Made by a program: the position numbers and the translations under genes
Notes under the pieces: generated by a model
What the model saw: the letters and a program-made list of their open reading frames with translations, nothing else
Databases searched by the model: none
Told to the model about the DNA's origin: nothing
Shown here: one piece after another, positions 1-42,348 of the stretch
Numbering within the stretch: position 1 is the first letter of the stretch
Layout: each line of letters begins with the position of its first letter
Source: Candidatus Bathyarchaeota archaeon
Lineage (GTDB): Archaea; Thermoproteota; Bathyarchaeia; Bathyarchaeales; Bathyarchaeaceae
Direction of reading: 5' to 3'
DNA: 42,348 bases
Assembly: GCA_029882515.1 (NCBI GenBank)
Contig: JAOUKN010000007.1
Location: forward strand, 1 to 42,348

Positions 1-1521
1 TTATTTAGGTAGTTTCATAACTTTTTTCCAGATTTCCTCGTTATCAATGCAACCGATGTCTGCTGCGTTTAAGTTCCCATTAAAATAGCTGTAGGATCTC
101 GCTCTGCATCCTCCACATATGTATTTATCCTTACAGTTCCCACATCCGATAACTCGGCCGTCTATTTCGTAGGTTTCTAGATTTTCTCTTTTTCTTAGAT
201 TCCAAAGCATGGGATCATTGTCCCAAATTTGTTCAAAACTAGCTTTTAATATGTTTCCGAGCACTGTGTGCTTATTTGTTGGGAAGAAAACACAGGGTTT
301 TATGTCCCCATTGGGTTCTAAGGCAATGTAGAGTCTTCCAGCCCCACACCCGCCTAGGAAGTTTGCTACCGCTTCTACGCCCTTCTTAGCGGCATAATGA
401 GCGGATACGGTGAACCCCTCTCCTTTCTCCATTGCAAGTCTCTTTACCACACTTGCAAATTGAGGGCAAGTGCTGAAAAACCTGTCAACGGCTATCTGAG
501 ATTTTCCAAATTTTTCCTCTTCCTCTTTTACTTTTAGATATAATCCGACAATTCGTTTAGCAATGGTTTCAAGAAGCAATAATCTTTCTTTGGGGGTTAG
601 ATCGAGTTCTACAAGTTCCTTGGCTCTTCCTGTTGGGATGTAGTTAAAGTGCATGAATCTCGCTTGCAATTCTTCTGCGATATCCATTATTTTCGAAACT
701 TCGTTCAAGTTGTCCCGGTGAACTGTTGTGGCTATACATGTGTCCAGACCTTCATCCACACAATTCCGTATTCCATCCATCGTTTTTTCAAAGCAGCCAG
801 ACACCATTCTAAAACGTTCATGGACTTCTTTGCTGGCGCCATCAAGGCTTATTTCCACGTATTCTATGCCCATCTCTTTGAGCTTCTTTACATTGTCTTT
901 TGTGAGTAATGTGCCATTTGTCGCGATGCTTAAGTAGGGTATCTTCTTTCTTGCATAGGCTGCAACTTCAAAGAAATCCTTTCTGATAAGAGGTTCTCCG
1001 CCAGAGAAGGATAAGGCTGGAAGTCCGACTCCTGCAATGTTAGATAGTTTGTCTATCGCCATGCATGCCTGTTCCGTGGTTAGTTCGGGTCGGTGAGGTC
1101 CAGCGTCTTCGTAACAGTGTTTGCATTTGAGGTTGCACGAGTATGTGAAATTCCAGACTACTTCCGCGGGACCTGCGGGGGTAAAGGGGATTTGTATGCC
1201 ATATTTTTTGACCCCTTTTATCATTAAAGCGAATCCTTTTAGCCATGCGTCTCTATACTCCTGATCTAAAAATCTGTCTTTCATGAATTTCTTATCAGCC
1301 CGCAGGAGTCTGCTACTAATTTCGAAAAGTGGATTTGCCAATTTTCGGTTCAAGCTTTCGCAATTTCTGCAGAGCTTGACATTTTCTCCGAAAAAGTCCT
1401 TTAGAGAACTTATTAATAAACTTCCGTCTTGCTCACAGTCTACGTCAAACTTTTCTATGATTGATTTAAGTATCGGGTTGATTGCCAGCAGAAGTGCGTT
1501 CTCAAAGGACTCTGTCTGCAT
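1..1521 (-). CDS. Radical SAM/SPASM domain protein
   Basis: A 506-residue radical SAM enzyme. The cluster motif CNLKCKHC has its cysteines near residues 129, 133 and 136 and binds the 4Fe-4S that cleaves S-adenosylmethionine; a GGEP motif follows near 174. The C-terminal third is a SPASM region rich in Cys (GGCGAG, IKPCVFF, GCGNC, YICGGCR, IGC), expected to bind auxiliary Fe-S clusters. About 120 N-terminal residues precede the barrel and carry a CRNC pair. SPASM enzymes modify peptides or help make cofactors such as haem; the substrate cannot be read here. The ATG at 1519-1521 is preceded on the coding strand by GGAGGAG, a strong ribosome-binding site, so the start is secure. The gene stands alone, with no obvious precursor-peptide gene beside it. 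Family call is firm; function is open. Confidence 0.9.
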   Translation of the reverse strand: MQTESFENALLLAINPILKSIIEKFDVDCEQDGSLLISSLKDFFGENVKLCRNCESLNRKLANPLFEISSRLLRADKKFMKDRFLDQEYRDAWLKGFALMIKGVKKYGIQIPFTPAGPAEVVWNFTYSCNLKCKHCYEDAGPHRPELTTEQACMAIDKLSNIAGVGLPALSFSGGEPLIRKDFFEVAAYARKKIPYLSIATNGTLLTKDNVKKLKEMGIEYVEISLDGASKEVHERFRMVSGCFEKTMDGIRNCVDEGLDTCIATTVHRDNLNEVSKIMDIAEELQARFMHFNYIPTGRAKELVELDLTPKERLLLLETIAKRIVGLYLKVKEEEEKFGKSQIAVDRFFSTCPQFASVVKRLAMEKGEGFTVSAHYAAKKGVEAVANFLGGCGAGRLYIALEPNGDIKPCVFFPTNKHTVLGNILKASFEQIWDNDPMLWNLRKRENLETYEIDGRVIGCGNCKDKYICGGCRARSYSYFNGNLNAADIGCIDNEEIWKKVMKLPK

Positions 1522-1682
1522 TGCTCTCCTCCTATAAAAAAATAATTAGTACCAGTTTGCCCTTTAAAACTGTTTTACTTCTGGGATGCCTACCTCTGAC
1601 AAAATGGTTTCTAACATTGATATGGCATTCATGTGTGGCGAGTTATGTGCCTATAAGGCGACCCATCGTGTGTGTGCGCACA

Positions 1683-1712
1683 ATTTGATGCCCCCTTTAT
1701 TTGGCGTCAAAT
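1683..1712. repeat. Inverted repeat (hairpin)
   Basis: ATTTGATGCC (1683-1692) pairs with GGCGTCAAAT (1703-1712) over 10 bp with one G-U wobble and a 10-nt loop. It directly follows the palindrome TGTGCGCACA at 1673-1682. No gene ends immediately upstream, so a terminator role is not obvious. Confidence 0.45.
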
Positions 1713-1756
1713 ATAGGCGGATACATGATCTGTTGTGTGTGCGCGAGCGAACTGGG

Positions 1757-1799
1757 AGTTGTTGTTGGTAAACGAAAATTTCAGAAAACAACAACAACT
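1757..1799. repeat. Inverted repeat (hairpin), GTT/AAC repeats
   Basis: AGTTGTTGTTG (1757-1767) is a perfect 11-bp complement of CAACAACAACT (1789-1799), with a 21-nt A-rich loop. It could be a structured RNA element or simple-sequence drift. It has no clear gene context. Confidence 0.5.
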
Positions 1800-2355
1800 G
1801 CAATGAAAAGTAAGAGCCTGTTGACGCATGAGCAAGCCTTGAAGATTCTGGCTGGTGCTTCTTTTCAAGATATGACTAAAGCTTTCAATCGTAAACTGGC
1901 GCAATCCGCATAAAGCTTAGCGGACTAGGCTTGAAAGTAGTGGTGGCTTTGCTAGGCTTTCTGACTGCTACTTCTAGGCTTGTGCCAAGCGGCCTTTTGA
2001 CGCATGAAAAGCGCGTATGTTGTCGACTTTTTTCGTTACCTTTTGGATCTTTGGAAAAAAGGTCGTTTTCAACATATGGTTGCTATTAGGCTCCAAATAT
2101 CGTCGGCACATACCTTTGCTCCGAAGCACGGCTACTTTATTATGGAAAGAATGTATTTCCAATTTACCACATACCGACGTGCAAGCCCTATTCTTTTCCA
2201 TTCAGTTAACATGTACAAGTCTCTAAGAATTCGAGGTATATCTTGCAAATCTCTGAGTGCGGCAATTTTTGTCACACAGACAGCCAAAATCATCCTACCA
2301 AAAGTTTTAGTGCCTTTGCTGACTAAAAAGATGACTGTCCTTACGGTGAAAACTA

Positions 2356-3276
2356 TTGTTAAAACCAATTCAAACAACCGCTATGAGAATAAAACGGCTT
2401 GAAGTTCAAGGCGCCAGAAACGTCGCCGTAGCCGTCATACAAGCGATAGAAACTCTAGCGAAAGAAACAAAAGCGAAGAACAAAAAAGAATTCATGAAGG
2501 AACTCTCAGAGGCCAAGGAAATCCTCTTTTCTTCAAGAGAGACCGAGCCGTTCATGAGAAATGCTGTCCGATGGATAATAAGTCAAGTAGAAAAAAGTGT
2601 CCATGAAAAAGTTGAGGAACTAGCTGAAATAGTCTCCTTCACTTCTCAAGAGTTTCTCAAAAATCTTGAAGATTCAAAAAGAAAAATTGCTGAAATAGGA
2701 GGTAAAAGAATTAGGAACAATTCAGTAATTCTAACCCACTGCCACTCATCAACAGTCACTTATTTGTTGAGAAGAGCTAAACTAGAAGGAAGATCCTTTG
2801 AAGTTATCTGCACTGAAAGTAGACCTGTCTTTCAAGGCAGAATAACCACGAAAGAAATGTTAGAATTAGGCGTGAATACTACTTTGATTGTGGACTCCGC
2901 TGCACGCTTTTTCATGAATCACGTTGACCTTGTAATTGTGGGAGCAGATGCCATAACCTCAGAGGGAAATGTGGTGAACAAAATTGGAACAAGCATGATC
3001 GCCCTCATAGCTCAGGAAGCCAGAACACCATTCTACGTGGTTTCTGAACTTCTAAAGTTCGACCCCATAACCATGTACGGAGACTATGAAAAAATAGAGG
3101 AAAGAAGCCCAAATGAAATTTGGGAAAATCCTCCAAAAAACTTAATCATAAAAAACCCTGCCTTTGATATTACAAGGAGAGATTTTATTCACGGCATAAT
3201 ATGTGAAGAGGGGATAATCTCTCCTCACTCAATAATCCAAGTGATGCATAGAAAATATCCGTGGGTTCTTGAGTAA
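2356..3276 (+). CDS. e2b2: Ribose-1,5-bisphosphate isomerase
   Basis: A 306-residue enzyme of the eIF2B-alpha/methylthioribose-1-phosphate isomerase superfamily. In the archaeal AMP pathway it converts ribose-1,5-bisphosphate to ribulose-1,5-bisphosphate, the RuBisCO substrate. The motifs THCHSSTV (Cys129), CTESRP, VDSAA and IVGADAI (Asp198) are present; the Cys/Asp spacing of 69 residues equals that of the catalytic pair Cys133/Asp202 in the Thermococcus kodakarensis enzyme. The TTG start at 2356 is chosen because GGTGA lies 6 nt upstream; the alternative ATG at 2383 has no ribosome-binding site and would trim nine residues. It converges on the RuBisCO gene, 8 nt away, and lies 1.3 kb from AMP phosphorylase. 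This context makes the R15P isomerase call much safer than a translation-factor-like role. Confidence 0.92.
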   Translation: MLKPIQTTAMRIKRLEVQGARNVAVAVIQAIETLAKETKAKNKKEFMKELSEAKEILFSSRETEPFMRNAVRWIISQVEKSVHEKVEELAEIVSFTSQEFLKNLEDSKRKIAEIGGKRIRNNSVILTHCHSSTVTYLLRRAKLEGRSFEVICTESRPVFQGRITTKEMLELGVNTTLIVDSAARFFMNHVDLVIVGADAITSEGNVVNKIGTSMIALIAQEARTPFYVVSELLKFDPITMYGDYEKIEERSPNEIWENPPKNLIIKNPAFDITRRDFIHGIICEEGIISPHSIIQVMHRKYPWVLE

Positions 3277-3284
3277 CCAAACCG

Positions 3285-4514
3285 CTAAGCGTGTTGTCCC
3301 CATATTTGCAGTGCTGTTTCAAGTTCTCGGTGCTCTTTAGCATATTCGCGTAGAGACATGCCCCTTAAAGTCGCATCTACCGCTTGTCGCATAGCTCTTG
3401 CTCCTGCAACTGTTCCATCTCTGTGACCGTGAATCCCTCCCCCAGCTTGGATTACCAAATCTTCTCCGAAAAACTCGATTAACGCAGGAACTAATCCTGG
3501 ATGCAAACCGCCCGAGGCAACGGGCAAAACTCGTTTTAACCCGCTCATTTCTTCCTTCAGTGCTTCATAGTTCTCCGCGACTTCCTCTCTTGTTTCAAAC
3601 ATTTTTCCAACAACAGTGCCCACGTGAAGCTGATCCACACCTATTATTCTAGCTATTTTCGCTATTACCCGCATCGAAATTCCATGCTTAGGATTTTTGG
3701 TAAACGCTGCATGCCCAGCTCTATGGCCATGAATTATGAGGTTAAAATCTTGTTCACGTAGCGTCTGTAAAGCGGAAAAGCCACAGGTTATAACGTCAAC
3801 CATGACGTATTCTCCACCATGGTTAAGAACAAACTCAGCTCTACTCAGCATCTCCTCCGTCTCCGCTGTAATATTAGCCATGTAAACTCTTCTTTCACCA
3901 GTTTCTTCTTCAGCTCTGTCTCGACTCTCCAATGTCTTTATGACACGGTCTTCAAATGGATTAAACCTTTGATTGCTCAAGTTCTCATCGTCCTTCACTA
4001 TGTCACAACCTCCAACCCAAGCTTCATAGGCAACTTTTGCATGATCCAGAGTTGTCAACCCAAGTTTAGGCTTAATTATTGTTCCCACCAATGGCCGATC
4101 ATAAACTCTTAAAAGCTCGTGAATCCCCTCAACACCGTATTTTGGACCCCTGAAGCTTCTGATAAGATCCTGCGGAAAGTGGATGTCGTTAAGCCGTAAG
4201 TTCTTAAGAGTCTTTAATCCGAAGACATTTCCTGAAACACTACTCAATATGTTGGGCATGTTTCCTGGCTCGAAAAGTTCAATCGGATAAGCTATTCTCA
4301 CGTTATTTCTTTCTAAACTAAAGACGCGAGCGGCAAGTTTCTGAACATAGGACTTTACTGTTGTGAGTTCTGTCCACGTTCCTATCGAACTCTCCGCACA
4401 TACCCCGCCTGCAGCTTCCGCTATGCTGACACCTTCTGGTTCAACGTAAAACGTGCAAACAACATCTGTTTCTTTAGGTTTATAATTGAGGTCCACAAAA
4501 TCTACGTATCTCAA
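3285..4514 (-). CDS. rbcL: Ribulose-bisphosphate carboxylase, type III
   Basis: A 409-residue archaeal form III RuBisCO large subunit. It carboxylates ribulose-1,5-bisphosphate to two 3-phosphoglycerates in AMP salvage. The catalytic set looks intact: ESSIGTWTEL near the N terminus, GNVFG, IIKPKLGL, the carbamylated-lysine motif GGCDIVKDDE, HGHRAGH, HVGTVVGKMF, ASGGLHPG and QAGGGIHGH. Length is slightly below the roughly 420-440 residues usual for form III, mostly at the N terminus. The start is TTG at 4512-4514; an in-frame stop lies a few codons upstream, so no longer start is possible. Only a distant GAGAGG serves as ribosome-binding site. It diverges from the AMP phosphorylase gene across 95 nt containing a palindromic TATA-like element, suggesting joint control. 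No small-subunit or phosphoribulokinase gene is present. Confidence 0.96.
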   Translation of the reverse strand: MRYVDFVDLNYKPKETDVVCTFYVEPEGVSIAEAAGGVCAESSIGTWTELTTVKSYVQKLAARVFSLERNNVRIAYPIELFEPGNMPNILSSVSGNVFGLKTLKNLRLNDIHFPQDLIRSFRGPKYGVEGIHELLRVYDRPLVGTIIKPKLGLTTLDHAKVAYEAWVGGCDIVKDDENLSNQRFNPFEDRVIKTLESRDRAEEETGERRVYMANITAETEEMLSRAEFVLNHGGEYVMVDVITCGFSALQTLREQDFNLIIHGHRAGHAAFTKNPKHGISMRVIAKIARIIGVDQLHVGTVVGKMFETREEVAENYEALKEEMSGLKRVLPVASGGLHPGLVPALIEFFGEDLVIQAGGGIHGHRDGTVAGARAMRQAVDATLRGMSLREYAKEHRELETALQIWGQHA

Positions 4515-4554
4515 ACTGACCCAAGCCTCTCAATTTTGTTTATTGGATTGAGCT

Positions 4555-4571
4555 GCTTAAAGCCTTTAAGC
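4555..4571. promoter_or_regulatory. Palindromic bidirectional promoter element
   Basis: GCTTAAAG-C-CTTTAAGC is a perfect 8-bp inverted repeat around one central base (4563). Read on either strand it offers the same TTTAA TATA-like core. The centre lies 49 nt from the RuBisCO start codon and 47 nt from the AMP phosphorylase start, so each gene gets a TATA-to-start geometry of about 25 nt to transcription start plus a short leader. It could be one shared symmetric core promoter or an operator overlapping two promoters. The palindrome is seen; its function is inferred. Confidence 0.6.
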
Positions 4572-4609
4572 ATTGATTCACTTTACTTTTTGATTAAGAG
4601 TGAGTCTGA

Positions 4610-6154
4610 ATGAAGTTGCAAGCCAGACTTCTAGACATCCAAGCCGGTGGAAGAAGAATAGCCATATTAGACGACGAAACCGCGAGTCTTATCGGAGTAC
4701 ATTCATCCGACAGAGTGAAAATAACCCATAAAAATGAACATTTAATCGCTATCGTCAACATTGCTAGCAACTTTCCACGTAACTATGTGGGAGTCTACCA
4801 AGAGATCTCAACAAAGCTCGGAATGAAGAATGGAGAAACCATTGAAGTGCAACCTGCAGAAAGACCTGAGGCACTTAATTATGTTCAAGCCAAAATACGC
4901 GGTGAAACTTTACGAGAAAACGAAGTGAAAACGATAGTTGAGGAGGTTGTGGAACGTCACCTAAGCGACATTGAAATCGCGTCCTTTGTAACTGCGCTCT
5001 ATATTCATGGGTTAAGCATGGACGAAATTGAAGCTTTATCGAAAGCCATGGTGGAAACTGGTAGCACACTGACCCTTGATAAAACTCCAATTCTAGACAA
5101 GCACAGCATAGGTGGAGTACCCGGCGACAAGACAACACTTTTAATAGTACCAATTATCGCCGCAGCTGGTTTTATCATACCCAAAACCTCCTCCAGAGCA
5201 GTCACTTCTCCGGCAGGGACCGCGGACCGCGTTGAAACATTCTGTCCAGTGAACCTAACTATCGAAGAAATAAAAGAGGTAGTCCGGAAAACGAATGGTT
5301 GTATGGTTTGGGGCGGCGCCTTAGAGTTAGCTCCAGCAGATGACATTTTCATCCAAATTGAGTACCCACTGGCGATAGACCCATTGCTTCTTCCATCAAT
5401 TATGAGCAAGAAAAAAGCCATAAACGCCACACACGTAGTTATAGACATCCCAACCGGAAGAGGTGCAAAAGTAGAAACAATTGGCAGCGCAAATGCACTT
5501 GCACACGATTTCATAGAGTTAGGGAAGCGATTGGGAATAAGTGTCCAATGTGCAGTAACCTTTGGAGAACAACCTATCGGGTACGCTATAGGTCCAGCGT
5601 TAGAAGCAAGAGAAGCATTATCTACAATCATGGGAAACGGTCCAGCTGACCTTAAAGAAAAAGCAACAACCATCGCAGGCAAACTTTTTCAAATGATTGG
5701 CATCGAAAATGGAAAACAAAAGGCGGAAAGCCTCCTAAAATCAGGAAAAGCGGAAAGAAAGCTCAGACAAATAATCGAGGCACAGGGCGGAAACCCGAGT
5801 ATAAAACCTGAGGACATAAAACTTGGATCCAAAAAAGCGAAAATAACAACGGACAAAGACGGCAGAGTCTTATGGATCAACAACAGGAGCATTGTTCAAG
5901 TTGCCAGAGAAGCAGGCGCCCCCAAAGAAAAGGCAGCTGGAGTCATACTGAAAATAAAACTTGGAGAACACATTGAAAAGGGCGAGGTTCTATTTGAGAT
6001 TTACGCCGAAAGAAACACAAAATTGAACACAGCCTTAGAATTGGCAAAAAAACTTCAACCAATAGGGTTAAGCAAAAAACCAGAAGAAAGAATGCCAACG
6101 GATCACATCCCAACACGAACCAAGCAAAGAGAAGCCTTCACACTCGAGAGATAG
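4610..6154 (+). CDS. deoA: AMP phosphorylase (NMP phosphorylase)
   Basis: A 514-residue member of the thymidine/pyrimidine phosphorylase family in its long archaeal form, with an N-terminal extension of about 85 residues. Archaeal members phosphorolyse AMP, CMP and UMP to the base and ribose-1,5-bisphosphate, opening the pathway that ends in RuBisCO. The signature KHSIGGVPGDKTTLLIVPI-type stretch (about residues 163-182) and KTSSRAVTSPAGTADRVE (about 194-211) form the phosphate and substrate site. GGALELAPADD and the C-terminal barrel-sandwich part (ILKIKLGEHIEKGEVLFEI) follow. The start is ATG at 4610 with weak GAGTGAG upstream. Archaeal homologues of this type are about 500 residues, and RuBisCO and the isomerase next door argue against a plain thymidine phosphorylase. 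Confidence 0.94.
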   Translation: MKLQARLLDIQAGGRRIAILDDETASLIGVHSSDRVKITHKNEHLIAIVNIASNFPRNYVGVYQEISTKLGMKNGETIEVQPAERPEALNYVQAKIRGETLRENEVKTIVEEVVERHLSDIEIASFVTALYIHGLSMDEIEALSKAMVETGSTLTLDKTPILDKHSIGGVPGDKTTLLIVPIIAAAGFIIPKTSSRAVTSPAGTADRVETFCPVNLTIEEIKEVVRKTNGCMVWGGALELAPADDIFIQIEYPLAIDPLLLPSIMSKKKAINATHVVIDIPTGRGAKVETIGSANALAHDFIELGKRLGISVQCAVTFGEQPIGYAIGPALEAREALSTIMGNGPADLKEKATTIAGKLFQMIGIENGKQKAESLLKSGKAERKLRQIIEAQGGNPSIKPEDIKLGSKKAKITTDKDGRVLWINNRSIVQVAREAGAPKEKAAGVILKIKLGEHIEKGEVLFEIYAERNTKLNTALELAKKLQPIGLSKKPEERMPTDHIPTRTKQREAFTLER

Positions 6155-6537
6155 CCACGAAAAACCTGAAATCTTTCAGCTATCATTTTTCTTTCCTACG
6201 TTTTGCGCATGCGACGGCCTAAAACAGAAAAAAGGGGAAATTGCGGAGCACATCTTCACAGAGTACGAATAGATTCCTATCTGCTAAGTTTGGGACCGTT
6301 CCACAAAGTCTTCGCCATCAGAAAAATGTTCGGCAAATAGCAAACTTACTTGTTTACCGAACTTTGGGTTGCCTTCTCAAAGAGGGTTTCTCTCAATCAC
6401 AGAACATCTCGATCAATTAATTCAACGGATAAAGGAGGCAATTAGTATCTCTCTTTAAAAAGATAGATCAAGAAGGCAGAAGGCAATAGCAAAGTTAAAA
6501 AGACGATCTTACATTTTAGCCAAGCAGAGGGTCTGAA
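6155..6537 (+). pseudogene. Decayed coding remnant upstream of aIF5B
   Basis: No intact gene is seen. Broken forward frames hold protein-like stretches: ATG 6208 opens a 43-codon frame that ends at a TAG, and further on ITEHLDQLIQRIKEAIS, LFKKIDQEGRRQ and KAIAKLKRRSYILAKQR occur in successive frames separated by stops and frameshifts. The basic helical part from about 6400 to 6533 loosely recalls Snf7/ESCRT-III (CdvB-like) helices, but the similarity is by eye and weak. A TATA-like CTTTAAAAAG at about 6452-6461 is a promoter candidate for aIF5B. Confidence 0.3.
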
Positions 6538-8348
6538 TTGCCTGTTCGACAACCGATAGTCTGTGTGCTCGGGCATAACTCAGCTAAGTAGATACTTGCT
6601 GGGTGCCAGTCGACACCGGAAAGACTCTTCTGCTAGATCGGATCAGAAAAAGTAGTGTTCAAGCCCGTGAAGCTGGGGGCATAACTCAGCACATTGGTGC
6701 AAGTTTCTTTCCTGTTAAGACCCTTACCAAGATATGCGGGCCCCTCCTGAAGGGACTGAGAAAAAGGGTGCGAATTCCCGGATTGCTTGTCATTGATACG
6801 CCTGGCCACGAAGCTTTTGCCAACCTCAGGAAAAGAGGGGGTACAGTTGCGGACATCGCGATTCTTGTGATTGATATCCTAAAGGGATTTGAGGCTCAGA
6901 CATCTGAGTGTATTGACATCCTCAAGGCGAGGAAAACACCCTTTCTCGTGGCAGCAAACAAAATTGACCGCTTACCTGGGTGGAAATCTAAGCTTGGTGC
7001 ATCTTTTTCAGCCTCATACCAAGATCAAGATCCATATGTTCGCCAAGATTTAGACGAACGTTTATACGCGATTATAGGGACTTTTTCTAGACTTGATTTT
7101 CGGGCTGATCGATTTGAAAAGATATCTGACTTCACTCGAACCGTGGCCATTGTTCCGACAAGCGCCAAGACAGGTGAGGGCATACCAGAACTTTTAGTCG
7201 TCCTGATCGGCTTAGTTCAACAACATTTGCGTTCTCGCCTCCGCGTCACAAAGGGCCCCGCAAAGGGCACAGTGTTAGAAGTTAAGGAGGAACCCGGGCT
7301 TGGGATCACCATTAATGCCATCATTTATGATGGAGTCCTTCAAAAGGGCGACATTATCGTCGTGGGGGCCAAAGAAAAACCCATTGTGACCAACGTCCGC
7401 GCTGTCCTTTTGCCCAAGCCTCTAGACGAGATCAGGGACCCGCGCGACAAATTCTCTTCAGTGGACGCGGTTTCAGCCGCAGCTGGAATAAAAATCGCAG
7501 CGCCGAATCTTGAGGAAGCCTTAGCTGGTGCACCCTTATACGTGGTTCCTTCCGAAGCCGATCTTGAGAAGTACGCCAAGACTGTTTTGGAAGAAGTGGA
7601 GAAGATTAGAATTGCCACTGATTTGGAAGGTGTTGTGTTAAAAACGGATACGTTGGGTTCTCTCGAGGCAGTCAGTGAATGCTTAAGGTCAAACAATATT
7701 CCCATACGACTCGCAGATGTTGGCGATGTTTCCAAACGAGACATAACAGAAGCCGCAGTGGTTAAGGAACATGAACCCCTTTATGGAGCTGTTCTAGCCT
7801 TTAGTGTAAAGATGCTACAAGATGCAGAGGAAGAAGCGAAAAACAGAAAGATTCCTATCTTCCAGCACAACATCATTTACCATCTCATTGACAACTATAC
7901 AAAATGGATGAAAAGTGAACAGAATGCTCGTCTCCAGAAACAACTCAAGAACTTGGTTAGACCAGGCAAAATAAAAATTCTCTCTGGTTGCGTTTTTAGG
8001 AGAGCAAGACCCGCCATTATAGGGATCGAAGTTTTAGCTGGAGTGATAAAACCAAAATACTCCCTTTCTAAAGAAGATGGCGTAGATATTGGTGAGATCA
8101 AGCAGATTCAGGATAAGGGGCAATCAGTTTCTGAGGCGAAAACGGGAATGCAAGTGGCCATTTCGTTGGATAAACCGATTGTAGGACGACATATCTTTGA
8201 AGAAGATACGCTTTATGTGCGAGTACCCGAATCTCATGCTAAAATCCTATTAACGAAATTCCAAGATCAATTATCAACAGATGAACTGAACGTACTGAAC
8301 GAATTTGTTGAATTGATGAGGCGTAACTCACTTTTTTGGGCGGCTTGA
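6538..8348 (+). CDS. infB: Translation initiation factor aIF5B, gene interrupted by a 32-nt BHB intron
   Basis: Archaeal IF2/eIF5B, the ribosome-dependent GTPase that acts in subunit joining. Exon 1 (6538-6576) starts at TTG with GAGGG six nt upstream and encodes MPVRQPIVCVLGH. Exon 2 (6609-8348) continues VDTGKTLLLD in another frame. Joined, they give a 592-residue protein, the normal family length of about 600, with G1 GHVDTGKT (12-19), GGITQHIGA, G3 DTPGH (76-80), G4 NKID (130-133), then beta-barrel domains and C-terminal helices. Unspliced translation from 6538 would stop at TAG 6589-6591 after 17 codons. The internal GTG at 6603 would yield a protein lacking the P-loop's first glycine, so it is unlikely to be functional. 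Alternatives are a sequencing artefact or a pseudogene, but the rest of the frame is intact and the junctions fold as a splice motif. Confidence 0.9.
6577..6608 (+). other. Putative archaeal bulge-helix-bulge mRNA intron
   Basis: GGCA (6572-6575) pairs with TGCC (6604-6607) as the 4-bp central helix. The 5' bulge is TAA (6576-6578) and the 3' bulge is AGT (6608-6610), each exactly 3 nt. The inner helix pairs CTCAGC (6579-6584) with GCTGGG (6598-6603); after one bulged T, AAGT (6586-6589) pairs with ACTT (6594-6597) around the loop AGAT. The outer helix pairs GCT read back from 6571 (6569-6571) with CGA (6611-6613), then GTG (6565-6567) with CAC (6614-6616) past one bulged C. Cutting both bulges at the same position removes 32 nt: after bulge base 1 it gives GGG CAT GTC GAC (GHVD), after base 2 GGG CAT ATC GAC (GHID). 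This is the substrate shape of the archaeal tRNA-splicing endonuclease. Confidence 0.85.
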
Positions 8349-8526
8349 GAATTAACATAGAAATACATAGATGCCATATGTTATGCTCTATTGTATTCTA
8401 GACGCTGTTGTAGAACCTTCATCTTAGTATCCGACATTCATATAGTTTATTAAGTCTTCTGATATAACATTAACTCGTCTCGGGTCTAAAAAGGATAGAG
8501 TTCGTGAATATAGGATAGGGGTCAAA

Positions 8527-10056
8527 ATGCAGACCGTTGAAAAGAAGCCTAAGTCTACACAGGAAAAAAGGAAGCCTTCAATATTTCGTAAAGTTTACCC
8601 TATTCATGAACCCTATATTTACGCTGCTGTAGTGAAGAATCCAACCACTCACAAGATACGATACGAAACAATTGAGCCAACTCTCCTAAAGGACGAAGAA
8701 GAGAAACTCAACGAAATTAAAAGTCTCCTCATGGAAGAAATAGATGTCAGCTTGAAGGACCTTGAAACCAAAGAAAAAGCTGAGGATTACCTCAAAAGCA
8801 AAGTCCAAGAAACAATAAAGGACTATCGCATAAAAATTCCAAAGGAATCCATCGATAAACTCACATATTATATTTTGCGAGACTTCATCGGCTACGGAAA
8901 GATTGACGCCCTTATGAAGGATCCTTTGATCGAAGATATATCTGCAGATGGAGTTAACATTCCGATTTATGTCTGGCATAGAGAATATGAATCCATACCT
9001 ACTGACATCGTTTTTGGAGATGCAGATGAACTAGATTCCTTCATAATGAGACTCGCATACCTTGCCGGAAAGAACATTTCTATTGCAACCCCTATGCTTG
9101 ACGCATCTCTCCCCGACCGAAGTCGTATTCAACTAACCTACGGAAGCGAAGTTACTCGAAGAGGATCAACCTTCACTATCCGTCGATTTCGTGTAGATCC
9201 GCTAACAATTTCGGATCTTATCTCTTTCAATACCGTGTCCTCTGAGATGGCTGCTTACTTCTGGTATGCCATTGAAAATAGGGCATCCATTCTTGTAGCA
9301 GGAGGAGTAGCTTCAGGTAAGACAACCATTCTGAACTGTCTGTCAATGTTTATAAGACCCGAACTGAAAATCGTAAGCGTCGAAGACACCGCAGAACTTA
9401 ACTTACCTCATGAGAATTGGATTCCTTCGGTTGTGCGACCAGGATTTGGACTCCAGGGAAAAGGAACTGGAGAAATCACGTTGTTCGATCTTTTGAAAAC
9501 TGCAGTGAGACAAAGACCAGATTATATAATTGTGGGTGAAGTTCGTGGGGAAGAAGCATATACGCTTTTCCAAGCTATGGCTACGGGCCATCTAGGCATG
9601 TGCACACTTCACTCTGAATCAGCGGATACTGCCATTCGTCGATTAGAATCCGAACCTATGAACATTCCTAGATCTCTCCTCACCATGATCGATGTTATAA
9701 TGGTTCAGCTGCGAACTGAGATTCAAGGTAAGCCATCCAGAAGAACCTTCACTGTAACAGAAATTACAGATCTAGACTCGAGAACCAAGGAACTCATTAC
9801 TAATGAAGTGTATCATTGGAATGCAAAACATGATAGTTTTTCCTACTGTGGTCACAGCCACATTTTAGAGGGGACCATGAAGACACGAGGTCTAGAAGAA
9901 GAGGAAGTGCGAGAAGAACTTCATAGAAGGAAAGTGGTGTTAGAGTGGATGGCTGAAAATGACATTCGAAATTACACGGACGTAGCCACAGTAATCCGCG
10001 AATACTATCTTGATCCAACTCGTGTTTATAAGAGGGCTCGATTGGGAGTGAAATGA
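8527..10056 (+). CDS. Type II/IV secretion ATPase (GspE/TadA/ArlI-like)
   Basis: A 509-residue hexameric ATPase that powers assembly of type IV pilus-like filaments at the cytoplasmic face. About 120 N-terminal residues are basic and helical, followed by the PilB/GspE core. Walker A is GGVASGKTT (about 259-267), the Asp box includes VEDTAELNL, Walker B is YIIVGEVRGEE (about 333-343), and the His box GHLGMCTLHSES follows. Start ATG at 8527 has GGGGTC close upstream. It is the first gene of a four-gene set: the next ATG overlaps its stop as ATGA, two GspF/TadC-like proteins follow, then a pilin. The context fits an adhesive or surface pilus; no other archaellum genes are present. Confidence 0.93.
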   Translation: MQTVEKKPKSTQEKRKPSIFRKVYPIHEPYIYAAVVKNPTTHKIRYETIEPTLLKDEEEKLNEIKSLLMEEIDVSLKDLETKEKAEDYLKSKVQETIKDYRIKIPKESIDKLTYYILRDFIGYGKIDALMKDPLIEDISADGVNIPIYVWHREYESIPTDIVFGDADELDSFIMRLAYLAGKNISIATPMLDASLPDRSRIQLTYGSEVTRRGSTFTIRRFRVDPLTISDLISFNTVSSEMAAYFWYAIENRASILVAGGVASGKTTILNCLSMFIRPELKIVSVEDTAELNLPHENWIPSVVRPGFGLQGKGTGEITLFDLLKTAVRQRPDYIIVGEVRGEEAYTLFQAMATGHLGMCTLHSESADTAIRRLESEPMNIPRSLLTMIDVIMVQLRTEIQGKPSRRTFTVTEITDLDSRTKELITNEVYHWNAKHDSFSYCGHSHILEGTMKTRGLEEEEVREELHRRKVVLEWMAENDIRNYTDVATVIREYYLDPTRVYKRARLGVK

Positions 10057-10934
10057 AAACAAAACTTCAGCTGTTAGCTTATCGAATTATGGGGGAAAAA
10101 ACGGCTCGATTCTTACCGTTATTCAGAGATGTAGATACTAACCTCCGCAAATCGGGTACGATGATCAGTTTTAAGGCATATGTTAGCTTGTGTATTCTGA
10201 CAACTTTGCTTGCTTCAGTGTTTACTCTAATACTTGTACCGTTCGTTCTGATTTCAATTCTCCACGTTTCCGTCTATTCTTCCATGCTCTTTAGCATTGG
10301 AATAAGTTCACTTGCCGGGGCCTCCACCGTAATCGGCTTCTATGTTTACCCCATTTATCGTGCGGACAACATGAAAAGAATGTTAGAGGACGCCCTTCCC
10401 TTTACAACTGGTTACATGGAAATATTGGCTAGGGCAGGTGTACCACCTTACAGAATATTTCGTTCATTATCTCAAGTGGATGCCTCTTTAGCGGTTTCAA
10501 GGGAAGCCAGAGTAATAACAAGAGATGTGGAACTTTTCGGATTCGACGTTATCTCGGCTTTGGAGGCCGCATCCAAACGTTCACCTTCCGAGAGGTTCAA
10601 GGAATTACTTGAGGGTTTTATCGCAACCACTCATTCGGGAGGAAAACTGGCGAATTATCTTAGAGCTCGCTCGCGTCAATACATGAAGTTGAATAGAATT
10701 GCCTTACGAAAGTTTTCAGATACCTTGGCGGTGTTATCTGAATTCTACGTCACAATGTTAGTTGCTGGTCCCCTCATTCTTGTCGTAATGCTGGGAGTGA
10801 TGGCGATGCTGGGAGGGAACTGGGCAGGTTTATTCAATTCCCACCTCGTGCTGTATCTCCTTACTTACCTTGGTATACCGGTCGGATCTATCATATTCCT
10901 GATAATTTTGGATGCTGTTTCACCGAGGCGATGA
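10053..10934 (+). CDS. Pilus platform membrane protein 1 (TadC/GspF-like)
   Basis: A 293-residue integral membrane protein with the GspF/T2SSF domain that forms the platform on which the ATPase acts. Hydrophobic segments lie at about 40-70, 72-105, 225-255 and 265-290. The soluble middle holds the family's helical bundle, with GYMEILARAGVPPYRIFRSLS and FIATTHSGGKLANYLRAR. It overlaps the ATPase by four bases (ATGA) and the next gene likewise, implying translational coupling. Archaeal pilus loci often carry two such proteins in a row, as here. Confidence 0.85.
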   Translation: MKTKLQLLAYRIMGEKTARFLPLFRDVDTNLRKSGTMISFKAYVSLCILTTLLASVFTLILVPFVLISILHVSVYSSMLFSIGISSLAGASTVIGFYVYPIYRADNMKRMLEDALPFTTGYMEILARAGVPPYRIFRSLSQVDASLAVSREARVITRDVELFGFDVISALEAASKRSPSERFKELLEGFIATTHSGGKLANYLRARSRQYMKLNRIALRKFSDTLAVLSEFYVTMLVAGPLILVVMLGVMAMLGGNWAGLFNSHLVLYLLTYLGIPVGSIIFLIILDAVSPRR

Positions 10935-11752
10935 ACATGCCTAGAATTGAAAAGCGGGAGAAAAGAATCGCGTGGTTTATATCTGGAACTCTAGGCACCG
11001 CCATAATTATAACAGCAGTGATAACGCTTTTCGGCAAACCACTCTTTGATGATTATATGTTGCTGGCATTAGTCATCACTGTTTTTCCCTCGGCTGTGTT
11101 GGATTACGTGAATTATCGCTGGAAAACATCTGTTGACGAACATCTACCTGATCTATTTCGAAGTATCGTTCAAGCTCAAGAAACAGGTATGCCTCTTCCA
11201 CAAGCTTTAGAGGAGGCTTCTAAGCGGGATTATGGATCGTTAACTAAGGAGTTGAAGAAAACGGTGGCCCGGATGTCTTGGGGAATGCCCTTTGAAGAAG
11301 CGTTTCAGGCTTTTGGTAAACATGTTGACACTACATTGATGCGAAGGACGGTTCCACTAGTAGTTGAAGCAAGCAAGTCTGGTGGACATATCGGAAGAGT
11401 GTTCGGCCCTTTGGGGAAATTCATACAAATGAACATGTTGGCAAACAAGGAACAACAGACTCAGACAAGACCGTACATCGTCATTGTTTACGTTGCATTT
11501 TTCATCTTCATCATCACTATAACATTACTTTTTAAGACCTTCTTTATCCAGATGATAGATCTACCCGTAATAGGATTCTCTTCTTTAAACCCTGAAATAA
11601 CAAAAAGAGTTTTCTTTCATATGACCATGATTCAAGGTCTATTTGGTGGTCTCGTTGCTGGAAAAATGGGAGAAGGCACTATGAACGCTGGTCTAAAACA
11701 TAGTGTGATCCTCTTAACATGCGGGTATTTTGCCTTCAAACTGATACTGTAA
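10931..11752 (+). CDS. Pilus platform membrane protein 2 (TadC/GspF-like)
   Basis: A 273-residue second T2SSF-type protein. Two membrane segments near the N terminus (about 14-35 and 40-58) precede the domain motif LPDLFRSIVQAQETGMPLPQALEEAS. EASKSGGHIGRVFGPLGKFI ends the soluble part, and three membrane segments complete the C terminus, the last region being glycine-rich (GLFGGLVAGKMGEG). The ATG overlaps the preceding stop as ATGA. It probably pairs with the first platform protein, since archaeal systems often use a split or doubled platform. Confidence 0.85.
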   Translation: MNMPRIEKREKRIAWFISGTLGTAIIITAVITLFGKPLFDDYMLLALVITVFPSAVLDYVNYRWKTSVDEHLPDLFRSIVQAQETGMPLPQALEEASKRDYGSLTKELKKTVARMSWGMPFEEAFQAFGKHVDTTLMRRTVPLVVEASKSGGHIGRVFGPLGKFIQMNMLANKEQQTQTRPYIVIVYVAFFIFIITITLLFKTFFIQMIDLPVIGFSSLNPEITKRVFFHMTMIQGLFGGLVAGKMGEGTMNAGLKHSVILLTCGYFAFKLIL

Positions 11753-11761
11753 GGATGAGAA

Positions 11762-12163
11762 ATGAAAAAAATATTTGGAAATAAAAAAGGGATAACCCCT
11801 GTCTTAAGCAATGTCTTGCTCATGGTTATTGCCGTTGCTGGGATGTCTATTGCCATGACCGCAACGTATGTTATTACTAATAATCTTCGGGAAGTAATGG
11901 GAGAACGCTTCATCGTGGAGAACGTATGGTTCAAAGCTGGAGAAGTTAATCTTTACGTTCGTAACGTGGGCAAAGTGCCAATTAAGATGGACGCAGTTTA
12001 TATCAATCACACGGCGGAATCTTTTGTGTCACTTGAACTGGAGACAGGTGATCAGGGTTGGCTGAATGTTACCTATAGTTGGGATTCTAAATCTGTATAT
12101 CACATTAACATAGTGACCCAAAGAGGGACACAAGTTGCAGATTATTACGAGTCCCCACCTTAG
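11762..12163 (+). CDS. Archaeal type IV pilin, class III signal peptide
   Basis: A 133-residue pilin-like protein. The N terminus MKKIFGNKKGITPVLSNVL is a class III signal: a basic stretch, cleavage expected after the glycine of KKG, then about 20 hydrophobic residues that form the filament core helix after processing by an archaeal prepilin peptidase. No peptidase gene is in this window. The remainder is a compact beta-rich domain with sequons NHT and NVT. It sits 9 nt behind the second platform gene, and GGATGAGA upstream of the ATG may serve as ribosome-binding site. It is the only pilin in the operon, so it is likely the filament subunit or a founding minor pilin. Confidence 0.85.
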   Translation: MKKIFGNKKGITPVLSNVLLMVIAVAGMSIAMTATYVITNNLREVMGERFIVENVWFKAGEVNLYVRNVGKVPIKMDAVYINHTAESFVSLELETGDQGWLNVTYSWDSKSVYHINIVTQRGTQVADYYESPP

Positions 12164-12228
12164 AAGGGAACATGAGCTAACAACATAATGGTTGTAGTGT
12201 TCAGTTTATTTTCACAATCTCTCTGAAA

Positions 12229-13206
12229 CTATTTGATCAAGGGTTCTAAAGCCTTTAGCACTTCGGCTTGGTCCTTCGCTTCAATTACATTGATTTTGTA
12301 AAGAACCGCGAGTTTTTTCCCATTTTCATTTATTTTTGGTACCGCAATTACGCATGCTTTATCTGGAGTAACATCATAAATCTTTGCAAACATGGCGATG
12401 ACGGGTTGTTCGGTAACTGGTTTATCGTTTGAGACTGCAAGGTCAAATACCATTACATTTTGTGGAATTGTTTCACGCGAAGCTGTTATGTCAAATTTGT
12501 GGCTGGCGCCAGACGCTCCTTTCAAGTGGCCCGGAATTTTTACGTTGTATCCACATGCTTGCAAAAACTCTTTTATTGGAGCAATCAGAACCCATCCAAA
12601 AGAAGCTTCTTTTACTGCTTGGGCGCTTAAATTGTATGAATACACATCTTTGTAGATTGCATCCTCAAACATGAAATCTTTGTGGCAGTCCCGGCAGAAA
12701 TGTGAAGTAGTGGGGATGTCGAAACTCTTGTCACATTCATTGCAAGTACACCAGACTCCAGCCTTTCGATAGTCTACATCCACCCGTGTTAACGCTTTGT
12801 TACACCTTGGACACATCAGTTCATCTTCTGTTTGAAAACGGTCTTCGGTATCAATATATCCACAGGGAATATGTTCAATCAATGAGCCTTTCTTGACGTC
12901 AAAGGATTTACAGTAAGGACAGCGATAGCGAACAGAAACGTTAGCTGAATTACAATCAGGGCAATGAAGAATTTTGTCGTAAAGTTCTCTTTCCAGAATC
13001 CCCTGCTTAGAAAGTTGTTTCAAGAACTCCTCGACATCAGAATGATGTCCAACGATTGCCTCAACAACTGGATACTTGTATCCATCTTTGTAATCAAAAA
13101 CAGGATCGATTTTTTTAATATCCCCAGTAATGAATCTACTGAGGAGTAATTGGACTCTATGATTCTTATAGACTTCAACTCGTTGGATCTTTGGAGTCTG
13201 AGACAT
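12229..13206 (-). CDS. TackOD1-like multi-zinc-ribbon protein
   Basis: About 325 residues. The centre carries five Cys-pair motifs: CPDC, CPYC, CPRC, CNEC and CRDC, separated by 15-40 residues, indicating several zinc ribbons. The layout resembles the thaumarchaeal output domain 1 (TackOD1), a zinc-binding output module described in TACK archaea and thought to act in signalling. The N-terminal 90 residues look like a winged-helix-sized region (EEFLKQLSKQGILERELYD); the C-terminal 120 residues form an alpha/beta region (VMVFDLAV, VIAMFAKIYDV). I prefer ATG at 13204-13206; a TTG three codons upstream is possible. It converges on the pilus operon, but that need not imply a functional link. Confidence 0.6.
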   Translation of the reverse strand: MSQTPKIQRVEVYKNHRVQLLLSRFITGDIKKIDPVFDYKDGYKYPVVEAIVGHHSDVEEFLKQLSKQGILERELYDKILHCPDCNSANVSVRYRCPYCKSFDVKKGSLIEHIPCGYIDTEDRFQTEDELMCPRCNKALTRVDVDYRKAGVWCTCNECDKSFDIPTTSHFCRDCHKDFMFEDAIYKDVYSYNLSAQAVKEASFGWVLIAPIKEFLQACGYNVKIPGHLKGASGASHKFDITASRETIPQNVMVFDLAVSNDKPVTEQPVIAMFAKIYDVTPDKACVIAVPKINENGKKLAVLYKINVIEAKDQAEVLKALEPLIK

Positions 13207-13277
13207 TGTTTTCAACCAAACTATACTCTCATGGGTCTATATCCAAATCTGTCTAAACTTGTTAAGCCTCGGCTATA

Positions 13278-14072
13278 TCAAATATTCGATCTAATCCTGA
13301 ACTCACAATGTTCTGCATCAGTACCTAAGCATTTCACTTCAACTGCCTCCACAGGTTTCCCAAATACTACACCCATGCATCCGGCAAAATAACCACGAGC
13401 TCCGTGACACATTTTATAAGGTTTCTTTTGTCTCGCACGTGCCTCAAAGGATTCCTTCACGATTATTGTTCCTGTAAGGCTTTGGAAATCGATGTCCTGA
13501 AACTCTACAATTCCCCATCCCAAGGCTTTCGCTGCTTGAACTATTGCTGACATCAAATCTTTGTTTTCTAGGCCATATGTATCTTTCAAACCCATTGCGG
13601 TGTGGGTGCCAATTCTCTTGCCAACATTATAAAGGACAGCTTCTAATCCAGAAGGCGTCAAGATTCCTTCAAAGCCGTCCCACAACGCAGCAAAAGTATC
13701 TCTACCCACAATTATCGCCCTTGAATTTCCATGCAAGACAGGAAAATGCATCACTTCATAAGGGGCCGGCTTAGGTTCTTCAAACCTGACATCTGCAACC
13801 TCATCCAAGCCTTGTAGCTTCTTTTCCAGATCTTGAATGTTAAGCGTAGCCTTTGAGATGTCTATAAATGATGCCCAGGTTCCAAGTTCTGGTTTGCCAA
13901 GAATGTAAAAAACTGTTCCGGTTTTAATGGTAACATTAGCATCCGCCAACACTTGTGCCGCTTTAGCGATTGCCCCCTGAACGTCTCGAAGTATGATGCG
14001 TACTTCATACAATCTTTCGCCTGGCTTCACTTCTTCCATTGAAAAAGTCCTCTTTGGAAACTCTGAAAACAC
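13278..14072 (-). CDS. ACT-like plus V4R domain protein
   Basis: About 264 residues with two parts. The N-terminal 100 residues resemble an ACT-type regulatory fold (YEVRIILRDVQGAIAKAAQVLADANVTIKTG), usually a small-ligand sensor. The C-terminal half matches the V4R domain (4-vinyl reductase-like): HTAMGLKDTYG, FEARARQKKP, CHGARGYFAGCMG and CLGTDAEHCEF. V4R domains bind small hydrophobic ligands or metals through conserved Cys/His and are found in regulators and in bacteriochlorophyll synthesis. GTG at 14070-14072 is preferred because AGGTGG lies five nt upstream; that motif overlaps an alternative GTG at 14081. It lies 71 nt upstream of the TackOD1-like gene on the same strand, so a sensor/output pair is conceivable. 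Confidence 0.65.
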   Translation of the reverse strand: MFSEFPKRTFSMEEVKPGERLYEVRIILRDVQGAIAKAAQVLADANVTIKTGTVFYILGKPELGTWASFIDISKATLNIQDLEKKLQGLDEVADVRFEEPKPAPYEVMHFPVLHGNSRAIIVGRDTFAALWDGFEGILTPSGLEAVLYNVGKRIGTHTAMGLKDTYGLENKDLMSAIVQAAKALGWGIVEFQDIDFQSLTGTIIVKESFEARARQKKPYKMCHGARGYFAGCMGVVFGKPVEAVEVKCLGTDAEHCEFRIRSNI

Positions 14073-14167
14073 TGTGTCCACCTGAAATTTTCGCCCTATC
14101 TTGATGTTATAGTGGTTATCTCTAAAGTTTATGAAACCAGAATCTTAACGGAGAATCTAGACATAAT

Positions 14168-14179
14168 CTTTTAATAAGA
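14168..14179 (+). promoter_or_regulatory. TATA-like promoter candidate
   Basis: TCTTTTAATAAG lies about 45-55 nt before the ATG of the 55-residue zinc-ribbon gene at 14223, and the ACT-V4R gene starts on the other strand at 14072. Spacing fits an archaeal TATA box with a short leader. The assignment rests on composition and spacing only. Confidence 0.35.
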
Positions 14180-14222
14180 TGATGAAAGCTTTTCTAAAAC
14201 CAAGGACCCTGAGAGTCTGAAT

Positions 14223-14390
14223 ATGCCTCAAAGGAAAAAACAGATAGTTCATTGTCCTCGATGCCGGTTTAGTTTCGACATATCTTATGGCAGAACTTTT
14301 GCATGTTCAGGATGCCCATCTCTAGTCCAATGCAATATGGCGAAATGCCCTAAATGTGGACATGAATTTCCGCTGTCAGGTTCTCATTAA
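14223..14390 (+). CDS. Small zinc-ribbon protein (55 aa)
   Basis: A 55-codon frame from ATG 14223 to TAA 14388-14390. It encodes CPRC (11-14), CSGC (28-31), a lone Cys37 and CPKCGHEFP (42-50), a clear double zinc-knuckle pattern in a protein of otherwise ordinary composition. The Cys spacing is too regular for chance, which supports a real gene despite its size. Function is unknown; such proteins often bind nucleic acid or partner proteins. A TATA-like TTTTAATAAG precedes it, and it stands alone between the ACT-V4R gene (other strand) and the membrane protein gene. Confidence 0.7.
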   Translation: MPQRKKQIVHCPRCRFSFDISYGRTFACSGCPSLVQCNMAKCPKCGHEFPLSGSH

Positions 14391-14583
14391 CGAGCGTATT
14401 CCCAATTGCAAGAAGTATACGGGATCCTCTGAGTATTGGGCACGATTATGAACGAACACAATTCTCGTATTTTCGTCCTGAACCTAAACCTGCAATTCTT
14501 CCAATACTATGCGTGATTTCACAACAAAACACTGGTAGAGAGAAAAACTACATTAATAAGAAGGTGGTATTTCAAAGTTAACA

Positions 14584-15522
14584 TTGAAGAGGTATTCTAC
14601 TTCGGTGAGTAAAGTGGCTTCTGAGAAACATTGGAGACGTTTGGTCTTCAGGTGGACTGCACTGAAGGGTCTTGCTGCAATAGTGCTATTTCTTGTATTA
14701 GCTCTAATCATTGAGTTTTTTATCGTTGCATTTTTCTCATCTTCTGGTTTGGCAGATCAGTTCTTACTAACGAAGATTCTTCGAATTCCAGGAACTAGTT
14801 CATCGTTTACCATAACTGTTAGTCCACTTTATCACTTGATACCATTAGGGGCAATATTCGTTCTTGTCTCAAGTTGGACATATCTTACCAGATATCTAGC
14901 TGTAATCCCGCGTAGAGTGAGACCCCTGAAAACGACGAGACCCCCAACGAAAAAATATCCGAAAGCGAAAAAGAGACGCTTCAAATCATTCGGACGTTTT
15001 TCCAGGTGGGTAAGTAAAAAGTTGCAACGAGCTAGCTGGGTTTTTAGAGGCTTTTACCTACGAGTGAGTAGGGCTCTTCTTAGAGTTCGCGGTATTTCCT
15101 ATGTAGTTGAAAGGTTATTTTTTGCAAGGGCAGCTATCAGAAGCGCTGTAATTGTTCTCGTCGTTTTTCTGATCTCGGCGCTCGGATTATACCTTTTGAC
15201 ATATCCTACGTTAATATACGATTTAGCTGTTGGGCTTCATAAAGGAAATTTGGCGTTTCATGGATTTGTATTGAAAACGATTGAGATGACCACTGGTTTA
15301 AGGCATGTCTTTTCTCCTGTAAACAACGTGTTAACTACTACGGCCCTTGGGTTTTATACTGCTTTTGAAGGATTTGGGGCTTCATTTACCCAACCTCTGA
15401 TTACCCTTGATCTTGTGTCGAAGTATACTCTTTGCCAAAATTTTGCTGCTTGGATATCTGCTTTGATTGCCTGGATTTATGGACAGTATAGTGCTCGGAC
15501 ATATCATCGCAGATCACGATAG
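14584..15522 (+). CDS. Membrane protein of unknown function
   Basis: About 312 residues, not recognised. Membrane segments are likely at about 30-53, 82-105, 187-212 and 285-305. Between the second and third lies a strongly basic cytoplasmic loop of about 80 residues (RRVRPLKTTRPPTKKYPKAKKRR and on), which could contact nucleic acid or lipid head groups. TTG 14584 is the longest start; GAGGT at 14589-14593 could instead serve the in-frame GTG at 14605. It precedes the moeA pair on the same strand by 140 nt. Confidence 0.6.
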   Translation: MKRYSTSVSKVASEKHWRRLVFRWTALKGLAAIVLFLVLALIIEFFIVAFFSSSGLADQFLLTKILRIPGTSSSFTITVSPLYHLIPLGAIFVLVSSWTYLTRYLAVIPRRVRPLKTTRPPTKKYPKAKKRRFKSFGRFSRWVSKKLQRASWVFRGFYLRVSRALLRVRGISYVVERLFFARAAIRSAVIVLVVFLISALGLYLLTYPTLIYDLAVGLHKGNLAFHGFVLKTIEMTTGLRHVFSPVNNVLTTTALGFYTAFEGFGASFTQPLITLDLVSKYTLCQNFAAWISALIAWIYGQYSARTYHRRSR

Positions 15523-15663
15523 CTGATTTCTATCAGAATCAAATCGTTTTTGAAGAATCGAATTTCTGATGGAGAAAGAAACTGCAGACAATGAGTTAAC
15601 ATTAACTTTCTTGCGATAAATTTTTCTGCATATCTTCTCTTGCTGTTGGTGGGAAAGAATTTG

Positions 15664-16905
15664 GTGCAGCTCAAGGGATTTGCCAAGCTTACAAATGTTG
15701 ATGAGGCGTTCTCTACGTTTCTGAGCAAGTTCAAGTTGAAACGATTGGGAACAGTTGAAGTGCCTTTGAAAATGGCTTTAGAAAGAGTGACCGCAGAAAA
15801 TGTTGTGGCTGATTATGATCTTCCGCCCTTTGACCGTTCAGCAGTGGATGGATATGCTGTTAGAGCGCAGGACACTTTTGAGGCATCTCAATCTAGCTTA
15901 AAAACTCTCCAACTAGTCCAGAAGAGACGAATAGGCAAGAATGAAACTGTACGTATCTGGACTGGAAACATGCTTCCGAAAGGCGCAGACGCGGTTATAA
16001 TGTTGGAATATACAAAACTGCTTCAAGGTGAAATTGAAGTATGGACTCCAATTACAACTGGTGAAAATGTTTCAAAAAAAGGGGAAGACGTTGAAAAAGG
16101 AGAAGTGGCGATAGAGGCGGGAACCAGATTAAAGCCGCAGCATATTGGTTTGTTAGCTGCCCTTGGAGTGACCAAACCTAAAGTGGTGAAGAAACCCAAA
16201 GTAGCTGTTTTGTCAACAGGAAATGAACTTGTTGAAGTAGGCCATAAACCTAAATTGAATCAAATGGTGGATGTTAATCGGTTGATTCTTTCGTCTATGT
16301 GTCTGGAGATCGGGGCCGAGCCTCTCGATCTTGGTATAGCCCAGGACAGCATAAACGAAATTGATGCAAAAATCCGTATTGGAGTAGAAAGGGCTGATGC
16401 GATTATTACGACTGGGGGAACCAGTGTTGGCTGTGCCGATCTCGTTCCAGAGGCGGTAAACCAGATAGGAACCCCTGGAGTAGTTGTGCATGGAATAGCA
16501 ATGCGCCCAGGAATGCCAACGGCCCTTGCAGTTCTTGCTGAGAAGCCAATTTTCGTTTTGTCTGGAAATCCAGTGGCAGCTATGATCGGTTTTGAAGTTT
16601 TCGCTCGACCCATTCTTCACAAGCTTTTGGGAGTTAGAAATGATCTCCGTCCCTCAGTAAGAGCAAAATTAACTAGAAGAGTTCCATCTGCATTAGGGCG
16701 ACAAGTCTTCTTGAGAGTTTGTGTCTTTGAAAGAGAAGGTGAACTCCTCGCTGAACCTGTCCGCATAAAAGGTTCGGGAGTTCTTACAACGATGACAGAA
16801 GCGAACGGATATGTAATAATCCCAAAGGAACGAGAGGGAATTGACGAAAATGAAACCGTCCAGGTATACCTCTTCGACAAGTTGAGAAGGGAAGAATGTG
16901 TTTAG
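15664..16905 (+). CDS. moeA: Molybdopterin molybdenumtransferase MoeA, copy 1
   Basis: A MoeA/gephyrin-E family enzyme that inserts molybdenum (or tungsten) into adenylylated molybdopterin. Motifs in order: LPPFDRSAVDGYAV, TGNMLPKGADAVIMLEY, GEDVEKGEVAIEAG, LLAALGV, VAVLSTGNELVE, ITTGGTSVG, MRPGMPTALAV and VLSGNPVAAMIGFE, covering domains I-III, then a C-terminal beta domain (IKGSGVLTTMTEANGYVIIP). GTG 15664 is chosen because GGTGG at 15649-15653 lies about 10 nt upstream; TTG 15661 is equally close, and a longer TTG start at 15640 is unlikely. It overlaps the second moeA by eight bases. Confidence 0.93.
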   Translation: MQLKGFAKLTNVDEAFSTFLSKFKLKRLGTVEVPLKMALERVTAENVVADYDLPPFDRSAVDGYAVRAQDTFEASQSSLKTLQLVQKRRIGKNETVRIWTGNMLPKGADAVIMLEYTKLLQGEIEVWTPITTGENVSKKGEDVEKGEVAIEAGTRLKPQHIGLLAALGVTKPKVVKKPKVAVLSTGNELVEVGHKPKLNQMVDVNRLILSSMCLEIGAEPLDLGIAQDSINEIDAKIRIGVERADAIITTGGTSVGCADLVPEAVNQIGTPGVVVHGIAMRPGMPTALAVLAEKPIFVLSGNPVAAMIGFEVFARPILHKLLGVRNDLRPSVRAKLTRRVPSALGRQVFLRVCVFEREGELLAEPVRIKGSGVLTTMTEANGYVIIPKEREGIDENETVQVYLFDKLRREECV

Positions 16906-18160
16906 AAAACTTGTCTCCTTGGACGAAGCAATACATATCTTCGAACAACAGTTCCACGCCAAACCAGGTGAAGTGGAACAGATTTCCCTTTCCCAAGCAC
17001 ACCAACGTGTGTTAGCCAAAGATGTCAAAGCTCCCTTGAATGTGCCACCCTTCAACCGTGCAACCGTAGACGGATACGCCGTGCATGCTGCGGATACATT
17101 TGGCGCTGATGAAAAGCAGCCTGTCACTCTGAAACTTCTTGGTTGTGTGACTATAGACGAAATGCCCGAAATAATCCTTAACGAAGGAACCACCGTAGGA
17201 ATAGTCACTGGAGCACCGATACCTTCGGGAGCAGATGCGGTTGTTATGATGGAGTATACTATTCAAAAGAATAAACTCGTCTCTATCTACCGTCCAGTTT
17301 CACAGCGAGAAAATGTGATGGAGGCCGGTTCCGACATTCGCAAGGGCGAAACCATGATCAGAAGGGACCAACTATTATCTTCCCGTGATATCGGGGTTTT
17401 TGCAGCACTGGGATTTACAAAGGTTGACGTATATAAGCGACCAAGAGTCGCTGTACTCTCCACTGGCGCAGAAATTGTTGAGCCTGGAAAGTCTCTTGTA
17501 CTAGGGAAGATTTATGATATTAACGCATACACGATAAGCGCTGCAGTGCAAGAATGTGGAGGGCAGCCTTCTAATTTCGGAATAGTTCCAGATGAAATAG
17601 ATGAACTCAGAGCTGTACTCAAGAAGGCGCTAGCTTCAGCAGACATTATCATAACTTCAGGAGGAGTGTCTGTGGGGCCCAAGGACGTGGTTCCTAAGGT
17701 TTTGAACATGTTAGGGAAACCGGGGGTCATTGTTTCGGGAATAGCCATTAAACCTGGAAAACCCACGACCATCGCAATAGTCAATAAGAAGCCTATTTTC
17801 TCGTTGCCAGGCCATCCCACTTCTTCCTTACTGATATTTCACGTATTTGTTCGTCCAATAATTCTGAAGATGGCTGGAAGACAGCAAGAACCGCCCTTCA
17901 TTGTTAAGGCAACGGCGGCCGAAAAAATGTTTCAAGCGAAGGGGCGACGAACCTTTGTAATGGTAGACCTCATTCAAGACGAGTCGGGTAAACTTCTTGC
18001 CCGCCCGGTTGCGCTGGGATTGTCCGGTGCGATAACCACCTTGTCAAAGGCCGAAGGTTTTGTGATTATACCAGAAAGATGGCAATTTATTAATGCTGGA
18101 GATGATGTTACCGTACATCTGTTTAAACCTCTTCCAGAATTTGCTCTCTCCGCGAAGTGA
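16898..18160 (+). CDS. moeA: Molybdopterin molybdenumtransferase MoeA, copy 2
   Basis: A 420-residue paralogue of the preceding gene, with VPPFNRATVDGYAVHAADTF, TGAPIPSGADAVVMMEYT, GSDIRKGETMI, FAALGFTKVDV, VAVLSTGAEIVEPG, ITSGGVSVGPKDVVP, IKPGKPTTIA and SLPGHPTSSLLIF. All catalytic motifs are kept, and the copies differ along their whole length, so this is an old duplication. Many archaea carry two MoeA proteins, possibly split between molybdenum and tungsten or between metal insertion steps. GTG 16898 has GAAGGGA just upstream. Its stop overlaps the start of the next gene as GTGA. Confidence 0.93.
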   Translation: MFRKLVSLDEAIHIFEQQFHAKPGEVEQISLSQAHQRVLAKDVKAPLNVPPFNRATVDGYAVHAADTFGADEKQPVTLKLLGCVTIDEMPEIILNEGTTVGIVTGAPIPSGADAVVMMEYTIQKNKLVSIYRPVSQRENVMEAGSDIRKGETMIRRDQLLSSRDIGVFAALGFTKVDVYKRPRVAVLSTGAEIVEPGKSLVLGKIYDINAYTISAAVQECGGQPSNFGIVPDEIDELRAVLKKALASADIIITSGGVSVGPKDVVPKVLNMLGKPGVIVSGIAIKPGKPTTIAIVNKKPIFSLPGHPTSSLLIFHVFVRPIILKMAGRQQEPPFIVKATAAEKMFQAKGRRTFVMVDLIQDESGKLLARPVALGLSGAITTLSKAEGFVIIPERWQFINAGDDVTVHLFKPLPEFALSAK

Positions 18161-20076
18161 TCACTGTGAAAGCCGGCATAGTTGGTTGTGGAAGAATCGC
18201 CAGTCTAGTTCATATGCCGTTACTTACGAGAATGAGCGAAATCGATTTAGTGGCTGCTGTTGACACCAACAAGAAGCGATTAGCTGAGACGTTAGAGAAA
18301 TTTAGTATTGACGAGGGATTTGATGATTACCATCGGATGTTAAAGGAAGCAGACGTAGACACCGTTTTTGTCTGTACCCCTCCTGAATATCACTGTCAAA
18401 TTGTTATTGATTCCATCAGACGCAATAAACATGTTTTTTGTGAAAAACCGATTGCAACTACTATTGAAGAAGCAATGGCAATAAAGAAAACAATTGAAAA
18501 GAGGAATAGAAAAGATTCGGCTTCCCTTGTTTTGATGCCGGGGCACAACTTTGTGTTCACTCCATGCTTCGTTGAGGCCCTCCAGTATGTTAAGAATGAC
18601 GAGATTGGGAATTTACGTAAAATAGTAGGGTGTGCGCTGTCAAATCTGATGTTTTATGGAGCAAAAACCGACTTTCGTGTGCATGCTAAAGGCGGAGTAA
18701 TCGAGGATCAGCTTCCTCATATTGTTTATTTATGTCATGAGGCGGGAGGCCCCTTGAATAGAGTTTTCTCAGTTGACTCGCATCGCCGAGGACACATTGG
18801 TGTAGATGATGTAGAGGTTAAAATCGAATTAGCGAATGGAGTCAAGGCTGATCTTTCGGCAAAGTGGTCTGGTTTGATCCCTGCACTGAAGTTTGACTTG
18901 ATTGGTGATTCTGGTCAAATAAAGATGGATTTGCTGAGAACACCGTATAACATTACACTGATTAAGGATGGAGAAAGCAGAACCATACATAGAGGAAGGC
19001 GGTTTAAACAGTATTTTGATGTTCTTCGAAATAGACATCCATCATATTTCCTTGAACATATGCACCTTCTTAGATGTGTTGAAGGAGTGGATGAGGCGAA
19101 GGTTACAGTTGATGATGGAGTTGATCTCGTTAGAACGCTATCTGAAGTTATGAGGCCGTTTGAGGAAAGTCCTTATTCTCCTGTTGGAAGGGAAAAAGTA
19201 GCTGTAGTGAAGGGAGGGGAAGATGTTGAAGAAGCTATTCACAAGTCGATTCACTTTCTGGGTGGTCTAAACATTAAAAGGGGGCAGCAGGTTGTGATAA
19301 AGCCTAATGTTTGTTATCATAAGAATTTGGACAACATGATTATAGTTGACCCCAGAGTGCTGGAAGCGGTTATTAACTTGGTGAAGAAAAGAAGTGAGAA
19401 CGTTGTGGTTGTGGAATCTGACAATAATAGTGGCACGGCAGATGAGCGAGTAACTAAAAGTGGAGTGATGGATTTAATTGAAAAATGCGGTGTAAAGTTT
19501 CTCAATCTAAGCAATGATGAGACCGAAGAATATGATGTTGATGGGCTTACCCTTCAAATCCCAAAAACCGTGTTAGAAACCGATTTTTTCATCAATATCC
19601 CGAAAGTCAAAACATGCAACATTGAACACACATTCATTACAATTGCGATGAAAAACATGTTTGGAGTCTTAGCAAACCGAAAGAAGCCGAAACTTCACGA
19701 AAAGTTGATCGAAATTCTCTTGTTCTTGAACCGCACTATTCATCAAAATCTTATCATTGCAGATGGAATCGTTGGAATGCAAGGGCTTGGTCCTATACAA
19801 GGTAGCCCAGTAGATCTGGGACTGATAATTTCGGGATTGAGTCCGGTGACAGTTGACGCTGTCTGTTGCCACATCATGGGAATCAACCCTTATGCGGTGG
19901 AACCACTGTGGAAGGCCTATAAGGCTGGAATCGGTGAGATCGATATGAATCGAACCCAAATTGTCGGTGAAAAAATTAAAGACGTGAGCAGAAAATTCGA
20001 TTATCCGACATTCTCTTCCAAGAACATTTTTACAGCGTTGAAAACAACTATGAAAGTACATCTAAGAAGAGCATAA
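18157..20076 (+). CDS. Gfo/Idh/MocA oxidoreductase fused to DUF362
   Basis: A 639-residue two-part protein. Residues 1-340 are a Gfo/Idh/MocA NAD(P)-dependent oxidoreductase: Rossmann motif GIVGCGRIA (7-15), VCTPPEYH, the signature CEKPIATT (95-102), then the C-terminal sheet with KGGVIEDQLPHIVY. Residues 345-639 match the DUF362 family: VAVVKGG, VVIKPNVCYHKN, VVVVESDNNSGTADERV, FFINIPKVKTCNIEHTFITIAMKNMFG and GIVGMQGLGPIQGSPVDLGLIISG. DUF362 proteins are often linked to Fe-S or redox biology but have no settled activity. The frame is continuous, so this is a true fusion. It is translationally coupled (GTGA) to moeA copy 2 and followed by a glycosyltransferase. A sugar or cofactor dehydrogenation role is only a guess. 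Confidence 0.85.
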   Translation: MITVKAGIVGCGRIASLVHMPLLTRMSEIDLVAAVDTNKKRLAETLEKFSIDEGFDDYHRMLKEADVDTVFVCTPPEYHCQIVIDSIRRNKHVFCEKPIATTIEEAMAIKKTIEKRNRKDSASLVLMPGHNFVFTPCFVEALQYVKNDEIGNLRKIVGCALSNLMFYGAKTDFRVHAKGGVIEDQLPHIVYLCHEAGGPLNRVFSVDSHRRGHIGVDDVEVKIELANGVKADLSAKWSGLIPALKFDLIGDSGQIKMDLLRTPYNITLIKDGESRTIHRGRRFKQYFDVLRNRHPSYFLEHMHLLRCVEGVDEAKVTVDDGVDLVRTLSEVMRPFEESPYSPVGREKVAVVKGGEDVEEAIHKSIHFLGGLNIKRGQQVVIKPNVCYHKNLDNMIIVDPRVLEAVINLVKKRSENVVVVESDNNSGTADERVTKSGVMDLIEKCGVKFLNLSNDETEEYDVDGLTLQIPKTVLETDFFINIPKVKTCNIEHTFITIAMKNMFGVLANRKKPKLHEKLIEILLFLNRTIHQNLIIADGIVGMQGLGPIQGSPVDLGLIISGLSPVTVDAVCCHIMGINPYAVEPLWKAYKAGIGEIDMNRTQIVGEKIKDVSRKFDYPTFSSKNIFTALKTTMKVHLRRA

Positions 20077-20096
20077 TGTAGCCGCCATGGAGATGA

Positions 20097-20996
20097 ATGC
20101 TTGTGACAATGACGTTCGACGTCGGCATTTGCGCATACAATGAAGAGGCAAACATTGGGAAACTTCTGCAGAATCTCTTGACCCAGCAGTTTGACACTGG
20201 CTTTAGATTGAACAAGATCATCGTGGTAGCAAGCGGGTGCACCGACAAAACCGAGGAAATAGTGGAGCAGTATTCAAAACAACATTCCGCGGTATGGTTG
20301 ATTACAGAAAGAGAGAAAACAGGCAAAACACCCGCTTTGAACAAAATGTTAGACGTAGTACAGGCAGATGTTTTGGTGTATTTAAATGCGGATGTTGTGC
20401 CCGCGCAAGGAAGTATCAATGCAATGCTTCGATACTTTCTAGACGGTTCAGTGGGGACCGTTTCTGCTAAAGTCATTCCAGTAGATGACCGCAAGAAATT
20501 TGCAGGCTTTTACTCTCACTTCTTTTGGCTTTTTTCACACTTCATCTGTGCCAATCTGTTTGTTAAGGTTCAGGGTGAACTCTGTGCGATTCGATCTAAA
20601 CTAGTTGGGAAAATTCCATGGGATGTTCCTTGGGAGGACCATTATTTTGAGGTGATAACTCGTCGTCAGGGATTTAGGGTGGTGTATGCACAGGATGCCA
20701 TAGTCTTTACTAAGGGTCCTGGAAGTGTTGCTGATATTCTGCGGTGGAGAAGAAGAATTTTTGCGGGTTATATGTACCTACGAAAGAAGTACATTAACTG
20801 GACACCGACACCAGACCTCTATCAGGTTTTTTGTTTCTTGAATAAAGTTGTCAACTTTAGTGACCTTCGAGAGGTAGTTTGGACGTGGGTCATAGGGTTC
20901 TTAGAATCTATTGTTTTCTTGATGGCTCTATTTGACTTGAAAAGGGGATACGTACCGGGGAAATGGCAACCCATTGAGTCTATGAAGAGACCTTGA
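20097..20996 (+). CDS. Family 2 glycosyltransferase
   Basis: A 299-residue GT-A fold glycosyltransferase of family 2. The N terminus FDVGICAYNEEANIGKLL is the nucleotide-sugar binding start; VVASGCTDKTEEIV and the metal-binding Asp motif VYLNADVVP follow. The acceptor region has VPWEDHYFEVITRRQGFRVVYAQDA and the catalytic-side RWRRRIFAGYMYLRKKY. A hydrophobic stretch near 245-275 suggests one membrane anchor. GGAG at 20089 lies four nt from ATG 20097; GTG 20103 is an alternative. It follows the fusion gene by 20 nt and is probably cotranscribed. Likely products are surface glycans or glycolipids. Confidence 0.88.
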   Translation: MLVTMTFDVGICAYNEEANIGKLLQNLLTQQFDTGFRLNKIIVVASGCTDKTEEIVEQYSKQHSAVWLITEREKTGKTPALNKMLDVVQADVLVYLNADVVPAQGSINAMLRYFLDGSVGTVSAKVIPVDDRKKFAGFYSHFFWLFSHFICANLFVKVQGELCAIRSKLVGKIPWDVPWEDHYFEVITRRQGFRVVYAQDAIVFTKGPGSVADILRWRRRIFAGYMYLRKKYINWTPTPDLYQVFCFLNKVVNFSDLREVVWTWVIGFLESIVFLMALFDLKRGYVPGKWQPIESMKRP

Positions 20997-21012
20997 GAAG
21001 AGCGATTATAAC

Positions 21013-21390
21013 TTAGTGGAAATCTTGCCTTTCAGCCAAAATGTATACAGAAGCAACAAGGGTGGCGATCACATAAATGACCAGCATCAAGTTAAATAGC
21101 AACCATCCTAGATTCGGGAAGAATGATTGTTGTTGCATAATTGAAGCGTACAAGGATATTGCGGCAAAGGTTATTTCAGGGAAAAGGAGGATTGTCACTA
21201 GCCAAACCGCCCATTTTCGCATTTTAACAAGGCCGTACGCAGCTATAAGGCACGTGATTGCTAAGACCCCAATTGGTGGAATGGCAGACATAGCTATGAC
21301 TATAAGTTGGGCTATACCCGAAATCAGATAAAAGATGAATACTACAGCGATCCCTGACTTCTCAACTCCAAGTATAGACTTCAAAGCCAT
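21013..21390 (-). CDS. Small four-helix membrane protein
   Basis: A 125-residue protein with four likely membrane helices (about 12-35, 38-56, 60-80 and 92-118) and short loops; not assignable to a family from sequence alone. KMRKWAVWLVTILLFPEI between helices two and three resembles small membrane proteins of the DUF2127 kind. It converges on the glycosyltransferase gene. A functional link is not shown. Confidence 0.6.
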   Translation of the reverse strand: MALKSILGVEKSGIAVVFIFYLISGIAQLIVIAMSAIPPIGVLAITCLIAAYGLVKMRKWAVWLVTILLFPEITFAAISLYASIMQQQSFFPNLGWLLFNLMLVIYVIATLVASVYILAERQDFH

Positions 21391-21799
21391 TTTCTCAGCA
21401 CCGCCTTGTTTCAGATTACCGCTATACGTCTGTCGGATAATAAATTAGTTTCCTTAGTAGTATTTACGAATTTTTGTGGAGGCTATGTTTGAAGATGCTT
21501 TTGGATCCACGGAGAGCTAAAGAGGGTAATCTATTTCTCGCAGGGATGAGTTTTTGACTTCGGATGACATTCAGCTATTTGTTCAGGCGAACATTCTGAT
21601 GGATTCTTGACTTTCTTTTCAGGTTTTTCACAACATTGATTCCTGCGACACATCATCTGAACCTCTCTCTGCTCTAGGAGGTAATCTCAAATATGTTTTT
21701 TGCACGTAGTTTGCGCGCACGCCGAAAATGTATGTCACAAGTCTTGGTAATTATTTCTCAGTAAGTAAGTAAATATCCTTTTTTCTCATTGTTCTCTGT
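21391..21799. other. Intergenic region without recognised genes
   Basis: About 410 nt between two minus-strand membrane protein genes. Only very short frames occur; one behind GGAGG at about 21478-21482 ends after 11 codons. A palindromic TGCGCGCA lies at 21712-21719. ATGAC and CTGATG motifs near 21560-21600 recall C/D boxes, but the order and spacing are wrong. Nothing else is supported. Confidence 0.4.
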
Positions 21800-22255
21800 T
21801 TATAGCATGATGGTTAAAACCAGCACTAGAATCCGAAATAACCACGCAAAATACGCCAACATCAAAATAAGGCGCACAATCCTTCTGCCTCTGCCCTTGG
21901 TTGTTTCTTGCACAATCATAGTGTGAAGTTTAGGAGCATCGAAACCTAGCTGCCGTAAATTCTCTTCTATCTCCCAAAGTCGCTTAATGGACAACCTAAC
22001 AAAAGGATCCACATATACATGGTAAGCATACCAAATCAACATTAAGGCAAATGAAACACATGCCAAGAATCCAACTTCAACAAAATCGTTTCTGACTTCG
22101 CCCAAGAAAGAGATGCCGTAGAGCGTAAATGAGGTAGCGACCAGTATAGAGGCTACTGTGAACGCCACGCTATCATAATGATTGCGGTTGATGTGAGCTG
22201 CCTGATATTCTGCCAATAGAATATCAACTTTCATTTCTAGTTCATCGTTCTCCAT
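21800..22255 (-). CDS. Membrane protein with cytoplasmic helices (151 aa)
   Basis: About 151 residues, unrecognised. The N-terminal 35 residues (MENDELEMKVDILLAEYQ) are charged and helical. Two membrane segments follow at about 38-57 and 63-85, then a cytoplasmic stretch (RLSIKRLWEIEENLRQLG) and a final hydrophobic helix at about 128-150. ATG at 22253-22255 is chosen because GGGGGAGAGG lies directly upstream; an in-frame start 29 codons earlier adds residues that do not look conserved. The layout resembles small archaeal signalling or scaffold membrane proteins, but no function can be given. Confidence 0.65.
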   Translation of the reverse strand: MENDELEMKVDILLAEYQAAHINRNHYDSVAFTVASILVATSFTLYGISFLGEVRNDFVEVGFLACVSFALMLIWYAYHVYVDPFVRLSIKRLWEIEENLRQLGFDAPKLHTMIVQETTKGRGRRIVRLILMLAYFAWLFRILVLVLTIML

Positions 22256-22398
22256 GCCTCTCCCCCAGTTCTTGTATATAGAAAGGTGGCAATCAACTTT
22301 AAAGGCAATTCGCAATCTGATGGCATAGTAATCAAGACGCAATATTCTTCATGACCGCTCTGACAAATACGCACAGACGGAAAAGTGACGCAACCTTT

Positions 22399-22408
22399 TG
22401 CGCGCGCA
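22399..22408. repeat. Alternating GC palindrome
   Basis: TGCGCGCGCA is a perfect 10-bp alternating purine-pyrimidine palindrome. It sits between the divergent membrane protein gene (start 22255) and agmatinase-family gene (start 22482). It could be an operator or a Z-DNA-prone spot. Similar palindromes occur in several other spacers of this window. Confidence 0.4.
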
Positions 22409-22481
22409 TTGGATTATTTTTGCAAGAGAGAATAAGCTTTAGTTAATAGTCTTCATACATCAAGTAAGGAAGTCGTGTAAC

Positions 22482-23372
22482 ATGAGTTATCGTGAACTTT
22501 TCGTCTCTCCCTCTGTTGTCTTTGGGGGGTTTCAACGATCATTTGAAGAAGCTGACTATGTGATCGTGGGAGTGCCCTTGGATGTGACGAGCACGTTTAG
22601 GGCGGGTTGTAGATTTGCGCCCTCTGCGATACGACAGGCGTCAGTAAACCTTGAAACCTACAGTTTCAGGGCAGGTTTTGACGCTGAAGACTTGATGGTG
22701 CACGACTTAGGTGATCTTCACGTTACCGGTAAAGTGGATGAAACTTTGAGTCGATTGGAAGTAGTCGTTAAGGAGATTTTGGAGGCTGAGAAGTTGCCTG
22801 TTCTAATTGGAGGAGAACACACGCTGACTTTAGGTGCGACGGAAGGTGTCGATGAAGACTTTGCAATAGTGGGTTTTGATGCCCATTTAGACTTGCGTAA
22901 CGAATACGTGGGGCTGGTGACTTCTCATACTACGTTCATGCGTAGAATTTATGAGCAAGTTAAGCCCCAAAAAATTCTGGAAATCGGAACGAGGGCAGTC
23001 TGCAAAGAGGAACTCGACTTTGCAAAGAGTCACAGGATTCAGTTTTTGTCTGTTCAACAAATGATGGAAGATGGTTTGAAAAAGACTATACAGAAAATCG
23101 AAAACAGTCTTTCAGATTCCAACAAAATCTATTTGACAATTGATATGGATGTTCTGGATCCAGCTTTTGCACCAGCAGTCCAAAATCCTGAACCCGAAGG
23201 TTTAGACATACATACATTTCTAAGACTTCTTTATGAAACTTGCAAACATCCAGTGCTTGCCTTTGATTTGGTTGAAGTTGCACCGCACTATGACACGGGA
23301 ACAACTGCAATCGAGGCGGCAAAAATAATTTTGGAGATACTTTGCTACATCGAAAAACGACGCAGAACCTAA
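22482..23372 (+). CDS. speB: Agmatinase/ureohydrolase family protein
   Basis: A 296-residue ureohydrolase that cleaves a guanidino group to urea, most likely on agmatine. The binuclear manganese ligands are all present: GGEHT (His113), FDAHLDLR (Asp133, His135, Asp137) and LTIDMDVLDP (Asp221, Asp223). A second active-site His lies in SHTTFMRR, where the family usually has SHGTPFRR. The usual GTGTPEPGGL loop reads AVQNPEPEGLD, so substrate choice may differ from classic agmatinase. Length is typical. The gene stands alone, starting at ATG 22482 with GGAAG upstream. In archaea, agmatinase makes putrescine from arginine-derived agmatine. Confidence 0.88.
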   Translation: MSYRELFVSPSVVFGGFQRSFEEADYVIVGVPLDVTSTFRAGCRFAPSAIRQASVNLETYSFRAGFDAEDLMVHDLGDLHVTGKVDETLSRLEVVVKEILEAEKLPVLIGGEHTLTLGATEGVDEDFAIVGFDAHLDLRNEYVGLVTSHTTFMRRIYEQVKPQKILEIGTRAVCKEELDFAKSHRIQFLSVQQMMEDGLKKTIQKIENSLSDSNKIYLTIDMDVLDPAFAPAVQNPEPEGLDIHTFLRLLYETCKHPVLAFDLVEVAPHYDTGTTAIEAAKIILEILCYIEKRRRT

Positions 23373-23700
23373 ACGTGATCAAGATTCTTATAGAAGCTTC
23401 ATTATACCCAACCTTCGGAAAGTAACCAGATCTAAAGATGAGTATTTCATATACTTTCAACTGAGAAGTTGCACTCGAAGACAGCTTTGTTATGACAGAG
23501 GACGGTTTCACAGACAATTGGAATACGTGCGCACATAAAATTCAACTCCAGAGAGAAGAAATACAACTGTTCACCATCTATGCAGGCACGTAACCAAGCT
23601 GAAGCTAGCATAGCCTAGCGACCCTAATATTTATCTACTCCACAGGGGGACTTTGGGTATTCATGACACGGGCATTGTAGACATAATATGGGGAAAGTAA
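23373..23700. other. Intergenic region with promoter of the repeat surface protein
   Basis: About 330 nt with no gene. An 8-bp palindrome GTGCGCAC lies at 23527-23534. A TAATATTTAT TATA candidate lies at about 23624-23633, some 65-75 nt before the ATG at 23701. GGGGAAAG directly before that ATG is the likely ribosome-binding site. Confidence 0.4.
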
Positions 23701-25401
23701 ATGAAATTTGCCAGGAATCTGAAAGCTATCACAAGACTATCTCTTATTTTATTAATGTTAATCTCCTTCGTGATCGGGGCCTTCTTGTCCTATTTGTGGG
23801 TCATGGGAGGAGTCATCGAACTTGGCATAAAAATCCCGGACAAGACCACGGTAGCTATCACAAACGTGGCTTTTGCGCCTCAAAACACCAATTTCTTTAA
23901 TCTCACCCTCTTAAACCCATCATACTCTCCCTCAAAAGCCGAAATCACAGAAATCACCACTTCGACCGACGAAGGAACGATTCACACCATAACAACTGCC
24001 AATCCATCCCTTCCACACCAGCTCCTCGAAGGCACCGACCAAACGTTCCAGTGCTTTTGGAATTGGGCAAATTACACAGGCCAAACCATAGGAATCTCCG
24101 CTTTCGTTGCCAATGGATCTGGCCCGACATTCGAAGCTCCGACGCCGTTTGTAGGCCTGGTCACCAACTTGCACTTTGACTCGTCCATAAGTGTCACGCA
24201 GTTTAATCTAACAATTCAAAGCCACGAAAACTCGGTCACCCATGTTAACATTACCGACATAAAGGCACAAACAGAAAGTTTAGAAACAGAAGACGTTAGT
24301 CCATCACTTCCATACAGGTTGAACCCAAACTCCTCGGTCACATTTACCTGCCTATGGGACTGGAGTGACCATCAAAACACAAGTATAACGATAGCTGTGT
24401 ACACTGCGCAGGGTTACGTTTCCTACGCCACTCAGGTCACTCCAAATCCAGTAGTTCTGGAAGTCACAGATGTCCTCTTCAACGAACTTGACACAAACCA
24501 CTTCAACATAACAATTCGGAACTCTGAACTCTCCCCGAGCTACCTTAACATTTCAAGAATAGCGCTCACCCCAGAAAATGAGACAATGATTGAGATAAAT
24601 GGAACCGAGATGGAACCGTCTCTTCCATACTCACTCGACCAGGGTTCTTCTATGACCTTCCAATGCTCATGGAATTGGAACCCCTATCGAAACAAAAATG
24701 TCACAATAAGTGTTCACACCCTACAGAATTACACAATATACTACACGACAGCCACACCATCTCCAATAGAAATCATAAATGCCATTTTTGACCCAGGAAA
24801 CACAGATAGTTTCAATGTAACTGTTCAAAACTCAGAATTCTATACCACACACGTTAATTTGACAGAGATAACTTTACTTTTGGAAAACGGAACTACAGAA
24901 AGCATCGACGGAACAGAAACAACACCACAACTTCCTTACACACTAGAACCAGATTCCACAACAACCTTCATTTGTCCCTGGAATTGGTTCAATTATCAAA
25001 ACAAGAACATCACAATTACAGTGTGTTCTACAGAAAACTATACAGCCCAGCTCACGAAAGTTACGCCGACACGTGTATCCTTTGCAATCGTAGGCGTTGT
25101 TTTCGACCCCATCGACACAACAACCTTCACTATCACCGTGAGGAACTCTGAATTTTCCCTTGATGACGCCCAAATTGCTAAGATAGCAGTAACCTTGGAA
25201 AACGGAACGGTAACAGAAATATCGGATGTGCTTCCAGTTCTACCATATACGCTTGCTTCAGACTCCACCGCCGTATTCCAGTGTACATGGAATTGGACTA
25301 ACTACAGAAATAAGAACATAACAATCACGGTGCATACTAGCAAAGGATACATAGCAGCTTCACAGTATACGTCTCCGCCGGCATCTCAACTAGGCCAATA
25401 A
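23701..25401 (+). CDS. Secreted surface protein with five Ig-like repeats
   Basis: A 566-residue exported protein. A hydrophobic segment at about 12-36 is a signal or anchor helix. Five tandem repeats of roughly 100 residues follow (about 48-150, 150-250, 251-352, 353-451, 452-556). Each ends with LPYxL, a TFxCxW-W core such as TFQCSWNW or VFQCTWNW, then YxNKNITITVxT. Repeats 3-5 are the most alike. Each holds one conserved Cys and two Trp, and many NxS/T sequons, implying heavy N-glycosylation. A beta-sandwich fold is likely. The last repeat stops at once with no C-terminal anchor, so the N-terminal helix probably holds it at the membrane. Likely a cell-surface or adhesion protein; no named family recognised. 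Confidence 0.75.
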   Translation: MKFARNLKAITRLSLILLMLISFVIGAFLSYLWVMGGVIELGIKIPDKTTVAITNVAFAPQNTNFFNLTLLNPSYSPSKAEITEITTSTDEGTIHTITTANPSLPHQLLEGTDQTFQCFWNWANYTGQTIGISAFVANGSGPTFEAPTPFVGLVTNLHFDSSISVTQFNLTIQSHENSVTHVNITDIKAQTESLETEDVSPSLPYRLNPNSSVTFTCLWDWSDHQNTSITIAVYTAQGYVSYATQVTPNPVVLEVTDVLFNELDTNHFNITIRNSELSPSYLNISRIALTPENETMIEINGTEMEPSLPYSLDQGSSMTFQCSWNWNPYRNKNVTISVHTLQNYTIYYTTATPSPIEIINAIFDPGNTDSFNVTVQNSEFYTTHVNLTEITLLLENGTTESIDGTETTPQLPYTLEPDSTTTFICPWNWFNYQNKNITITVCSTENYTAQLTKVTPTRVSFAIVGVVFDPIDTTTFTITVRNSEFSLDDAQIAKIAVTLENGTVTEISDVLPVLPYTLASDSTAVFQCTWNWTNYRNKNITITVHTSKGYIAASQYTSPPASQLGQ

Positions 25402-25429
25402 GTATTCAATTGATCAATACAACGTCTTT

Positions 25430-26425
25430 TTATGTGATCTCAATAAAACTTCCAATTCCTTTCGCTAAAGCTTTCTTGTAGGCAAGTTCTGCTGTCACAG
25501 CGTCCTGTATTGCCAGCCCAGTAGACGTAAAAACAGTTATTTCATCAGAGGCGGTTCTCCCGGGCTTCAGACCAGCCACAATCTCGCCTATTTCACTCCA
25601 AATATCCTTCTTGGTTATGATTCCTTTTGTTAATGGAACATTGATTTCGCCACTATGCGAAGCTTGGTCCCAATCATCAACAACAATCTTAGCTTTCGTT
25701 AAGATAGAAGGTTCTAATTCCTCTTTACCTGGCGCATCAGCGCCAATACAGTTGATATGTGTACCAAGTGAAATCCAATTAGCTGAAACAATAGGCTTCC
25801 TTGAAGGAGTTGTCGTCACAATAATGTCAACATCTTCGGCAGCATCCTTAGCATTGCCAACAGAAACTATTTCAGTTGAACCACCACAAACTGGTCCCAT
25901 TTCAGTCACAAACTGGTCTCTGGTTTTCTCAGTTCGACTCCAAACTCTAACTTCCTCAAGCTCTCCGTAAAGACTCAAGAGAGCCAAAAGTTGTGTCTTA
26001 GACTGCGCCCCTGCTCCAACAAAGCCCACAACCTTCGAGCTTTTTCGAGCAAGATACTTAGCTGCTATGCCCCCAGCAGCACCAGTTCTCATGTCAGTGA
26101 TACTAGTACCTCCCATTATCGCCAAAGGCGCACCATTCTTAGGGTCTATTAAAACAATAACTGCCATGACGGTGGGAAGATTATATCTAACTCGGTTTTC
26201 TGGATGAACATTAACCACCTTCACTGCAGAAATGTCAAGATCCTCAAGGTACGACGGCATAGCTCTGAGGTCACCGCTGTGTTGTTTATAAAACAGGTAT
26301 AGCTTCGCCGGCATCTGCACGTGGCCAAGTCCCTTTTCTTTGAACGCTGATTCAACAGCATCCATAGCTTCATCCATAGATAGCAGGTGTTTGATGTGCT
26401 CTTCGGTTAACAACAGAGTTTTCAT
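25430..26425 (-). CDS. ala: Alanine dehydrogenase (ornithine cyclodeaminase/mu-crystallin family)
   Basis: About 331 residues of the ornithine cyclodeaminase/mu-crystallin family. It resembles archaeal NAD-dependent alanine dehydrogenase from the first residues (MKTLLLTEEHIKHLLSMDEA) to the end. RTGAAGGIAAKYLARK and GFVGAGAQSKTQLLAL (Rossmann GxGxxx) bind NAD; SGDLRAMPSYL carries the catalytic-region residues, TTTPSRKP and HINCIGADAPGKEEL follow. The enzyme interconverts alanine with pyruvate and ammonia; true ornithine cyclodeaminase or an imine reductase is possible. ATG at 26423-26425 matches the archaeal start; GTG 26443 would add six residues. It lies 20 nt behind the Glu/Leu/Phe/Val dehydrogenase gene, forming an amino-acid deamination pair. 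Confidence 0.85.
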   Translation of the reverse strand: MKTLLLTEEHIKHLLSMDEAMDAVESAFKEKGLGHVQMPAKLYLFYKQHSGDLRAMPSYLEDLDISAVKVVNVHPENRVRYNLPTVMAVIVLIDPKNGAPLAIMGGTSITDMRTGAAGGIAAKYLARKSSKVVGFVGAGAQSKTQLLALLSLYGELEEVRVWSRTEKTRDQFVTEMGPVCGGSTEIVSVGNAKDAAEDVDIIVTTTPSRKPIVSANWISLGTHINCIGADAPGKEELEPSILTKAKIVVDDWDQASHSGEINVPLTKGIITKKDIWSEIGEIVAGLKPGRTASDEITVFTSTGLAIQDAVTAELAYKKALAKGIGSFIEIT

Positions 26426-26445
26426 GCTAACACCCAAGTCCACAT

Positions 26446-27540
26446 TTATTCCATGGCCTTAAGCACTCGTTTTTTCGCCAAGTTTTCCGCAGCAACCCTA
26501 GGCAGCACCTTCTGCTCTTTTGCCAAATCCAGGACCAGCTTTGTGTTCTTAGCAATCTTGTCTTTAATGATTCCAATGACCTCATCTTCGGTTCCGCCCA
26601 TATATTCTACAGCACCAGTTATGACTCCTCCAGCATTTGCAATGAAGTCAGGAACCACAAGAATCCCCCTATCATGAAGAATTCTCTCAGCTTCAATCGT
26701 GACTGGAATGTTGGCAGCTTCGACAATAACTGATGCCTTGATGTCTCGCACATTCTCCCTAGAAATAACATCAGGTCTGGCTCCTGGAATTAAGATATCC
26801 ACGGGTAGTCGAAACAATTCCTCGTTCTCGATTATCCTTCCACCCTTGTAGTTTTTCACTGCGCCTGTGGTTTGTTTGGTCTCGAGTAACTTTTCATAAT
26901 CTAAACCATCTGGTTGATATATGGCGCCTTTAGAATCTGAAACGGCTACTACCCTCGTGCCTTTCTCTGTCAAAAATTTCACAACCGCTTTTCCGACAGC
27001 TCCAAACCCTTCCACAGCAACGCTGGCTTTAGACAAGTCCAAGAGTGCGTATTCACAGGCTACTTCAGTACTAACGACCACACCGTATCCGGTGGTGCCC
27101 ATTTCATCAAGAGGAATCCCTCCAAATTCACGTGGCAACCCGATAGCTCTACCAATTTCTTCGCGAATGATAACCATACAATGTTCATCTGTACCCATAT
27201 CGGGCCCTGGAACATAGCTGGTTATCGGTTCTATCCCCCTCGCAAACGACCGAATTAGCTCATACTTATTCTTGGTTTCCGGGTCAGCAACGATGCCGCT
27301 CTTTCCGCCTCCATGGGGGATATCCGCTGCTGCGTTTTTGAAAGTCATTGCCCGTGCTAGTCTGAAAACTTCCTCGGTTGATATGTCTGGAGCCATTCTT
27401 GTGCCGCCTATAGCTGGCCCAAGGAAGGTATTGTCGACTACAAGTATTCCCTTCAGTTTCGTCTTTGGATCATAAACATACAATATTTTCTCGGGACCTA
27501 TCTCATCTGAATATTGAAACGCTCCGTTCTGAACTTGCAT
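26446..27540 (-). CDS. Glu/Leu/Phe/Val dehydrogenase
   Basis: About 364 residues, the length of leucine dehydrogenases rather than the roughly 415 of most archaeal glutamate dehydrogenases. GPAIGGTRM and MTFKNAAADIPHGGGKSGI place lysines at 68 and 80, as in leucine dehydrogenase, where they are catalytic. VPGPDMGTDE follows, then the NAD domain with VEGFGAVGKAVVKFL and the end motif FIANAGGVITGAVEY, which is more glutamate-dehydrogenase-like. The enzyme oxidatively deaminates an amino acid; which one is not settled. ATG at 27538-27540 is preferred over a GTG three codons upstream. Upstream GGAAGTG may be the ribosome-binding site. Cotranscribed with alanine dehydrogenase. Confidence 0.88.
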   Translation of the reverse strand: MQVQNGAFQYSDEIGPEKILYVYDPKTKLKGILVVDNTFLGPAIGGTRMAPDISTEEVFRLARAMTFKNAAADIPHGGGKSGIVADPETKNKYELIRSFARGIEPITSYVPGPDMGTDEHCMVIIREEIGRAIGLPREFGGIPLDEMGTTGYGVVVSTEVACEYALLDLSKASVAVEGFGAVGKAVVKFLTEKGTRVVAVSDSKGAIYQPDGLDYEKLLETKQTTGAVKNYKGGRIIENEELFRLPVDILIPGARPDVISRENVRDIKASVIVEAANIPVTIEAERILHDRGILVVPDFIANAGGVITGAVEYMGGTEDEVIGIIKDKIAKNTKLVLDLAKEQKVLPRVAAENLAKKRVLKAME

Positions 27541-27614
27541 TACACACACACTTCCAGAATCGTAGAATGTTGTCTGCTTTTTGATAAATCTTTTCCAAAT
27601 ATTATAGGAAGAAA

Positions 27615-29498
27615 CTAACCGAAAAATCTAGGCCTCTGGGAAAGCAATTTCGGAAGTGGTAGCGGCTTGAATGGTTTGTTTTTGGTTCTCTCTTCTATTT
27701 CGCTCAACAAGTCTTGAAGCTTCATTTTCCTCATTGTTCTTGCTTTTCTATCTCTTACTTGAAAGATGCCTGAGTTGATTTCTTTGGGTCCAATTACAAG
27801 AACATAATTGACCCATTCGGTTTCTGCTTCTCTAACTTTTTTTGGCATAGTCATTGGACGATCGTCCAAATCAACGCGTATATGATATTTCTCAATTTTC
27901 TCCATTATATTTTTGGCATCTTCGACGAATTTCTCAGAGACTGGAACGACGCGCATTTGAATGGGTGATAACCAGAGGGGTAGTATTGGCACATTTCCCC
28001 TTTGTTGTTCTCGATATGCCTTCTCCAAAAGAGCATAAACACATCTTTCGATAGCGCCACTTGGAGAACAGTGCAGAATCAGTGGATACTGCTTTTCTCC
28101 TTCCTTATCCGCGTAGGTTATGCCATATCTCTCTGCATTTTCAATATCAATTTGATCCGTTGAGAGGGCTGAGGCCTTGTCTAAATTGTCTACGAAGTTG
28201 AATTCCCATTTCAGTATGAAATAGAAGAATCGTTCATCCCACATTTCAACGAGGACCGGTTTGTCCATCAGTTTTGCTAAGGAAACGATAAAATCCTCAT
28301 TTTCCTCGTAGAAATCCCTAGTAAATCGAATTGCCAGGTCATAATCTTCTTTGCTTAGGTCTAAACCTTCCAAAATTTCCTTGCACAATTCGAACCTGAT
28401 CATAAACTCCTTTTTAGCCTGATCTAGGTCGGCACATATCGCATGGCAGTCAGGCATTGTAAAACCCCTGAGTCGTCTTAGCCCGACGAGTTCGCCGCTT
28501 TTCTCCTTTCTAAAGCTGTATTTGGTTAGTTCATAAATTTTTAGGGGAAGCTGCTTGTAGGAAATCTGGGTGTCGTGTAACATAAGAAATTGACCGAAGC
28601 ATGCACTGAATCGTAAGAAGAAGTCTTTTTCACCAGATTTCAAAATGTATTGTCTCGCAGGAAATCTATCAAGATAGTTGGCTAGGCTTGGATGATGGAA
28701 ATCGTACATGATTGGAGTTTCCACTTCCATGGCACCGTAATCTATCACACTTTGTGTTACAAACTGTTCTAACAATGATTTGATCAGCCTTCCTTTTGGG
28801 TACCATCTGAAGTTGCCAGGGTCACTACCTGGCTCGTAGTCTGCAATCTCTAGTTTTCTCATTAGTTTTACGTGAGGCGGAATCTGCTGAACCGCCCTCA
28901 CCTTGGTCATTTCATACCGCGCAAATTTCTCCAGATTTTCATGTTTAGAAAAGTTGAATCCTTCCACTGAGACAAGCGTTCCGTCTGTTTGTAGAATATA
29001 CCAAAAAGATTTGAGCGCCTCTTCCGCCTTCACTGCTTCAGAAACTTTCTCTTCTCCCTTTTCTTTAACTTCGCTTGGCAAAACTATTCTGAATTGTTCT
29101 GCAAGTGGATGCCCTTTTATAGAAACAGAAAACTGTTTACACCAACCAAAAGGGGTCCGATAGGTTTCAAAGCCATCTTCCTTTGCATATTCCTCCATAG
29201 CCTTAAGAACATTTAATGCAGTGGCTGGCCTTGCCAGATCGCTACTTAGATGAGCGTAAGGGTAAATTAGAATTCTATTAACCTTCAATTTTTTGAGTGC
29301 CAATCTGATCTCTTTTATTGCCTTTTTCGCAACTGCTTTGTTGTCTCCTTTTTCAATGCAAGTGAATAAAACCTCAACTTCTTCTACGCGTTGCCATTTT
29401 TTCTCGGCTTCTTCCACAACGGCTCCTTCTTTTTCTATTGGTTTATATTCTATGAAGTTGGAGTGAAGTTGAAGTATTCTCAGCCCATATGCCTCCAC
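27615..29498 (-). CDS. thrS: Threonyl-tRNA synthetase, archaeal type
   Basis: A 627-residue class II synthetase. The first 145 residues are the archaeal editing domain related to D-aminoacyl-tRNA deacylases (LRILQLHSNFIEYKPIEK, LIYPYAHLSSDLARP). The catalytic core has motif 1 (VIDYGAMEVETPIMYDF), the archaeal FSACFGQFLMLHD zinc region, motif 2 (FRKEKSGELVGLRRLRGFTMPDCHAICAD) and motif 3 (HCSPSGAIERCVYALLEK). The C-terminal anticodon-binding domain starts at PLWLSPIQMRVVPV. It starts at GTG 29496-29498, overlapping the preceding small gene by 19 nt; GGAGG falls inside the overlap, so the exact start is uncertain. Third gene of a PfkB-small protein-ThrRS run. Confidence 0.95.
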   Translation of the reverse strand: MEAYGLRILQLHSNFIEYKPIEKEGAVVEEAEKKWQRVEEVEVLFTCIEKGDNKAVAKKAIKEIRLALKKLKVNRILIYPYAHLSSDLARPATALNVLKAMEEYAKEDGFETYRTPFGWCKQFSVSIKGHPLAEQFRIVLPSEVKEKGEEKVSEAVKAEEALKSFWYILQTDGTLVSVEGFNFSKHENLEKFARYEMTKVRAVQQIPPHVKLMRKLEIADYEPGSDPGNFRWYPKGRLIKSLLEQFVTQSVIDYGAMEVETPIMYDFHHPSLANYLDRFPARQYILKSGEKDFFLRFSACFGQFLMLHDTQISYKQLPLKIYELTKYSFRKEKSGELVGLRRLRGFTMPDCHAICADLDQAKKEFMIRFELCKEILEGLDLSKEDYDLAIRFTRDFYEENEDFIVSLAKLMDKPVLVEMWDERFFYFILKWEFNFVDNLDKASALSTDQIDIENAERYGITYADKEGEKQYPLILHCSPSGAIERCVYALLEKAYREQQRGNVPILPLWLSPIQMRVVPVSEKFVEDAKNIMEKIEKYHIRVDLDDRPMTMPKKVREAETEWVNYVLVIGPKEINSGIFQVRDRKARTMRKMKLQDLLSEIEERTKNKPFKPLPLPKLLSQRPRFFG

Positions 29499-29713
29499 TT
29501 CTCTAACTTTCTTTCCTTTTTGGTCTCCCGTTTATACTCCTTGTAATGGTCCCTGCAGAGATAGGTTCGTCTCGTCTCACCAACCTTCAAACCCGCAGAA
29601 CTCACCTTCTCAGACGCGAGAGAACGAACAGCCTCTTTATCGCACCCGGTGACACTACACTTGACGCCTTTGGAAACTCGCCCCAAATCAATTCCTCGAA
29701 GTGCATAATACAT
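29480..29713 (-). CDS. Small conserved Cys/His protein (77 aa)
   Basis: A 77-residue basic protein with CSVTGCDKEA near residue 19 and CRDHYKEYKRETKK near residue 53, a likely single zinc site of the C-x4-C ... C-x2-H type. The Lys/Arg-rich C-terminal tail ends MG. No name is recognised; size, charge and the neighbour ThrRS suggest an RNA- or ribosome-associated role, which is inference. It starts 28 nt after the PfkB gene ends and overlaps the ThrRS start by 19 nt, suggesting coupled translation. Confidence 0.7.
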   Translation of the reverse strand: MYYALRGIDLGRVSKGVKCSVTGCDKEAVRSLASEKVSSAGLKVGETRRTYLCRDHYKEYKRETKKERKLEKWRHMG

Positions 29714-29741
29714 TAGCGCTTAGTATTATTTGTTTTGAATT

Positions 29742-30644
29742 TCATATACCTTTTTCGTAGATTCCATTTGCTCTTCTATAAGTTTCTTCTTTTCCTCCAA
29801 AAACTGCAGGCCCAATACCTTCCACAACAAATGACGATGCAGCTGATCCCACGCATGCACACCAAAGCGGATCTTTTCTTTTAATATACTCTGCTAGAAA
29901 AGCTCCTATGAAGGCATCGCCGGCTCCAGTAGAATCTCGAGTTATTCTTGGTTTACAGGAAGGAATATCATGGAATCTTTCCTCAAAGAAAAGCGTTGCT
30001 CCCATTATGCCCTTTGTAACTAGAACTATCTTTGGTCCAATGCTATGAATTTCCTTCATTGCTGATTGCAAGTCTACAAGTCCCGTGAGAATTTTGATTT
30101 CTCTTAAGGATGATTTGTATATATCAATTCGTTCGAGAACTTCTGAGTCACCCCCTTTTTTCAATTCAACATTTCCGAATTTATCGAACCTTCGCAGAAG
30201 TCCCTGTGGATCCAACGAAAGTATCTTAGTTAGGGCTCTCAATTTTTTGATGACGTCGAGTGACAACTCGTTCGCGATAGGTGCCACATGGATTGCCTCT
30301 GAACGTATTGAAATGGGTATGTCTTCGGGGAAAATGGATGGAGCTCGACTCTTCAATTGGAGCCTTCTTTTTTCGTTCTCATATTTCAAAAAGAAACTCG
30401 TGGTTGAAGCACCTTTAACAATTTTTAGTCCAGATAAATCCACCTTCTCAGTTTTCAGCCATAAGAGATATTTGCTGGGAAAATCCTCTCCCACCTTGGA
30501 GATCACAGAAACTCTTGAGTTGAGTTGTCTTGCTGCTAAGGAAACGTAGGTTGGAGGTCCCCCTAAAACGGCGGTGGCGGTGGGTGTTTCTTGTGAGAGA
30601 ATTAAATCTATGGCGAAGTGCCCTACTGTAATCAGATCAAACAT
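29742..30644 (-). CDS. PfkB-family carbohydrate or nucleoside kinase
   Basis: About 300 residues of the ribokinase/PfkB family. The N-terminal VLGGPPTYVSLAARQL corresponds to the GG substrate motif, VISKVGEDFP follows, and the C-terminal ATP-site signature is DSTGAGDAFIGAFLAEY with the catalytic Asp. The PP after GG differs from the usual GGxxxN. Substrates in the family include ribose, adenosine, fructose phosphates and, in archaea, ribose-1-phosphate; none can be read here. ATG at 30642-30644 is chosen (GGAATGGA just upstream); a TTG five codons earlier exists. A link to the AMP pathway 24 kb away is possible but unsupported. Confidence 0.85.
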   Translation of the reverse strand: MFDLITVGHFAIDLILSQETPTATAVLGGPPTYVSLAARQLNSRVSVISKVGEDFPSKYLLWLKTEKVDLSGLKIVKGASTTSFFLKYENEKRRLQLKSRAPSIFPEDIPISIRSEAIHVAPIANELSLDVIKKLRALTKILSLDPQGLLRRFDKFGNVELKKGGDSEVLERIDIYKSSLREIKILTGLVDLQSAMKEIHSIGPKIVLVTKGIMGATLFFEERFHDIPSCKPRITRDSTGAGDAFIGAFLAEYIKRKDPLWCACVGSAASSFVVEGIGPAVFGGKEETYRRANGIYEKGI

Positions 30645-30716
30645 TCCATTCCAAAACAAGGAATCCTCAAAGATTAATAAGCATGTTTATCAATTTGATG
30701 CATTGAGGCTTTCCGA

Positions 30717-31013
30717 GTGCCTGTTAAGAGAAAATCTAGAGGAAGATCAAAAGGTGGCAAGGGAAGAAGCGGTTTTGTTCAATGTAACTCATGCGGTCAA
30801 CTTGTACCCAGAGACAAAGCGAAAAGAACGACCAAAAGAATATCTGTTGTAGGCGGTCCCTTAGCTAGGGAACTACGGCAAAAAGGAACCTACATAGCGA
30901 GTTCCAGTGCAACAAGATATTTCTGCGTTTCATGTGCCGTACATCGAGGCGTAGTGAAAGTTCGTGCCCAAAAAGAAAGAAGAGACCGGCCAAGAAAGAA
31001 ACGACGATTTTAG
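30717..31013 (+). CDS. rps26e: Small ribosomal subunit protein eS26
   Basis: A 98-residue basic protein matching ribosomal eS26. N-terminal RKSRGRSKGGKGRSG leads to the zinc motif VQCNSCGQLVPRDKAKRTTKR, and the second pair is FCVSCAVHRGVVKVR. The C-terminal tail is Arg/Lys-rich. In archaea eS26 is largely limited to TACK and Asgard lineages, so the gene is a useful taxonomic marker. GTG start at 30717 with GAGG eight nt upstream. It diverges from the PfkB gene. Confidence 0.93.
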   Translation: MPVKRKSRGRSKGGKGRSGFVQCNSCGQLVPRDKAKRTTKRISVVGGPLARELRQKGTYIASSSATRYFCVSCAVHRGVVKVRAQKERRDRPRKKRRF

Positions 31014-31031
31014 AACGAGTCCACATCATTC

Positions 31032-31628
31032 TTATCTGTCTTTAGAAGCCTTATAAAAATAGACTACCCGTTGAAGCACTGTGAGATTTGAGAGGAATGC
31101 TAAAACGATTATCCCTAAATTTAAAGCTTCTAACCAAACGATGCTAAGAAAACTTGCAATTGCAAGTATGAATAGTCGGTCTGCACGCTCAGCTACACCA
31201 ACTGCTTCCATTTTTATGCCAGTTGCTTCTGCTCTTGCGCGAGTGTAACTTACCAACAATGAGCCTATCAAAGCGGTCAAACCCCAAAAGGGATCGCATA
31301 ATCCACCAATTATGATTCCTAGGAAAACAACTGCATCTGCGTAACGATCAAGTAGAGAGTCGAGAAAGCCACCGAAAGTTGTTGTTTGTTTATGCAGCCT
31401 AGCGATTGCTCCATCTAAGGCATCACAAAAACCTGAGACCAGAAGAAGGAAAGGAGCAACTATCAGTAGCAAATGATTAGCTTGCCAAGCCCAATATGCC
31501 AATGTTGAAAAGATAGCGAGAATTATTCCAATTGCACTTACATGGTTTGGGGTTAAGCCTATTTTGTGAGCCATCTTTGCTTCTGAGGCTATCCACAGTT
31601 GAAACTTTTCTTTGAGTTTTGTCAGCAC
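31032..31628 (-). CDS. CDP-alcohol phosphatidyltransferase (archaetidylinositol phosphate synthase-like)
   Basis: A 198-residue integral membrane enzyme with the full family signature DxxDGxxARx8GxxxDxxxD (Asp69, Asp72-Gly73, Ala76-Arg77, Gly86, Asp90, Asp94), which binds CDP and Mg. Six hydrophobic stretches fit the usual six helices. It joins a polar head group to CDP-archaeol in membrane lipid synthesis. The short archaeal type resembles archaetidylinositol phosphate synthase; head-group choice is not provable here. GTG start 31626-31628 with a weak GAGAAG upstream. It converges on the eS26 gene. Confidence 0.88.
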   Translation of the reverse strand: MLTKLKEKFQLWIASEAKMAHKIGLTPNHVSAIGIILAIFSTLAYWAWQANHLLLIVAPFLLLVSGFCDALDGAIARLHKQTTTFGGFLDSLLDRYADAVVFLGIIIGGLCDPFWGLTALIGSLLVSYTRARAEATGIKMEAVGVAERADRLFILAIASFLSIVWLEALNLGIIVLAFLSNLTVLQRVVYFYKASKDR

Positions 31629-31646
31629 TCTTCTTCTTCTCGTTAG

Positions 31647-31862
31647 GGACTATATCCTGAGCGCGTTAAACACCGAGCCGAAATATCGGTTAAACGGTTC
31701 TTAAAGTATTTGGCTGAAGAGAAAGGTCTAGCTACGAACACCAAGCGGACTTTTTGCACTGCAATACGCAACTTTTACACTCGCAACTATCAGCCATTAA
31801 TCTTCTTTCGCAATGATGAACAGACAGATGAAACAGTCGCGCGCGCTGGCTATCTTGATTGA
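31647..31862 (+). pseudogene. Fragment of a tyrosine recombinase (core-binding domain)
   Basis: An open frame without a start codon between TAG 31644-31646 and TGA 31860-31862. From about 31671 it reads like the N-terminal SAM-like domain of phage-type integrases: VKRFLKYLAEEKGLATNT, then KRTFCTAIRNFYTRNYQPL with the typical helix-helix spacing, ending near AGYLD. The catalytic domain with its Arg/His/Tyr residues is absent, so this is a decayed remnant. The palindromic TCGCGCGCG repeat overlaps its end. The similarity is by eye. Confidence 0.55.
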
Positions 31863-31875
31863 ATTTCGCGCGCGA
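31837..31875. repeat. GC-alternating inverted repeat
   Basis: TCGCGCGCG (31837-31845) pairs with CGCGCGCGA (31867-31875), a perfect 9-bp stem with a 21-nt loop; the right arm is itself the palindrome TCGCGCGCGA (31866-31875). It stands out in sequence of otherwise moderate GC and overlaps the end of the recombinase fragment. It may be a remnant recombination site or a structural element. Confidence 0.5.
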
Positions 31876-31925
31876 ATAATGTCCATTGAATGGATATTAT
31901 AATTTTTCTTGGAACGTCTAAAACT

Positions 31926-31934
31926 GTTTAAATG
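31926..31934 (+). promoter_or_regulatory. TATA-like promoter of the two-gene micro-operon
   Basis: GTTTAAATG lies about 35-43 nt upstream of the ATG at 31969, a normal archaeal distance for a TATA box and a short leader. AAGGAT shortly before the ATG may be the ribosome-binding site. Confidence 0.4.
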
Positions 31935-31968
31935 TTAAGAAAGAATCTTCTATGTTAAGGATAGAACT

Positions 31969-32052
31969 ATGTTTCTAAATGCGCTTATACTGAGTCTGGT
32001 TTTGATCAGTTGGCTTCTATATCATCTATTTCATAGTAGACAAGAGGGATAG
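31969..32052 (+). CDS. 27-residue single-helix membrane peptide
   Basis: ATG 31969 to TAG 32050-32052. MFLNALILSLVLISWLLYHL is one clean membrane helix, followed by the polar tail FHSRQEG. The promoter-like GTTTAAATG, the AAGGAT before the ATG, and the following zinc-ribbon gene eight nt downstream support a real gene despite its size. Function unknown; it may anchor or regulate a membrane partner. Confidence 0.5.
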   Translation: MFLNALILSLVLISWLLYHLFHSRQEG

Positions 32053-32060
32053 TTATAAGA

Positions 32061-32213
32061 ATGGTTGATGCGTGTCTCACTAAACCCTGTGCCAAATGTA
32101 GCCAGATTATACATGGGGCGAACTGGATCTGCTCTCACTGTAAAATTTGCATATGCTTAACCTGTGGATATGACATAGATAACTGTCCCAAATGCGGAAG
32201 AAAACTCAGTTAG
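32061..32213 (+). CDS. 50-residue Cys-rich zinc-ribbon protein
   Basis: ATG 32061 to TAG 32211-32213. Ten cysteines include pairs at 10/13, 24/27, 32/35 and 42/45, the last as CPKCGRKLS, typical of double zinc ribbons. It begins eight nt after the 27-residue peptide gene, so the two are probably cotranslated from one mRNA. It resembles the 55-residue protein at 14223 only in general design. Function unknown. Confidence 0.68.
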   Translation: MVDACLTKPCAKCSQIIHGANWICSHCKICICLTCGYDIDNCPKCGRKLS

Positions 32214-32342
32214 CCAGAACTCGTAAGTAAAAAGATCTCTCCTTTCTCTCTCTCAGCTTTTGTAAGCAGAAACGCATTCTCTGATTTTATTACATTGTTT
32301 CTTGAACTTGAGGGTTATGGAATGTTCTTCTATAAGATTTTT

Positions 32343-32618
32343 CTAGTAGTGTGTGCCCTTCCTACGCAGTAATTTTCTTAACTTATGATAATTCTGAAGA
32401 AAACTAATACCCTTCCGAGTCATGTTGTAAACACGCCTCCCATCCTCACTACTCTCCTTCAAAAGTCCAACCTCAAAAAGAAAATCCAGATAATCATTTA
32501 ACTGGGCAAAACTCAGATTCGCCCTATACATAATATGGGTCTTTAAACAACCATTCTTTGCAATCTCCAAAATCTCAGCCATAATACCTAACTGATCTCT
32601 ACGTTTACGATTTGACAA
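32343..32618 (-). CDS. Winged-helix DNA-binding protein, copy A
   Basis: A 91-residue archaeal winged-helix protein of the small HTH type often found in archaea and their viruses. ILEIAKNGCLKTHIMYRANLSFAQLNDYLDFLFEVGLL is the helix-turn-helix, RRVYNMTRKGISFLQNY the wing and last helix. It probably represses or activates nearby genes. The TTG start (32616-32618) lies about 23 nt from a TATA element TTATAGAA, so the mRNA may be leaderless; AGGTG upstream is an alternative signal. About half its residues match copy B, and the upstream DNA is shared. Confidence 0.8.
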   Translation of the reverse strand: MSNRKRRDQLGIMAEILEIAKNGCLKTHIMYRANLSFAQLNDYLDFLFEVGLLKESSEDGRRVYNMTRKGISFLQNYHKLRKLLRRKGTHY

Positions 32619-32625
32619 ATCTACA

Positions 32626-32648
32626 CCTACAGATTGTTCTATAACATT
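32626..32648 (-). promoter_or_regulatory. Shared promoter element of winged-helix copy A
   Basis: Twenty of 23 bases match the element at 33081-33103 before copy B. On the minus strand it contains TTATAGAA (32637-32644) as a TATA box, about 23 nt before the TTG start. Equal spacing in both copies suggests it was duplicated with the gene and still drives it. Confidence 0.55.
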
Positions 32649-32702
32649 TGTATGTAGCTGAAACCTAGAGAAGCAATTCTAAAAAGGAGTGCTTCCAAAG
32701 AA

Positions 32703-33071
32703 CTAATATTCCCCAAAGAAAATACGCATGGAAACAGTAGAAAAAAGGGAAGGTTTGAGCAACTTGGGCACACTCTCACGACGTAACAAATCCATCATCT
32801 TGTAATAATTTTTGAGAAATCTCACACCCTTCCGAGTCCTCCTATAAACATGCCTACCACCCTCATTAGTCGCTTTCAAAAGCTTTGTCTCCAATAGAAT
32901 GCCCAAATACTCATTTAATTGAGCAAAACTCAAATTCGCTCCATACATGATGTGACACTTCAAGCAATCTTTCCTCGCAATCTCCAAAATCTCAGCAATA
33001 ATATACAACATACCCCGGCGCTTGCTGCCCATCAGATTCTTCCCTACCCCACCAGATTCTCCCCTAAACAT
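32703..33071 (-). CDS. Winged-helix DNA-binding protein, copy B
   Basis: About 122 residues, a paralogue of copy A: IIAEILEIARKDCLKCHIMYGANLSFAQLNEYLGILLETKLL aligns with it directly, and HVYRRTRKGVRFLKNYYKM is the wing region. It has a longer C-terminal tail (PSLFSTVSMRIFFGEY). ATG at 33069-33071 lies about 25 nt from a TATA element, fitting a leaderless mRNA. ATG at 33032 behind GGGAAG aligns better with copy A and is a real alternative. Likely an autoregulated local regulator. Confidence 0.75.
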   Translation of the reverse strand: MFRGESGGVGKNLMGSKRRGMLYIIAEILEIARKDCLKCHIMYGANLSFAQLNEYLGILLETKLLKATNEGGRHVYRRTRKGVRFLKNYYKMMDLLRRESVPKLLKPSLFSTVSMRIFFGEY

Positions 33072-33080
33072 CAACCAACG

Positions 33081-33112
33081 CCTACAAACTGTTCTATAAC
33101 ATTCTTCTATAA
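33081..33112 (-). promoter_or_regulatory. Shared promoter element of winged-helix copy B, doubled TATA
   Basis: 33081-33103 repeats the copy A promoter. A second TTCTATAA occurs at 33105-33112, 13 nt from the first at 33092-33099, giving two TATA-like boxes on the minus strand. This may give two start sites or a binding site for the encoded regulators. Confidence 0.5.
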
Positions 33113-33117
33113 CAATC

Positions 33118-33190
33118 CCGAAACAACGAGCATAGAAAAGAGTTCTTCCAGAAAATCAATATTCCAAACAAAGAATATGCGCGAGCGCTC
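33118..33190 (-). pseudogene. Decayed third winged-helix cassette end
   Basis: This stretch aligns with 32655-32720, the spacer plus 3' end of copy B: both hold AATATTCC, AAAGAA and ATRCGC in the same order and spacing. On the minus strand it would encode a RIFF-like tail like that of copy B. The gene body is gone. It suggests a former third copy or a duplicated boundary. Confidence 0.35.
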
Positions 33191-33257
33191 CTTCCTATAT
33201 CAACAAGAACGACGGCAGTATAACAGAAGTGATACTAAAGATTCAGGAAAGAATCTT

Positions 33258-33446
33258 CTATGCTTGAAATTTAGTCATTATCATATCGTCAATATATTTT
33301 CCATTAATCCTGTAATGTTCCTTGCTTACTCCTTCAATGATGAATCCAAACTTCTTATACAAGTTTATAGCTGTCTCGTTGAAGCAAACAGTTAAAGAAT
33401 TTTTAATCACATCTTTCTGCTTCTCAATCCATTCCATAATATACAT
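33258..33446 (-). pseudogene. GNAT acetyltransferase C-terminal fragment
   Basis: A 62-codon frame reading SLTVCFNETAINLYKKFGF, then IEGVSKEHYRINGKYIDDMIM. This is the second half of RimI-like GNAT acetyltransferases: the NxxAxxLYxKxGF acetyl-CoA region and the last strands. The N-terminal half of the fold is missing; the end of the Kelch-type surface gene lies just upstream. It is almost surely a remnant, though ATG codons could still initiate a short product. Confidence 0.65.
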
Positions 33447-33451
33447 GTAGA

Positions 33452-33465
33452 AAAAAGAGAGAGGG
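33452..33465 (-). terminator. Poly-T terminator candidate
   Basis: On the minus strand CTCTCTCTTTTTTC lies about 20-30 nt after the stop codon of the surface protein gene. Archaeal intrinsic termination needs mainly a T-run, which this provides. No stem is required or seen. Confidence 0.4.
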
Positions 33466-33480
33466 TATGAGGAGCTTTTA

Positions 33481-35115
33481 CTAGCCTAGTCCAAATTCGA
33501 GGGCGACCATCAAGATGTCGTCGACGCGCACTTTGCCGTCGCCGTTCACGTCCCCTGCAAAGAGGTCCTGCACTTCGAAGAAGTAGCTGGGGGTTACAAT
33601 TGTGTTTTCTCCTTCGTAAGCTTCAATGTAGAATTCGACTGTTGTGTTTCCTATTTGCCCAAGCATTATGGTGGTCCACAGACTATTCGACGCGTTGTAG
33701 ATCATGGTAGTGTTCCACCATGCGCCACCGTCAGCTCTACAGAAAAGCAGAACTTCCGCCGGTATATTCCCGTTGACCAGTATGTTTGCAGTCACGTTCA
33801 CTGGTTCCCCTTTTCTTGGAATTGATGAAGCGACAAAGGGAGGCGGGCATGTTGGATTCCAGTAGACACGAACATAATGAACAACCACCTCACCGTCTAT
33901 GAATGTGTTGTCAGCAACATAAATCTCATCAGGAAGCGTCTCAGCCTCGGCAGATATAGTGTAGGTGCCAGAAGCCACTCCAGTTGTGTTCCAAGAAAAA
34001 ACCAGTTCCGTTTGATTTCCTGGAAACAGATTCATGACTGTTTGGTTTCCAATAGGCTCTGCATTGTAGTAGGCTGTGACGTTGAACGTTTCTGGTGATG
34101 TTCCCTCATTCTTTACGGCAACTGTAACATTCACTGCTTCACCTTCGAAGACTTCGGTGTCAGAAACTGACACATCGATCACTGCTACATCGGAATCCGT
34201 ATATCTCCGGAAATACTGTTGATTGTTTCCCGGGAACGCATAGATGTGTCGATAGGCATATTCTAAACACCCCCCATAGCTCACAGACGGTCCTACACTG
34301 GGCATTGACGCCCAGCTATTACCAACAATGCTGTATCTGTAGAAGAGTGGACTGTTGCGTCCGATTAAGGCATATATGTAGTCGCCACCAGTCCATACCA
34401 ACGAACCACCATAAGAAACTACAGTAGGACAATTGCTAATATATGTCCAAGTGTCTCCTAGGATATCATATCTGTAGAAACGTGGAGTGTTACCTCCCTC
34501 GAAAGCGTACAGGTAGTTTCCGCCAGTCCAGACCAGATCAGCACCACCCAGTTGTGTAAATGGCGTGTTTCCTATGTATGTCCAAGAGTCGCCGGAGATA
34601 CTATATCTATGGAAATATGGGACTACGTTTCCAACGAAGGCATATATGTAGTCATCACCAGTCCAAACTAAACTTGCGCCATAAAGCGGACCAGGACCAT
34701 AGGTAATTCGGTTCATCATTTTCCAAGAGTTTCCAGAGATACTATACCTGAACAGGTATGGATTAGTTCCTCCAGCAAAGGCGTATATGTAGTCACCACC
34801 GGTCCAAACCAGCGAACCACCAGGGTTAACTGAAGTCAACATATTTGCCCTTGGTGTCCAGGAGTTGCCAGAGATACTGTACCTGTAGAAAAGCGGAGTA
34901 CCGCCTCCCACGAAGGCGTATATGTAGTCACCGCCAGTCCAAGCCAAGGAACCACCGTAAAAGACACCGCCACCGTAAGGGACGTTTGCCATAGATGTCC
35001 AAGAGCCTAGAGCTTTAACACCTAACAGCACGTAGCCCACTGAAGCCAAGAGAACAACAGCAACGCACGCAAGACAGATTCCTCGATGCTTTACATTCTT
35101 CATGCATGTAGACAA
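33481..35115 (-). CDS. Secreted beta-propeller/CARDB/half-dockerin surface protein
   Basis: A 544-residue exported protein. A signal helix lies at about 13-34. Six Kelch-like blades of about 49 residues follow, each with GGSLVWTGGDYIYAF and a FYRYSISGNSWT type ending; they likely close one six-bladed propeller. Then a CARDB-type domain (DVAVIDVSVSDTEVFEGEAVNVTV, about 322-410) and a second Ig-like domain with several sequons. The C terminus, GDVNGDGKVRVDDILMVALEFG, is one half of a dockerin-like calcium-binding repeat pair, then the protein stops. TTG 35113-35115 is chosen because GGAGG lies eight nt upstream; the ATG at 35103 is too far. Likely binds carbohydrate or protein at the cell surface. 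Confidence 0.82.
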   Translation of the reverse strand: MSTCMKNVKHRGICLACVAVVLLASVGYVLLGVKALGSWTSMANVPYGGGVFYGGSLAWTGGDYIYAFVGGGTPLFYRYSISGNSWTPRANMLTSVNPGGSLVWTGGDYIYAFAGGTNPYLFRYSISGNSWKMMNRITYGPGPLYGASLVWTGDDYIYAFVGNVVPYFHRYSISGDSWTYIGNTPFTQLGGADLVWTGGNYLYAFEGGNTPRFYRYDILGDTWTYISNCPTVVSYGGSLVWTGGDYIYALIGRNSPLFYRYSIVGNSWASMPSVGPSVSYGGCLEYAYRHIYAFPGNNQQYFRRYTDSDVAVIDVSVSDTEVFEGEAVNVTVAVKNEGTSPETFNVTAYYNAEPIGNQTVMNLFPGNQTELVFSWNTTGVASGTYTISAEAETLPDEIYVADNTFIDGEVVVHYVRVYWNPTCPPPFVASSIPRKGEPVNVTANILVNGNIPAEVLLFCRADGGAWWNTTMIYNASNSLWTTIMLGQIGNTTVEFYIEAYEGENTIVTPSYFFEVQDLFAGDVNGDGKVRVDDILMVALEFGLG

Positions 35116-35739
35116 GTAGTATCCTCCATTCTTGTTTCACGGTATGTATTCTGACCCTTTTAAGACTTCAGAAACATTGTTCCATTAAGTGATAGAGAGG
35201 GAAAATGTATCAATTATACAATGTTCTCATATTTTCGACATAATACATTCTGGTGTCAACCAAGCTATCCAAGGCTTTCATTTTCTCATGCATCATATGA
35301 AATACATCTGGAAATAAATAGAAATGAATGAGTGCATTCGTGTTGGAGTTTCGAATACCCAAAAGTCAATGAAGTTCCTTACATGCGGATTTGGCTGAAA
35401 CCTCTGGATGATGGCTAGAGTTTTCATTATCAAACGAAAGTTGACAAGGAGCTAAATCAACCAACAACTTGACAGTTCCATACAAAAAACAGTAATGGCG
35501 ACGTATATACTTCGCAATAAAAAAGGGGGATTAAGGCTTGTCATAGTAGTTGGCAAGCACACCGTGTTGTTTGAACACTGACTTCAGGTTCCACCGATCA
35601 CTGCAACGCGCCTTACAGAAGAAACCTTAAGAAAAAACAGGGGTTTACGAAGCAGATAGAAGCGATTTATTATGCACCTATACTAAAAAACCCTCAAGTC
35701 TATAGCAGAATAATTATGTAAAAACTGTATATGTAGATT
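35116..35739. other. Long spacer without recognised genes
   Basis: About 620 nt of AT-rich sequence between the surface protein gene (minus) and the DUF1805 gene (plus). I see no supported frame, tRNA or CRISPR repeat. GGCTTGTCATAG and GGTTCCACC near 35540-35600 resemble bits of tRNA but give no cloverleaf. TATA-like stretches occur near 35715-35735 before the DUF1805 gene. It may hold promoters or decayed sequence. Confidence 0.4.
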
Positions 35740-36048
35740 GTGAGCGTGAATTTTGTGATAACTGTATCCCCTCTGGAAATAGATGGCAAAAATGCCATAG
35801 GTTTGAAAGTAGACTTGCCAAATTCCCCACCACTACTTGCGATAATAGGACGAACTGGATTTGTCATGTGCGGCTTCCTCAACACAGAGGCAGCAGAGAA
35901 ATTCAACGTGGCTGCAGCAGTAGTTAGCGGCGTGAGAAACTTCGAGGACGTTCTGAAAACTGAAATAAAAAAGACTACGTCTAAGGGACAATTACTGGGA
36001 GTAAAACTTGGAATGACCGGAAAAGAAGCCATCAAAGCCTTTCTTTAG
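35740..36048 (+). CDS. DUF1805 (YunC-like) protein
   Basis: A 102-residue protein matching DUF1805, the family of Bacillus subtilis YunC. Diagnostic parts are LLAIIGRTGFVMCGFLNTEAAEKF, AAAVVSGVRNFEDVLKTEI and LGVKLGMTGKEAIKAF. The family is a small alpha/beta fold of unknown role. GTG 35740 has no clear ribosome-binding site, and TATA-like ACTGTATATG about 15 nt upstream hints at a near-leaderless mRNA. It converges on ProRS with two nt between stops. Confidence 0.8.
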   Translation: MSVNFVITVSPLEIDGKNAIGLKVDLPNSPPLLAIIGRTGFVMCGFLNTEAAEKFNVAAAVVSGVRNFEDVLKTEIKKTTSKGQLLGVKLGMTGKEAIKAFL

Positions 36049-36050
36049 AA

Positions 36051-37490
36051 CTAGTATGCGATTGCAACTCGGATTATGTCAGCGGCGGTTTTTCCACAAA
36101 TCACACAGTTTCCATCAATTTTCTCTTCAATATCCATCGGGACTCCCAATACTCGTGCACCTATAACCTCTTCCAGTTTTTGACCACACTTGACATTGCC
36201 ACACCATAAGACTTCAACGATTCCTTCCTTTCTCGCTATCAACTTTTTCGCGTCTTCCAAGTTGTCAACACGGTGAACTCGTTCGTCCATCCATTTCCAA
36301 GCTCTTAAACGAAGATCTTTCATCATTGTACGCATTAACTCTTGAATAGTCTTTACTAATCCACTTATCTTGCAAGTCTGTTTCTCCAAAGTGTCCCTTC
36401 GGACAATGGTTGCTTCATTCTGTTCTATGTCCTTGGGCCCAATTTCGATACGAATTGGAACACCCCTTAGATCCCAATAGTAGAATTTGGAGCCTGGTCT
36501 CATATCAGCCCTCAAGTCGAGTTTGACTTGGACATTTGCTTTTTTCAGCATGATTTCGATGTCTTTGCACGCTTTATTGATTTGCTCTGCCTTATTCTTG
36601 TATGGGATGGGGATAATCACAGCTTGTATGGGGGCTATTTTGGGTGGCAATACGACGCCATAATCGTCTCCATGCACGGTCAAGACGGCAGCTACGGCTC
36701 TTCCGGAAATTCCATAGCATGTCTGCCAAATATGTTCTTGTTCTCCTTTTTCAGTCTCGTACGTAATGTCAAAAGCCTTTGAGAAGTTTTGACCCAAATT
36801 ATGGACAGTTCCGACCTGGAGCGTCCGTCCGTCGGGGCATATCATGTCAAAGGCTACGGAGTAAAGGGCTCCTGGAAATTTATCCCATTCCGGTCTCTTT
36901 GATATGCGGTAGGGAACATCCATTGCATCAAAGAAGTCTTTGTAAACTATGATTGCTTCTTTCACTTGTTCTTCGGCGTCTTCAAACGTGGCGTGAGAAG
37001 TGTGGGCTTCTTTGAAAGTTGAGACCTCTCGCATCCTAAGAATTGGTCGGGTGGCCTTGGTTTCATACCTGAAAATGTTCACGATTTGATACAGTTTTAA
37101 TGGCAGATCAGCGTGAGATCGAACCCACAGTTTTAACATGGGCGCAATAGCAGTTTCGCTCGTTGGTCGGAGAGCGTACTTAATCTTCAGTAGGTCCGTG
37201 CCGCCGTGAGTAACCCAGTAACACTCTTCTTCAAAGCTTCCTACATGAGAGGATTCTTTCGCCAATGCGGTCTCGGGAATCATTAAAGGAAAGAGTGTTT
37301 CGTCATGGCCAGTGGAATCCAGCAGATTACGCAAAATTTGGAACACATTTCTCCGAATCTTAAAGCCATAGGGAAGCCAAACACCACACCCTTTAATTGG
37401 ATATCGATAGTCCAATATTCCTGCATCTATCAATATTCTACGGAACCATTTACCATAGCGACTCCAATCTTTTCTTTTCACAGCAGCCAC
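36051..37490 (-). CDS. proS: Prolyl-tRNA synthetase, archaeal/eukaryotic type
   Basis: A 479-residue class II synthetase. Motifs include GCGVWLPYGFKIRRN, LFPLMIPE, motif 2 with RYETKATRPILRMREVSTFKEAHT, TVHNLGQNFSKAFDI and motif 3 region CYGISGRAVAAVLTVHGDDYG. The anticodon-binding domain begins near PPKIAPIQAVIIPI. The C-terminal zinc-binding-like domain has CGNVKCG and CVICG and ends in the characteristic Tyr (VAIAY). No bacterial-type editing insertion is present. GTG 37488-37490 with GAGGT about nine nt upstream. Divergent from the cyclo-ligase-like gene. Confidence 0.96.
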   Translation of the reverse strand: MAAVKRKDWSRYGKWFRRILIDAGILDYRYPIKGCGVWLPYGFKIRRNVFQILRNLLDSTGHDETLFPLMIPETALAKESSHVGSFEEECYWVTHGGTDLLKIKYALRPTSETAIAPMLKLWVRSHADLPLKLYQIVNIFRYETKATRPILRMREVSTFKEAHTSHATFEDAEEQVKEAIIVYKDFFDAMDVPYRISKRPEWDKFPGALYSVAFDMICPDGRTLQVGTVHNLGQNFSKAFDITYETEKGEQEHIWQTCYGISGRAVAAVLTVHGDDYGVVLPPKIAPIQAVIIPIPYKNKAEQINKACKDIEIMLKKANVQVKLDLRADMRPGSKFYYWDLRGVPIRIEIGPKDIEQNEATIVRRDTLEKQTCKISGLVKTIQELMRTMMKDLRLRAWKWMDERVHRVDNLEDAKKLIARKEGIVEVLWCGNVKCGQKLEEVIGARVLGVPMDIEEKIDGNCVICGKTAADIIRVAIAY

Positions 37491-37605
37491 TGCACATCAA
37501 CCTCACAAGTTTAATTGACTTTATAGATATTAGTATTTAAACAATCTAAAAAAGTGTTCAGAAACCCTTTAACCTCTCACTGCTGACGAAATTGGGTGTT
37601 GGTAT

Positions 37606-38211
37606 TTGGCTAAAGAAAGTTTTAGAATGCGAATTTGGCAGCTTATGGAAAAGAAGGGAATTACGCGTTTTCCAAAACCAGTGTTCCATAGGATCCCCAA
37701 CTTTGTTGGCGCAGAGAAAGCAGCACAGAAATTGCGAGAATTACCGGAATATGAAGCAGCACAGATTGTTTTCTGCGCCCCTGACTCTCCTCAGAGGCCA
37801 GTTCGAGAAATGATTCTACAAGATGGCAAAACTCTGGTTATGGCTACGCCTAGGCTTAAGCATGGCTTTCTCGTAGTCGCTCCGCAGACTACTGCTGGAA
37901 AAGAACGGTTTGCTTCAACAATCAAAGGCGCTTTCAAATTTGGAACAGAAACAACGACTTTCCCGAAGCCAGGCCTAATCGTAACTGGTAGTGTGGCTGT
38001 TGACAAAGATGGGAATAGGCTTGGAAAAGGTTGTGGTTATGGAGACCGTGAAGTGAAGATGATAACGGAAAGGTTTGGGAAAGTACCTGTTGTCACCACA
38101 ATACATGACGTTCAATTAGTTGAATACGCGCCTTCTATGCCGCATGACGAAAAAGTCGACATTATCGTTACGCCAACAAAGATTATTAGGACTAAACACA
38201 ATAAGCGTTAA
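37606..38211 (+). CDS. 5-formyltetrahydrofolate cyclo-ligase family protein
   Basis: A 201-residue protein of the 5-FTHF cyclo-ligase (MTHFS) family. The P-loop-like signature GKGCGYGDREVKM (about 140-152) is clear, and RFPKPVFHRIPNF and VMATPRLKHGFLV fit the archaeal branch. True cyclo-ligases convert 5-formyl-THF to methenyl-THF using ATP. The archaeal branch may act on other pterins, so the substrate is uncertain. TTG 37606 keeps the usual residues before RIW; ATG 37627 is a shorter option. A TATA-rich spacer separates it from the divergent ProRS gene. Confidence 0.78.
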   Translation: MAKESFRMRIWQLMEKKGITRFPKPVFHRIPNFVGAEKAAQKLRELPEYEAAQIVFCAPDSPQRPVREMILQDGKTLVMATPRLKHGFLVVAPQTTAGKERFASTIKGAFKFGTETTTFPKPGLIVTGSVAVDKDGNRLGKGCGYGDREVKMITERFGKVPVVTTIHDVQLVEYAPSMPHDEKVDIIVTPTKIIRTKHNKR

Positions 38212-38244
38212 AACCAACATAAGCGGACTTTCGAGAGGTCTTGT

Positions 38245-38892
38245 TTGCAAATCCTGGCTCAAAACACGTTACAGCAGCTAGTTGAGTGGATGCTGCAATT
38301 AGCACAGAACTACGGATATTTCGGAATTTTTCTAATCAGCCTAATCGGCGCTTTATCCATCTTTTTTCCTCTTCCTTACACGGTAGTCATTTTTACTCTC
38401 GGAGGTCTATTTGATCCATTTCTAACTGCAATTGCTGCAGGACTCGGTTCTGCAGTGGGTGAGTTCTCAGGGTACCTGCTTGGTTTCTACGGAAGAAAAG
38501 TTGTCAGCGCGGAGCGACGTAGAAAGATGGAGTTCATGGTAAAGGTTTTCGACAGATTTGGCCCTGTCGCCATTTTTCTTTTCGCCTTGACGCCGCTGCC
38601 AGATGACCTGCTTTTCATTCCCTTGGGCATGATGCGTTACAGTCCCTTGCGGGCATTCATTCCAGCTCTAATTGGAAAAATAAGCATGAACTTCATTGTC
38701 GCCTACAGTGGGCGTTATGCAATTGAGATCATTAAAGACATTTTTGGCGAAGGAAGCGATTGGATAGCAGTCGCGCTCGGAGGACTCCTTGGAATAATAT
38801 TACTGATAATCGTAATGGTAATCATGTTCAAAGTTGACTGGGAAAAAATCTTTCTGAAATACGTGAAAGAAAAGGAAGAAAAAAGTGAATGA
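38245..38892 (+). CDS. VTT-domain (DedA/SNARE-associated) membrane protein
   Basis: A 215-residue membrane protein of the VTT/DedA family. GYFGIFLISLIGALSIFFPLPY and GLGSAVGEFSGYLLGFYGR form the first half; FGPVAIFLFALTPLPDDLLFIPLG the second re-entrant region; a long C-terminal helix ends in a Lys/Glu tail. Family members scramble or flip lipids or move ions. TTG 38245 sits behind GAGAGGTC. Its stop overlaps the EndoQ start as ATGA. Confidence 0.85.
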   Translation: MQILAQNTLQQLVEWMLQLAQNYGYFGIFLISLIGALSIFFPLPYTVVIFTLGGLFDPFLTAIAAGLGSAVGEFSGYLLGFYGRKVVSAERRRKMEFMVKVFDRFGPVAIFLFALTPLPDDLLFIPLGMMRYSPLRAFIPALIGKISMNFIVAYSGRYAIEIIKDIFGEGSDWIAVALGGLLGIILLIIVMVIMFKVDWEKIFLKYVKEKEEKSE

Positions 38893-40178
38893 GAGTTATC
38901 GCAGACCTGCACATTCACAGCCGTTTCAGCCGTGCCACAAGCCAAAAAATGAACATAGATGAAATTACCCGTTTTGCCCAAATCAAAGGTTTGAACCTTG
39001 TAGGCACCGGAGACTTCACACATCCTAAATGGCTTGAAGAACTGAAAGAAAAATTAGTCGAAATTCCCAATACCAACCTTTACGGATACGCCAAAGCTCC
39101 TAACTCTTCAATACGTTATATGATAACAAACGAAGTTAGCACAATCTTTACTCTTGAGAACGAAGTTAAAAAAATCCATCATGTCATCTTAACGCCAAGT
39201 CTGGAAACAACAGTTCAAATCAACGAGAGATTGACCGGATATGGTAATCTTGCTGCAGATGGAAGACCTACCTTGGACATGAATGCTCCACAACTTGTAG
39301 AAGAAGTAATGGAGGTTTCGAAAGACAATGTTGTCATACCGGCTCACGCTTGGACTCCTTGGTTCAGTCTGTTTGGTGCCTTCAGCGGATTTAATCGAGT
39401 AGAAGACTGCTACCAAGACATGACAAAGCACATCTTCGCCCTAGAAACAGGCCTCTCATCTGACCCCCCAATGAACTGGCGATTAAGTGCCTTAGACAAG
39501 TATGCTTTAGTTTCAAATAGTGACTGTCACAGTTGTTGGCCATGGAGAATTGGAAGAGAAGCAAACGTGTTTGAACTAGAAAAACTAACATACACAACCG
39601 TGGTTGATGCTATTCGCAAAAAAGATAAAGACAGTTTCAGATCTACCATTGAAACTAATCCAGCCTATGGAAAGTATCACTGGACGGGCCACAGAAACTG
39701 CAATATCTCCCTTTCGCCTCAAGAGGCGTTGAAATTTGGTAATTACTGTCCGGTTTGTCGTAGAAGGCTCACGAAAGGGGTTGAGCAACGGGTAGAGGAG
39801 CTTGCAGATCGCCCAATGGGATTTAAACCTGAAGGTGCACCAGGTTACTTGCATCTGTTGCCGCTTTCCGAAATTATTGCAACTGTTTTAGAGAGTAGTT
39901 ATCCTGGCACAAAGATGGTATGGACTGCTTATAATAGATTAGTCAAGGAATTTGGAAACGAGTACAATGTGCTTATCGACGCTCCAAAAGAGGAAATGAG
40001 TAAAATTGTTGATTCAAGAATTGCTGAAACTATCGTTCAAGTTAGGGAAGGAAAAGTGAAAGTAGTGCCCGGCTATGATGGAGTTTATGGTCAGTTGAAG
40101 ATCTTCGAAGAAACAGCCGCAGAAGAAGAGAGGTCAAGTGGAAAGGTTGACCAACGTAGCATAGTTGACTTCATGTAA
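38889..40178 (+). CDS. nucQ: Endonuclease Q (PHP-domain DNA repair nuclease)
   Basis: A 429-residue protein matching EndoQ, which nicks DNA 5' of deaminated bases (uracil, hypoxanthine, xanthine) and abasic sites in Thermococcales and related archaea. The PHP metal site begins with DLHIHSRFS, followed by GTGDFTHPKW, IPAHAWTPWF and SNSDCHSCWPWRIG. A zinc finger follows: Cys in HRNCNIS and the pair CPVC before RRRL. LHLLPLSEII opens the C-terminal part. Length is close to the Thermococcus enzyme (about 420). ATGA overlap with the VTT gene implies coupling, an odd pairing of membrane and repair functions. Confidence 0.88.
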   Translation: MRVIADLHIHSRFSRATSQKMNIDEITRFAQIKGLNLVGTGDFTHPKWLEELKEKLVEIPNTNLYGYAKAPNSSIRYMITNEVSTIFTLENEVKKIHHVILTPSLETTVQINERLTGYGNLAADGRPTLDMNAPQLVEEVMEVSKDNVVIPAHAWTPWFSLFGAFSGFNRVEDCYQDMTKHIFALETGLSSDPPMNWRLSALDKYALVSNSDCHSCWPWRIGREANVFELEKLTYTTVVDAIRKKDKDSFRSTIETNPAYGKYHWTGHRNCNISLSPQEALKFGNYCPVCRRRLTKGVEQRVEELADRPMGFKPEGAPGYLHLLPLSEIIATVLESSYPGTKMVWTAYNRLVKEFGNEYNVLIDAPKEEMSKIVDSRIAETIVQVREGKVKVVPGYDGVYGQLKIFEETAAEEERSSGKVDQRSIVDFM

Positions 40179-40197
40179 TAACTGAATATCAATCCAA

Positions 40198-40773
40198 TTA
40201 TTTTAGAAAGATTTCCCAAACGAAAAAGCACGCGAGTACTAGAGTAAGCAAAGCGTTGAGGAAGACTAATCCTTCTTCCTTTTTTCTCGAACTGATACCT
40301 GCATACGTAATTAAGAAAATTCCAATTGTCCAAATTATGAGTCCAACCCAAAAGTGGAGTGGAGAGAAGGTTATTGTATAGACTCCGCCAACTGATTCCC
40401 TTACCATCGATACGCCATAAAAGAAAAAACCCAATATAGCAGAGAAAAGGCCAGTGCCCTCAAGTAACATGAAAACACCACCTCTTACATTGGGAGAGTG
40501 CTCAGCAATACCTATAGATAACAATATCACGCCTAACGCGAGTACCGTTACTGCAGTAATGTTGGTTTGAATCATTTGCATAAAAACGATAATATCCGTC
40601 GTTTGAACCTCTATCATAAAGAAAACAGAGATAAAAATCACTAGGGGACCCAGTAGAAAAGTACCGTCAGTAGGTTTCAATTCAACCATGAACATTCTTA
40701 TTCTGATCGCACCAAAATAAAATTTGTGAACTATCACTCCACATGACCAGAGTAGAGCGAATATCAATGTCAC
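40198..40773 (-). CDS. Five-helix membrane protein of unknown function
   Basis: A 191-residue membrane protein with likely helices at about 2-22, 42-62, 73-92, 98-120 and 133-158, and a last hydrophobic stretch at 170-190. Not recognised. GTG 40771-40773 has no ribosome-binding site; ATG 40695, in the loop after the first helix, would remove one segment. It diverges from the NapH-like gene by about 110-120 nt, so the two could share regulation. Confidence 0.55.
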   Translation of the reverse strand: MTLIFALLWSCGVIVHKFYFGAIRIRMFMVELKPTDGTFLLGPLVIFISVFFMIEVQTTDIIVFMQMIQTNITAVTVLALGVILLSIGIAEHSPNVRGGVFMLLEGTGLFSAILGFFFYGVSMVRESVGGVYTITFSPLHFWVGLIIWTIGIFLITYAGISSRKKEEGLVFLNALLTLVLACFFVWEIFLK

Positions 40774-40890
40774 AGAGAGAAAAGAAGTCTAGAAGGTGTT
40801 GATGAAACATTTTTATGTAACTTGGATTCACCTTCTCTGACCAAAAAACCCCAGAAAACCAACAGATAAAACATCGGAGCATTGACAGAA

Positions 40891-41841
40891 ATGAAGGAAA
40901 CGACGTCTCGGCTCAAGAATTTTGTCTTCAGAATAGAAATAGCGAGAAAAATAACTCAGTTTCTTTGTTTCCTCCTACTCAATGCAATCGTGTTCGGTTT
41001 TCAGCCTTTGCCTCTTCTTCTTCCAGTTCTTCATAGTATTTGGACCCCCCAGAAAACAGTTGGCGATGCTTTCTCAGTCCTCCAACTAATGCTGTATGAA
41101 GTAACCTTCCCATGGCTTCCGATCGCCGCATTTCTTCTGATAGCAGTTGTTCTGAACAGAGCTACATGTGGATGGGTGTGTCCTTTCGGTTTCATTCAGG
41201 ATCTATTGGGCTACATCAAAAGGAAACATTCCCGAGTTTCTTCAAGAACTCATAAGGATATGATCAAAGTGAAATATGGAGTGCTATTGATCGTTCTGTT
41301 TGTCAGCGGATCGCTTTCGATTCTGCTTGCTACGGGTGTGGGACAGAGCTTCAGAAGAGCTTTAGGTGCCTTCGGCTCTGCACCATTTGATGTGTTAAGT
41401 CCATCTAATACGATCTTCGCTACTTTGCCCGAAATTGTGTTGGAAACCCGTTACGCTATACCATATTGGGTTGAAACAGGTGCGGATATACTCGGAGCGA
41501 TAGTCAATGGCATCTTGTCAAAGTCCATACTCTTTTGGATTCAGCTAGCCATAATGATTGGCGTTGTAGGTTTAGGCATATACATTCCAAGAAGTTGGTG
41601 TCGATATCTTTGTCCGCATGGTGCCGCCTTAGCCTTTCTAAATCGATTCAGCTTCCTTGGTTTAGAGAGGGATCCAGTTAGATGTACAAAAGTAGGATGC
41701 CGCTCATGTGTGGAAGTGTGTCCGATGAACGTGCCTATCTTAGAGCTACCTTGGGAAAAGTTCACTCACCCTGAGTGCATTTATTGTTTAAAATGTGTAT
41801 CTGCCTGTACAACGAAGGCAATTAGGCCACAATTTCCATAG
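40891..41841 (+). CDS. NapH-like polyferredoxin membrane protein
   Basis: About 316 residues. It has membrane segments and two CxxxCP motifs on the membrane-proximal loops, CGWVCPFGFIQDLLG and CRYLCPHGAALAFL, as in the NapH/CcoG-type Fer4_5 family. At the C terminus are two 4Fe-4S sites, CRSCVEVCP and CIYCLKCVSAC. It likely passes electrons between a quinone or membrane donor and a soluble or extracytoplasmic reductase. No partner reductase lies nearby. GGAG at 40876-40879 lies 11 nt before ATG 40891 but only two nt before the TTG at 40882, so ATG is chosen. Confidence 0.85.
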   Translation: MKETTSRLKNFVFRIEIARKITQFLCFLLLNAIVFGFQPLPLLLPVLHSIWTPQKTVGDAFSVLQLMLYEVTFPWLPIAAFLLIAVVLNRATCGWVCPFGFIQDLLGYIKRKHSRVSSRTHKDMIKVKYGVLLIVLFVSGSLSILLATGVGQSFRRALGAFGSAPFDVLSPSNTIFATLPEIVLETRYAIPYWVETGADILGAIVNGILSKSILFWIQLAIMIGVVGLGIYIPRSWCRYLCPHGAALAFLNRFSFLGLERDPVRCTKVGCRSCVEVCPMNVPILELPWEKFTHPECIYCLKCVSACTTKAIRPQFP

Positions 41842-41865
41842 AATTAGATCCCACTGTGATCCTGA

Positions 41866-41916
41866 CGTATACTACTTGGATTTCTATCGCCAGAGAATGT
41901 GGGCGCGTAGTATATG
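41866..41916. repeat. Inverted repeat after the NapH-like gene
   Basis: CGTATACTAC (41866-41875) pairs with GTAGTATATG (41907-41916) over 10 bp with one G-T wobble, leaving a 31-nt loop. It lies 25 nt after the gene's stop and before a T-run near 41978-41988. It may be a 3' structure of that mRNA. Confidence 0.4.
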
Positions 41917-41987
41917 CTGGACGAAGCAGGGCTTCTCAGCCGCTTTCTCAAAAGAATCTTCGTTTTTGGTATTATTCTCGTTATTTT

Positions 41988-42348
41988 TTAAATAGAACGT
42001 AGTTTGAACTCCCATTCACACCAAAATCCGTCAGGACGCTGATCTGGTGGACAAACTTTGCATTCTACTTCAATTTGTGGATTCAATTCTTTGGCAAAAC
42101 TTTTCAAGTAATCAAACCTCACTTTTTTACACGGAAATACGTCCAATCCTTTTCTAATTCTTGTCTCTTGGGTTCTGCACTTGACGACTCTAAATATGCC
42201 TCGGTTCCTTGAGACTTCAACCTCTTTGTTGGTTTGATCTAAAGCCCAGCTGGTCTTCGTTAGAAGGTTCAGAAGAGCAGCTACATCGATTTCCTTAAAT
42301 CCAAAAGTCTTCTTGAGATCCTTCGCTTCTAACTGACCCATTAGCTTC
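41988..42348 (-). CDS. DUF6125-like protein, cut by the window edge
   Basis: The visible 120 or so codons stay open to the end of the window, so the start probably lies outside. The sequence CRTQETRIRKGLDVFPCK, then LNPQIEVECKVCPPDQRPDGFWCEWEF carries conserved Cys and Trp and resembles the family annotated as DUF6125, a small protein of unknown role found in bacteria and archaea. ATG 42339-42341 is an internal candidate start but lacks a visible ribosome-binding site. Confidence 0.55.
   Translation of the reverse strand, partial: KLMGQLEAKDLKKTFGFKEIDVAALLNLLTKTSWALDQTNKEVEVSRNRGIFRVVKCRTQETRIRKGLDVFPCKKVRFDYLKSFAKELNPQIEVECKVCPPDQRPDGFWCEWEFKLRSI

Follow-up and report, generated by a model that had tools for sequence, protein, structure and literature searches.

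A predicted bulge-helix-bulge intron in the P-loop of the aIF5B gene of Bathyarchaeia

The gene for the universal initiation factor aIF5B is interrupted within its P-loop by a short insert that is very probably an archaeal bulge-helix-bulge (BHB) intron, i.e. an intron of ordinary mechanism in an unusual place, spliced by EndA and RtcB. The insert is present at the identical nucleotide in 10 of 257 genomes from the class Bathyarchaeia; the ten belong to two orders and four families. From its structure, its conservation, and the reading frames on both sides, we infer cleavage and ligation of the transcript, and the messenger would almost certainly be translatable only once the insert has been cut out and the ends joined.

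The interrupted gene and its bulge-helix-bulge structure

The window, i.e. the whole stretch of 42,348 nt that was analyzed, is a 42-kb contig of a Bathyarchaeia MAG (G000; 230 contigs, 88% complete), and the aIF5B gene spans positions 6538-8348 of its plus strand. Exon 1 (6538-6577) starts with TTG and encodes MPVRQPIVCVLGH plus the first base of a split Ile codon (A|TC); its peptide is conserved in the ten intron-bearing genes and in intronless relatives. Unspliced reading from the TTG at 6538 gives ...GHNSAK and ends after 17 codons at a TAG (6589-6591), which lies within the 32-nt insert (ACTCAGCTAAGTAGATACTTGCTGGGTGCCAG, 6578-6609). The continuation, VDTGKTLLLD, starts with GTC at 6609-6611 in a different frame that is open until 8348 and has its first in-frame start codon, a GTG, at 6603. 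Deletion of 6578-6609 joins the two frames and restores the motif GHIDTGKT in a protein of 592 aa; the predicted peptide across the exon junction is QPIVCVLGHIDTGK, and exon 2 (6610-8348) contributes TCGACACCGG... up to a TGA stop. The spliced protein matches the aIF-2 model TIGR00491 (also NF003078) with 819.8 bits over residues 3-591, the cut-off being 554.75, and has all expected domains. A gene caller would be expected to report a truncated ORF of 581 aa (6603-8348, plus strand) that starts inside the intron and has an incomplete P-loop.

Only one full-length aIF5B gene was found in G000; as the MAG is 88% complete, a second, uninterrupted copy is still conceivable there (the other carriers are 92-97% complete). 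The region upstream of the TTG that is kept in intron-bearing relatives (6491-6531, plus strand) contains, by sequence, a TATA-like AAAGTTAAAA and a purine-rich, SD-like GAGGG. Further upstream (3285-6154), a gene for a RuBisCO large chain, on the minus strand, lies back to back with one that resembles pyrimidine nucleoside phosphorylase genes and presumably encodes an AMP phosphorylase. The arrangement resembles that of the archaeal AMP pathway.

The borders of the insert form a BHB with the layout TCG-GGCA-[TAA]-CTCAGC ... GCTGGG-TGCC-[AGT]-CGA. Its 4-bp central helix pairs the exonic GGCA (6572-6575), which is invariant in all ten carriers and holds a Gly wobble base, with the intronic TGCC (6604-6607). 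The exon-intron boundaries lie in two 3-nt bulges on opposite strands, UAA (6576-6578; UGA in the other order) and AGU (6608-6610). The inner stem-loop (6579-6603) consists of 6 bp (CTCAGC/GCTGGG), a bulged T at 6585, an extra stem of 4 bp (AAGT/ACTT), and the tetraloop AGAT. In the outer stem, GTG-C-TCG (6565-6571) pairs with CGACAC (6611-6616), which adds a further 3 bp (GTG/CAC) to those beside the bulge. Canonical cuts past the second nucleotide of both bulges (UA|A and AG|U) excise exactly 6578-6609. The original prediction of a 32-nt BHB intron in the aIF5B P-loop, with a stop codon in the exon 1 frame, a continuation in another frame, a full 592-residue product, and a gene-caller start at GTG 6603 that loses the P-loop, agrees with these results in every detail. 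The prediction had left the cut ambiguous between GHV and GHI; the canonical cut gives GHI in the window's family, matching the intronless relatives, and GHV in the other order.

The intron is the sole strict BHB motif on both strands of the window. For comparison, strict motifs occurred twice in twelve single-strand dinucleotide shuffles and once in ~184 kb of related-locus strand. The RNAfold value for the whole segment against shuffles (z -0.34) is uninformative; the case for the intron is built on its architecture and the conservation thereof, not on overall stability. Group I and group II introns were rejected, the insert being 31-32 nt long and the catalytic cores of these classes needing hundreds of bases. 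The insert was likewise not classed with the pre-mRNA introns of the cbf5 type, which are defined by their gene and site, as the host gene is aIF5B; the mechanism class is shared, the gene is not.

G000 encodes both a splicing endonuclease and an RNA ligase. Its one EndA gene (contig C151, 7839-8339) has the N- and C-terminal domains (PF01974, 1.2e-27, with PF02778), and its one RtcB was identified with an E-value of 9e-177. The closest solved chains to this EndA are the tRNA-splicing endonucleases 2cv8, 3p1z, and 3ajv, which we take to be alpha subunits of crenarchaeal splicing endonucleases; G000 yielded no sign of a second, beta subunit. The tRNA-Arg(TCT) gene of this genome (L083) has a canonical BHB intron of 15 nt at the expected site, and several long tRNA genes contain short introns (L083, L097, and L098). 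According to the known biochemistry, cleavage by EndA would leave a 2',3'-cyclic phosphate, after which RtcB would join the exons. In the proposed route, the pre-mRNA would pair the wobble-constrained GGCA of exon 1 with the UGCC at the 3′ end of the intron, EndA would cut past the second base of each bulge, and RtcB would ligate the exons to an mRNA that codes for an intact aIF5B with GHIDTGKT. An unspliced mRNA would yield merely a 17-aa peptide that ends at the stop codon in the intron.

Conservation in ten genomes and the alternatives to splicing

Carriers were identified with a covariance model that was built on the first five examples and run over 257 whole genomes of the class, together with protein searches; a sequence-pattern search of the order had overlooked G001 owing to an exon substitution. 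Four carriers belong to the window's family, i.e. G000, G001, G002 (aIF5B locus JAOUPL010000092.1), and G011 (BA2; LIHK01000029.1), one is from another family of the same order (G033), and five are members of a second order (G229, G239, G240, G241, and G242). In the protein searches of the two orders, the matches of the carriers begin at residues 13-14 and those of the other listed homologues at residues 1-3, apart from a few partial matches (e.g. G138, residues 1-82, and G234, which begins at 61). No carrier outside the class was detected in a phylum sample of 398 genomes with strict filters and 13 candidates scored per genome; this absence is weak evidence, because the search was shallow and the filters were strict.

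Compensatory changes uphold the structure. Across the 20 base pairs and ten sequences, 96% of the cells are paired, 22 two-sided changes are distributed over eight pairs, and the covariation value is 0.331. None of 500 column shuffles matched these values, and slid partners resulted in 29-43% pairing. In the inner stem, 7 of the 10 pairs show a two-sided change in one genome or more; in the second order its sequence is wholly different (e.g. UCCGGA/UCCGGA), with the bulged base and the loop size unchanged. The same gap and compensatory stem changes, which the original prediction had proposed to look for in related Bathyarchaeia, are thus present. Next to the 3′ bulge, the outer stem is imperfect in G001 and G033, and splicing in these two genomes would therefore require an enzyme able to act on relaxed motifs. 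Only a single EndA gene, with no second subunit detected, is seen in G000, yet these two carriers have slightly relaxed BHB motifs.

Two carriers, G002 and G033, have an insert of 31 nt and the remaining eight one of 32 nt, and the product is GH[IV]D[TA]GKT in all. The bulge cuts restore GHIDTGKT or GHVDTGKT in all ten genes (GHIDAGKT in G001). A fixed frameshift is therefore ruled out, since inserts of both lengths restore the same motif. Carriers of the first order have A as the second base of the 5′ bulge and those of the second order have G, and the canonical cut accordingly predicts Ile (ATC) in the former and Val (GTC) in the latter. In agreement with this cut, all intronless genes examined have Ile in the window's family and Val in the second order. 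G239 has the 3′ bulge AUU and a genomic TTC (Phe) after the gap, and splicing would yield GTC (Val), as in its relatives. In the exon, the codons contributing to the central helix and to the first base of the bulge read GGG CAT in 10 of 10 carriers versus 3 of 66 intronless genes (Fisher p 3e-10, relatedness ignored). The exon wobble bases thus appear to be selected for pairing with the intron, which is a signature of a process at the RNA level.

These observations bear on three other explanations. A hairpin and a change of frame close to the 5′ end could also point to programmed frameshifting or stop readthrough, in which the ribosome would switch frames on the unspliced RNA, and the cbf5 introns of crenarchaea were formerly taken for frameshifts (PMC2738675). 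However, the 31- and 32-nt inserts would demand different shifts for one product, the residues translated from the insert would land within the P-loop, and frameshifting has no need of a covarying BHB; we regard this explanation as exceedingly improbable. Ribosome bypassing of the T4 gene 60 type, a hop across the 31-32 nt, would fit the variable length, the hairpin, and the stop codon right after the take-off region. It would, however, place Phe in the P-loop of G239 upon landing before the genomic TTC, and Val in the window's family, in which the intronless relatives have Ile. In addition, matched take-off and landing codons are absent, and the invariant 4-bp helix with its two 3-nt bulges is a substrate for EndA. 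Bypassing is thus very improbable as well, albeit slightly less so than frameshifting.

The gene is broken as read and stems from a MAG, as would be expected for a decaying gene or an assembly error. The latter had been named beforehand as an outcome that would overturn the prediction, and it does not withstand the recurrence of the same insert in ten genomes with abundant compensatory changes. Likewise, the spliced protein is conserved over its full length (82% identity of exon 2 to G002 and BA2), no further full-length aIF5B was found in G000, and the structure is under selection. The probability of decay or misassembly is accordingly close to nil, and splicing by EndA and RtcB is by far the preferred explanation.

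Probable descent and loss of the intron

To describe the history of the intron, a protein tree of 69 aIF5B genes was used, from which the junction residue was excluded. The carriers are nested in their own families, and a tree that forces all of them into a single clade is rejected (p 5.8e-55), so the intron did not move with a whole replaced gene. At least seven changes of the intron state are required on this tree, and about ten losses would be needed had the intron been present in the common ancestor of both orders. The intronless G004 (Kmv02) is the closest relative of the carrier G002. The upstream regions of several intronless relatives cannot be aligned with those of carriers, and for G004 this suggests replacement of the gene or of a segment. 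G006 retains the upstream region, and its intron is gone; introns may therefore have disappeared either through replacement of the gene or through precise loss. The intron was probably present in the ancestor of at least two orders of Bathyarchaeia and then cleanly lost many times.

Horizontal spread or repeated gain of the same intron at one site, instead of inheritance and loss, appears unlikely to us, though it is by no means negligible. The patchy distribution, with the numbers of changes and losses given above, would be compatible with it, and the site is a P-loop at which the Thermococcales-type aIF5B model has a long insertion too. Whole-gene transfer fails on the position of the carriers in the tree; local gene conversion would be compatible with that result. 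The divergence of the stem sequences between the orders, in contrast, fits long separate descent, and vertical inheritance followed by losses is the more probable course.

The start codon is TTG in nine of the ten intron-bearing genes (including 6538-6540 in the window) and mostly ATG in the intronless genes. An association of TTG starts with the intron was rejected, as it fails on independent pairs (median p 0.375).

Related intervening sequences and implications

The rarity of BHB introns in archaeal protein genes, with cbf5 as the well-known case, had been noted in the original prediction. According to a 2020 study of Haloferax, cbf5 was the only further archaeal mRNA reported to contain such an intron, and that study added one in a 5′-UTR (PMC7714728). 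These two are the experimentally confirmed cases of archaeal mRNA BHB splicing in the papers searched. No paper that mentions IF5B together with bulge-helix-bulge was found in the searched literature, which comprised few subscription journals and preprints; the earlier remark that no described aIF5B intron was known for this lineage is in line with this result. The aIF5B intron is thus a putative new instance of an established class, with unusually strong comparative support.

Like the cbf5 intron of Desulfurococcales and Sulfolobales (Watanabe 2002; Yokobori 2009, PMC2738675), the aIF5B intron has a BHB in an essential protein gene, would depend on EndA, is short (16-44 bp in cbf5, 31-32 nt in aIF5B), splits a codon of a catalytic motif, and shows lineage-specific loss. 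It differs in that the codon belongs to the P-loop of a GTPase, the host class is Bathyarchaeia, and splicing is predicted from sequence. The BHB intron of HVO_1309 of Haloferax volcanii (PMC7714728) is also an mRNA intron processed by EndA, but it resides in the untranslated 5′ leader, whereas the aIF5B intron interrupts the reading frame itself. Archaeal tRNA introns at position 37/38 have the identical BHB geometry and cut positions, and differ in RNA type. The Thermococcales aIF5B model (NF011418/PRK14845, 1049 positions) has an intervening sequence in the same P-loop, and its alignment to the spliced protein begins at residue 19, at model position 475. From what is known of IF2 inteins, we take this insertion to be an intein; in contrast to the intron, it would be removed by protein splicing, and it lies about five residues further on. 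The P-loop (residues 14-19; 6577-6628 in the window) has apparently been invaded by two unrelated intervening sequences, a BHB intron and an intein.

In BA2, about 1.43 Mb was searched for BHB motifs that join reading frames when excised. The scan recovered the aIF5B intron and two further matches with homology support, in hypD and cbf5. The hypD intron (L260, 12229-12261, plus strand) is 33 nt long, contains an in-frame stop codon, has an outer stem of 6 bp and an inner stem of 10 bp, and obtained the top stem score of the scan; it lies between the Gly and Thr of CGTHE (MHVCG|THEW), and the predicted spliced product matches TIGR00075 with 467.5 bits. In the window's genome, hypD is uninterrupted. 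The cbf5 intron (L213, about 14533-14550, minus strand) has 18 nt and splits a conserved Asp codon (GGTL|DPKVTG). The cbf5 introns of crenarchaea interrupt the catalytic codon (PMC2738675), and this match is therefore apparently the known site again. BA2 cbf5 additionally carries an intein. Candidates that join ORFs and do not have homology support (e.g. L267, L210, L216, and L192) were rejected as chance matches; loose BHB motifs by themselves are frequent in a genome (1889). A similar scan of ~345 kb of G242 revealed nothing convincing.

With the hypD and cbf5 candidates in one genome, the number of archaeal mRNA introns appears to be underestimated. A more far-reaching idea would be that Bathyarchaeia possess a small set of ancient protein-gene BHB introns at catalytic motifs (splitting the aIF5B P-loop codon and the Cbf5 catalytic Asp codon, and lying within CGTHE of HypD), and that splicing is a control point, with the activity of EndA and RtcB setting the level of aIF5B and thereby of translation initiation, an effect to which weak TTG starts and the stop codons in the introns would contribute; we consider this improbable. 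It is plausible that splicing gates translation initiation, as originally proposed, and a regulatory role is speculation. For genome annotation, the intron shows that automated gene prediction cuts essential genes short in these genomes, and it makes the gain and loss of introns amenable to study, for instance in the close pair of carrier and non-carrier, G002 and G004. As the gene concerned encodes a universal initiation factor and its BHB intron is conserved, with covariation, in two orders of an uncultured class, mRNA splicing would here reach the core of translation.
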